Shown here piece by piece: positions 1 to 44,977 of a stretch of DNA of 44,977 nucleotides. This stretch comes from Litorivicinus sp. (GTDB taxonomy: Bacteria > Pseudomonadota > Gammaproteobacteria > Pseudomonadales > Litorivicinaceae). The stretch covers positions 1 through 44,977 of the forward strand of contig QXYM01000011.1 in the NCBI GenBank assembly GCA_009886945.1. The letters run 5' to 3'. The notes below the pieces were generated by a model. The model saw nothing but the letters and a program-made list of their open reading frames with translations. It was not told the origin of the DNA and searched no databases. The stretch's first letter is position 1. Each line of letters begins with the position of its first letter. Position numbers and translations under genes: made by a program.

Positions 1-929
1 TCGCGGTGTTTTAAGACACCATCCTGATGAATGCCAGACTCATGCGCGAAAGCATTGGCACCGACGATGGCTTTGTTTGGTTGGACTGGGAAACCCGTAA
101 TCGAAGACACGAGACGGGACGCAGGCACAATGTGTCGTGTATCGATGTGTGTTTCCACATCAACGATATCCGAGCGCGTCTTCACCGCCATGACAATCTC
201 TTCCAGTGACGTATTCCCAGCTCTCTCCCCTAAGCCATTGATGGTGCATTCCACCTGACGACACCCTGCTCGCACAGCTGCCAGTGAATTGGCAACAGCC
301 AATCCAAGATCATTGTGGCAATGCACCGAAAATACCGCTTTGTCTGCATTGGGAATTTTCGTGAGGAGTGTGCGTACCGTCTCTTCAATCTGAAACGGGA
401 GGTTATAGCCGACCGTATCCGGAAAATTACAGGTGGTCGCGCCGGCGTTGATCACGGCTTCGAAAACACGTGCCAAGAAGTCAATATCCGAACGACCTGC
501 GTCCTCAGCTGAAAATTCGACATCATCGGTATATTGACGGGCCTTCTTCACAGCATACACAGCCTGCTCAATCACCTGTTCAGGCTCAAGCTTTAATTTA
601 TGCTTCATGTGAATCGGACTGGTGGCGATAAACGTGTGGATCCGACGTCGCGGCGCCGGCGCGATCGCCTCTGCAGCCACTTCGATATCGCGATCCAGTG
701 CGCGTGACAAACTACACACGGTTGACTCTGTAATCGCTTCAGCGACGGCTTTCACAGCCTCAAAGTCACCGGGACTCGCCACAGCAAAACCGGCTTCGAT
801 GACATCGACTCGGAGTCGCTCGAGGGCCTTGGCAATGCGAACTTTTTCATCTCGCGTCATTGAGGCGCCGGGGCTTTGTTCCCCATCACGCAAGGTCGTA
901 TCAAAAATGATTAATTGATCTTTCGCCAT
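1..929 (-). CDS. leuA: 2-isopropylmalate synthase (3' end outside window)
   Basis: This is the first committed enzyme of leucine synthesis, condensing acetyl-CoA with 2-oxoisovalerate in the cytoplasm. About 309 N-terminal residues are visible; the C-terminal LeuA dimer/regulatory domain lies beyond position 1. The HMGL-like TIM barrel starts with [13 protein letters not shown] near residue 9. [15 protein letters not shown] holds the metal-binding histidines, and the family motif [15 protein letters not shown] is at the window edge. The ATG at 929 has a good ribosome site (GGAGAG about 6 nt upstream). A leader peptide and attenuator lie about 70-140 nt upstream, so leuA is transcribed on its own and not with the ilv genes. 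The family assignment is certain. Confidence 0.97.
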
Positions 930-999
930 CTTAATCTCTCCAACGGCTCAGCGCCGCTTGGCAACAACAAACAAACATAGAATAGAAATAGAAACCAAG

Positions 1000-1029
1000 A
1001 AAAATCGAACCGCCCATCAGGGCAGTCGA
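1000..1029 (-). terminator. leuA attenuator (Rho-independent terminator)
   Basis: Read on the minus strand, the arms TCGA-CTGCCC (1020-1029) and GGGCGG-T-TCGA (1005-1015) pair over about 10 bp with one bulged T and a 4-nt TGAT loop. TTTTT (1000-1004) follows immediately, then CTT. The 5' arm lies inside the last codons of the leader ORF and the leader's stop codon is in the loop. Position and structure are those of an attenuator between leuL and leuA. Confidence 0.85.
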
Positions 1030-1070
1030 AGGCCAAATAGCAGATTGTCATTGGCGAATTGCGTGTTCAT
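1017..1070 (-). CDS. leuL: leu operon leader peptide
   Basis: A 17-codon ORF, MNTQFANDNLLFGLRLP, lies about 90 nt upstream of leuA. Four of the last eight residues are leucine, using codons CTG, CTA, CTT and CTG at positions 10, 11, 14 and 16. The ORF runs into the terminator hairpin, whose 5' arm covers codons 14-17. Leucine-rich leader peptides in front of leuA are established in gammaproteobacteria, and I infer that translation of this peptide senses charged tRNA-Leu. No Shine-Dalgarno sequence precedes the ATG, and the predicted transcription start falls on or next to it, so it may be translated as a leaderless message. An in-frame stop 13 codons upstream excludes a longer form with a usual start. 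Confidence 0.8.
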   Translation of the reverse strand: MNTQFANDNLLFGLRLP

Positions 1071-1076
1071 GGTTCG

Positions 1077-1105
1077 AGAATGCCAATGAACAGCTGTTTG
1101 CGCAA
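1077..1105 (-). promoter_or_regulatory. putative sigma-70 promoter of leuL-leuA
   Basis: On the minus strand, TTGCGC (1100-1105) and CATTCT (1077-1082) are separated by 17 bp. The expected transcription start, 6-8 nt downstream, is 1069-1071, on the leuL ATG at 1070. The match to consensus is moderate. Confidence 0.5.
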
Positions 1106-1146
1106 GTCAGTTTTTTCTATCGGTGCCATTGCGGGTGACTATTAAC

Positions 1147-1437
1147 TCACGCACCCTCGATGATTCTGAAGTCCCGGTCGACACCATCGGACAGTGCGTC
1201 TAGCGCAGCCTGATAGGCTTCTGATTCGTAAGCTGCTTGAGCGGCATCTAACGTTGGCCATTCAACGATGACCGTCCGCTCCTTGAATCCAGAGCCAGAT
1301 GCATAGGCCGCAGTCCCACGCACCAAAAATTGTCCGCCCTGACTTTCAATGGCTGGCTTGGCGAGCGCGGCATAGGCCGCTAGTTTGTCCGCATCATAGA
1401 TTTCACGATAGCAACTAACCCAATACCCTTTTTGCAT
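1147..1437 (-). CDS. DUF1330 family protein
   Basis: This 96-residue protein has the typical length and pattern of DUF1330, a dimeric ferredoxin-like fold related to the ABM/YciI-type small proteins. KGYWVSCYREI forms the first strand, GGQFLVRGTAAY follows, and ERTVIVEWPTLDAAQAAYESEAYQAA is the family signature. No catalytic role is established for the family. The ATG at 1437 follows the stop of the upstream small membrane gene by 3 nt (with GGATAA as a weak ribosome site). It is therefore probably the last gene of the transcript that contains pssA, ending before the independent leuL promoter. Confidence 0.85.
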   Translation of the reverse strand: MQKGYWVSCYREIYDADKLAAYAALAKPAIESQGGQFLVRGTAAYASGSGFKERTVIVEWPTLDAAQAAYESEAYQAALDALSDGVDRDFRIIEGA

Positions 1438-1440
1438 TGT

Positions 1441-1698
1441 TTATCCTTTGAGATGGTAGTTTTTTGATTCAACCCAGCTGGCAAGTTTCATCCCACCAAA
1501 AGTACTGGACGCCACGAAACCGATCAGGATGATCATTTCAAGGAGATGCTCTGTGCCTGGTCGAAACACCAAAACAAGCACCAAACTGATAACGAAACCG
1601 ATTCCACCATAGATGACTTGGCGTCGGGCTTCGCTCTCTGAAACCTCGGGAATATCTTCATCGATGATTCCGCGTTTACTCTTCTTCTTTCGCCGCAT
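1441..1698 (-). CDS. small two-helix membrane protein, unknown
   Basis: I do not recognise this 85-residue protein. It has a strongly basic start (RRKKKSKRG), an acidic stretch (DEDIPEVSESEA), then two hydrophobic segments at about residues 29-46 (VIYGGIGFVISLVLVLVF) and 54-72 (LEMIILIGFVASSTFGGMK), and a short polar tail. A two-pass inner-membrane protein with cytoplasmic ends is likely. The start overlaps the 3' end of pssA by 23 nt and the next gene follows 3 nt after its stop, so it is translationally embedded in the pssA operon. No clear ribosome site is visible at 1698, and the reading frame is supported mainly by membrane-protein composition and tight spacing. Confidence 0.65.
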   Translation of the reverse strand: MRRKKKSKRGIIDEDIPEVSESEARRQVIYGGIGFVISLVLVLVFRPGTEHLLEMIILIGFVASSTFGGMKLASWVESKNYHLKG

Positions 1699-2428
1699 GC
1701 CGCTTGCTACCTAATTTTGTTCTTAACCATAGCCCAGGGCCGCTTAATAAATACAAACCCGTCAGCAAAAAGAGGACTCTCGGTGGATCCAGCGACACCA
1801 ACGCGAAAATCAACGCTGCCGCCATGATCGCCAATAAAGGCACCCGCGCCTTCAGGTCTGAGTTCTTAAATGACGGGTAAGGCACTGAAGAAACCATTAA
1901 CAGACCACAGACAGCGGTCAAAATCACCATGGTTAAGGCGACCGTTTCTCCTTGAATATTGGAGTCGACCAATGTCCAGACAGCAGCAGCCAAGAAATAA
2001 GCGGCCGCAGGACAAGCCAGCCCAACAAAATAGTTCGAATCGACAATCTCACGTTGAACATTAAATCGCGCCAATCGTAAGGCCGTGCCGGCGACGTAAA
2101 TAAAAGCTGCAACCCATCCCAATTTCCCAAGCGCCGACAGTGACCAGCTAAACACTAAAACAGCAGGGGCCACACCGAAAGCAACGACATCACTTAACGA
2201 GTCGTACTGTGCACCAAATTCGCTCTGGGTGTTGGTCAAACGAGCTACTCGTCCATCCAAGCCATCAAATAATCCGGACACGAGTATCGCGATTGCTGCG
2301 GTTTCAAACAAACCTTCGCCCTGATAGACAGCACGAGTGGCTGTGATAATCGAGAAGAATCCTGCCAGTAATCCGGCCGTGGTCAGTATGTTGGGAAGGA
2401 GGTAAATACCTTTGGACTGAGTCATCAT
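1676..2428 (-). CDS. pssA: CDP-diacylglycerol-serine O-phosphatidyltransferase
   Basis: This inner-membrane enzyme makes phosphatidylserine, the precursor of phosphatidylethanolamine, from CDP-diacylglycerol and serine. The CDP-alcohol phosphotransferase signature D-x2-D-G-x2-A-R-x8-G-x3-D-x3-D is complete in DGLDGRVAR...EFGAQYDSLSD near residues 55-80. About six to eight hydrophobic segments fill the rest of its 250 residues, as in the type II PssA family. The tandem ATGs at 2428 and 2425 lie directly after the T-run of the ilvC terminator and have no Shine-Dalgarno sequence. It follows ilvC by only 29 bp, so it may be partly fed by read-through from the ilv operon. Confidence 0.93.
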   Translation of the reverse strand: MMTQSKGIYLLPNILTTAGLLAGFFSIITATRAVYQGEGLFETAAIAILVSGLFDGLDGRVARLTNTQSEFGAQYDSLSDVVAFGVAPAVLVFSWSLSALGKLGWVAAFIYVAGTALRLARFNVQREIVDSNYFVGLACPAAAYFLAAAVWTLVDSNIQGETVALTMVILTAVCGLLMVSSVPYPSFKNSDLKARVPLLAIMAAALIFALVSLDPPRVLFLLTGLYLLSGPGLWLRTKLGSKRHAAKEEE

Positions 2429-2429
2429 G

Positions 2430-2451
2430 AAAAGCGGGCCGTTCGGCCCGC
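2430..2451 (-). terminator. Rho-independent terminator after ilvC
   Basis: A perfect GC-rich inverted repeat, GCGGGCC-GAAC-GGCCCGC on the minus strand (2434-2451), is followed by TTTT (2430-2433). It fills almost the whole 29-bp gap between the ilvC stop and the pssA start. The short T-run suggests partial termination. Confidence 0.75.
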
Positions 2452-2457
2452 ATTCAA

Positions 2458-3504
<1,047 letters not shown>

Positions 3505-3996
3505 TTACACAGACAGCACGCGCTCGCCGCGTGCGATACCGCTGACTCCGCTCCGAACCACTTCTAAAATGGCCGAAGCACCAATGGCTTCAATAAATGC
3601 ATCAAGCTTGTCGCTCGTTCCGGTGAGCTGCACTGTATACATTGCTGGACTCACGTCAACGATTTGACCGCGGAAGATGTCACAGGTCCGCTTCACTTCG
3701 GCGCGTTGAGCGCCAGTGGCTTTAATTTTGATTAACATCAGCTCACGCTCGATGTGATCACCCTCCGTCAAATCGACCAACTTCACGACGTCAATCAATT
3801 TGTTGAGGTGTTTGGTAATTTGCTCGATCACCGCGTCATCACCAATAGTTGTCACCGTCAAACGCGACAATGTTGGGTCTTCTGTCGGAGCAACCGTCAA
3901 CGATTCAATGTTGTAACCGCGCTGGGCAAACAAACCAACCACGCGAGACAATGCACCGGGCTCATTTTCCATCAGAACCGAAATAATGTGTCTCAC
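3505..3996 (-). CDS. ilvH: acetolactate synthase small (regulatory) subunit
   Basis: This is the regulatory subunit that activates the catalytic subunit and confers valine feedback inhibition. The N-terminal ACT domain ([33 protein letters not shown], residues 1-33) contains the conserved NEPGAL loop that binds valine. The C-terminal ALS small-subunit domain includes [11 protein letters not shown]. Its 163 residues are typical of IlvH/IlvN. The GTG start at 3996 overlaps the TGA stop of ilvI (sequence GTGA), giving translational coupling that fits a stoichiometric complex. Confidence 0.96.
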
Positions 3997-5729
3997 TTGG
4001 TACGCTCCGTCTTACTCAAAAGCATGTCTTTCATCGAGCCTGTTTGAATTTGCATGGGATAGACGTGTTCATCCGGATCAATATCAATATCCATGAAGAC
4101 CACGCGATCTTTCATGGCAAAGCACTCCTCCATTTTGGCTTTCAATTCAGCTGGATCAGTGACTTTCATGCCAACATGACCATAGGCTTCCGCCAGTTTG
4201 ACAAAATCAGGCAACGAATCCTGATAGGTCGATGCTGCGTAACGGCCGCCGTATTGCATGTCTTGCCATTGCTTCACCATGCCAAGCGCAGCATTATTCA
4301 GGTTAATAATCTTCACAGGCATGTTGTATTGCGTGCAGGTCGACAATTCCTCGATACACATCTGGATTGAGCCTTCACCCGTAACAACGGCAACTGCACT
4401 GTCGGGATGTGCTAATTGCACACCCATGGCTGCTGGAAGACCAAAGCCCATGGTTCCAAGACCGCCAGAATTAATCCACTGCCTGGGCTTATCATACTTG
4501 TAATACTGGGCTGCAAACATCTGATGCTGACCGACGTCTGAACAAATATACGCTTCGCCATTGGTGACTTCGTACAGGGTCCGAATCACATCCTGCGGCA
4601 TAATTTTTTCGCCGCGGGTGTAGCGATCGCCAGTCCAAAGACCATGCTTTTCACGCCAGCCATTGATGGTTTCCCACCAACCTTTTAATGCGTCTTGATC
4701 AGGCTCGACGTCCATCTGGCTCAACATGTCGACCATGTCAGCCAACACAGGCTGCACTGGACCCACCAGAGGCACTTCAATGTGACGGACAGTTTTTTGA
4801 ATCGAGGCTGGATCAATGTCGATGTGAATAATCCGAGCGTTCGGACAGAACTTTTTCGGATTGTTTGTCACTCGATCATCAAAGCGCGCACCAACGGCAA
4901 AGATCACATCCGCCTGGTGCATGGCCTGATTGGCTTCATAAAACCCATGCATGCCGAGCATTCCAATAAATTGATCATCCGATCCTGGGAAGGCTCCCAG
5001 TCCCATCAGGGTATTCGTCACGGGATAGCCAAGACGTTTAGCCAGAGCAACCAATTCAGCTGATGCATCACCAAGAACGACGCCGCCACCGGCATAAATC
5101 ACAGGTCGTTTCGCTTCTAAAAGCAGATCAAGCGCCTTCCGAATCTGACCAGCATGCCCTTTGAGCGCAGGCGTGTAAGACCGTAATTTGACAGTTTCAG
5201 GATATTCAAATGCGCGCTTTTCAGTCGGCGCGGTCATGTCTTTCGGGACATCCACAACCACAGGCCCAGGACGACCTGTTTTCGCAATATGGAAGGCCTT
5301 TTTCATCACGCTTGGAATTTCTTCGATCGAGCGAACTAAGAATGAATGCTTCACGATCGGCCGACAACAACCAATCATGTCAGTTTCTTGGAACGCATCA
5401 CTGCCGATTAAATGACTGGGCACGTTTCCAGAAATCACGACCAGAGGAATCGAATCCATGTAGGCTGTCGCAATCCCAGTAATTGCGTTAGTCGCACCGG
5501 GACCCGACGTCACCAAAGCAACGCCAACTTCACCGGTCGAACGCGCAAAGCCGTCAGCCGCATGCACAGCAGCTTGCTCATGGCGCACGAGAATATGTTC
5601 CACTGCGTCTTGTTGATACAGTGCATCGTAAATATGTAAAACCGCGCCGCCAGGGTAGCCAAAAATCATTTTGACCCCTTCTTCTTTCAGCGCGCGCATG
5701 ATCATCTCACCGCCAGAAAGCAATTCCAC
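3993..5729 (-). CDS. ilvI: acetolactate synthase large (catalytic) subunit
   Basis: This thiamine-diphosphate enzyme condenses two pyruvates, or pyruvate with 2-oxobutyrate, for valine/isoleucine synthesis. Its 578 residues show the three expected domains: the N-terminal TPP-binding PYR domain with [15 protein letters not shown] and the catalytic Glu in [12 protein letters not shown]; a central FAD-type domain; and a C-terminal PP domain with [15 protein letters not shown] and the metal-binding N-N-A-A-L-G-M-V. I use ilvI because of its pairing with ilvH; ilvB/ilvG would be equivalent names. The start is GTG at 5729 with the purine-rich AGAGGG as ribosome site. A sigma-70 promoter lies about 40 bp upstream, and the 5' UTR is too short to hold an attenuator. 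Confidence 0.96.
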
Positions 5730-5769
5730 TCCCGACCCTCTTTAAGAAAATAGTTAAGGTAAACCGAGA

Positions 5770-5797
5770 ATTGTGACACTCAGAAATGGCCTGTCAA
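5770..5797 (-). promoter_or_regulatory. putative sigma-70 promoter of ilvI-ilvH-ilvC
   Basis: On the minus strand a perfect -35 TTGACA (5792-5797) is followed after 16 bp by CACAAT (5770-5775), or after 17 bp by ACAATT. The -35 box is part of the 3' arm of the clpB-proximal hairpin. A start near 5763 would give a 5' UTR of about 34 nt. Confidence 0.6.
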
Positions 5798-5807
5798 CTG
5801 ACAGGCC
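5788..5807 (-). terminator. inverted repeat after clpB, probable terminator
   Basis: GGCCTGTCA and TGACAGGCC form a perfect 9-bp inverted repeat with a 2-nt centre, 8 bp after the clpB stop. The T-tract is weak (ATTTCTG), so termination may be incomplete. The hairpin overlaps the -35 box of the ilvI promoter. Confidence 0.5.
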
Positions 5808-5815
5808 TTGGTATT

Positions 5816-8389
5816 TTAAGCGTGAAAGGTCATTTCACCGGTTGAACTGACGTCTGCATGGATGGTTGAGCCCGGGCTAAACTGCCCTTTCAAGAGCGCC
5901 CCAGCCAGAGGATTTTCCAAGTGGACTTGGATTGCGCGCTTCAGTGGTCGCGCACCATACACCGGATCATATCCAGCCTCACACAGCTTTTCAGCCACTG
6001 CATCCGACAACTCAAATCCGTAATCCATGTCTTCAAGACGCGCTCGCAAATAGGACAACTGCACATCCAAAATACCTCGGATGTGTTCACGTCCCAGGGC
6101 ATGGAAAACAACCGCCTCATCGATACGATTAATGAATTCCGGACGGAAATGAGTCCCAACAATACCCATGACCGCATCCCGAATGGCTTCATGCGACTCC
6201 CCAACCATGCTTTGAATCAAATCTGATCCTAAATTTGAAGTCATCACAACGACCGTGTTTGAGAAATCGACAGTGCGACCTTGACCATCGGTCAGCCGAC
6301 CATCATCTAACACCTGCAATAAAATGTTGAACACATCTGGGTGGGCTTTTTCAACTTCATCCAACAACACCACCGAATACGGGCGTCGACGGACGGCTTC
6401 TGTTAAATACCCCCCTTGTTCATAACCGACGTAGCCCGGAGGCGCGCCAACGAGGCGAGCAACCGAATGTTTTTCCATGAATTCAGACATATCGATGCGA
6501 ACCATCGCATCTTCTGAATCGAACAAAAATTCCGCCAAACTTTTACAGAGTTCAGTCTTACCAACCCCGGTTGGCCCAAGGAACAAAAATGATCCGTTGG
6601 GACGTTTGGGATCAGATAACCCAGAGCGTGAACGACGCACCGCGTTGGCCACAGCGGTCACCGCGGTATCCTGGCCAACAACCCGGCTATGTAACGCGCT
6701 CTCCATCTGCAGAAGCTTGTCTTTTTCGCCTTCGAGCATCTTCGCGACAGGAATTCCGGTCCAACGACTGACCACTTCCGCGATTTCTTCTTCGGTCACC
6801 CGAGAACGCACCAATTTGCCTTCATCAGATTCATTGGCTTTTTGCGCTTCAGCCATCCGTTTTTCCAGCGACGGAATGACCCCGTACTGAATCTCACTCA
6901 TCCGAGCTAAATCACCGGCGCGCCTCGCTTGCTCAAGATCAATTTCCGCTCGATCGAGCTCTTCTTTGATGGACTGAACGCCTTGAGTTTGCGCTTTTTC
7001 AGATGCCCAAATTTCCTCTAAGGCACTGGCTTCGGCAGCGACTTCAGCAATAGTGCCTTCCAATTCGACCAAACGAGCCTTACTGGCATCATCTTTTTCT
7101 TTCTTCAGCGCTTCTCGCTCGATTTTCAACTGGATCAAGCGGCGATCTAGCCGGTCGAGCTCCTCAGGTTTTGAGTCCATTTCGAGCCGAATCCGGCTCG
7201 CTGACTCATCCATCAAGTCAATCGCCTTATCCGGTAACTGTCGATCAGTGATGTAACGACTGGATAGCTTGGCAGCCGCAATGATCGCTGAATCAGAAAT
7301 CTCGACTCCGTGGTGCACTTCGTATTTCGGTTTTAAGCCACGCAAGATCGCGATGGTGTCCGTTTCACTGGGTTCACCCACAAACACTTTCTGGAATCGA
7401 CGCTCAAGCGCTGCATCCTTTTCAAAATACTGTCGGTATTCATCGAGGGTGGTCGCACCCACACAGTGCAGCTCACCGCGCGCTAATGCTGGCTTCAACA
7501 TATTGCCCGCATCCATAGCGCCCTCAGATTTACCAGCGCCCACCATGGTGTGAATCTCATCAATGAAGAGAATGATCTGACCTTCTTGCTGAGACAGCTC
7601 CTTGAGAACTGCTTTCAAACGCTCCTCAAATTCACCACGGAATTTCGCTCCCGCAATCAGAGCACCCATATCTAGTGACAAGACACGCTTGCCTTTCAAC
7701 CCTTCTGGCACCTCACCATTCACAATCCGCGAGGCTAAACCTTCAACGATTGCTGTCTTACCGACGCCAGGCTCACCGATTAACACCGGATTATTTTTCG
7801 TACGACGCTGCAGCACCTGCACAGCACGCCGAATTTCTTCATCCCGCCCGATCACTGGATCCAATTTCCCTTCTGAGGCTCTTGCCGTCAGATCGAGACA
7901 ATACTTATCCAAAGCCCCTCGGTTTTCTTCATCGTTCTCAGTTTGCACTGACTCGCCTCCACGCAGTTGATTGATCGCATCGACCAACCGATCTTCGTTC
8001 ACCCCAGCAGCCTGAAAAGCCGCGTTGGTCGCTTTGTCCTTAGCCATGACAGATAACAGCGTCTCGGACGATAAATAGGCGTCTTTTTGAGACATGGATT
8101 GTTTTTCGGCTAAGTTAAATTGACGGGCCAACTCTTGGCTCATGCGAACCTCGCCATCGTGATTTGTCACGCGAGACAGACCATCTAACGCGCGATCAAC
8201 TTCGGCGATCAAACGGTCGTGATGGCCGCCGGCTGCAGCAATTAATGAGCGCGCCGATCCGTTGGTTTGAGTCAACAACGCCTTGAGCAAATGCCAAGGC
8301 GACATTTCATTATGATCTAAACTTAAAGCGAGGCTTTGTGCATCCTGCAAGGCTTGCATGAGCCGATTGGTCAATCGATCCATTCGCAT
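5816..8389 (-). CDS. clpB: ATP-dependent disaggregase chaperone ClpB
   Basis: This Hsp100 hexamer works with DnaK to pull proteins out of aggregates in the cytosol. Its 857 residues match the family. The N-domain starts [21 protein letters not shown]-1 has Walker A GEPGVGKT and Walker B LFIDEIH, followed by the long M-domain coiled coil (about 410-520, rich in E/K/R/L), then AAA-2 with [19 protein letters not shown] and [16 protein letters not shown]. The C-terminal domain ends without a ClpP-binding loop, as expected. The ATG at 8389 has an upstream AGGG. A strong sigma-32-type promoter stands about 40-65 bp upstream, so the gene is separately heat-inducible although it follows pgeF closely. 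Confidence 0.98.
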
Positions 8390-8428
8390 GTGGTCATCCC
8401 TTATCTATTCCAATTCACTATCGATGTT

Positions 8429-8456
8429 AGTGGGGGCACAGCCAATCAATTTCAAG
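8429..8456 (-). promoter_or_regulatory. putative heat-shock (sigma-32) promoter of clpB
   Basis: On the minus strand CTTGAA (8451-8456), a 14-bp spacer and CCCCCACT (8429-8436) match the sigma-32 consensus CTTGAA-N13-15-CCCCATNT closely. It sits 12 bp after the pgeF stop and predicts a start near 8420 with a roughly 30-nt UTR before the clpB ATG. Confidence 0.75.
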
Positions 8457-8467
8457 TTATCCACAGG

Positions 8468-9181
8468 TTATTCAGTGCGCATAATGCAACTGGCCATGCG
8501 GCCAGTCACTCCAGATCGTCGATACGAATACCACCGCTCAGTCTCACCATACGTACAGGCCTGTATCCGTTTGATGACAGCCACACCCTGGCTTTCAAGC
8601 AAATCCATGGCAATCGACTGAAGATCTCCAAGGGACCGATCCGAACCTGATACCGGCTGAAAGTATTGGCGATAGCGGGGGTGTTTAGACACAAAAGCAT
8701 CCACAACCTCAGGTCCCACTTCAAAAGCCTCTGCCCCAATACATGGACCCAACCAAACGCTCACCTCCGCGGGATTCGAAAATTCAGCCAAGGTGTTTTC
8801 AAGAACACCCGACACCAATCCCCTCCAGCCAGCATGGGCGGCACCAACTAGAGTGTTTGAGAAGAATAAAACCGGCAAACAATCCGCCGTCAAAATACCA
8901 ATCGGATAATGCATCTCAGAGGTAACAACAGCATCAGCGACTTGAACATCTGTGTCTGCGCCGACTCGCAAGACATCGACGCCGTGGACTTGTTCTGGAA
9001 AGTAAACTGGACGCCCAAGATGGGAAGCTAAGCGGTCCCTGTTAGCAGCGACAGATACGGCATCGTCACCCACATGAAAGCCTAAATTAAAGGATCCATA
9101 GGGCAAGGGTTGCGATACACGCGTCGTTTGCAGGGCAACCACGGTTGGATGGATATCGACTGCGAACCACGGATCAGACAT
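8468..9181 (-). CDS. pgeF: peptidoglycan editing factor PgeF / multicopper polyphenol oxidase family
   Basis: This belongs to the YfiH/PgeF family: in E. coli the protein prevents misincorporation of serine into peptidoglycan, and relatives act as purine nucleoside phosphorylase/adenosine deaminase. The metal and active-site motifs are visible: ILTADCLPVLF (the conserved Cys), VGAAHAGWRGLVSG (His-Gly-Trp-Arg) and WLGPCIGAEAFEVGPEV. The 237-residue length is typical. Its start overlaps the rluD stop by 8 nt, and the rluD-pgeF-clpB order is conserved in many gammaproteobacteria. It would share the rluD transcript. Confidence 0.94.
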   Translation of the reverse strand: MSDPWFAVDIHPTVVALQTTRVSQPLPYGSFNLGFHVGDDAVSVAANRDRLASHLGRPVYFPEQVHGVDVLRVGADTDVQVADAVVTSEMHYPIGILTADCLPVLFFSNTLVGAAHAGWRGLVSGVLENTLAEFSNPAEVSVWLGPCIGAEAFEVGPEVVDAFVSKHPRYRQYFQPVSGSDRSLGDLQSIAMDLLESQGVAVIKRIQACTYGETERWYSYRRSGVTGRMASCIMRTE

Positions 9182-10142
9182 CGACGATCTTCAATTGTGC
9201 GTGGAGTTCGGCAAGGTCTTGAGCCATCGGCACTTCAAACTGGACCATCTCGAGGGTTGATGGATGCTTGAGCCCAAGCAATTGCGCATGCAAAGCCTGT
9301 CTCGGGAATTGATCAATCAGATCTCGGGCAGCCACCGCCGCGCGCCCAAGACCTGGACGCCCCTGCCGATAGACAGGATCACCAACCAACGGATGCCCGA
9401 TGTGCGTCATATGCACCCGAATTTGATGCGTGCGACCTGATTCCAACTTGACTTGAACCCACGCACAATGCGCTGTGGTTTCCGTCACCCGGTAATGGGT
9501 CACCGCAGGCTTCCCGGAATACACCACTGCCATTTTCGTTCGTTGCAAGCGATGGCGGTCCATGGGCGCGTCAATCGTGCCTTCTTTGTTGGGGTGACCG
9601 TAAACCAATGCGACGTATTGGCGACTCATCGAGCGATCTTTGAGCTGTTTCACGAGATTGGCCTGTGCCTTCAAAGATCTCGCCACTGCCAACACACCAC
9701 TGGTTTCTTTATCGAGTCGATGAACAATGCCCGCTCGTGGGATTTCTTCCAATTCCGGAAATTGAGAGAGCAACGCATTCACCAAGGTTCCTGAAGGATT
9801 TCCATGACCAGGGTGCACGACAAGACCGGCGGGCTTATTCACGATGATTAAATCATGATCAACGTGCACAAGATCCAAGGGGATATTTTCTGCAGACCAG
9901 TCAATCTGAGGTTCGAGCTCCGCATTCACAACAATCTTTTCACCACCCAAGACTTTATTTTTTGGCTTTCTGGCAGCGCCATCGATTAAGATCTGCCCCT
10001 CGGTGAGCCATTGCGTTAAACGAGCACGTGAGTAATCCGGCATGAGCCGAGCCAACACCTGATCAATTCGTGACCCGGATTCCTCCAAAGGAACGTCAAA
10101 CTGTGCTTGAATATGCGTCTTGGTATATTGCCGATCGGTCAT
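9174..10142 (-). CDS. rluD: 23S rRNA pseudouridine(1911/1915/1917) synthase RluD
   Basis: RluD modifies three uridines in helix 69 of 23S rRNA and is needed for normal 50S assembly. An N-terminal S4 RNA-binding domain (SRIDQVLARLMPDYSRARLTQWL...GQILIDG) precedes the RluA-family catalytic domain, which carries the catalytic Asp in GIVHRLDKETSGVLAVA and the helix-69 enzyme signature GRTHQIRVHMTHIGHPLVGDPVY. I chose the ATG at 10142 (322 residues); the ATG at 10154 is equally possible (326 residues). The frame stays open further upstream, but that would run into the oppositely oriented bamD. The 16-28 bp gap to bamD means its promoter must lie inside bamD coding sequence. Confidence 0.95.
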   Translation of the reverse strand: MTDRQYTKTHIQAQFDVPLEESGSRIDQVLARLMPDYSRARLTQWLTEGQILIDGAARKPKNKVLGGEKIVVNAELEPQIDWSAENIPLDLVHVDHDLIIVNKPAGLVVHPGHGNPSGTLVNALLSQFPELEEIPRAGIVHRLDKETSGVLAVARSLKAQANLVKQLKDRSMSRQYVALVYGHPNKEGTIDAPMDRHRLQRTKMAVVYSGKPAVTHYRVTETTAHCAWVQVKLESGRTHQIRVHMTHIGHPLVGDPVYRQGRPGLGRAAVAARDLIDQFPRQALHAQLLGLKHPSTLEMVQFEVPMAQDLAELHAQLKIVDV

Positions 10143-10170
10143 TTGTCGATTCATCGAAACAAGGAATTCC

Positions 10171-11142
10171 ATGATAACCCGGACCCTTAGCTTCCTGCTC
10201 ATTTGTGTTGTACTTACCGCCTGTTCGCTATTTGATCCAGACGCCAATTTAAAAAGCGAGCGGCAATTGTGGGAAGAAGCACAAGGCCACATGGATGGCA
10301 GTCGGTACCTTGAAGCCATCACTTCACTGGAAGAACTCGATCGTCGCTTTCCCTTCGGTCAATATGCCGATGGCACCCAACTGGACTTAGTCTACGCCTA
10401 TTTTAAATCATCAAAATATGAGCTCGCACGACTGACAGCAGATCGGTTTATTCGCTTAAATCCTGATCATCCAGAGGCCGACTATGCGCAATACATGAAA
10501 GGTCTGTCATCCTATGCATCTAATGATTCCATGGTCTCCAGATATCTTCCTGGCGATGAAACCGGTCGCGATATCGGTGGTGCGCGCGACGCGATTGATG
10601 ATTTCAAACAACTGCTTGAGCGTTATCCAGACAGCGAATTTGCTGAAGACGCCACACTGCGTCTGATCTATGTGCGCAACCAGCTGGCCGAATATGAGGT
10701 GAACGTCTCACGCTATTACATCCGCAAAGGTGCCTATTTAGCGGCAGCCAATCGTTCGCGCCAAGTGGTCGAGGGCTATCCGTCAACGCCTGCGGTGATT
10801 GATGCATTGATCGTGATGCATTTGTCATTCGAGGCTTTGGGCCTACCCCAAGAATCGCAAGATGCACTCTTTGTCTTGTCTGAAAACTATCCGCAGTATG
10901 TCGTTGGTGAACGCGGCGATCAGCGCTTAGCACCTGGAGTGCTTTACGAGGAAGGGGAAACGCTAACAAGTATCCTAACGCTTGGTTTTTTAGGGAGTGC
11001 CGGCGATCTCGCAGACCGCTTAGCTGCCTTTAGCCAATCCCGTCGGCTTGATACTAGTCGTCGTCCGCAAGCGACCTTACGGCCAGCAGAGGATGCACCA
11101 TCGATCGACGCCCCACGGGTTGTCGACGAAGTCTTCTTCTAA
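10171..11142 (+). CDS. bamD: outer membrane protein assembly lipoprotein BamD
   Basis: BamD is the essential lipoprotein of the BAM complex, which inserts beta-barrels into the outer membrane. A short signal peptide (MITRTLSFLLICVVLTAC) ends in a lipobox with acylated Cys18. TPR-like repeats follow, with the family stretch YLEAITSLEELDRRFPFGQYADGTQLDLVYAYFK. The 323 residues are longer than E. coli BamD, with a C-terminal tail after about residue 265 that is polar and probably disordered. The ATG at 10171 has AAGGA five bases upstream; a longer frame from 10120 would lose the N-terminal signal peptide. Its stop overlaps the nadE stop tail-to-tail by 4 nt. Confidence 0.95.
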   Translation: MITRTLSFLLICVVLTACSLFDPDANLKSERQLWEEAQGHMDGSRYLEAITSLEELDRRFPFGQYADGTQLDLVYAYFKSSKYELARLTADRFIRLNPDHPEADYAQYMKGLSSYASNDSMVSRYLPGDETGRDIGGARDAIDDFKQLLERYPDSEFAEDATLRLIYVRNQLAEYEVNVSRYYIRKGAYLAAANRSRQVVEGYPSTPAVIDALIVMHLSFEALGLPQESQDALFVLSENYPQYVVGERGDQRLAPGVLYEEGETLTSILTLGFLGSAGDLADRLAAFSQSRRLDTSRRPQATLRPAEDAPSIDAPRVVDEVFF

Positions 11143-12794
11143 AACGACCAGCGGTTTGCGATCGGATATCTCCGATCGCGACCGAAGCCTCTGACTGTGA
11201 CCCGCGGACCCACGGCTGACTGTCGACGTTTGTATTCATTGATATCCACCAAGCGACACATGCGCTTGACTTCGACCGGATCAAAACCGGCATCGATAAT
11301 CTCACTCGGCGATAGATCCGATTCGATGTACAGCGACAGCATGGTATCGAGTCGATCATAGGGCGGCAGGCTGTCAGAATCTTCCTGACCCGGAGCAAGT
11401 TCCGCTGAGGGTGGACGAACAATGACTCGCTCAGGGATCACTTCGGTCGCGCGATTCACAAAACGCGCTAAGTCATACACTCGAGTTTTCCAAACGTCTT
11501 TCAGAACAGCAAACCCACCAGCCATGTCCCCATACAGCGTCGCATAGCCAACAGCCATTTCACTTTTGTTCCCCGTTGTCAGCACCAGAGCCCCGGTTTT
11601 GTTCGACAGCGCCATCAACAAGACGCCACGACATCGGCTTTGCAGATTTTCCTCAGTGGTGTCGACCGGATGACCGTCAAAAAATGGCGCAAGCGTCTGC
11701 ATGAATTCCCGCACCATGGGTTCAATGGGAACGATCGAAAATTCACACCCGAGAATCTCGGCTTGACGTTTGGCATCAGTGACACTGATATCTGCGGTAT
11801 AGAGATAAGGCATCATCACTGCATGGACGTGATCAGCGCCCAACGCATCGACTGCAACCGCGAGCGTCAGTGCCGAATCAATTCCACCAGAAAGACCAAG
11901 GACAGCTTTGCGAAACCCTGTCTTGGAGAAGTAATCGCGAACCCCGGTGACAAGCGCTTGATACAACAACGCATCATCCGATGGCGTATTTTCCACGCGG
12001 TCACCAATCAGATGCTGGCCATCCCACACCACATCCAATTGATCTTCAGCGAAGAAGGTCGCCTGCGCGATAATCTCACCGTCGCGGTCGACCACAAGCG
12101 ACCCACCATCGAAGATCAGCTCATCCTGACCACCGACGAGATTCACATAAGCAATTGGCACCTGATTGACGCTTGCCCGATGCTTCAGATGATCGAGGCG
12201 TTCACCGAACTTACCCTCGGCAAAGGGCGATGCATTGACAACCAGAATCAAATCCACCCCGAGTCGACAGGTCGACTCAACAATATCAGGAACCCAGACG
12301 TCCTCGCACACCAGCAAACCCACACGCAACCCGTCGAGATCACAAACCATAGATTGGGTTCCGGCGACGAAATATCTCCGCTCATCAAAGACCTGATAGT
12401 TCGGCAAGGATTGCTTATGGTAGGACAAGACATGCTCGCCATTCCGATACATCAACAGACTATTCAACAATGAAGCCGGACGCGCACTATTGTTGCCAAG
12501 CGCCCAATCACTGGTCGCTACCGGCGCCGCACTGGGCGCACCAACACAGAGCGTGACATCATGACTGATCTCTTGAAGCATCAAATTCGCCGCGGCTAAT
12601 TTGTCGATCAACGCCGGACGTAATAGCAAATCCTCGGGTGGATAACCGGTTAATGCCAACTCTGGAACAACCAACATCGAAATCCCATCTGCACGTGCTT
12701 GATCCGCAGCTCGCGCAATCTTCTGCAAGTTGGCATCGAAGTCACCAACAACAGCGTCCATTTGATAAAGCCGAATACGAAAAGGTTGCGTCAT
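11139..12794 (-). CDS. nadE: glutamine-dependent NAD+ synthetase
   Basis: This enzyme amidates deamido-NAD+ in the last step of NAD synthesis, using glutamine as nitrogen donor. The N-terminal carbon-nitrogen hydrolase (glutaminase) domain has its Glu-Lys-Cys triad visible: Glu45 in VVPELALTGYP, Lys in SYHKQSLPNY and Cys in GLLVCEDVW. The C-terminal N-type ATP pyrophosphatase domain carries the P-loop GLSGGIDSAL near residue 300 and TTGNKSEMAVGYATLYGDMAGG. At 551 residues it is the bacterial two-domain form with no ammonia-only truncation. It overlaps thiO by the ATGA arrangement. In P. aeruginosa the position between bamD and thiO is held by the pilus regulators pilS/pilR. Confidence 0.96.
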   Translation of the reverse strand: MTQPFRIRLYQMDAVVGDFDANLQKIARAADQARADGISMLVVPELALTGYPPEDLLLRPALIDKLAAANLMLQEISHDVTLCVGAPSAAPVATSDWALGNNSARPASLLNSLLMYRNGEHVLSYHKQSLPNYQVFDERRYFVAGTQSMVCDLDGLRVGLLVCEDVWVPDIVESTCRLGVDLILVVNASPFAEGKFGERLDHLKHRASVNQVPIAYVNLVGGQDELIFDGGSLVVDRDGEIIAQATFFAEDQLDVVWDGQHLIGDRVENTPSDDALLYQALVTGVRDYFSKTGFRKAVLGLSGGIDSALTLAVAVDALGADHVHAVMMPYLYTADISVTDAKRQAEILGCEFSIVPIEPMVREFMQTLAPFFDGHPVDTTEENLQSRCRGVLLMALSNKTGALVLTTGNKSEMAVGYATLYGDMAGGFAVLKDVWKTRVYDLARFVNRATEVIPERVIVRPPSAELAPGQEDSDSLPPYDRLDTMLSLYIESDLSPSEIIDAGFDPVEVKRMCRLVDINEYKRRQSAVGPRVTVRGFGRDRRYPIANRWSF

Positions 12795-13885
12795 ACAGGG
12801 TTCCGAGGTTGGTAGGGTGTTGGGTCAATGATCGGTGTGCGACCCATCATCAGATCGCATAATAATCGGCTCGAGGCAGGACTCAAGACTACTCCATTTC
12901 TGAAATGACCAGAATTAACCCAGAGTTTTTCTGACATCGGGCCAATCCACGGCATCCCCTCCGGCGAGCCCGGCCGAAATCCTGCCCACTGCGCTTCGAT
13001 GTCGACCGTTGCCAACTGAGGGACTAAACGCACTGCCGAGGCATAGAGTGATTCAAAGGCATCTCGATCCGGTGTTCTCTGAAAGCCGACATCCTCAAGG
13101 GTTGATCCAAAGACGATTCGGCCATCGGCTCGAGGAATGGCATAACGACCATTTGCGAGCACGACTCGATGCACCAGATGACAGGGGCTAAATAACAACA
13201 TCTGACCCTTCATGGGTTGAATTGGACAACGGACATTCAATCCTGAGAGTAAGTGTCCGGTCCAGGCGCCGGTTGACAGCACGATACGATGCGCAGCAAT
13301 CCGCTGGCTGCCACTGAATGCCTGCGGATCATCCAAATCACCACCGAGGGACACTTCCTGATGTTCACGTAGCTCAATCTTTGGATGATCCAGACACGCC
13401 TGGCGCAGTGCCTGACCCATCCTTGGAGTTCGAACACTGGCAACTCTCGGCATCCAAAGAGGTGTCGCGTCGAGATGCACATGAGGCTCCAACACTCGCG
13501 CCTCTTGATCAGAAATCTCAACCACCGCGCGAGACAATCCTGCACCCCAGGCCAACGCCTGGTCTCGTTCGTCCGTCGCGGTCACCAACATTCCGTTTGC
13601 CGATAACTCTGAGTCAATTCCTGTGGAATCGGTTAACGAAGCGATCAAATCTGGAAACGCCTGCTGAGACCAAGTTGCCAGGGCTGTAATCGGTGGCGCA
13701 TACCGCCATGGGTAGAGTGGCGAAATGATCCCGCCTCCAGCCCAAGAGGCCTCAAGGCCAGCCCGGCCTCGATCAATCATCAGAACCTTTTGACCCGCCT
13801 CAGCCAGTTCCAAGGCCGACAACATACCCATGACGCCAGCACCAACCATGAGAATGTCGGGCGATGAAAAATTCACTTGAACCAT
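12791..13885 (-). CDS. thiO: glycine oxidase ThiO
   Basis: This FAD-dependent oxidase turns glycine into the iminoglycine needed for the thiazole ring of thiamine. The N-terminal dinucleotide fold is clear (ILMVGAGVMGMLSALELAEAG, GxGxxG at about 16-21). RAGLEASWAGGGIISPLYPW is the ThiO/DAO signature, and the C-terminal WAGFRPGSPEGMPWIGP and NSGHFRNGVVLSPASSRLLCDL close the FAD site. It has 364 residues. The ATG at 13885 has no ribosome site, and the predicted transcription start coincides with it, so a leaderless mRNA is possible. Its stop overlaps the start of nadE by ATGA, forming a thiO-nadE operon. Confidence 0.92.
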   Translation of the reverse strand: MVQVNFSSPDILMVGAGVMGMLSALELAEAGQKVLMIDRGRAGLEASWAGGGIISPLYPWRYAPPITALATWSQQAFPDLIASLTDSTGIDSELSANGMLVTATDERDQALAWGAGLSRAVVEISDQEARVLEPHVHLDATPLWMPRVASVRTPRMGQALRQACLDHPKIELREHQEVSLGGDLDDPQAFSGSQRIAAHRIVLSTGAWTGHLLSGLNVRCPIQPMKGQMLLFSPCHLVHRVVLANGRYAIPRADGRIVFGSTLEDVGFQRTPDRDAFESLYASAVRLVPQLATVDIEAQWAGFRPGSPEGMPWIGPMSEKLWVNSGHFRNGVVLSPASSRLLCDLMMGRTPIIDPTPYQPRNPV

Positions 13886-13891
13886 GAATCG

Positions 13892-13920
13892 ATTATCGCA
13901 TGCATCAGCAGTTTCGTCAG
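13892..13920 (-). promoter_or_regulatory. putative sigma-70 promoter of thiO-nadE
   Basis: On the minus strand CTGACG (13915-13920), a 17-bp spacer and GATAAT (13892-13897) match consensus at 4/6 and 5/6 positions. The expected transcription start (13884-13886) coincides with the A of the thiO ATG at 13885. Confidence 0.55.
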
Positions 13921-13939
13921 AACCAACTACACTCTCGGG

Positions 13940-14302
13940 ATGCAGATTCTTTCATTATTGACAGCACTGACAATCAGCGTGATTCTCGCGTCCCAAGCCG
14001 TGTCGACCTGGTCGACACCTCGTGATGCCTCGATCGCAAATCAAGACGTCGCACTGCTCCGTTCCGCCATCCGAGAACACATGGCCTATGCCGTGACTCA
14101 TCAACGACCAACCACCATGACACTCCCAGACACCGTCTTGGTCACACAAGTGCGCTCATTTTCTGGACATCATCTAGAAGCCTACCCGGATGGATCAGTG
14201 AGCCCAGGGCACGTTCGACTGTGCGGTCATCAAGTGGATTGGGTCTTGACGGTCTCAAGTCTCGGGCGGACTCGACTCTCCCGAGAGCCGTCGAACTGCT
14301 GA
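13940..14302 (+). CDS. FimT/GspH-like minor pseudopilin, lacking a prepilin motif
   Basis: This 120-residue protein has an N-terminal hydrophobic helix (ILSLLTALTISVILASQAV) and a C-terminal half that reads like the GspH/FimT domain: LEAYPDGSVSPGHVRLCG, then VDWVLTVSSLGRTRL, the usual last two strands. It lies where fimT lies in the P. aeruginosa minor-pilin cluster, next to thiO. The Gly(-1)/Glu(+5) prepilin peptidase motif is missing from the ATG start at 13940. A TTG start at 13877 would add a 21-residue leader ending in Gly, but with Ser at +5, and it would overlap thiO. The last 48 nt overlap the opposite-strand pilin gene. Whether it is functional is uncertain. Confidence 0.6.
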   Translation: MQILSLLTALTISVILASQAVSTWSTPRDASIANQDVALLRSAIREHMAYAVTHQRPTTMTLPDTVLVTQVRSFSGHHLEAYPDGSVSPGHVRLCGHQVDWVLTVSSLGRTRLSREPSNC

Positions 14303-14656
14303 TTGCGGCCAGCATCCTACTCGACCGGAAGCCATAACGCCGGTGGTATCAAGCTCCCAATACAGACACGGATGCGAGCGCTTTGGAGTCAATCGAAGCC
14401 GACGACAATCAGAACCACAGGTCGTGATCTCGAGTGTGTAATCAGATCCGCTTTCAAGATGATCAGGGAAGTCGTCCACCGACTGCGCCCGGCGTTTCAA
14501 CGATTCCATTTGACCCATTAACTCGCTTTGGAAATATAAGGTACTGGATCGCTCAGCTGTCTGGCCAAATAATTGAAATCCACCAATCACCATCATTGCC
14601 GCGATGGCCATAGCGATTAAGACTTCGATCAATGAGAAACCACTTTCGCGCGCCAT
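14255..14656 (-). CDS. type IV minor prepilin (PilE-like position)
   Basis: This is the only member of the local group with a canonical prepilin signal: a short basic/acidic leader MARESG, cleavage before Phe, then FSLIEVLIAMAIAAMMVIGG with Glu at +5. The mature protein is about 127 residues. It has four cysteines, three of them in a C-terminal region resembling the disulfide-bonded loop of minor pilins. The ATG at 14656 gives a 6-residue leader; an ATG at 14683 in the same frame would give 15. The start overlaps the upstream pilin gene by 28 nt. It is predicted to be processed by PilD and to prime or decorate a type IV pilus. Confidence 0.8.
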   Translation of the reverse strand: MARESGFSLIEVLIAMAIAAMMVIGGFQLFGQTAERSSTLYFQSELMGQMESLKRRAQSVDDFPDHLESGSDYTLEITTCGSDCRRLRLTPKRSHPCLYWELDTTGVMASGRVGCWPQSAVRRLSGESSPPET

Positions 14657-14973
14657 ACAACCTGCCGATCCTTGACCATCCATTGACCATTGACATTCGC
14701 CAGTTTCAAACTGACGACACGTTCTGAAACACCATCTGGGATCACATATTCAATCGGCTGCCAACCTTCCAACGGATCAGCCTCCTGAATCAGTCGATCG
14801 AGTGCGTCCCATTCCGCTTGAGACGCTGAGCGATGCTTTTGCTCCATCTGAATCACTCGATCTCTGGTCATTTCATCGGTCAGCCGGAGCACCCAGTCAC
14901 CAACCCAAAGAAACCCCAGTACCGCCATCACGATTAGCACCGCAATCAAGGCAGAGCCGGCTCTAGAACTCAT
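14629..14973 (-). CDS. PilX-like minor pseudopilin
   Basis: This small protein (114 residues) starts with MSSRAG followed by SALIAVLIVMAVLGFLWVGDWVLRL, a pilin-type N-terminal helix. Ala occupies +5 where most pilins have Glu, as is usual for PilX/GspK-type tip subunits. The rest is an amphipathic helix (RVIQMEQKHRSASQAEWDALDRLIQEAD) and a short beta region. It is shorter than P. aeruginosa PilX. It overlaps the preceding gene by 11 nt and the next by 28 nt, in the middle of a four-gene pilin operon. The call rests on the N-terminus, size and context, not on domain similarity that I can verify. Confidence 0.6.
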   Translation of the reverse strand: MSSRAGSALIAVLIVMAVLGFLWVGDWVLRLTDEMTRDRVIQMEQKHRSASQAEWDALDRLIQEADPLEGWQPIEYVIPDGVSERVVSLKLANVNGQWMVKDRQVVWRAKVVSH

Positions 14974-15472
14974 GGGTTTGCCCTGGTAATCGATGATGGC
15001 AATACACCCACTGAGGGTCAGAGAGTCCCAAACAGAATGTGTCGTTCGTCATCTCGAGTGTCAAATCACCGGTTGCGTCGAGCAGTGCTTGGTTGGACGT
15101 ATTTCCAAAGCGTTCCTGATGAACCCAGAGAGCTGATTTGTTCTGCGTTTTGCTCAGCCCGAGATACAGATAGGTCGTGGAAAACGGATGCATTAATTTT
15201 AACGCCTGCGAAGAGATCGGATGAACTTGGGACTCATGAATCGCCTGCACGAGAGTCGCCTTCGAGACCACTTCGATCCGCTGTGCCGGAACGACGACCA
15301 GTGGCAGATAAAATGTGGCAGCATCCAGATCAGCACGCTCGATCATGCCTTCGATTTCCTGAGTGCGTCGCGATGCATCGGCAACCCAGAGCGAGACCAA
15401 AATCACAACGATACCCAGACCAACGGCAATACCCACGAGATTTTCAGCTAGGAAGCCTGCTTGCTTGACCAT
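14963..15472 (-). CDS. PilW-like minor pseudopilin
   Basis: This 169-residue protein has a short leader, MVKQAG, and the hydrophobic helix FLAENLVGIAVGLGIVVILVSLWVADASRR. Glu is at +4 if cleavage follows Gly, or at +5 if cleavage follows the preceding Ala, so processing is non-standard. The LVGIAVGLGIVVIL pattern recalls PilW (LMIALVIGL-type). The C-terminal part is beta-rich, with two cysteines in DTFCLGLSDPQWVYCHH that could form a disulfide. It overlaps its upstream neighbour by 25 nt and its downstream neighbour by 11 nt, and is probably exported and assembled with the other minor pilins. Confidence 0.6.
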   Translation of the reverse strand: MVKQAGFLAENLVGIAVGLGIVVILVSLWVADASRRTQEIEGMIERADLDAATFYLPLVVVPAQRIEVVSKATLVQAIHESQVHPISSQALKLMHPFSTTYLYLGLSKTQNKSALWVHQERFGNTSNQALLDATGDLTLEMTNDTFCLGLSDPQWVYCHHRLPGQTHEF

Positions 15473-15852
15473 GTGATCTCCTCGTCAAACATCAATTCAT
15501 CATCTCGATAGAGTTGCACCGTACTGGTATAGCGATCTGTCGACACAGCAATGACGCGTAACTCAAGCCGGTAGGGAGCATCAGGAAATAGCGCAATGAT
15601 TTGATTGAGGTATTGGAAACGATCACTCGGCAAAGCAACTGCTTGGCCCCGATCAAAAAGCACCCAAGATCCCGTTTGATCCAGAGTCTGACTTAACACC
15701 AACGCCGCATTGGCCGTATCAAACATCTGAGCCTCAATCCGTCGCTCGGCCTCACGCGCCTCCAGATCCGGACCTCGGCTTAACATCACAACCAATAACA
15801 GACTGACAATCGCCAGCGCCATCAGACTGTCAGATAAAGCAAACCCACGCAT
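15448..15852 (-). CDS. PilV-like minor pseudopilin
   Basis: This 134-residue protein starts MRGFALSDSLMALAIVSLLLVVML: a 3-residue leader, cleavage before Phe, and Asp at +5 in place of the usual Glu. The helical stem (LEAREAERRIEAQMFDTANAALVL) and beta-rich C-terminus fit the PilV/FimU class of minor pilins. The ATG at 15852 has GGAGG four bases upstream. It is the first gene of the pilin block and lies 63 bp after the ispH stop in the same direction, so it may be served by read-through from the murJ-ispH operon. Confidence 0.6.
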   Translation of the reverse strand: MRGFALSDSLMALAIVSLLLVVMLSRGPDLEAREAERRIEAQMFDTANAALVLSQTLDQTGSWVLFDRGQAVALPSDRFQYLNQIIALFPDAPYRLELRVIAVSTDRYTSTVQLYRDDELMFDEEITWSSKQAS

Positions 15853-15915
15853 ACCACCTCCATGGTGGCAGTACAGCAGATGACATCCTCAATGGAGGAC
15901 TCTTGGACTTCGGTT

Positions 15916-16863
15916 CTAATCGACCGGGTGGAGTTTCAACTCCTTGGGGAGGGAAAATTGTACAGACTCGTCGACGCCTGTTTCTTGACCAATATGATCA
16001 GCGCCTAATTCTCTGAGCCGATCACAGACAGCCTGCACCACATTTTCAGGCGCAGATGCACCAGCCGTCACTGCAATGGCACTGGCTTCATCAACCCATC
16101 GTGGGTCAATTTGCTCTGGACCATCAATCAAATAGGATTGTGCACCCAACCGTTCAGCCAGCTCTTTCAATCGATTGGAATTGGACGAATTTGGAGAGCC
16201 AACCACTAAGACGAGATCGTTATCAAAAGCCAACCGCTTAACGGCATCCTGACGATTTTGCGTGGCGTAGCAGATATCGTCTTTCCGCGGCCCCTGAATA
16301 TCGGGGAAACGCTGTCTAAGAATATCAATGATGCGGGCCGTATCATCCATCGAGAGGGTGGTCTGCGTGACAAAGGATGCGGTTTTTGGGTCGGCGATAT
16401 CGACCGTCCAGGCATCATCCTCATCTTCGACCAACTTCATGACGCCACCACGGGAGGTGTCAAATTGGCCCATGGTACCCTCAACCTCAGGGTGACCTGC
16501 ATGGCCAATTAAAATGCATTCGCGGCCCTCTCTCGAAAACTTAATCACCTCCATATGCACCTTTGTCACCAGAGGACAGGTGGCGTCAAAGACTTTTAAT
16601 TTCCGTCGTTTTGCTTCGTTCTGGACCGCTCGTGAAACACCGTGGGCGGAAAAAATGACAATGGTGTCATCGGGAACTTCATCAAGCTCATCGACAAAGA
16701 TGGCGCCCCGGGATTTTAAGTCATCCACAACGGTTTTGTTGTGCACCACTTCATGGCGCACGTACACCGGAGCACCGAAAACCTCCAGCGCTCGATTGAC
16801 AATATCAATGGCACGGTCAACACCGGCACAAAAGCCGCGTGGATTCGCCAGTGTGACTTGCAT
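15916..16863 (-). CDS. ispH: 4-hydroxy-3-methylbut-2-enyl diphosphate reductase
   Basis: IspH is the last enzyme of the MEP isoprenoid pathway, an iron-sulfur protein making IPP and DMAPP. The three cluster cysteines are visible in [14 protein letters not shown] (Cys13 from this start), [14 protein letters not shown] and [13 protein letters not shown]. Substrate-binding motifs [25 protein letters not shown] and [12 protein letters not shown] are also present. It has 315 residues. The ATG at 16863 overlaps the fkpB stop (TGATG); a TTG three bases earlier is less likely. The fkpB-ispH pairing is conserved in gammaproteobacteria. Confidence 0.97.
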
Positions 16864-17309
16864 CAATGCATCTCCGCCGGTACGACTGAGAGAATTTCGA
16901 CTTCGAACTCCAAATCACGTCCGGCCAACGGATGATTAAAATCCACCGTCACCATCTGTTCTTCAATTGCTGAGACCACTCCAGGCAACTCTGATTTGGC
17001 TTTATCCTGAAAGCTGACAACCAAGCCTTCGGACAATTCAACAGATGGATCAAATTGATCTCGAGAGATTTTTTGAACATTTGATGGGTTATGTTGGCCA
17101 AACCCATCTTTCGGTGCGATGCGCTCCACTTTTTTGTCCCCGGCTTTCATGCCGAAGATCACCGCCTCAAATGCGTCGGGAAGATTGCCATCACCAAGAA
17201 CCAGCTTGGCTGGCTTTTTCTCAAATGTGGAATCCACCAACTCGCCGGTATCGGCAAGGCGTAACGCGAAATGCAATTCAACTTTGCAGTTTGGGCCGAT
17301 GTCGAGCAT
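16863..17309 (-). CDS. fkpB: FKBP-type peptidyl-prolyl isomerase, SlpA type
   Basis: This 148-residue FKBP with an inserted flap belongs to the SlyD/SlpA group of cytoplasmic prolyl isomerase chaperones. The family start is seen ([19 protein letters not shown]), followed by [39 protein letters not shown] and the [21 protein letters not shown]-terminus that completes the FKBP half-barrel. The His-rich metal tail of SlyD is missing, which supports SlpA/FkpB. Its start lies 32 nt inside the 3' end of lspA and its stop overlaps the ispH start. Confidence 0.93.
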
Positions 17310-17757
17310 CTACATACCATCCAATTAATAAACAACCTGCTGCTAACGTAATGCTTGTATCAGCAACATTAAAGGCTGGGAACGACCAATCTCCCCAATG
17401 AAAGTGCAAAAAGTCGACCACATAGCCAAAAGCAACCCGATCGACTGCGTTGCCGACTGCACCAGGAATCAATAGAACGAATCCGGCTTGCATCCATCCG
17501 CAAAGCTCAGCATCCCGTAACGACCAAACCGAATAGGCGGACACACCAATGGCCAACACCAAAAACAACCACTGTTGCCAGCCACCCGCGTCGGCAAGAA
17601 AACTAAACGCGGCCCCTGTGTTATGCAGCAAGGTGAGCGAGAAAAACGGCAACAGTCCCACAGGCTCAGCGTAATTTAAATAGGTGGATGCCAAAAGCTT
17701 AGTGCACTGGTCAAGGAGGAAAATAACCCCAATCACCAGGACAAAATCAAGCCTCAT
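17278..17757 (-). CDS. lspA: lipoprotein signal peptidase (signal peptidase II)
   Basis: LspA is the inner-membrane aspartic protease that cleaves prolipoproteins after lipidation, so it serves BamD among others. The 159-residue, four-helix protein shows the conserved boxes [47 protein letters not shown] (first catalytic Asp) and [16 protein letters not shown] (second catalytic Asp). The ATG at 17757 overlaps the ileS stop as ATGA, and its 3' end overlaps fkpB by 32 nt. The ileS-lspA-fkpB-ispH order is the classical one. Confidence 0.96.
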
Positions 17758-20579
17758 GCAAAGGTTCGCTCTTCACCGGTACCTTCAACATTATCAACGC
17801 ACCGAGTGCAGAGTGTCGGATGCGCACTCACAGAGCCAACATCAGGACGATGATGCCAGCACCGCTCACATTTCTCAGACTCAGTTGCTTTGACAACGAC
17901 AGCGAGTTGCGGGCAGACAGAATCTGTCACCGCACTGTCTGGCGCTTCAGAGAGGGGATACAAATCAACCTCTGAGGTGATGGTCACGAAACGAATCTCA
18001 TCACCCAAAGCCGTCAAGGCATCAAACACCGCTCCATCAGCATAGAGCGCGACTTCAGCCGATAAAGAGCCCTTCACCAATCCGTCGTTCCGTGCCGCTT
18101 CGATGGCTTGGTTGACTGATTCTTTCGCTGACTGAATCAACTGCCAATTCACTTGGGCTCGGCCGTTTGCCTCTGGCAAGTCTGCTTCTGTGACAGCAAA
18201 CACAAATTGATGCGGCCGTTCGCCTGGCATTGCTTCCCAGATCTCCTGGGCAGTAAAGGATAAAATTGGAGCCATCCAACGCACTAAGGCATCAGTGATC
18301 CAGTAAAGTGCTGTCTGACAGCTCTTTCGCGCGTGACTGTCAGGTTTTAGCGTGTATTGACGGTCCTTGACGATATCAAGATAGAAGCCGCCTAAGTCAT
18401 CAACACAGAAATGATGGAGGGCTTGAGTGACTTCCGAGAATTCATACCGTGCGTAATGACCCATAATTTTGCTCGCAAGCTCGGTGGTTCGCCGGATCAT
18501 TTCAGCGTCTAAGGACACCAGATCGTCATTGGCTACCTGATCGTTGGCTGGGTCAAATCCAGCCATATTCGCCAACAGGAATCGAGCCGTATTTCGGATC
18601 CGTCGGTAAGTGTCGGAGGTCCGATTCAAAATTTCATGACTCACCGTCATTTCTTTTGTGAAATCTGTCGAGGCAATCCACAAACGTAAGATATCAGCAC
18701 CGAGAGTGTTCATTACATCCTGTGGTGGAATCACATTGCCAAGTGACTTCGACATTTTTCGACCGTCTTGATCAACAGTGAACCCATGCGTGAGCAAGCC
18801 CTTGTATGGCGCGCATCCGTGAATCGCAACCGAGGTTAATAACGATGACTGGAACCAACCACGATGCTGATCAGACCCTTCTAAGTAGAGATCTGCGGGA
18901 AAATGTAATCCCTCCCGGCGACCTAACACGGAGGCGTGCGTCGTTCCTGAGTCAAACCACACATCCAGAACATCGGTGACCTTTCGGTAATCGGCTGCAT
19001 CCTCCCCCAACAATTCAGCAGGATCCAGATCAAACCACGCGTTGATTCCACCTTGTTCGATCCGCTGCGCGATCGTCTCGAATAACTGTTGGGTATCCGG
19101 GTGAAGCTGACTGGTTTCTTGGTGCACAAACACGGTGATCGGCACACCCCAATTTCGCTGACGAGAGATACACCAGTCTGGACGATCTTCCAGCATTGCT
19201 GCTAACCGATTCTTGCCCCAAGTCGGAGTAAACTGGATGCTGGTTTCAACTTCCTGCCGAGCTGTCTCTAAAAGACCCTCGCCTTGCATGCGAATAAACC
19301 ACTGCGGGGTCGCGCGATAAATCACCGGCGTTTTGTGACGCCAACAATGTGGGTAGGAATGCTCAAGGCGAGCTTTGTGAACCAATCGGCCCTTCTCCGC
19401 CAAATACTCCGCGATCACAGGACCCGCCTTCTCGACATGCAGCCCGGCAACGACAGAAACAGTGTCAGCAAAGGTTCCATCGTCACGAACCGGCGTCAGA
19501 AGCTCGAGATCCAATGATTTCGCCGCATGAAAATCCTCTAAACCATAGGCTGGCGCTGAGTGGACCGCTCCTGTCCCGGCCTCAAGCGTGACATGATCGC
19601 CGGTCATGACAGGGACAATGCGCCCGTCCCAGGGCGCCTCACATTGAATACCCGCTAACGCGTGACCGAGGGTTTTCCCGAGGATCTTGAAGTCTTCGAC
19701 ACCATAGCGCTCAGATAGCGCTTCAAGACGACCTTCGGCCAAGACCAATGTCCAACAATGACCGTCTTTGTCAAACTCGACCAGCACATAAGGCAGCTCA
19801 GCATTGACCGCAACAAACTGGTTCGCAGGCAACGTCCAAGGTGTGGTTGTCCAAATTGCCATCGCCGCTCTCGAGGCGACCTCAGACGAGACAGCAAAGA
19901 CGTTCTCTATCTGCTCCGTGTTTTCAATCGGGAAAGCGACGTCCACAGTCCAAGTTTTTCGATCTTGATACTCGACTTCAGCTTCAGCCAAAGCACTCTC
20001 ACAATCCATACACCAGTAGACCGGCTTTGCACCTTGGTGGAAATGACCATTCTCAATGATCCGACCGAGTGAACGAACGATATCCGCTTCGATTTTGTAG
20101 TCCATAGTCAAATACGGATGATCCCAATCACCGAGAATCCCCAGGCGTTGAAAATCCACTTTCTGACGCTCAATCTGCGTCGCTGCATACTCGCGACATG
20201 CATTTCGAAATTCACTGGCTGATTTGAACTGATCACCAATCTTGCCGATGGTGGTTTCCACTTTGTGCTCAATCGGCAGTCCGTGGCAATCCCAACCAGG
20301 GATATAGGGCGCGTTGAAACCTGCTAATCCTTTGGATTTGACGATGATGTCTTTCAATACTTTGTTGACGGCATGACCAATGTGAATGTCACCATTTGCG
20401 TACGGAGGACCGTCATGCAAGATAAACGTCTGTTCACGGCTCGACTGCACTTCACGAATCTGCTGATGCCAATCAGCGGCAATCCATGATGCCAGCATGT
20501 CTGGCTCACGCTTTGCCAAATTCCCACGCATCGGGAACTCAGTCTCAGGAAGATTCAGTGTCTGTTTGTAATCAGTCAT
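17754..20579 (-). CDS. ileS: isoleucyl-tRNA synthetase
   Basis: This class I aminoacyl-tRNA synthetase has 941 residues. The HIGH motif occurs in [19 protein letters not shown] (about 58-76) and the KMSKS loop in [20 protein letters not shown] (about 600). The CP1 editing domain has [12 protein letters not shown] and the [16 protein letters not shown] editing pocket. The anticodon-binding domain and a C-terminal zinc site with two CxxC pairs (CERCWHH... and CTRCVDNV) complete it, as in the E. coli type. It overlaps ribF upstream and lspA downstream, each by ATGA. Confidence 0.98.
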
Positions 20580-21517
20580 TCAGTTTCAAATCCAGTTAAT
20601 GAGCCGAGCAATTGCCGAGCCATGTCGTTATCGATCCGAATTTGCTCGGTCAACGCTTCAAGGCTGTCGAACTTTTGCTCAGCGCGAATAAATACCCGTG
20701 GAGTCACGGTCAGCATCTGACCATACAACTCCCCAGTGAACGCATGCAAATGCACTTCAAGTCTGACCTGTTGGCCGGAAACCGTTGGTCGCGAACCAAT
20801 GTTCGCAACCCCCCCAACGACCTGTTCGTCTGGCAGCGTCACAGTGCACCCAAAGACCCCGCGAACAGGCGGCGAATTTGATAACGCTATGTTAGCAGTC
20901 GGGAACCCAATTTTCCGCCCCAATTGTTGACCGTAAATGACTCGGCCACAGAGGGCATAGGGTCGGCCGAGTAATCGTTGAGCCCCATCAAAATCATGAG
21001 ACTTCAGCAAATGACGAATGCGCGACGATGAAATCCGAGACCCCTCAACACGATGTGTGGCTGATTGCTCAATGGAAAAGCCAAGTTGCGCACCCTGCTG
21101 GATCAAATAGGAAAAATCCCCTTGTCGATCGCAGCCAAAGCGAAAATCGTCACCCACGACCATGTGTGCGACCTGTTTATCGACGACCAAATCGCGAACG
21201 AAAGATTCCGCGGTCATTGGACGCACATCAGAAAATTTGAGGCACCAAATCACATCGACACCCAAAGCCTTCAGGGCATCAACCTTGGTCCGCAAGCTCA
21301 TCAATCGTGCCGGCGCTTCTGATCCATTGTTCTCTGCGAAAAATTCTTTTGGTTGTGGCTCAAACAGCAGGACTGTTAAGGGTAAGCCAAGCCGTTTCGC
21401 AAGGTCTTGCGCTTGGGAAATGACACGTTGATGCCCCACATGGACGCCATCAAAATTACCGATGGTCAAAACATGCGGTGATCGAAACTGAACATGTCGA
21501 CCGAAGAGAAACTGCAT
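20576..21517 (-). CDS. ribF: bifunctional riboflavin kinase / FAD synthetase
   Basis: RibF phosphorylates riboflavin to FMN and adenylates it to FAD. The N-terminal nucleotidyltransferase domain has [15 protein letters not shown] (HxGH-type ATP site), the EFFAENN region and [15 protein letters not shown]. The C-terminal kinase domain has [13 protein letters not shown] and [11 protein letters not shown], with the catalytic Glu in [18 protein letters not shown] place the start at the ATG at 21517 (313 residues). A GTG/ATG further upstream is possible but would overlap murJ. It lies 4 nt after the murJ stop and ends in an ATGA overlap with ileS. Confidence 0.95.
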
Positions 21518-21521
21518 TACT

Positions 21522-23069
21522 TTATCGAGCGGATGGCGGAACAAGCAGAGAAGTATAGCGGATCCCGGTCAGCCTTAACGTGATCAAATACAAAAGTCCT
21601 GATCCACTCAATAAAACCGCTGTCCAGACAACGCGCTCGACTACCGAATGACTCACTAACGCTGCTGCAGACGGCGCCAGCCAGGCGATTTGCACCATGA
21701 CAACTAATGCGATGCAGAGCTGCACCATGGACCGCCATGGCAGGCGGTCGACCCGATACCAGCCTCGCTGATTGAGGCCTCTCAGCAGTAACGCAGCGTT
21801 CAGCCAGGCTGATAATGAAGTCGCAAGCGCCAAGCCCACATGATCCAGTGACCACACCAGAATGAGGTTAAACACCATATTTGCTGTCATCGCGATCAAA
21901 CCAATTTTCACCGGTGTTTTAGTGTCCTGATGCGCAAAATAATGGGGCGCTAACACTTTAATCATCATAAACGCTGGCAAACCGGCCGCATACGCCATGA
22001 GTGACAGTGCCGACGCTTCAATATCAGATACCGCCATGGCTCCATACTGAAACAAAGTCGCCAGAATCAATTCGCCAAAGACTGCCAACGCAGCCGCACA
22101 AGGCAGCCCAAGCACCATCACCACCCAAATCGCCCAACTCTGCGTCTGCCGCGAAGCCTGTCGATCTTCTTGTGCAAATTCTCGAGACAACTTTGGCAGG
22201 ATGACTGTCGATACCGCAATTGCAATCACACCCAAGGGCAGCTCCATCAATCGATCGGAGTAGTAAAGCCAAGACACCGACCCGGAGACCAAGAGCGAAG
22301 CAAGCACCGTGTCGAGCAACAAATTGATTTGACTCACCGACACACCAAAGAGCGCCGGCACCATTAATTTCAGAATTTTTGATACGCCAGGATGATCATC
22401 ACGTAAGGATGGTTTTGGTAATAAGCCCGCGGCCATCAATGGTGGGATTTGAATGACCAGTTGCACGAGACCAGCAATCGCAACTCCAATGGCAAGCCCC
22501 ATCACAGATGGCGAGAGCAGAGGCGCCAGAAACAGTGCACTCCCGATTAATGAAAGATTCAAAAATATCGGTGTAGCCGCGGGGACGGCAAACCGGCCGA
22601 CACTATTTAAAATCCCGCCTGCAAACGCAACAAAACAAATAAATCCTAAATAGGGGAAGGTCCAGCGCAACAAATCCGCTGTCAGAGCCAGTTTGCCTGG
22701 ATCATCAGAAAACCCCGGAGCAAACAGCATCGCAATCCAAGGGGCCAATAACACACCCAACACACTGATCGCGATGAGAATCAAACCAAAACGCCCGGCC
22801 ACTTGATTGATCAATCGCTGGACCGAGGCCTCACCTTCTTTTTCCCGAGTCTCTGAAAACACCGGAACAAATGCCTGTGCAAACGCCCCTTCTCCAAATA
22901 GACGGCGGAGAAAGTTCGGAATCTTAAAGGCGACAAAAAACGCATCCGCTCCAGAGGAGGCGCCGACCGCATTGGCCAATACGATGTCGCGCACAAGGCC
23001 AAGCACCCGGGATCCAAGGGTCCATCCACCGACCGTGACCCCCGATCGAACCATCTTTTCTGTCGTCAC
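21522..23069 (-). CDS. murJ: lipid II flippase MurJ
   Basis: MurJ moves lipid II across the inner membrane for cell-wall synthesis. Its 515 residues have about 14 hydrophobic segments of the MVF/MOP superfamily, opening with the family motif TLGSRVLGLVRDIVLANAVGASSGADAFFVAFKIPNFLRRLFGEGAFAQAFVPV. This region contains the Arg residues and the acidic Asp of the central cavity. The start is GTG at 23069; an ATG at 23054 is an alternative. It is the first gene of the murJ-ribF-ileS-lspA-fkpB-ispH chain, transcribed away from rpsT with 104 bp between the two starts. Confidence 0.96.
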   Translation of the reverse strand: MTTEKMVRSGVTVGGWTLGSRVLGLVRDIVLANAVGASSGADAFFVAFKIPNFLRRLFGEGAFAQAFVPVFSETREKEGEASVQRLINQVAGRFGLILIAISVLGVLLAPWIAMLFAPGFSDDPGKLALTADLLRWTFPYLGFICFVAFAGGILNSVGRFAVPAATPIFLNLSLIGSALFLAPLLSPSVMGLAIGVAIAGLVQLVIQIPPLMAAGLLPKPSLRDDHPGVSKILKLMVPALFGVSVSQINLLLDTVLASLLVSGSVSWLYYSDRLMELPLGVIAIAVSTVILPKLSREFAQEDRQASRQTQSWAIWVVMVLGLPCAAALAVFGELILATLFQYGAMAVSDIEASALSLMAYAAGLPAFMMIKVLAPHYFAHQDTKTPVKIGLIAMTANMVFNLILVWSLDHVGLALATSLSAWLNAALLLRGLNQRGWYRVDRLPWRSMVQLCIALVVMVQIAWLAPSAAALVSHSVVERVVWTAVLLSGSGLLYLITLRLTGIRYTSLLVPPSAR

Positions 23070-23081
23070 GTTCTACTATCC

Positions 23082-23110
23082 TTGACCTGAGGTTCCATAT
23101 TCGGTAAATT
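23082..23110 (+). promoter_or_regulatory. putative sigma-70 promoter of rpsT
   Basis: TTGACC (23082-23087), a 17-bp spacer and TAAATT (23105-23110) lie upstream of rpsT. Both boxes are 5/6 matches. A start near 23117 leaves a leader of about 57 nt before the GTG start codon, long enough for the S20 autoregulation known in E. coli. Confidence 0.7.
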
Positions 23111-23173
23111 CCGCCGCCTTGATTTTCTAGTTATTTCAACTATTTCGAAGTTTAGTGTAAGGGAGCAACCCCG

Positions 23174-23440
23174 GTGGCAAATAGTCCCCAAGCGCGTAAG
23201 CGCGCCAAGCAAGCAGATGTCCGTCGTAATCATAACGCCAGCCTGCGTTCACGGGCTCGTACCTATGTGAAGAAAACACTGGCAGCCATTGCCGCTGGTG
23301 AAGCACAAGCTGCAACGGATGCTCTCCGCGCGGCGACACCAATTCTTGATGGGATGGTCACTAAAGGCATCTACAAAAAGAACAAGTGTGCTCGTATCAA
23401 GAGCCGTCTGAACGCGAGAATCAAAGCGATCGCGTCTTAA
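23174..23440 (+). CDS. rpsT: 30S ribosomal protein S20
   Basis: This small basic ribosomal protein binds 16S rRNA early in 30S assembly. Its 88 residues begin [27 protein letters not shown], which is diagnostic for S20, and continue in three Lys/Arg-rich helices ([25 protein letters not shown]). The start is GTG at 23174 with AAGGGAG about 8 nt upstream. Non-ATG starts are also known for rpsT in E. coli, where S20 represses its own translation. It is convergent with proB, 19 bp apart, leaving no room for a conventional terminator. Confidence 0.98.
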
Positions 23441-23459
23441 TCGACACATAGGCGCTGGG

Positions 23460-25824
<2,365 letters not shown>

Positions 25825-25840
25825 TCAGTGTGTGTTCTGC

Positions 25841-26101
25841 TTAAGCAGAAGCGACAACACTTACGAAGCGGCGCTTATGCGGCCCCTTCACTTCAAACTT
25901 CACTTCGCCATCAGATTTTGCGAAGAGCGTATAGTCTGTGCCACATCCGACGTTATCGCCCGGGTGAAACTGCGTTCCACGCTGACGTACTAAGATGTTA
26001 CCAGCGACAACTTGTTGACCGCCAAACTTCTTCACGCCAAGGCGCTTACTTTCCGAATCGCGGCCGTTACGGGTACTACCACCAGCTTTCTTGTGAGCCA
26101 T
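25841..26101 (-). CDS. rpmA: 50S ribosomal protein L27
   Basis: L27 is a basic protein of the large subunit whose N-terminus reaches the peptidyl-transferase centre. Its 86 residues start [24 protein letters not shown], the diagnostic L27 sequence, followed by [28 protein letters not shown]. There is no cleavable N-terminal extension of the Firmicutes kind. It lies 14 bp after rplU in the conserved rplU-rpmA pair and is followed by a terminator. Confidence 0.98.
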
Positions 26102-26115
26102 TTCCGTCTCCTGCC

Positions 26116-26427
26116 TTATCCGTTGATCGTTGTGATCTTAATTTCAGTAAACCACTGACGGTGTCCTTGGCGCTTCATGTGATGCTTGCGACGCTTAAAC
26201 TTCACAATTGTCACTTTCTCGCCACGGCCGTGCTGAATCACTTCTGCAGACACTTTTGCACCGTCTACGACAGGTGTGCCTACTTTGATTGACTCGCCTT
26301 CTCCAACCATCAGTACACGATCAAAATCGATGGTCGAACCGGTCTCGGCTTCGATTTTCTCGACCTTGATGAGCTCGCCTTCAACAACGCGATGCTGTTT
26401 ACCGCCTGTTTCAATGACCGCGTACAT
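26116..26427 (-). CDS. rplU: 50S ribosomal protein L21
   Basis: L21 binds 23S rRNA in the large subunit. Its 103 residues start [18 protein letters not shown] and contain the family signature [23 protein letters not shown] near the C-terminus. The ATG at 26427 has GGAG about 8 nt upstream. A near-consensus promoter and a 5' UTR hairpin precede it. It is the first gene of the rplU-rpmA-(obgE-proB) unit and is divergent from ispB, the usual arrangement in gammaproteobacteria. Confidence 0.98.
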
Positions 26428-26450
26428 GTTCTAACTCCGTTTTCAAAATT

Positions 26451-26468
26451 CGGTGGCAATGCCACCCG
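26451..26468 (-). promoter_or_regulatory. hairpin in the rplU 5' UTR
   Basis: GGTGGC-ATT-GCCACC on the minus strand forms a 6-bp GC-rich stem with a 3-nt loop, starting about 5-10 nt after the predicted transcription start and ending about 23 nt before the rplU ATG. It has no T-run, so it is not a terminator. It could be an autoregulatory site for L21 or an mRNA-stabilising stem; this is inference. Confidence 0.4.
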
Positions 26469-26479
26469 AAAGGCGCGTA

Positions 26480-26508
26480 ATAATAGGGAGTTCCTCTACA
26501 GAAGACAA
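26480..26508 (-). promoter_or_regulatory. putative sigma-70 promoter of rplU-rpmA
   Basis: On the minus strand TTGTCT (26503-26508), 17 bp and TATTAT (26480-26485) form a strong promoter, as expected for a ribosomal protein operon. The predicted start near 26473 gives a 5' UTR of about 45 nt. Confidence 0.7.
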
Positions 26509-26577
26509 GCCTTATTTTCGCTTTTTCTCAACTGAATAATCGTTAGAATACAGCCTTCACTGATACCGGACGAATAC

Positions 26578-27549
26578 ATGCCGACTGCCGACCAACTGAT
26601 CGACCTCATCCGACCTGATTTTGATGCATTAAACGAACTTCTGATCTCACAGTTGGGATCTGAGATCGATTTCATCGAGGAAGTTAGCCAATACCTGATT
26701 CAGTCTGGCGGTAAACGCGTCCGCCCCTTGGTCACGTTGATGGCGGCCCGAGCCCTGAATACTGATAACCAGCACCATATTCCACTTGCGGCCTCGATTG
26801 AATGCCTGCATACCGCCACCCTTTTTCATGACGACGTCGTTGACAGTTCAGAAGCTCGGCGAGGGCAACCAAGTGCCAATGCCGCGTTCGGGAACAGTGC
26901 GAGCATCTTGGTAGGTGACTTTGTGTACTCACGGGCATTTCAAATGATGGTCTCAGTCGGCCGACTCGATATTTTGAAATTATTAGCCGACACCACCAAC
27001 CAAATTTCCGAAGGTGAAGTGTGGCAGCTCAAAAATCAGCATCGCGCTGATGTATCGGAGTATGAATATGATCAAGTCATCACACGTAAGACTGCTGTCC
27101 TCTTTGAGGCCGCCGCTGGTTGTGCAGGCTTAGCCACTAACCAAACCGAAGCAGTTGTGAATGCACTGAAAACCTACGGCCTTGAACTTGGCTTCGCCTT
27201 CCAACTGATTGATGATTACTTAGATTATGCCGGTGATGCCGACAGTCTTGGAAAACACTTAGGCGACGATTTAGCCGATGGCAAATGCACACTTCCCGTG
27301 ATTAAGGCACTGACTGAGGCCACTGAAGCTGAAGTAGCCACGATCACCCAAGCCATCACGTTCGGCGATCGCGATCGATTTTCTGATGTTGCAGAGATTG
27401 TAACCAGGACAAGCGGACTTACTTATACCAGAGAGCGAGCGTTTGCTGCTGTCCACAAGGCCAAGCAAGCGATCCAGCAACTCCCTGACTCAGTGTACAA
27501 GGAGGGATTGATGGGACTTGCGGATTTGTCGGTGAGCCGAGCCAACTGA
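26578..27549 (+). CDS. ispB: polyprenyl (octaprenyl-type) diphosphate synthase
   Basis: This trans-isoprenyl diphosphate synthase makes the side chain of ubiquinone; the exact chain length cannot be read from the sequence. The first Asp-rich motif lies in TATLFHDDVVDSSEARRGQPSANAAFG and the second in AFQLIDDYLDYAGDADSLGKHLGDDLADGKCTLPVI. The substrate motif GGKRVRPLVTLMAA is near residue 45. It has 323 residues, matching IspB. Divergence from rplU across a 150-bp spacer is the classical gammaproteobacterial arrangement. A TAGAAT element at about 26545 may be its -10 box, with a poor -35. Confidence 0.95.
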   Translation: MPTADQLIDLIRPDFDALNELLISQLGSEIDFIEEVSQYLIQSGGKRVRPLVTLMAARALNTDNQHHIPLAASIECLHTATLFHDDVVDSSEARRGQPSANAAFGNSASILVGDFVYSRAFQMMVSVGRLDILKLLADTTNQISEGEVWQLKNQHRADVSEYEYDQVITRKTAVLFEAAAGCAGLATNQTEAVVNALKTYGLELGFAFQLIDDYLDYAGDADSLGKHLGDDLADGKCTLPVIKALTEATEAEVATITQAITFGDRDRFSDVAEIVTRTSGLTYTRERAFAAVHKAKQAIQQLPDSVYKEGLMGLADLSVSRAN

Positions 27550-27558
27550 GGTGACAAC

Positions 27559-28029
27559 ATGGTGAAAGCGTATTTTGCAGCAGGATGCTTCTGGGGTGTT
27601 CAGCAACGCTTTTCACGGTTGCCTGGTGTCAGTCAGACAGCTGTTGGGTATATGGGTGGAGTGATGGACTCACCGGACTATCGGTCAGTCTGTACAGGAC
27701 GAACCGGGCACGCTGAAGTGGTCGAGGTTGTTTATGATCCCGACAAAATCGACTTTACGACGCTCTTATCTTGTTTCTTTGAATGGCACGATCCGACGCA
27801 AGTGAATCGACAAGGGCCTGATATCGGCACCCAATATCGCTCGGCGATCTTTCCTCAAACTACGGCACAGCAGACCGAGGCCGAAGAGAAAATCAGCCAA
27901 CTCAACCAATCCGGGCATTACAGCCAACCCATTGCAACGACCCTCGAGACTTCTGACCAATTCTGGATCGCTGAAGATTATCATCAGGATTATTTGGATA
28001 AACGCGGCCTCGGCCACTGCGGAATCTAA
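27559..28029 (+). CDS. msrA: peptide-methionine (S)-S-oxide reductase
   Basis: MsrA repairs methionine S-sulfoxide in proteins. The catalytic motif GCFWG is at residues 9-13 (Cys10). TAVGYMGGVMDSPDYRSVCTGRTGHAEVVEVVYDP and DPTQVNRQGPDIGTQYRSAIF are the substrate-site signatures. A cysteine in GHCGI at the C-terminus probably resolves the disulfide. At 156 residues it is the short, single-domain cytoplasmic form without an MsrB fusion. It follows ispB by 9 bp and precedes the SDR gene by 2 bp, so the three are probably one transcript. Confidence 0.96.
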   Translation: MVKAYFAAGCFWGVQQRFSRLPGVSQTAVGYMGGVMDSPDYRSVCTGRTGHAEVVEVVYDPDKIDFTTLLSCFFEWHDPTQVNRQGPDIGTQYRSAIFPQTTAQQTEAEEKISQLNQSGHYSQPIATTLETSDQFWIAEDYHQDYLDKRGLGHCGI

Positions 28030-28031
28030 GC

Positions 28032-28835
28032 ATGGCTCGGATTCTAGTGACTGGGGGGACGGCCGGGATTGGTCAGGCGGTCGTTACGCAACTCATTGCA
28101 GAAGGCCACTCGGTGATCGCGACCTCGCGTCACCAACAAACCGCATCCGCGCAGATTGAATGGCACCAACTCGACCTCGGCTCGCAAGCCAGCGTCCACC
28201 AATTTTGCCAAAGCACGCTTTGGGATACTCCGATCGACGGCGTCTTTAATAACGCGGGTTTTGGCCTGATTGCTCCAATCGAATCAGCCTCAGAAGAAGC
28301 GATCCGCGAGCAATTTGAAGCGAATTACTTCGCAACCATGACGATCACACAACGAGCCATGGCGCATTTCAGGACACACCGACAAGGGGTTTTGATGGTC
28401 AATACGTCGATCGGGGGGCGAATGGCATTTCCGTACTTTGGCTATTACAACGCGACGAAACATGCGCTCGAAGCCTCGTATGAGGCCCTGTGGTATGAGT
28501 GCCTCGATTCGGCTATCCAAATCAAAATCATCGAACCTGGCTTTACCCAGACACAATTTGCAACGCATGGGATGCAAACGTCTGGGGAGGAAAGTCCCTA
28601 TCATCAAGACGGATTATCATGGCTGGCAACGTCCATGAAAGAAGGTCAAACGGCCACACCGCCGAGCGAGGTTGCCAAGGTGGTCGTCAATGCCCTGTTC
28701 GATCAGCGAAGACAATTACGCTATCACGCGGGCAAGCACAGTGGATCACTGCTCTTGTTGAGAAAAATTCTGCCGGACAGCTGGTTCCAGACACTGGTTG
28801 GAAAAGCGGTCCTACGCGGAAAGAAACCGTCTTAA
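28032..28835 (+). CDS. short-chain dehydrogenase/reductase
   Basis: This classical SDR has 267 residues. The Rossmann motif is TGGTAGIG (residues 8-15), a basic ATSRHQQ after the second strand suggests NADP(H), NNAGFG is present, and the active site has Ser in NTSIGGRMAFP and Tyr-x3-Lys in YYNATKHALEA. The substrate is unknown. The C-terminal third (EPGFTQTQF, then a helix-rich tail) resembles the oxidoreductases acting on retinol-like or lipid substrates, but this is only suggestive. It is the third gene after ispB-msrA, and its last 24 nt overlap the opposite-strand START-like gene. Confidence 0.88.
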   Translation: MARILVTGGTAGIGQAVVTQLIAEGHSVIATSRHQQTASAQIEWHQLDLGSQASVHQFCQSTLWDTPIDGVFNNAGFGLIAPIESASEEAIREQFEANYFATMTITQRAMAHFRTHRQGVLMVNTSIGGRMAFPYFGYYNATKHALEASYEALWYECLDSAIQIKIIEPGFTQTQFATHGMQTSGEESPYHQDGLSWLATSMKEGQTATPPSEVAKVVVNALFDQRRQLRYHAGKHSGSLLLLRKILPDSWFQTLVGKAVLRGKKPS

Positions 28836-29237
28836 CCCGTCCACGGCATGATCGACTGTTTTTTTGAACCCAATGGCTAAGATCGGATCAATCCAATTGT
28901 AGGGGAACGCTAAGCGAATCTCTGCAACGTAATCAATCGTGGTTCCCTGATCGGTGGATCTGACTTCAATGGTATCAATGGCAGTGGCTTTGTCCGCAAT
29001 ACCGGTTAAGACTGCGCGGACCCCCGGTTCATAGGCCGTTACCGTATAACGCATCTCAATTGGATTACCGGCAAACAAGACACGAACTTGATACTGAGAC
29101 CCCTGTCCGAATACTTCATCCAGTGGCTCCACTGATTCAACCGATGGATCCCAAGATTTCAGATGCCGAAAATCTGCAATCAATCGCAGCACTTCAACTG
29201 GTGGTTTTGGTGAATCAAACCGTCGTTCAAAACGCAT
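28812..29237 (-). CDS. SRPBCC (START/Bet v1-like) family protein
   Basis: This 141-residue protein has the pattern of polyketide-cyclase/SRPBCC lipid-binding folds. An N-terminal strand (MRFERRFDSPKPPVEVLRLIADFRHLKSWDPSVESVEPLDE) is followed by antiparallel strands (YQVRVLFAGNPIEMRYTVTAYEP..., TIEVRSTDQGTTIDYVAEIRL). A long C-terminal helix (PILAIGFKKTVDHAVDGLRRFL) would close the hydrophobic cavity. There is no signal peptide and the ligand is unknown. Its ATG shares one base with the stop of the patatin gene (TAATG), so it is translationally coupled to a secreted lipase. It could bind a lipid, but that is inference. Confidence 0.82.
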   Translation of the reverse strand: MRFERRFDSPKPPVEVLRLIADFRHLKSWDPSVESVEPLDEVFGQGSQYQVRVLFAGNPIEMRYTVTAYEPGVRAVLTGIADKATAIDTIEVRSTDQGTTIDYVAEIRLAFPYNWIDPILAIGFKKTVDHAVDGLRRFLSA

Positions 29238-31444
29238 TAGTCTCTCTCCGAAAACGGACGACCCACTGACAAAGTCACGGACTGCCGACCCCCTTCAGTT
29301 CGACCGAACGACAGATAGCCCGGCCCAACCGCGGTGTCCGCTCCGATAAACAGTGACCCGCCGGATAATGTGTTACCCCAACGAATTTCATCGCGATCTT
29401 GAAACACGTTACCTGCTTCTAATGAAAATCCGATGAACAACGGCTGATCAATGGGGAACACTGCGCGTTCATTTAATCGCTGATAGCCCATAAAGGATAA
29501 GAGACCCGCGTGACGCCCAGAAATTTCATTCGGACTGTAACCGGATAGACGAGTAAAGCCGCCCAAACTGTACCGCGGTGTGACATCTGTCACAGCAGTC
29601 TCGAACAGGTATCCAAAATATCCCTGACCAACCAGAGTTGTCCCTTTGTTGTGATAGAAGGGATACAAAAGATCCAAGGTCACCCCGTCGTACTGACGGG
29701 TCGCGCCCAGTTTGGCGTCATAAATCGAATACTCACCTAAGAGTCGAATTCCTTCCGTTGGAAAGCCGAACGAGTCCAAGGTATCAAACCCAGCACGGGC
29801 AAAATAACGGGAATCATCCACCTTGGTACTTAAGGAGTCAGTACCTAACAATTTGTTATTTTTCGTGTCTGCTTGACGGAAACCGATTCGAAACTCGCCA
29901 CGTGTGTCTAAGGAATAACCGGCATCAAATCCATACTCGCGAGTCTCGGTCGAGTAGGTTGAGGTCAATGTCCCTTCTTCATAAAGCGCACGATCTTCAC
30001 GGACAAAACCGATGATCGCTGAAGCGAACCAATCCGAGCCATAGTCGATCGGCTGATACAGCTCTGATGTCACGCGGGTCTTATCACCCAAGGTCAATTC
30101 CGTTCGCCACTCGCCACCTAAGGGATTGATGTTGGTTGCACGAATCACCCCATTGAGATTGTATGAAGCACGCCCATCCAAGCTATCCTCGAGCGTGAAG
30201 CCAAGATCCAAATAGTCAGGACCCCAATCTTTCTCCTTGGTTTCGAGCGACAAACCAACTTGGCCCTCTTTCTCCAGCACCGAGACTTCGACCTGGTCAA
30301 TGGTTTCCAATGCATAGATTTTTCCGAGATCAGATTTCAGTCGCTCATTATCGAGCGGCTGACCTGGCCGGACCGTTAAACGGTTTGCGATGGTTTTACT
30401 GGAAGTACGAGGTGCGTCGCTGATCACCTCTACAAATCCGAGTGTCGGTGGATCGGTGCGTTTCAGTCGCTGCTGATTCCAAGCGAGGTAGGATTCAGGA
30501 TCAATGGAAAATGGGGCAAACATATCAGGCATGGCTGACAATGACTTTCGTCCGATCGCCAACGCATCGTCAGCCTTGTTGAAATCAGCCGTCGCGATGC
30601 CCTCAGGAAAAATCTCGATCAGAAGATCACGCTCGGTCAGCGTTTCCAGTTGCGCTTCCGTATTTCGTCGAGTCAATAAATTCGTCAACTGATCAACGAC
30701 TGTGACAACAGAGGTTAATTCGTTGGTGGAGTACCGCAGTGATGAAGTATCGACCACAATGACCCTGTCGGCGCCCATATCACGTGCAACATCGACCGGA
30801 AGGTTATTCGCAACACCGCCGTCAACATAAAGACGATCATCGATTTCCACCGGCGAATACACCACAGGGACTGCCATCGATGCTCTCAACGCAGTCGCTA
30901 ACGATCCTCGATCCAAGACCACGGCATCGCCTGTCGCCAAGTCAGTCGCCATCGCCCGAAAAGGAATCTGGAGTTCATCGAAGTCAGACACCGTGGCGGT
31001 TTCCAGTGTCAGTTCATTCAGGGCAAGGGCGAGTTTTTGTCCGCGCAGCGCGGCAAGTGGTAAACGCACATCTCCAGGTGCCACACCCAAATCCAGACCT
31101 AAAAAGTTTCGCCCCTCAAAGCTCTTGTTCCGGAAGCTTCGTTCATTGCGATCGGTGACATCACGAAGGGTTGAGTCCCAGTCCACAGAGAAGAGCTTCT
31201 CGCGAACTTGATCAGCACTTAAGCCAGACGCATACAGAGCACCCACCACGGCACCCATGGATGTTCCGGCAATGTAATCGATTTGCACCTGGTTCGCTTC
31301 CAGTGCTTCAAGGACAGCGACATGCGCAAAACCACGTGCACCGCCACCAGATAAAACCAATCCAGTTTTCTCGCGCGCAGACGCAACTTCAGTAATACTG
31401 AGTGCGATCAGGACGACAACAACGACATGGAATGGTCTGAACAT
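29237..31444 (-). CDS. patatin-like phospholipase with POTRA and Omp85 barrel (type Vd autotransporter, PlpD-like)
   Basis: This 735-residue protein has a Sec signal peptide (residues 1-23, ending ASA). The patatin domain carries the oxyanion loop GLVLSGGGARGFAH, nucleophile Ser62 in GTSMG and Asp208 in DGGVANNLP, an intact Ser-Asp dyad. A POTRA-like region (about 340-415) and a C-terminal 16-strand Omp85 barrel follow. The order and length match PlpD of P. aeruginosa, which exports its lipase domain through its own barrel. The usual terminal aromatic is not last: SVGRPF is followed by four residues, SERD. It is divergent from the ligase cassette with 37 bp between starts, and no ribosome site is evident at the ATG. 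Confidence 0.93.
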   Translation of the reverse strand: MFRPFHVVVVVLIALSITEVASAREKTGLVLSGGGARGFAHVAVLEALEANQVQIDYIAGTSMGAVVGALYASGLSADQVREKLFSVDWDSTLRDVTDRNERSFRNKSFEGRNFLGLDLGVAPGDVRLPLAALRGQKLALALNELTLETATVSDFDELQIPFRAMATDLATGDAVVLDRGSLATALRASMAVPVVYSPVEIDDRLYVDGGVANNLPVDVARDMGADRVIVVDTSSLRYSTNELTSVVTVVDQLTNLLTRRNTEAQLETLTERDLLIEIFPEGIATADFNKADDALAIGRKSLSAMPDMFAPFSIDPESYLAWNQQRLKRTDPPTLGFVEVISDAPRTSSKTIANRLTVRPGQPLDNERLKSDLGKIYALETIDQVEVSVLEKEGQVGLSLETKEKDWGPDYLDLGFTLEDSLDGRASYNLNGVIRATNINPLGGEWRTELTLGDKTRVTSELYQPIDYGSDWFASAIIGFVREDRALYEEGTLTSTYSTETREYGFDAGYSLDTRGEFRIGFRQADTKNNKLLGTDSLSTKVDDSRYFARAGFDTLDSFGFPTEGIRLLGEYSIYDAKLGATRQYDGVTLDLLYPFYHNKGTTLVGQGYFGYLFETAVTDVTPRYSLGGFTRLSGYSPNEISGRHAGLLSFMGYQRLNERAVFPIDQPLFIGFSLEAGNVFQDRDEIRWGNTLSGGSLFIGADTAVGPGYLSFGRTEGGRQSVTLSVGRPFSERD

Positions 31445-31481
31445 GGGGCGTTTATTCGCTTCATCACGTAATTAAGACACC

Positions 31482-32504
31482 ATGGTATCGAAAAAAAGCC
31501 GTCACCGTGACCCTTTGGTGATCAGGACCCCTGAAGGACTGTATTGCCCAAAGGCACAAGCACATATCGATCCCTGGCGATCAGTCGATTGTGCATTAAT
31601 CACCCATGCGCATGCTGATCATGCGCGCGCGGGGTCGAAGGACTATCACTGTGCGCTTGGCGGCGAGGGGTTACTCAAGCAGCGACTCGGTGACCAACAG
31701 ATCACTCCCCATGCCTACGGCGACTCGTTCACACGTGGGGACGTTCAAATCAGCTTCCATCCCGCCGGCCATGTTCTTGGATCAGCGCAAATCCGTCTTG
31801 ATGATGGGGATTCGGTGTGGGTCATTACCGGTGACTACAAACGAGACCCTGATCCAACCTGCAAAGCCTTTGAGCCTGTGCCCTGTGACGTTTTAATCAC
31901 GGAGGCGACCTTTGCACTGCCCATCTATCGCTGGCCGTCCATGGATCAGACCATGGATCAATTATTCGCATGGTGGGATCATCATGTCCGCCATCAGCGT
32001 ACCCCGGTTCTTCTCTGCTACTCATTAGGCAAAGCCCAACGCATGATGGCGGAAATTCAGCGTCGCTCAGATCGCTCGGTGAAAGTCCATGGGGCAGTCG
32101 CCACCTTAAATCGTCTCTATGAGCAGCAAGGGATCGATCTTTGTCCCTGGGAGCGTGCAAGCGAAACCAATCGAGGCGTCTCAAGCGATCTCGTCATCGC
32201 CCCACCGCAGGTCGCGGGATCCTCGTTTTTAAAACGATTTCATCCGACAGAGCTGGCAATGGCTTCCGGTTGGATGCAAGTCCGTGGCGTTCGGCGGCGC
32301 GCATCAATTCATCAAGGGTTCGTGGTCAGCGATCATGCCGATTGGAATGGTCTCATCCAGACAGTTCAGGAGAGCCAAGCCACCCAGGTGTACGCAACAC
32401 ATGGCGAAACTCGAGTGTTAACACGGTATCTCAACGAGCACCTCGATATTGCTGCAGACCGTTTAGAAACCGCATTCGGAATTGAAGAAGGCGTCGATCA
32501 ATGA
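31482..32504 (+). CDS. ligase-associated DNA exonuclease (metallo-beta-lactamase/CPSF fold)
   Basis: This is the Exo component of the bacterial DNA-ligase-associated repair cassette. The metallo-beta-lactamase metal motif THAHADHA (His42, His44, Asp46, His47) is complete. GHVLGSAQIRL and ITGDYKRDPDPT supply the further His and Asp ligands, and VVSDHADWNGL carries the C-terminal His, as in beta-CASP-type nucleases. It has 340 residues. It is the first gene of a four-gene plus-strand operon, ending in an ATGA overlap with the ligase. Related Exo proteins are probable Mn-dependent DNA nucleases, so the activity here is inferred from family and context. No good ribosome site is visible at 31482. 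Confidence 0.9.
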   Translation: MVSKKSRHRDPLVIRTPEGLYCPKAQAHIDPWRSVDCALITHAHADHARAGSKDYHCALGGEGLLKQRLGDQQITPHAYGDSFTRGDVQISFHPAGHVLGSAQIRLDDGDSVWVITGDYKRDPDPTCKAFEPVPCDVLITEATFALPIYRWPSMDQTMDQLFAWWDHHVRHQRTPVLLCYSLGKAQRMMAEIQRRSDRSVKVHGAVATLNRLYEQQGIDLCPWERASETNRGVSSDLVIAPPQVAGSSFLKRFHPTELAMASGWMQVRGVRRRASIHQGFVVSDHADWNGLIQTVQESQATQVYATHGETRVLTRYLNEHLDIAADRLETAFGIEEGVDQ

Positions 32505-34084
32505 ATTTTGTCGGCTTGTTTCAAGCGCTAGATACCAGTCAGTCGATCAATGCAAAACGGGATGCGTTGATTGAATTTATTCGTCATGCCGATGTGCTTG
32601 AAAGCGCAATCGCAGTTCAAGCACTCACCGGTCGACTGGAAAAAAAACGACTCAAACCCAGTCTTTTAAAGTACACAGCCAACCAAGCATTTGTTGAGAC
32701 ACCGTGGCTATTTGAAGAGTGTTACGCAACCGTCGGTGATCTGTCAGAAACGCTCGCCATTTTGTTTGCCAATCCTCAGGCGAAACCCCAAACCAATGCT
32801 CCGATTCTCCAGCAATGGATTGAACACCAGACCACGCTCGCAGGCCTCAAACCAGAAGTTCTTGCCGATGCACTTCTCGCGCAACTTCAGGAGTTCTCCA
32901 AGGATGAGGCGTTTTTATTTCTCAAACTGTCATCCGGTGGCTTTCGGGTCGGAGTCAGCAAAGGCCTGGTCCACGAGGCAATTGCACGCGCTATCGACAT
33001 GGATCGGGCGGTCATTGAAGAACGATTGATGGGACCGTTCGTCGCCGATCGCAAATGGTTACAACGACTGCAAGAACCGGTGACACAAAACGAGCTGGAT
33101 GCCAGACCGCTGCCATTTTTGCTCGCCAATCCGATCACAGACGAGGAAATCGCCGCACTCAATCCACAAGACACGCTAGTTGAATACAAATGGGATGGCA
33201 TTCGGGCTCAATTGATTAAAACCGATCAAACCATCCGTCTGTGGTCTCGAGGTGATCAGGACATCACTGAGCAATTCCCTGACATCGTTGACAGTGCAAT
33301 CACCCTGCCGTCGCCCATGATCCTCGATGGCGAAATTCTCGCTGGAACTCCTGGCCAACTGCAGAGCTTCAATCAACTGCAGACCCGTTTGAACCGCAAA
33401 CGCATCACACAATCACTTCTGAACACACACCCTGCTTTTTTTAAAGCCTATGATCTTTTGCGCTTTCAGGGCGAAGACATGCGCGATCAGCCGCTGGCTG
33501 CACGCAAAGCGGTGCTGGAAACCATCACGATCCAGCAAAGTCCTGTACTGTGCCCACAACGCGTTGCGGAGATTGCCGCGATGAGAGAGGCAGCACGAGA
33601 CCTTGGTGCCGAAGGCGTCATGATTAAAGATCGACAGAGCACCTATGGAGCCGGACGGAAAGCTGGATATTGGTGGAAATGGAAACTGGACCCCATGACT
33701 GCCGATTGCGTCTTGATCTATGCGCAGGCGGGCCATGGACGTCGAGCAAACCTGCACAGCGATTACACACTCGCGTGCTGGAATGATCAGGATGAACTGG
33801 TCCCTGTTGCGAAGGCGTATTCGGGGTTGACGGATGTTGAGCTGAAAGCCATGGATCAATGGATCAGAAAACATACCATTCAGAAATTCGGGCCCGTACG
33901 GCAAGTCGAACCATTACAGGTCTTTGAAATTGGATTCGAGGGCATTGCCGCCTCCACCCGACATAAAAGTGGAATCGCGCTTCGGTTTCCACGGATTTTA
34001 CGCTGGCGGCAGGATGTGGGACCCAAGGACGCAGATGGATTGGCACATTTTCACGCACTGATGACGAATCACCATGCCCTTTGA
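32501..34084 (+). CDS. ATP-dependent DNA ligase (LigB/LIG of repair cassette)
   Basis: This ATP-dependent ligase has an N-terminal alpha-helical DNA-binding domain (about 1-210), a nucleotidyltransferase domain and an OB-fold. Motif I is EYKWDGIRAQL with adenylated Lys230. Motif Ia/III is seen in RLWSRGDQDITEQFPDIV and ILDGEILA, motif IV in EGVMIKDRQSTYGAGRKAGYWWKWK, and a late motif in ALRFPRILRWRQD. All catalytic residues appear intact in its 527 residues. It is distinct from the NAD+-dependent LigA that every bacterium needs, and is probably dedicated to repair. It overlaps the exonuclease by 4 nt and the helicase by 11 nt. Confidence 0.95.
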   Translation: MNFVGLFQALDTSQSINAKRDALIEFIRHADVLESAIAVQALTGRLEKKRLKPSLLKYTANQAFVETPWLFEECYATVGDLSETLAILFANPQAKPQTNAPILQQWIEHQTTLAGLKPEVLADALLAQLQEFSKDEAFLFLKLSSGGFRVGVSKGLVHEAIARAIDMDRAVIEERLMGPFVADRKWLQRLQEPVTQNELDARPLPFLLANPITDEEIAALNPQDTLVEYKWDGIRAQLIKTDQTIRLWSRGDQDITEQFPDIVDSAITLPSPMILDGEILAGTPGQLQSFNQLQTRLNRKRITQSLLNTHPAFFKAYDLLRFQGEDMRDQPLAARKAVLETITIQQSPVLCPQRVAEIAAMREAARDLGAEGVMIKDRQSTYGAGRKAGYWWKWKLDPMTADCVLIYAQAGHGRRANLHSDYTLACWNDQDELVPVAKAYSGLTDVELKAMDQWIRKHTIQKFGPVRQVEPLQVFEIGFEGIAASTRHKSGIALRFPRILRWRQDVGPKDADGLAHFHALMTNHHAL

Positions 34085-36506
34085 TCGTCTCCATGCTTAC
34101 TTTCGCAGCAAGGGATTTGAACCCTTTGCCTTTCAGCTACTGGCATGGGAACGAACAGCCAACGGAGTCCATCAGTTGATCCAATGCCCAACAGGGTCTG
34201 GAAAAACACTTGCCGCAACCGGCGCCATGATCGAAAAACTCCTGGCGAACCCTCAGGCAGAGGGAGTCCGACTTTTGTACGTCACGCCGCTCCGGGCGAT
34301 GACGAAAGATCTCGAACTGGCGCTGAAAGATCCATTGGTCGACAGTAAGGTTCGGGTACTTTCACGAAACGGAGATACATCAGCCAAAGATCGAGCGAGT
34401 CTGTTTCGACAACCTCCACAGATTTTGATGACAACCCCCGAGTCATTGTCGGTCATTTTATCGTCACCTAAATCTCAGGCGCTTTTTGCCTCCTTGGAAT
34501 CGGTCGTCGTCGATGAATGGCACGATCTCATGGCATCCAAACGCGGCGTTCAAATGAGCTTATGTTTGCAACGCCTCCGACGCTTCAGCGCTGATGTCAC
34601 CATCACTGGCGTCTCCGCCACCCTAAAAGACCCGAAAGCAGCCCTTGAGGTGCTCTTGCCGATGGGAGTCGACGGTGAACTGACTCAAGCCGATATCAAT
34701 CGCGTGGTCACTCTCAGTATTGCTGAATCTGGCGAAGATGCTCGACTGCCCTGGGCTGGGCATCTTGGATTAAGTCTCCTCAAACCGGTCAGTCAACACC
34801 TCGTGAAAGGCCAAACGACCCTACTATTTACCAACACGCGGAACCAAGCTGAGCAATGGTTTCAGGCGCTCAGCATTGTTCGCATGGATCTGTCCATCGC
34901 ATTGCATCACGGATCGCTCGCTTCAGAGTCCCGACAACTGGTCGAAGCACAGCTCAAAACCGGCGAAATTGATTGTGTAGTCGCCACCAGTGCGTTGGAT
35001 CTTGGTGTCGACTTCCAATCTGTCGAACGCATCATCCAGGTCGGCTCGCCCCGTTCGGTCAGTCGGCTCATCCAGCGCGCTGGCCGCGCAAGTCATCGAC
35101 CAGGAGCAGGCACGGATGTCTTGCTGGTACCAACCAACAGGCTGCATCTTAACGAATACGCCGCCCTTGCCGATGCCCTAGATCATCAGTCTTTAGAGCC
35201 GATTCGACCACCGGAACACTGTCTTGATGTGCTGATCCAGCATCTGGTCACCATGGCCTTACAAGCACCATGGCACCCCGACGCGATGTTCCCTGAGATT
35301 CAGGCATCCTGGGCTTATCGAGATCTCTCAGAGGACACCTTTAATCGATTACTCACAGTGCTTGTCAAAGGCTCTGAATCACTCAAAGAATATCCCGAAT
35401 ATCGGCGTCTTGAACAACGCGACGATGGCTATTTTTTATTGGTGTCCCAGCAAACAGCCCGACGCCATCGAATGAGTATCGGCACCATCGTTTCGCATGC
35501 CCATGTCCGCGTGAAAATGCGCCGCGGTGGTTACCTTGGAGAGGTGGAAGAGTCCTTTGCCGGTCGACTGCGGTCTGGTGATATTTTCCGCTTCTCAGGC
35601 AAACGGCTGGAAATGCTGCGATTGGCTGATGGTGAACTCATCGTCAAACCAGCCGGGCGCGGAAAAGTCAGCGAAATCCCGCGATGGACCGGTGGACGAT
35701 TACCGTTATCAGAAACCTTGGCCACCCGAGTCTCCGCTGATTTCCAACGACAACGCCCCTTATCTGAACGGATTCTGAATCGTCAGTGGTTGAAACAAGC
35801 GCTTGAAGAGACCTCAACTATCCAGTCGCACATCAGTCATTGCCCACGGCTTGAGGCCACAATGGCAGAGCAGTTTAAAACCCGAGATGGATTCCATCTG
35901 TGCTTTTATCCCTTCGCTGGTTGGTTGGTTCATCAAGCACTGGGACCACTCATTGCGGCACGAGTTGCCGAGAGGATCCCAGCGACGCTGACAGTCACTG
36001 TGAATGACTACGGTATTGAAGTGCTGAGTCCAGAATCTGAACCACTCGATCACTGCCAAGCCCATTGGTCCTCGATCGTCTCTCCTGAGCATCTCACAAA
36101 CGATCTCGAAAAAGCGCTGAACTTGTCAGAATTGGTTCGACGACAGTTCCGAGCCACCGCTCGCATCTCTGGTCTGATTTTCGAAGGCTATCCTGGCCGT
36201 CAAAAATCACTTCGTATGCTGCAATCCTCAGCAGGGCTATTGTATGACGTACTCCATCAATACGATCCCGAGCATGTGTTGCTCAATCAAGCCAAACAGG
36301 ATGTCCTTCGCGACGAATTTGATATTGATCGACTACATCAAACACTTCACGAGTTATCCCGAAAACCACTCTCGATCAAAGTCATCGCGCAACCCTCACC
36401 ACTTGCGCTTCCACTGGTGATTGACCGATTAAGCGCGCGCTTATCCACTGAAAGTGTTGCCGAACGGATGGCCCGTTTAACGAGGAACTTCCATGCAAAT
36501 CATTGA
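34074..36506 (+). CDS. ligase-associated DEXH-box helicase (Lhr-Core type)
   Basis: This is a superfamily 2 helicase of the Lhr-Core group, a 3'-to-5' ssDNA-dependent translocase in Pseudomonas relatives. Walker A is QCPTGSGKT (Lys44), motif II is DEWH (147-150), motif III is GVSATL, and motifs V/VI are ATSALDLGVDF and LIQRAGRASHRPG. A winged-helix and Lhr-specific beta domain follow (about 400-700; for example HVRVKMRRGGYLGEVEESFAGRLRSGD). It has 810 residues, without the long C-terminal extension of full-length Lhr. The start lies 11 nt inside the ligase gene and the 3' end overlaps the nuclease gene by 14 nt. Confidence 0.94.
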   Translation: MPFDRLHAYFRSKGFEPFAFQLLAWERTANGVHQLIQCPTGSGKTLAATGAMIEKLLANPQAEGVRLLYVTPLRAMTKDLELALKDPLVDSKVRVLSRNGDTSAKDRASLFRQPPQILMTTPESLSVILSSPKSQALFASLESVVVDEWHDLMASKRGVQMSLCLQRLRRFSADVTITGVSATLKDPKAALEVLLPMGVDGELTQADINRVVTLSIAESGEDARLPWAGHLGLSLLKPVSQHLVKGQTTLLFTNTRNQAEQWFQALSIVRMDLSIALHHGSLASESRQLVEAQLKTGEIDCVVATSALDLGVDFQSVERIIQVGSPRSVSRLIQRAGRASHRPGAGTDVLLVPTNRLHLNEYAALADALDHQSLEPIRPPEHCLDVLIQHLVTMALQAPWHPDAMFPEIQASWAYRDLSEDTFNRLLTVLVKGSESLKEYPEYRRLEQRDDGYFLLVSQQTARRHRMSIGTIVSHAHVRVKMRRGGYLGEVEESFAGRLRSGDIFRFSGKRLEMLRLADGELIVKPAGRGKVSEIPRWTGGRLPLSETLATRVSADFQRQRPLSERILNRQWLKQALEETSTIQSHISHCPRLEATMAEQFKTRDGFHLCFYPFAGWLVHQALGPLIAARVAERIPATLTVTVNDYGIEVLSPESEPLDHCQAHWSSIVSPEHLTNDLEKALNLSELVRRQFRATARISGLIFEGYPGRQKSLRMLQSSAGLLYDVLHQYDPEHVLLNQAKQDVLRDEFDIDRLHQTLHELSRKPLSIKVIAQPSPLALPLVIDRLSARLSTESVAERMARLTRNFHANH

Positions 36507-37134
36507 GTTTGGAGCACAGCGATTTTCAGCTCGCGCAGATCGGACGCTATGGCACCCAGACAGCAGCACCTTGTTGTTAAGCGATCTCCATCTGGGCAAA
36601 GGTGCACATTTTCGGCAATCCGGCATTCCTGTTCCCGATGGTGGTGAGACAGATGATCTCAACCGGTTGTCAAACGCCATCACCGAAACCAATGCAACCT
36701 CGGTATGGATTCTTGGCGATTTGTTTCATCACCCGCCATCCATCACTGACGCTCAAATGGATCGGTGGACAAATCAATTGAGCGGACTGAAGGTGCAATT
36801 TCATGTGATTCTTGGAAACCATGATCGCAACGCGCACCCGTTTGCGACCGCGCTTGGCTTTCACATCCATCCCGAACCAACACTCTGGCAGGGCATCGAG
36901 CTTGCGCATCATCCAGATCACGGATCCCAAGCACGGATTGCAGGACATGTGCATCCACAAATTGAATTCAAGACTGCGGCAGATCATTTAGTCTGCGCCT
37001 GCTTTGCGGTGACCGATCAACGGTTATTGTTGTTGCCTGCATTTACGGCGTTCTCGGGTGGACCTCGCTTTCAACCCAGAGAAGCCTCCTGTTATGCAAT
37101 CGTCGGCAATGAGGTATTGCCTCCCTATATTTAA
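36493..37134 (+). CDS. ligase-associated metallophosphoesterase / Mn nuclease (PdeM/MPE)
   Basis: This calcineurin-like metallophosphoesterase has 213 residues. The five metal motifs are all present: SDLHLGKGAHFR (Asp31, His33), GDLFHHP (Asp76), GNHDR (Asn109, His110), AHHPDH and GHVHPQ. Its homologue in the Pseudomonas putida cluster is a Mn-dependent single-strand DNA endonuclease. It is the fourth and last gene of the exo-lig-lhr-mpe operon, overlapping the helicase by 14 nt. An A-run follows the stop (37147-37154), but I see no clear terminator hairpin. Confidence 0.92.
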   Translation: MQIIEFGAQRFSARADRTLWHPDSSTLLLSDLHLGKGAHFRQSGIPVPDGGETDDLNRLSNAITETNATSVWILGDLFHHPPSITDAQMDRWTNQLSGLKVQFHVILGNHDRNAHPFATALGFHIHPEPTLWQGIELAHHPDHGSQARIAGHVHPQIEFKTAADHLVCACFAVTDQRLLLLPAFTAFSGGPRFQPREASCYAIVGNEVLPPYI

Positions 37135-37169
37135 CCCCCATGTCATAAAAAAAACCCAGGAGGTCGATC

Positions 37170-37628
37170 ATGCGTTGGTTAGTATTTCTTACCCTTGGTA
37201 TGTCATCGTTGAGTTGGAGTTTTGACAAAACACCCTCACCCGATTTTTCACCCAGTGACGTTGTTGAAATCGTCTTAGGAAGTATGGCGAAGAATGATTC
37301 TCCAACTCCCGATGCCGGCCTTCAACAAGCATTTGTTTTTGCAAGTCCTGCGAACAAACGATCGACAGGACCTTTTTGGCACTTTAAAGCAATCGTGAAA
37401 CAGCCGACCTATGAGCCATTAATTAATCACACCAGCAGAACGTTAGGCGAGCCTGAATATGCAGGGACGCACAGTGCCTCCATTCCACTGATCGTGATCA
37501 GCTCCAATGGAGAGGCAGCCGGTTTTCTCTGGTCATTATCCAAACAAACCAGTGGTGATCACGCAGACAGCTGGATGACCGATTCGGTGACTCGAATTCC
37601 GCTTGGTCCAAAATTGAACGCGCTTTGA
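37170..37628 (+). CDS. exported protein, DUF4864-like
   Basis: This 152-residue protein has a likely signal peptide (MRWLVFLTLGMSSLSWSF, cleaved near 16-18). The mature part reads as an NTF2-like fold of the DUF4864 type: a helix (SPSDVVEIVLGSMAKNDSPTPDAGLQQAFVFASPANKRSTGP), a hydrophobic core and strand pairs (ASIPLIVISSNGEAAGFLWSLSKQ). SDSWMTDSVTRIPLG-like ends occur in exported members. The assignment is by pattern only and the function is unknown. The ATG at 37170 has a perfect AGGAGG five bases upstream, so it is well translated. Its stop overlaps the next gene (TGATG). Confidence 0.7.
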   Translation: MRWLVFLTLGMSSLSWSFDKTPSPDFSPSDVVEIVLGSMAKNDSPTPDAGLQQAFVFASPANKRSTGPFWHFKAIVKQPTYEPLINHTSRTLGEPEYAGTHSASIPLIVISSNGEAAGFLWSLSKQTSGDHADSWMTDSVTRIPLGPKLNAL

Positions 37629-37915
37629 TGTACACCATCATCACTGAACCGGAAAATACCGCTCGTCATGCGCGCGAATATCAGGTGCTACTGTCTTGGT
37701 TTCAAAGACGCCAGCACGAGCTCGGAATCGATCAGATGACCGATGGTGATCCGATGGATCCGCATCATCCCTACAATCAAGCATTTGATGCACTGTGCAA
37801 GGAAGCCGAGCATTATTGGCGTCGTGAACGCAATTATTGGCCATCCCCCTTGCAACTTTCCCACGCCTTCTTTCAAATGGAAGACCCGATACGGCCGGAT
37901 AACCTCACAGCATGA
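37628..37915 (+). CDS. hypothetical 95-residue protein
   Basis: I do not recognise this protein. It is hydrophilic and mostly helical, with many aromatic and His residues: HAREYQVLLSWFQRRQHELG, then DPMDPHHPYNQAFDALCKEAEHYWRRERNYWPSPLQLSHAFFQMED. It has no signal peptide or membrane segment. The ATG at 37628 overlaps the previous stop (TGATG) and its own stop overlaps folM as ATGA, so it is a real, coupled gene between the exported protein and folM. The position in the folM-nadC transcript gives no safe hint of its role. Confidence 0.72.
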   Translation: MYTIITEPENTARHAREYQVLLSWFQRRQHELGIDQMTDGDPMDPHHPYNQAFDALCKEAEHYWRRERNYWPSPLQLSHAFFQMEDPIRPDNLTA

Positions 37916-38622
37916 CTGACCCGATATTAATCACAGGTGGCGCGACCCGCTTAGGTTTTGCGCTCGCGATGCATTATTTGAACAATGATCAACCAGTGGT
38001 GCTCACCTACCGCACAGAACGGCCCGAAGTCGGCCAGCTCACGGCGGCCGGCGCGGTCTGTATTCGCGCTGATTTTTCAACGGATGACGGGGTCTACCAG
38101 GCATCTGAACTGCTGAAAGAACGATGTCAACGGCTTCAATCGATCGTCCACAACGCATCCAGCTGGTTCGCAGATCCAGGTGGCCATCATGATCTCGAGA
38201 ATTTAGCCCTCATGATGCGGATTCATGTTGGTGCGCCGATGGTTTTCAGTGATGCCCTTCACCAGGCGCTGCTCCAAGCACACAACCCCTCGATTGTGAA
38301 TGTGTCAGATCATGTCGCGAATCGAGGGAGTGACAAACATATGGCGTATGCGGCGTCGAAGAGTGCGCTGCTGAATCTGACAAAAAGCCAAGCCAAAAAA
38401 TACGCGCCTGATATCCGTGTGAATGCGTTATGTCCCGCGCTATTGGAGTTCCGTGATGATGACGATGCGCTTTACCGTGAACGAGCGATTGCAAAGAGTG
38501 CACTAAAGCGGGTTCCTGGATTTGAAGTCGCAATTGAAGCGATTTGTTATCTGCAATCCAACCATTACACCACAGGCACCGTATTGCCTTTAGATGGTGG
38601 CCGGCCGTTGGGTATGCCCTGA
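37912..38622 (+). CDS. folM: dihydromonapterin reductase (FolM-type SDR)
   Basis: This SDR reduces dihydromonapterin, and weakly dihydrofolate, giving the pterin cofactor. The Rossmann loop is TGGATRLGFALAMHYL, with Arg in the FolM/PTR1-type TGxxxRxG pattern. LTYRTERP after the second strand suggests NADPH. HNASSWF replaces the usual NNAG (as in FolM), and the active site is YAASKSALLNLTKS. It has 236 residues. It overlaps the preceding gene by ATGA and nadC by TGATG. A general SDR function cannot be excluded, but the HNAS motif and size fit FolM well. Confidence 0.86.
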   Translation: MTDPILITGGATRLGFALAMHYLNNDQPVVLTYRTERPEVGQLTAAGAVCIRADFSTDDGVYQASELLKERCQRLQSIVHNASSWFADPGGHHDLENLALMMRIHVGAPMVFSDALHQALLQAHNPSIVNVSDHVANRGSDKHMAYAASKSALLNLTKSQAKKYAPDIRVNALCPALLEFRDDDDALYRERAIAKSALKRVPGFEVAIEAICYLQSNHYTTGTVLPLDGGRPLGMP

Positions 38623-39470
38623 TGCATTCAACCCCAAGAACCCTACCTGCCGATGTCAGCCGAGCCTTGCAAGAAGATATTCGATCCGGTGATGTCACCG
38701 CTGATCTCATCTCTGCAACGCAGACTGGCCGTGCTGTACTGATGACCCGCGAGGCCATGGTTGTTGCTGGCCTGCCTTATGCCACAGAAACCTTTGCTCA
38801 AATCGATCCAAGAGTCGTGATTACATGGCTTGTGAACGAAGGTGATGCAATCAACGCCGGTAGCCAACTGGCCATCTTCGAAGGCCCCGCGAGGGCCTTA
38901 TTAACGGCGGAGCGAACGGCTTTGAACTTCATTCAATTGCTGTCTGCTGTGGCGACTCGAACGCATCAACTCGCGCAATTGCTGGACGGCACATCGGCCA
39001 AACTGTTTGATACACGAAAGACCCTTCCTGGGCTTCGCGATGCACAAAAATATGCAGTGAAAGTCGGTGGTGGTGAGAACCATCGCATTGGTCTCTTTGA
39101 TCAAATTTTGATTAAGGAGAACCATATCGCAGCCTCTGGAAGCATCACTCAAGCCATCCAAACGGCGCGACGATTGCATCCAAATGTGAAAGTGCAAGTT
39201 GAAGTAGAAACCTTTGAAGAGCTTGATGAAGCACTGGCGGCACAGCCCGATATCATCATGCTAGATAACTTCGACACTCAGGCATTGCAACAAGCGTTAA
39301 GCCGTCGATCGGCGGCCCACTGCGACCATATCGAATTCGAAGCATCCGGGGGCATCACCGAGGAGAACTTGAGAGAAATCGGGCTTTCCGGAGTTGATCG
39401 AATCTCGCTTGGCACCCTGACCAAAGACATTCGTGCAATCGATCTCTCGATGAGGGTTGAATTGTCATAA
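38622..39470 (+). CDS. nadC: nicotinate-nucleotide pyrophosphorylase (quinolinate phosphoribosyltransferase)
   Basis: NadC converts quinolinate and PRPP to nicotinate mononucleotide in de novo NAD synthesis. The family motifs are present: EDIRSGDVTADLI near the N-terminus, TAERTALNFIQLLSAVATRTHQL, DTRKTLPGLRDAQKYAVKVGGGENHRIGLFDQILIKENHI (substrate and PRPP contacts) and EVEVETFEEL. ASGGITEENLREI and LGTLTKD close the barrel. The ATG at 38622 overlaps the folM stop (TGATG) and gives 282 residues; a frame from 38544 would run into folM. nadE, which finishes the same pathway, lies 26 kb away in this window. Confidence 0.97.
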   Translation: MHSTPRTLPADVSRALQEDIRSGDVTADLISATQTGRAVLMTREAMVVAGLPYATETFAQIDPRVVITWLVNEGDAINAGSQLAIFEGPARALLTAERTALNFIQLLSAVATRTHQLAQLLDGTSAKLFDTRKTLPGLRDAQKYAVKVGGGENHRIGLFDQILIKENHIAASGSITQAIQTARRLHPNVKVQVEVETFEELDEALAAQPDIIMLDNFDTQALQQALSRRSAAHCDHIEFEASGGITEENLREIGLSGVDRISLGTLTKDIRAIDLSMRVELS

Positions 39471-39502
39471 AAACCATGTAGCTTTTCCGTTAAGGAGAAC
39501 TG

Positions 39503-40063
39503 ATGCACGAACGTATCTTGCGTTTAAACATCGCCGGTTCCCCGGTTGAATGGCTGAACTGGGAAGATGCGGTGACCCTACAGGCACGAGGAATGGTGGC
39601 CTGGACGCTTGGCTCTCCCTGCATGACGGTCCGCGGTGGACGATCGAGACAAACCGGCGAGCAGTCGAGGCTGGTTTTGCACTCGATCATGGCTTGCGAA
39701 GGTCGTGTCTTTGACCTTGCAAGCCGAATCCCGAACCTCACCAACACCTCTCTTTTTCGTCGCGACCAACATCTCTGTCTATATTGTGGAAAATCATTCG
39801 AAGAACGGCTTTTGACCCGTGATCATGTCATTCCTCTGTCCAAAGGCGGTAAAGATCACTGGATGAATGTGGTCTCTGCATGCCGTCGCTGCAATCAGTT
39901 CAAGGGAAATAAACTGCTTGATGACACCCATTTGGAACTGTTGGCGCTGCCTTATACACCCAATCACGCGGAATACTTGGCGCTGATTAATTCGCACAGA
40001 ATCCGATCGGATCAGATGGAATTTTTACGACCAAGCTTTAGCCGGCAAAGTCGCTTGCGTTGA
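39503..40063 (+). CDS. HNH endonuclease domain protein
   Basis: This 186-residue protein has an HNH/zinc fold in its second half: CLYCGKSF and CRRCNQFKGNK provide the two CxxC pairs. RDHVIPLSKGGKDHWMNVVSAC supplies the DH catalytic pair, the Asn and the intervening hairpin. The N-terminal half (RLNIAGSPVEWLNWEDAVTLQARGMVAWTL) is the region that precedes HNH in the widespread, uncharacterised chromosomal HNH family of gammaproteobacteria. AAGGAG lies 6 nt before the ATG. It follows nadC in the same direction and is not next to a restriction or phage gene. The target is unknown, and base use does not stand out. Confidence 0.85.
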   Translation: MHERILRLNIAGSPVEWLNWEDAVTLQARGMVAWTLGSPCMTVRGGRSRQTGEQSRLVLHSIMACEGRVFDLASRIPNLTNTSLFRRDQHLCLYCGKSFEERLLTRDHVIPLSKGGKDHWMNVVSACRRCNQFKGNKLLDDTHLELLALPYTPNHAEYLALINSHRIRSDQMEFLRPSFSRQSRLR

Positions 40064-40111
40064 CCTCAGTCTTCGGCAATTCTTAACGCTCACTTCACTA
40101 TTGGACATCAC

Positions 40112-41104
40112 ATGAATCCTTGGATTGTTGAAATCACACGCGGAGATTGCGTAGAAAGTACATCGATCGGCCATGGTGTTGTCCTCTCAGCGAATGGACA
40201 ACCCTTGTTATCCTTTGGGGATTTACATCGGGAGACTTTTCCACGATCGGCTGCTAAATGGATCCAAGGACTCGAACTGGTATTAAGCGGAGCTGCCGAT
40301 GCGTTTGGCTTGGATGATGCGCATTTGGCGGTCGCCTGCGCGTCTCACAATGGTGAGCATGAGCATGTCACTCTGGTGGAACAGTGGCTGACCCAATTAG
40401 GATTGAACACCGACGATCTTGAGTGCGGAGTCACACTGCCCTTCACCGAACCGGTTCGCCTGCAATTAAGTCATGATCATCTGACGGCGACGCAACTGCA
40501 TCACTGCTGTTCGGGTAAACATACCGGGATGCTTGCTGTCTGTGCGCACCTCGGATGGCCCACGGATGGCTATACCGACTATCACCATCCGCTACAGGTG
40601 AGAATCCGCGAGCACATGACGACGATCTTTGGAGTTGATGCCAACACACTGCCCTATGCATCCGATGGTTGTTCGGTTCCAACTTATGCATTACCTCTGG
40701 ATGTGATGGCCTTAGGATTTGCCAAACTGGGAGCCGGGTATTTCTCCGATGCGATCAATCAAGCAGCAACTCGCCTCAGGACCGCACAAGCCAATGCGCC
40801 CTTTATGGTCGCAGGTTCAGAACGACTCGACACCATGTTGCTAGAAGCGGGCCTGGGTCGATTACAGGTCAAAATGGGTGCTGAGGGTGTGTATCTTGGA
40901 GCCATTGCTGACCGAGAGATCGGTTTTGCTCTGAAATGCGAAGATGGATCATTGCGTGGGCAAGAGGCACTGGTGATCGAACTGCTTCGCGCCATTGGTG
41001 AAGATGCCATCGTTGATCGATTACCTGATGAGGTCAAGCATCCACAGATCCGAACCGCTCGCGGAGAGTCGATCGGACAGATTTCAGTGCGTCGTCGTCG
41101 CTAA
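40112..41104 (+). CDS. asparaginase of the Rhizobium etli (ReAV-like, class 3) type
   Basis: This 330-residue cytoplasmic protein has no signal peptide. It matches the thermolabile Rhizobium-type asparaginase fold, related to serine beta-lactamases and unlike E. coli AnsA/AnsB. The catalytic Ser-x-x-Lys occurs in FPRSAAKW (Ser46, Lys49). The zinc-site residues are Cys133 and Lys136 in CCSGKH and Cys187 in DGCSVPT, at the spacings known for ReAV (C135, K138, C189). CASHNGEHEHV is also conserved. It should hydrolyse L-asparagine, although substrate range is not provable here. It follows the HNH gene by 48 bp, and its last 21 nt overlap olsA on the other strand. Confidence 0.88.
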   Translation: MNPWIVEITRGDCVESTSIGHGVVLSANGQPLLSFGDLHRETFPRSAAKWIQGLELVLSGAADAFGLDDAHLAVACASHNGEHEHVTLVEQWLTQLGLNTDDLECGVTLPFTEPVRLQLSHDHLTATQLHHCCSGKHTGMLAVCAHLGWPTDGYTDYHHPLQVRIREHMTTIFGVDANTLPYASDGCSVPTYALPLDVMALGFAKLGAGYFSDAINQAATRLRTAQANAPFMVAGSERLDTMLLEAGLGRLQVKMGAEGVYLGAIADREIGFALKCEDGSLRGQEALVIELLRAIGEDAIVDRLPDEVKHPQIRTARGESIGQISVRRRR

Positions 41105-41848
41105 ATCCAGAGCAGTCGCTGATGCATCTGATGGTCGCGCGTCACTAACAACCCACTCAAGCATGGTCTCGACATTGGCCTGTGCTTCTCGAGCGATCAC
41201 AGCCGGCGCAACGGTGGATTCAATCGGTGTTCCAACAGCCACGCGACCGCGGATAAACGGTGCCTGACAAAGGCGTGTCATGTGCGATACAAAATCGTCG
41301 TCGCCCGCATAGGAGGCTAAATCTTTTCCGGGTCCGTGATAACTCAAAGCCAGCGGAACCACTGGGACACCGGCGCGTCGAGCGGCTTCAATCAGTCGAC
41401 TTCTGAACTTGATCGGCATCGGCCCACGCGTGGATGTCCCTTCAGGAAAGACGACGACCTGATCCCCCTGCCTGAGGGCAGCCTCGATATCACTCAGTGC
41501 GATTTCAGCAGACTTCCGGTCACCCCGGTTGACGTATAAGGTCCCTGCACCGGTGGCGAGTTTGCCGACAATTGGCCAGTTTGCCACTTCGGCTTTCGAC
41601 AGAAAGCGCACATTCATGACCGATCCAATCAACAAGATATCGATCCACGATAAATGGTTCGACACGATCAAACACGGACCCTTCGGAAGATCACCGACCA
41701 AAATGCGCTCAAAACCGAACAAATGTAGCGCCTTTCGGTGCCACAATTGGACTTGACGACGCGTCAGTCGAGGATCGTTTCGCTTGGCCAAACGCTTCAG
41801 CGTCCATAAGCCTCGCACCATGTGAAGAATGATCTGAACCAGTTTCAT
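41084..41848 (-). CDS. olsA: lyso-lipid acyltransferase (OlsA / PlsC family)
   Basis: This is a 254-residue 1-acylglycerol-3-phosphate-type O-acyltransferase. The HX4D catalytic motif is NHLSWID, the second block is FLSKAEVANWPIVG, and block III is FPEGTSTRG. A hydrophobic stretch near the N-terminus probably associates with the inner membrane. Coupling to olsB by an ATGA overlap identifies it as OlsA, which O-acylates lyso-ornithine lipid. Taken alone, a PlsC role could not be excluded. The gene is on the minus strand, and its 3' end overlaps the asparaginase gene by 21 nt. Confidence 0.86.
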   Translation of the reverse strand: MKLVQIILHMVRGLWTLKRLAKRNDPRLTRRQVQLWHRKALHLFGFERILVGDLPKGPCLIVSNHLSWIDILLIGSVMNVRFLSKAEVANWPIVGKLATGAGTLYVNRGDRKSAEIALSDIEAALRQGDQVVVFPEGTSTRGPMPIKFRSRLIEAARRAGVPVVPLALSYHGPGKDLASYAGDDDFVSHMTRLCQAPFIRGRVAVGTPIESTVAPAVIAREAQANVETMLEWVVSDARPSDASATALDLATTTH

Positions 41849-42639
41849 GCGGTAATTGCCACCTCTTGTGGTTTGCCGACCTGATCTGCAGCCTTCGATT
41901 CGCGCCCAAGGAAATGTTTGAAATAGCGATGATTCAATTCACGCATATCCAACAATACCATCAAATCCGCCACACCAAATTCTTCATCTAAGCTCGGCTC
42001 GCCACACACCCACGCACCCAAGCGTAAATAGGCTTTTAACAGCGGCGGCATAATGGCACCGTCGACCTCAGATCCTGACCATGGGTTCACTGGAACACGC
42101 GGCTTTGCCCGCAACGATTGTGGACTCATATGCTTGGCGCGCAGTCCGTTCATCAGGGTCTGCACCAACTGACCGTCGTCACGACAAGGCACACTGGCAC
42201 ATCCCAGCAAATAATCGATGTCCCAACGCTTCATCAACTGTGCGATCCCACTCCACAACAACATGATTCCACCGCCTGAGCGAAAATCAATGTGCACGCA
42301 GGTACGGCCCAGTTCAACCACTTCGCCATTGAGGCCTGAAATAAAACCTGCTGAAAATTCAGATTCCGAATAGAACCGGCCAATGGTTTGCGCGGCCTCT
42401 TTACGTAGCAAGCGTGTCGAGGCCACAACGCGTCCAGTACTCAGCTCTTCGACCAACAAGTGCTCACAATGAACATCGAAATCATCGGTCTCGACGCCTG
42501 GCTTACTGGTATGCACTTGAGCACCCATTTCACGGGCGAAGACTTCGTAACGAAGACGTTGCGTCTTCTCAATTTCTTCCTGGTTGGTTGCAAGACGGAC
42601 CGAAAATCCCTGACTCCGGTTGAGTTCTGCCATCGACAT
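41845..42639 (-). CDS. olsB: L-ornithine N(alpha)-acyltransferase
   Basis: OlsB transfers a 3-hydroxyacyl group from acyl-ACP to ornithine, the first step of ornithine-lipid synthesis. The GNAT-like fold is seen from QRLRYEVFAREMG (residues 28-40, the OlsB signature) through VVASTRLLRKEAA, EVVELGRTCVHIDFRSGG and LLGCASVPCRDDG. It has 264 residues, slightly longer at the C-terminus than many. The ATG at 42639 has AAGGGA about 8 nt upstream. Its promoter region contains phased PhoB half-sites, in line with phosphate-starvation control of ornithine lipids in other proteobacteria. Confidence 0.9.
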   Translation of the reverse strand: MSMAELNRSQGFSVRLATNQEEIEKTQRLRYEVFAREMGAQVHTSKPGVETDDFDVHCEHLLVEELSTGRVVASTRLLRKEAAQTIGRFYSESEFSAGFISGLNGEVVELGRTCVHIDFRSGGGIMLLWSGIAQLMKRWDIDYLLGCASVPCRDDGQLVQTLMNGLRAKHMSPQSLRAKPRVPVNPWSGSEVDGAIMPPLLKAYLRLGAWVCGEPSLDEEFGVADLMVLLDMRELNHRYFKHFLGRESKAADQVGKPQEVAITA

Positions 42640-42665
42640 GCGTAGTTCCCTTGGATGTTTTTGGC

Positions 42666-42721
42666 AGTGTAAGAACCACGAAAGACGGTTCGATGAACAA
42701 ATGATGACAGTTTAATGACAC
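42666..42721 (-). promoter_or_regulatory. tandem PhoB boxes and -10 element upstream of olsB
   Basis: Four in-phase 11-mers on the minus strand run from 42721 down to 42678: GTGTCATTAAA, CTGTCATCATT, TGTTCATCGAA and CCGTCTTTCGT. The first pair is a near-perfect match to the 18-bp Pho box (CTGTCATAWAWCTGTCAY). The second pair is weaker, and a TACACT -10 (42666-42671) lies 10 bp after its 18-mer. This geometry is typical of PhoB-activated promoters. Confidence 0.75.
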
Positions 42722-42762
42722 CGACTCGAGCGCCTTCCCTTGAGCAAATGACAAGACGTTAA

Positions 42763-42806
42763 CCGTCACACAAATGAAACAAAAGCGTCATATAACATGC
42801 AAAACA
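42763..42806 (+). promoter_or_regulatory. PhoB-type half-sites upstream of the glycosyltransferase gene
   Basis: Plus-strand 11-mers CCGTCACACAA (42763), ATGAAACAAAA (42774), GCGTCATATAA (42785) and CATGCAAAACA (42796) are in phase with the pho half-site CTGTCATAWAW. The first and third are good and the second and fourth weak. TATAAC (42791-42796) could be the -10 box, putting the start about 16 nt before the ATG at 42819. Confidence 0.55.
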
Positions 42807-42818
42807 ACGAGGCTCGAT

Positions 42819-43853
42819 ATGACAACTCTTCACACAATTGCGATCGTAACAGACGCTTGGTTTCCGCAGGTGAATGGAGTCGTCAGAACGCTCTCCCGAA
42901 CCAAAGAGGAACTTGAAAGCCGGGGGTATCGTGTCGAAGTGATCAGCCCTGAGGGGTATCGATCCGTCCCTTGTCCGACCTATCCAGAAATTCGTTTAGC
43001 GTTATTCGCGGCTCGATCAGTGAAAAAGAGGCTCACCCATCTCAAACCGGATGCGGTGCATATCGCAACAGAAGGACCCCTTGGGCTTGCTGCAAGGCGC
43101 TGGTGTCGACGGAATCACTTACCCTTTACGACCAGCTACCACACCCGATTTCCGGAATACGTCAGACTTCGTGTACCGATTCCTTTGACATGGTCTTATG
43201 CATTTCTCAAATGGTTTCATGGACCAGCACATCGGATGTTGGTGGCCACTCAATCGATGGAAACAGAACTGGTTGAACGCGGATTCCGAAACATCGGCCG
43301 ATGGTCTCGGGGCGTCGATTTGGATCTCTTCACACCAGATGTTCAACGGATGGCTCCGAAAGTCCCTGTGCTTTTATATGTTGGGCGTGTCGCGCCTGAG
43401 AAAAATATCGGTGCGTTTTTGGATACTGACTGCGAGGGCATTAAACGCGTCGTCGGTGGCGGTCCTGAATTAGATGACTTAAAAGCCAAGTATCCTGACG
43501 TGGAATTTGTGGGCTACAAACACGGTGAAGAATTGGCTGCGTGCATGCGTGATGCCGATTGCTTTGTGTTCCCGTCGCTGACCGATACCTTCGGGTTGGT
43601 GATTTTAGAATCTCTCGCCTCAGGTGTGCCTGTCGCTGCCTACCCAGCTCCTGGACCGATTGATTTAATTGAGAATGGCCAAAATGGCTGGATCTCCGAA
43701 GATCTCGGTGATTCGATTCGACGGGCGTTACAAGTCGATCGCGTCGCTTGTCGTCAATTTGCTGAGACCTTTTCCTGGCAACATTGCACGGATCAATTTG
43801 CCTCACAGCTCAAGCCAGCTCCCCAAGAATTACTCGAACAAGCAGTGTCATAA
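42819..43853 (+). CDS. GT4-family glycosyltransferase, possible diacylglycerol glycosyltransferase
   Basis: This 344-residue GT-B fold protein has an N-terminal acceptor domain (IAIVTDAWFPQVNGVVRTLSRTKEELESRGYRV) and a C-terminal nucleotide-sugar domain. VLLYVGRVAPEKNI opens the latter, followed by VVGGGPELDDL and the family 4 E-x7-E region in FPSLTDTFGLVILESLASGVPVAAYPAPGP. Similar enzymes transfer sugars to lipids such as diacylglycerol, including the Agt enzymes of phosphate-starved marine bacteria. The donor and acceptor cannot be decided from sequence. The ATG at 42819 follows CGAGG. It is divergent from olsB with PhoB-type half-sites between them, and a PAP2 phosphatase gene follows. 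Confidence 0.82.
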   Translation: MTTLHTIAIVTDAWFPQVNGVVRTLSRTKEELESRGYRVEVISPEGYRSVPCPTYPEIRLALFAARSVKKRLTHLKPDAVHIATEGPLGLAARRWCRRNHLPFTTSYHTRFPEYVRLRVPIPLTWSYAFLKWFHGPAHRMLVATQSMETELVERGFRNIGRWSRGVDLDLFTPDVQRMAPKVPVLLYVGRVAPEKNIGAFLDTDCEGIKRVVGGGPELDDLKAKYPDVEFVGYKHGEELAACMRDADCFVFPSLTDTFGLVILESLASGVPVAAYPAPGPIDLIENGQNGWISEDLGDSIRRALQVDRVACRQFAETFSWQHCTDQFASQLKPAPQELLEQAVS

Positions 43854-43927
43854 AAAGTTCATGAAATCGACGCAAAGGCGTCACCTGAGCTTCATACCAT
43901 GGCCACATGAGCGATCAGGGGAACCTC

Positions 43928-44470
43928 ATGCAGACATCAGGATGGGCTCAATTCTTTCATCACCTCGATCGGGTCGAAAGACCATTGTGTGCTCTCGCCA
44001 ACACATTGGCGGAGATCCCCTCGGTTCATCGCATTTTCGAATTCTTCTCAAAACTCGGCGACGGCCCGGCTTGGGTGGTTTTATTCGTGATGATCGGACT
44101 GACCACACCGGATGCTGGTAATCTTCCTGCTGTATTAATCGGCGCTTGTGCGTTCAATCTCGGACTCTATAAGTTGATTAAGGGGCAGACGCTCCGCAAT
44201 CGACCTTGCACCACCTGGGATGCAATCAATCCAAAAACTCCACCGCTTGATCACTACAGCTTTCCAAGTGGACACACACTCCACGCAGTCACCATCACGT
44301 TGATCATTCTTCCGGTGCTTCCACTGCTCGGTTTACTCTTGGCTCCGATCACCTTAATGATCATGGCATCACGCATCATTCTCGGACTTCACTACCCAAG
44401 TGACGTCCTGATCGCGACTGCGATCGGATGGACGGTTGCGTCAGCGGCAAGCACTCTCGTCGCACTGTAA
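43928..44470 (+). CDS. PAP2-family membrane lipid phosphatase
   Basis: This phosphatidic-acid-phosphatase type 2 protein has 180 residues and several membrane segments. The three catalytic boxes are complete: KGQTLRNRP (K-x6-RP), SFPSGHTLH (PSGH) and SRIILGLHYPSD (SR-x5-H-x3-D). Substrates in the family include phosphatidate and undecaprenyl diphosphate, both acted on at the periplasmic face. I prefer the ATG at 43928, with AGGGGA five bases upstream, to one at 43907 that lacks a ribosome site. It lies 74 bp after the glycosyltransferase in the same direction, so it may supply diacylglycerol. The last 30 nt overlap the opposite-strand DCC gene. Confidence 0.9.
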   Translation: MQTSGWAQFFHHLDRVERPLCALANTLAEIPSVHRIFEFFSKLGDGPAWVVLFVMIGLTTPDAGNLPAVLIGACAFNLGLYKLIKGQTLRNRPCTTWDAINPKTPPLDHYSFPSGHTLHAVTITLIILPVLPLLGLLLAPITLMIMASRIILGLHYPSDVLIATAIGWTVASAASTLVAL

Positions 44471-44851
44471 GCGACGCTTATCCCACCAAAATAAGACAGG
44501 CGCCAACACTCGGTTATAGACCAGAGTTGCGATGTGATAGACGCCCGGAAGACGAACGAGACGGCCAAGGACCCGATAACCCGGCATTTCTGCCCAAAGC
44601 GCTAAAAACGCATCCACGCCAATTTTGAGCTCACCCTCTTTGGTTCGCACATGGAGCCGTCGCTTGGCATCAGTCGGTGACAAAGCAGATGCTTTCAGCA
44701 TTGGCCCCTCTGCTGAGATTTTCTCGAAGCCCAAATCAATGCCGCGTTTCGAACACAATGCCCGGTAGTGATCGATTTCAAACGAACACACCGGGCATTG
44801 ATCATTGTAGAGAACAGTCAGTCGATTCATCTCCTGTGAATGGGGGATCAT
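44441..44851 (-). CDS. DCC (DUF393) family thiol-disulfide protein
   Basis: This 136-residue protein of the DCC family has a thioredoxin-like fold. The signature D-x-x-C-x-x-C is seen in LYNDQCPVCSFEIDHY, followed by the conserved LGFEKIS region and RRLHVRTKEGELKIGVDAFLALWAEMPGYRVLGRLVRLPG. A short hydrophobic tail (ATLVYNRVLAPVLFWWDKRR) is typical. Redox activity is presumed, not proven, for the family. The start may be the ATG at 44851 or at 44830 (the latter has AGGAG, but too close). It is convergent with the PAP2 gene, overlapping by 30 nt. Confidence 0.85.
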   Translation of the reverse strand: MIPHSQEMNRLTVLYNDQCPVCSFEIDHYRALCSKRGIDLGFEKISAEGPMLKASALSPTDAKRRLHVRTKEGELKIGVDAFLALWAEMPGYRVLGRLVRLPGVYHIATLVYNRVLAPVLFWWDKRRLQCDESACR

Positions 44852-44977
44852 CGACTGCTTTGCAAGTTAAAGAGTCACGCGACAATCGGCCGGGACGTAT
44901 TGATTAATGGCGGATGTAGATGCCTGACATGACCAAGTAAGACTTTGATTAGATATCGCTGGCTCAAATAGCAACGA
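44852..44977. other. right-end non-coding segment
   Basis: No convincing coding frame is visible in the last 126 bp. The segment probably holds the DCC-gene promoter and the 5' side of the next locus, but I cannot mark any element with confidence. Confidence 0.4.

Follow-up and report, generated by a model that had tools for sequence, protein, structure and literature searches.

The leuA leader region of the window

The window (the whole stretch of 44,977 nucleotides that was analysed) begins with the first 309 codons of leuA, which encodes 2-isopropylmalate synthase, on the reverse strand (positions 1 to 929, start at 929); the gene extends beyond the window. Upstream of it, on the same strand, lies a leader open reading frame (ORF) of 17 codons, MNTQFANDNLLFGLRLP followed by a stop (1017 to 1070; ATG 1070-1068, TGA 1019-1017), in which codons 10, 11, 14, and 16 encode leucine. 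The end of this ORF can fold as a hairpin, here called hairpin 1 (1005 to 1029, reverse strand), whose 5' arm (1029-1020) consists of the last base of codon 14 and codons 15 to 17, whose UGAU loop (1019-1016) contains the stop codon, and whose 3' arm occupies 1015-1005. A preliminary description of this DNA had reported the 17-codon leader, its four leucine codons, the coordinates, and the stem, and all of these were correct when the window was read again. It had also placed leucine codons inside and next to the stem and the stop codon in the loop, and both placements are true of the window.

The 41-nucleotide (nt) fold that contains hairpin 1 has a predicted energy of -15.9 kcal/mol (z -4.7), and none of 200 shuffled sequences was equally stable. 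The stability of the whole 146-nt leader is ordinary (z -1.0; 36 of 200 shuffles as stable). Hairpin 1 is followed on its 3' side by a U-tract, TTTTTCTT (997 to 1004, reverse strand), and together they form a candidate intrinsic terminator in the lineage of the window. A terminator-like site was found at 1027-1008, and there were two such sites in a 701-nt region, counting both strands, where 0.8 were expected. The spacer between leader and leuA is 63% T. A further hairpin, CCAAGCGGC-GCTGA-GCCGTTGG (940 to 961, reverse strand), includes the GG of the leuA Shine-Dalgarno sequence GGAG (941-938).

On the other side of the leader is a conserved block that resembles a promoter (1077 to 1106, reverse strand). 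It is made up of CTTGC (1106-1102) and, 15 nt after it, TTGGCATTCT (1086-1077), whose last hexamer lies 6 nt 5' of the leader ATG. A simple sigma-70 scan of the window did not flag this block. From its resemblance to a promoter we infer that transcription would start at 1070, at the ATG itself. As the ATG comes only 6 nt after a -10-like sequence, the leuA leader mRNA is probably leaderless. Elsewhere in the window, between the acetolactate synthase gene and the gene preceding it, there is an inverted repeat, GGCCTGTCAGTTGACAGGCC (5807-5788), followed by ATTTCTG (together 5781 to 5807, reverse strand); no branched-chain leader peptide was seen there by eye.

Conservation in Litoricola and the proposed direct blocking of hairpin 1

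The genus of the window, Litoricola, is now named Litorivicinus. Its 22 genomes, including the one from which the window was taken, provided 16 that hold leuA together with its upstream DNA, and in all 16 the hairpin core CGACTGCCCTRANGGGC occurs exactly once, before leuA. The six genomes without the core are 56 to 88% complete and have no leuA match or lack its upstream part. The leader is exactly 17 codons long at all 16 loci and always ends in R-L-P-stop. Codons 2 to 9 diverge, and the promoter-like block, the ORF, and the hairpin core are kept; the columns CTTGC, TTGGCAT, and CTC are invariant. The 6-nt gap between the conserved block TTGGCATnCT and the ATG is likewise present at all 16 loci, as counted by a script that looked for the hexamer CATnCT at that very gap. 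Much of the invariance of the core is Leu-Pro coding plus the complement of that coding sequence. Leucine is conserved unevenly, with Leu16 at all 16 loci, Leu11 at 14, Leu12 at 11, Leu10 at 9, and Leu14 at 7. Of the two codons at which the earlier view had placed the stall, 14 and 16, Leu16 is kept throughout, and Leu14 is present in fewer than half of the relatives.

The consensus fold of the 16 Litoricola leaders contains hairpin 1, the Shine-Dalgarno hairpin (with one pair changed on both sides, in one sequence), and a weak long-range helix. It contains no competitor of hairpin 1 and no antiterminator. When the 5' arm was masked in six Litoricola leaders, the 3' arm of hairpin 1 had no common partner. 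Alignment of the orthologous leaders had been proposed as a check, and in it the leader ORF was conserved at 16 of 16 loci and a conserved antiterminator was not found, in agreement with the first impression that a classical antiterminator is missing. A conserved antiterminator is absent from the genus fold, and competitors that are not conserved may exist. The one exception that had been pointed out, a GCCAA/TTGGC pairing inside the ORF, does occur in the window, yet the genus as a whole does not preserve it, and both this pairing and a classical antiterminator were dropped.

The central proposal had been that a ribosome stalled at codon 14 or 16 itself blocks the hairpin. By a rule of thumb the ribosome footprint ends 15 nt after the first P-site base, and we applied this rule with the stalled codon in the A-site. 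In the six leaders that were folded, stalls at codons 14 and 16 remove hairpin 1. Because such stalls cover the 5' arm and hairpin 1 has no competitor in the consensus fold, direct blocking is possible without an antiterminator, and such direct removal of hairpin 1 by a ribosome on the leucine codons is likely. Stalls at codons 10 and 11 are another matter, as hairpin 1 survives them in five of the six leaders (in the remaining one, L016, the stem is rearranged). That stalls at these conserved codons leave hairpin 1 in place counts against the explanation that we prefer below.

The other half of the proposal, that hairpin 1 is a terminator, did not hold as a conserved function. The T run after the stem is at least 4 long at 9 Litoricola loci and at most 3 at the other 7, and across the class U-tracts are hardly enriched (see below). 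As U-tracts are missing in many relatives, an intrinsic terminator was rejected as the conserved function. Litoricola spacers are 42 to 65% T, and 24 to 87% of their 8-nt windows contain at least 5 T. Since the genus does not conserve the U-tract, which is what a T-rich spacer would be expected to contain, intrinsic termination may not be real even in the window, where hairpin 1 remains a possible terminator.

The leader across the Gammaproteobacteria

We searched 293 genomes of the order with a 14-base core pattern, which was present in 102 of them; the reversed control pattern was present in about 36 (counted from the listing), so many single core matches are due to chance. Of 30 core matches displayed automatically (L048-L077), none lies before leuA. 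Among 20 matches picked by hand, mostly reading CTGCCCTGAGGGGC, 16 lie 123 to 289 nt before a LeuA motif, and the leaders of these picked loci end in LLLLP-stop, LLP-stop, and similar. In the sister genus, the 14-mer at G022:C59:491-504 (L094) has no leuA within 400 nt and is probably a chance match; the DNA upstream of leuA in that genome ends at a contig end. Named genomes were also searched for a core that lies at a fixed spacing from leuA, which gave at least 116 stretches; 114 of 116 passed the leuA check. Methylococcaceae, Chromatiaceae, Moraxellaceae, Porticoccaceae, and Thiotrichales are among the matches listed (80 titles). One contig titled Klebsiella pneumoniae (L167, CAMAXE010000027.1) has the same length (66132) and the same leader as L079 (G032:C27), from the order of the window, and is probably a mislabelled metagenome bin.

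As these loci were selected by the core itself, a second survey was built on LeuA alone. We drew 150 genomes evenly over the class and used the 109, one per family, whose LeuA match reached E 1e-100 or better; upstream DNA was obtained for all of them (shorter in two loci, L287 and L293). Three of 133 loci had no leuA motif at first and were included in the later class count. To count as a leader, a short ORF had to contain at least 4 Leu in the last 12 codons and Leu-Pro in the last 10, and to end 60 to 330 nt before leuA; this definition was set after examples had been seen, and the controls were judged by the same one. Leaders were found in 65 of the 109 families, compared to a mean of 2.6 (maximum 6) in 20 rounds of dinucleotide shuffling and 2 on the reverse strand; the other 44 genomes failed the definition. 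Comparative evidence gives good support to a translated leader of leuA that is linked to leucine. The same numbers weigh against an alternative in which hairpin 1 serves constantly and without regulation as a terminator or as an RNA-stability element and the ORF is incidental. The stable hairpin with its U-tract in the window agrees with it, and so do the terminator-like sites found between leader end and leuA in 15 of the 65 class leaders (2.7 in mononucleotide shuffles, which also destroy hairpins of every kind). It does not account for Leu-rich Leu-Pro ORFs in so many families, and we consider it highly improbable.

All 65 class leaders have an in-frame ATG, and a Shine-Dalgarno-like 4-mer precedes any of these in only 7. 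Counted by start codon, such a 4-mer is found at 8 of 91 leader ATGs, compared to 9% of random positions and to 56 of 62 leuA starts. Where a leader has a single ATG (41 cases), good -10 hexamers are most frequent exactly 6 nt before it (27%, versus about 1% at gaps of 12 to 25 nt) and are still raised at 7 nt (17%) and 8 nt (10%). Both results speak for a leaderless start. Several of the loci L087-L091 share CGTTTTACAAT-like stretches between leader and leuA, which perhaps represent a second leuA promoter that bypasses the leader.

The inner part of the hairpin is usually CTGCC...GGCAG, and its loop, its length, and the position of the stop codon differ between class members (TGCCC-TGAG-GGGCA, CTGCC-GTAA-GGCAG, CTGCC-CTAG-GGCAG, CTGCCG-TAGC-CGGCAG, and CTGCCGC-GCTA-GCGGCAG). 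A GGC follows the CC of Leu-Pro after 3 to 15 nt in 63 of 65 leaders. Hairpin arms pair over a longer stretch with their own partners than with those of other leaders (4.94 versus 4.75 pairs, n=63; 23 of 5000 permutations). We also placed the stop codon relative to the best stem near the end of each leader: it lies wholly in the loop in 38 of the 65 leaders and in loop plus 3' arm in 10; it follows the stem after 0 to 3 nt in 14 and after 7 nt in 1, and falls in the 5' arm in 2. The median strength of this stem is reached by 19.6% of random-position controls (22% by free energy). With so moderate an excess over random positions, it is placement and covariation that carry the argument, not stability. 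The hairpin also bears on the idea of a nascent peptide that arrests the ribosome at Leu-Pro-stop, in which the ribosome tunnel would respond to leucine or to a lack of it. Leu-Pro does stand near the leader end even where its distance to the stop differs, but the leader definition itself required Leu-Pro, the remainder of the peptide varies freely, and Leu-Pro also makes up the 5' arm of a stem with covariation in its lower part. In our view, peptide arrest is very unlikely.

A U-tract follows hairpin 1 in 10 of 63 class leaders, compared to 7.0 expected elsewhere in the same stretch, and is absent from the other 53. Transcription termination may well operate in some lineages, but it is no common feature. 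Where hairpin 1 lacks a U-tract, as in most relatives, the output must be another step. Rho-dependent termination is one candidate. In this alternative, release of the ribosome at the leader stop exposes a G-poor, unstructured stretch that a stalled ribosome hides, and tnaC is an example of Rho-dependent termination hidden by a stalled ribosome. The many leaders without a U-tract are consistent with it, and so is the composition of the 40 to 60 nt after the stop codon, which over the class average 0.27 to 0.31 C and 0.14 to 0.18 G; several Methylococcales spacers have, by eye, tens of bases almost without G. Outside this stretch the asymmetry of C and G is weak, and in Litoricola the spacer has much T and few C. 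Taken together, Rho as the explanation seems to us unlikely.

A different output is suggested by the start region of leuA. For the longest run of perfect complementarity that links leader end to leuA start, the mean is 5.69 with a leader's own partner and 5.04 with the partners of others (n=65), an excess reached in none of 5000 permutations, none of 5000 within GC blocks, and none of 300 synonymous resamplings. A second, pattern-derived set of 79 leaders, which may share families with the first, gave 4.87 versus 4.49 (0 of 5000 permutations, 0 of 300 synonymous resamplings); it was drawn from 149 core-bearing loci after removal of Litoricola, near-identical leaders, and unusable leuA starts. 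Duplex energy between leader and start region was as low in only 1 of 2000 permutations, and three other region pairs showed no effect. No own-partner excess was found for the region after hairpin 1, or for hairpin 1 itself, against the leuA start region, and these pairings were dropped. Another pairing, of leader codons 5 to 7 with the leuA start codon, occurs only in some Litoricola of the clade of the window and was given low weight. Examples are a complement of 11 bp in L244 and complements of 9 bp in L257, L252, and L092.

These results count in favour of translational control of the type proposed for the actinobacterial LEU element, in which the freed stretch of leucine codons pairs with the leuA ribosome-binding site and a stalled ribosome prevents this. 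The effect is modest. In 32 of 65 leaders the complement is shorter than 6 bp, and the 6 leaders with at least 8 bp are within the permutation range (maximum 8). Against synonymous resampling the duplex energy has a mean z of only -0.25 (p 0.012), and none of 64 leaders is in the lowest 5%. A duplex as good as that of leader and start region in the window (-21.1) arises in 6% of shuffles, and 9 of the 16 Litoricola leaders have a duplex of their own that at least 10% of shuffles match, so that codon/Shine-Dalgarno pairing is doubtful in the window and in Litoricola. As the main explanation we regard this kind of control as possible but rather unlikely, and the same holds for the part that hairpin 1 would play in it, namely helping to set up the fold.

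Many class members have a second hairpin, CCTGGCGAGG, after the leader (29 of 65, mostly with ACGC or ACGT downstream); the copy in L303 is probably due to chance. In alignment A3, which comprises 37 of 48 references, with copies in another register and some near duplicates left out, the GGCG loop is invariant (37 loci; for instance, L214:2277-2324 and L119:727-774). The stem covaries over these 37 copies, with 21 double-changed cells versus 8.1 in shuffles (0 of 500), but pairs with a double change are no more numerous than usual (314 of 500 shuffles). The loop could pair with the downstream ACGC as a pseudoknot. The CCTGGCGAGG...ACGC module is absent from all Litoricola leaders. An alternative pairing between hairpin 1 and the second hairpin, noted by eye in Chromatiaceae, was dropped because it is not general.

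Proposed mechanism and comparison with known systems

The explanation that we prefer, and regard as reasonably probable, is a leucine-responsive leuA leader that would act through the translating ribosome, and in which the codons that sense leucine would also be the RNA strand that regulates. Transcription probably begins at the ATG, and the ribosome would then load at the 5' end. When leucine is plentiful, the ribosome would arrive at the stop codon and depart, the Leu-Pro-stop strand would fold as hairpin 1, and leuA expression would stay low. A shortage of charged leucine tRNA would halt the ribosome on the leucine codons, above all at Leu16; with the ribosome on the 5' arm, hairpin 1 would not form, and leuA would be expressed. 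In the lineage of the window the output would be hairpin 1 with its U-tract, most simply as an intrinsic terminator; in most relatives it would probably be the accessibility of the leuA ribosome-binding site, or Rho. Translation of the leader, the stalling, and the output step are what we infer from this arrangement. A similar layout precedes leuA in many gammaproteobacteria and has the look of a widespread, uncatalogued switch that responds to a lack of leucine. More tentatively, and with somewhat less than even confidence, we suggest that it is a single switch for the class, in which the leucine codons of one leaderless strand would serve as sensor, as 5' arm of the hairpin with the stop codon, and, for many lineages, as anti-Shine-Dalgarno sequence of leuA. 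With similar reserve, this switch would have no separate antiterminator, and its outputs would differ, with the U-tract in Litoricola and a pseudoknot-like module elsewhere.

The Rfam 15 leader families gave no match at the gathering threshold, either in the window or at the leader in 18 relatives, and at loose E-values there was no credible leader-family match over the element of the window. In seven relatives searched at loose E-values, only a below-threshold Trp_leader was found, in L020, upstream of the leader ORF and on the same strand. Two sister-genus genomes also have matches to the cspA thermoregulator below its cut-off of 78, upstream of the leuA leader (L020:2667-3080, 51.6 bits; L026:2163-2556, 45.6 bits; both on the reverse strand). 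Ten leader peptides from ten families had no match in NCBIfam or Pfam at E 1.

E. coli leuL (Rfam Leu_leader) works by classical ribosome-mediated transcription attenuation. The present leader resembles classical leu and trp attenuation in that codons for the product amino acid lie in a leader ORF before leuA and a stem is partly made of leader codons. It differs in that the Litoricola consensus fold has no competing antiterminator, the leader codons form the key hairpin itself, the stop codon is in the loop, the mRNA is probably leaderless, a U-tract is mostly missing, and Rfam has no match. In textbook attenuation the sensing codons are apart from the switch hairpins, whereas here they overlap, and this overlapping layout recurs over much of a bacterial class with no family in the libraries scanned (Rfam, Pfam, and NCBIfam). 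In pyrBI and tnaC, a ribosome on the leader directly prevents downstream termination without an antiterminator. Direct blocking by the leader ribosome would be shared with these systems; the signal here would be charged leucine tRNA, not pausing of RNA polymerase or free tryptophan.

In the portions of the open-access literature available to us, which included PMC1262725, PMC2659441, and PMC2965389, we found no published description of this leader; an earlier mention is possible. Other leuA leaders are on record there for Shewanella (an attenuator that we group with the classical type, PMC2659441) and, as the LEU element, for Actinobacteria (PMC1262725). For the LEU element, the accessible text proposes that a run of leucine codons pairs with the leuA Shine-Dalgarno sequence (Seliverstov et al. 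2005, PMC1262725), and it reports that mutated leucine codons did not have the effect that classical attenuation would give (PMC1262725). As far as that text goes, the leuA leader ORF is common to both, as may be a leucine-codon run able to pair with the leuA Shine-Dalgarno sequence, and many gammaproteobacterial class members also have in between a hairpin that is a potential pseudoknot. The Leu-Pro hairpin with the stop codon, the other taxa, the lack of the pseudoknot-like module in Litoricola, and the doubtful codon/Shine-Dalgarno pairing there set the present leader apart from the element in that account. If the proposed mechanism is true, it would be a simpler design of amino acid sensing, it would predict that many environmental bacteria translate regulatory ORFs from leaderless mRNAs, and it would tie the control of gammaproteobacterial leuA to the puzzling LEU element of the Actinobacteria.
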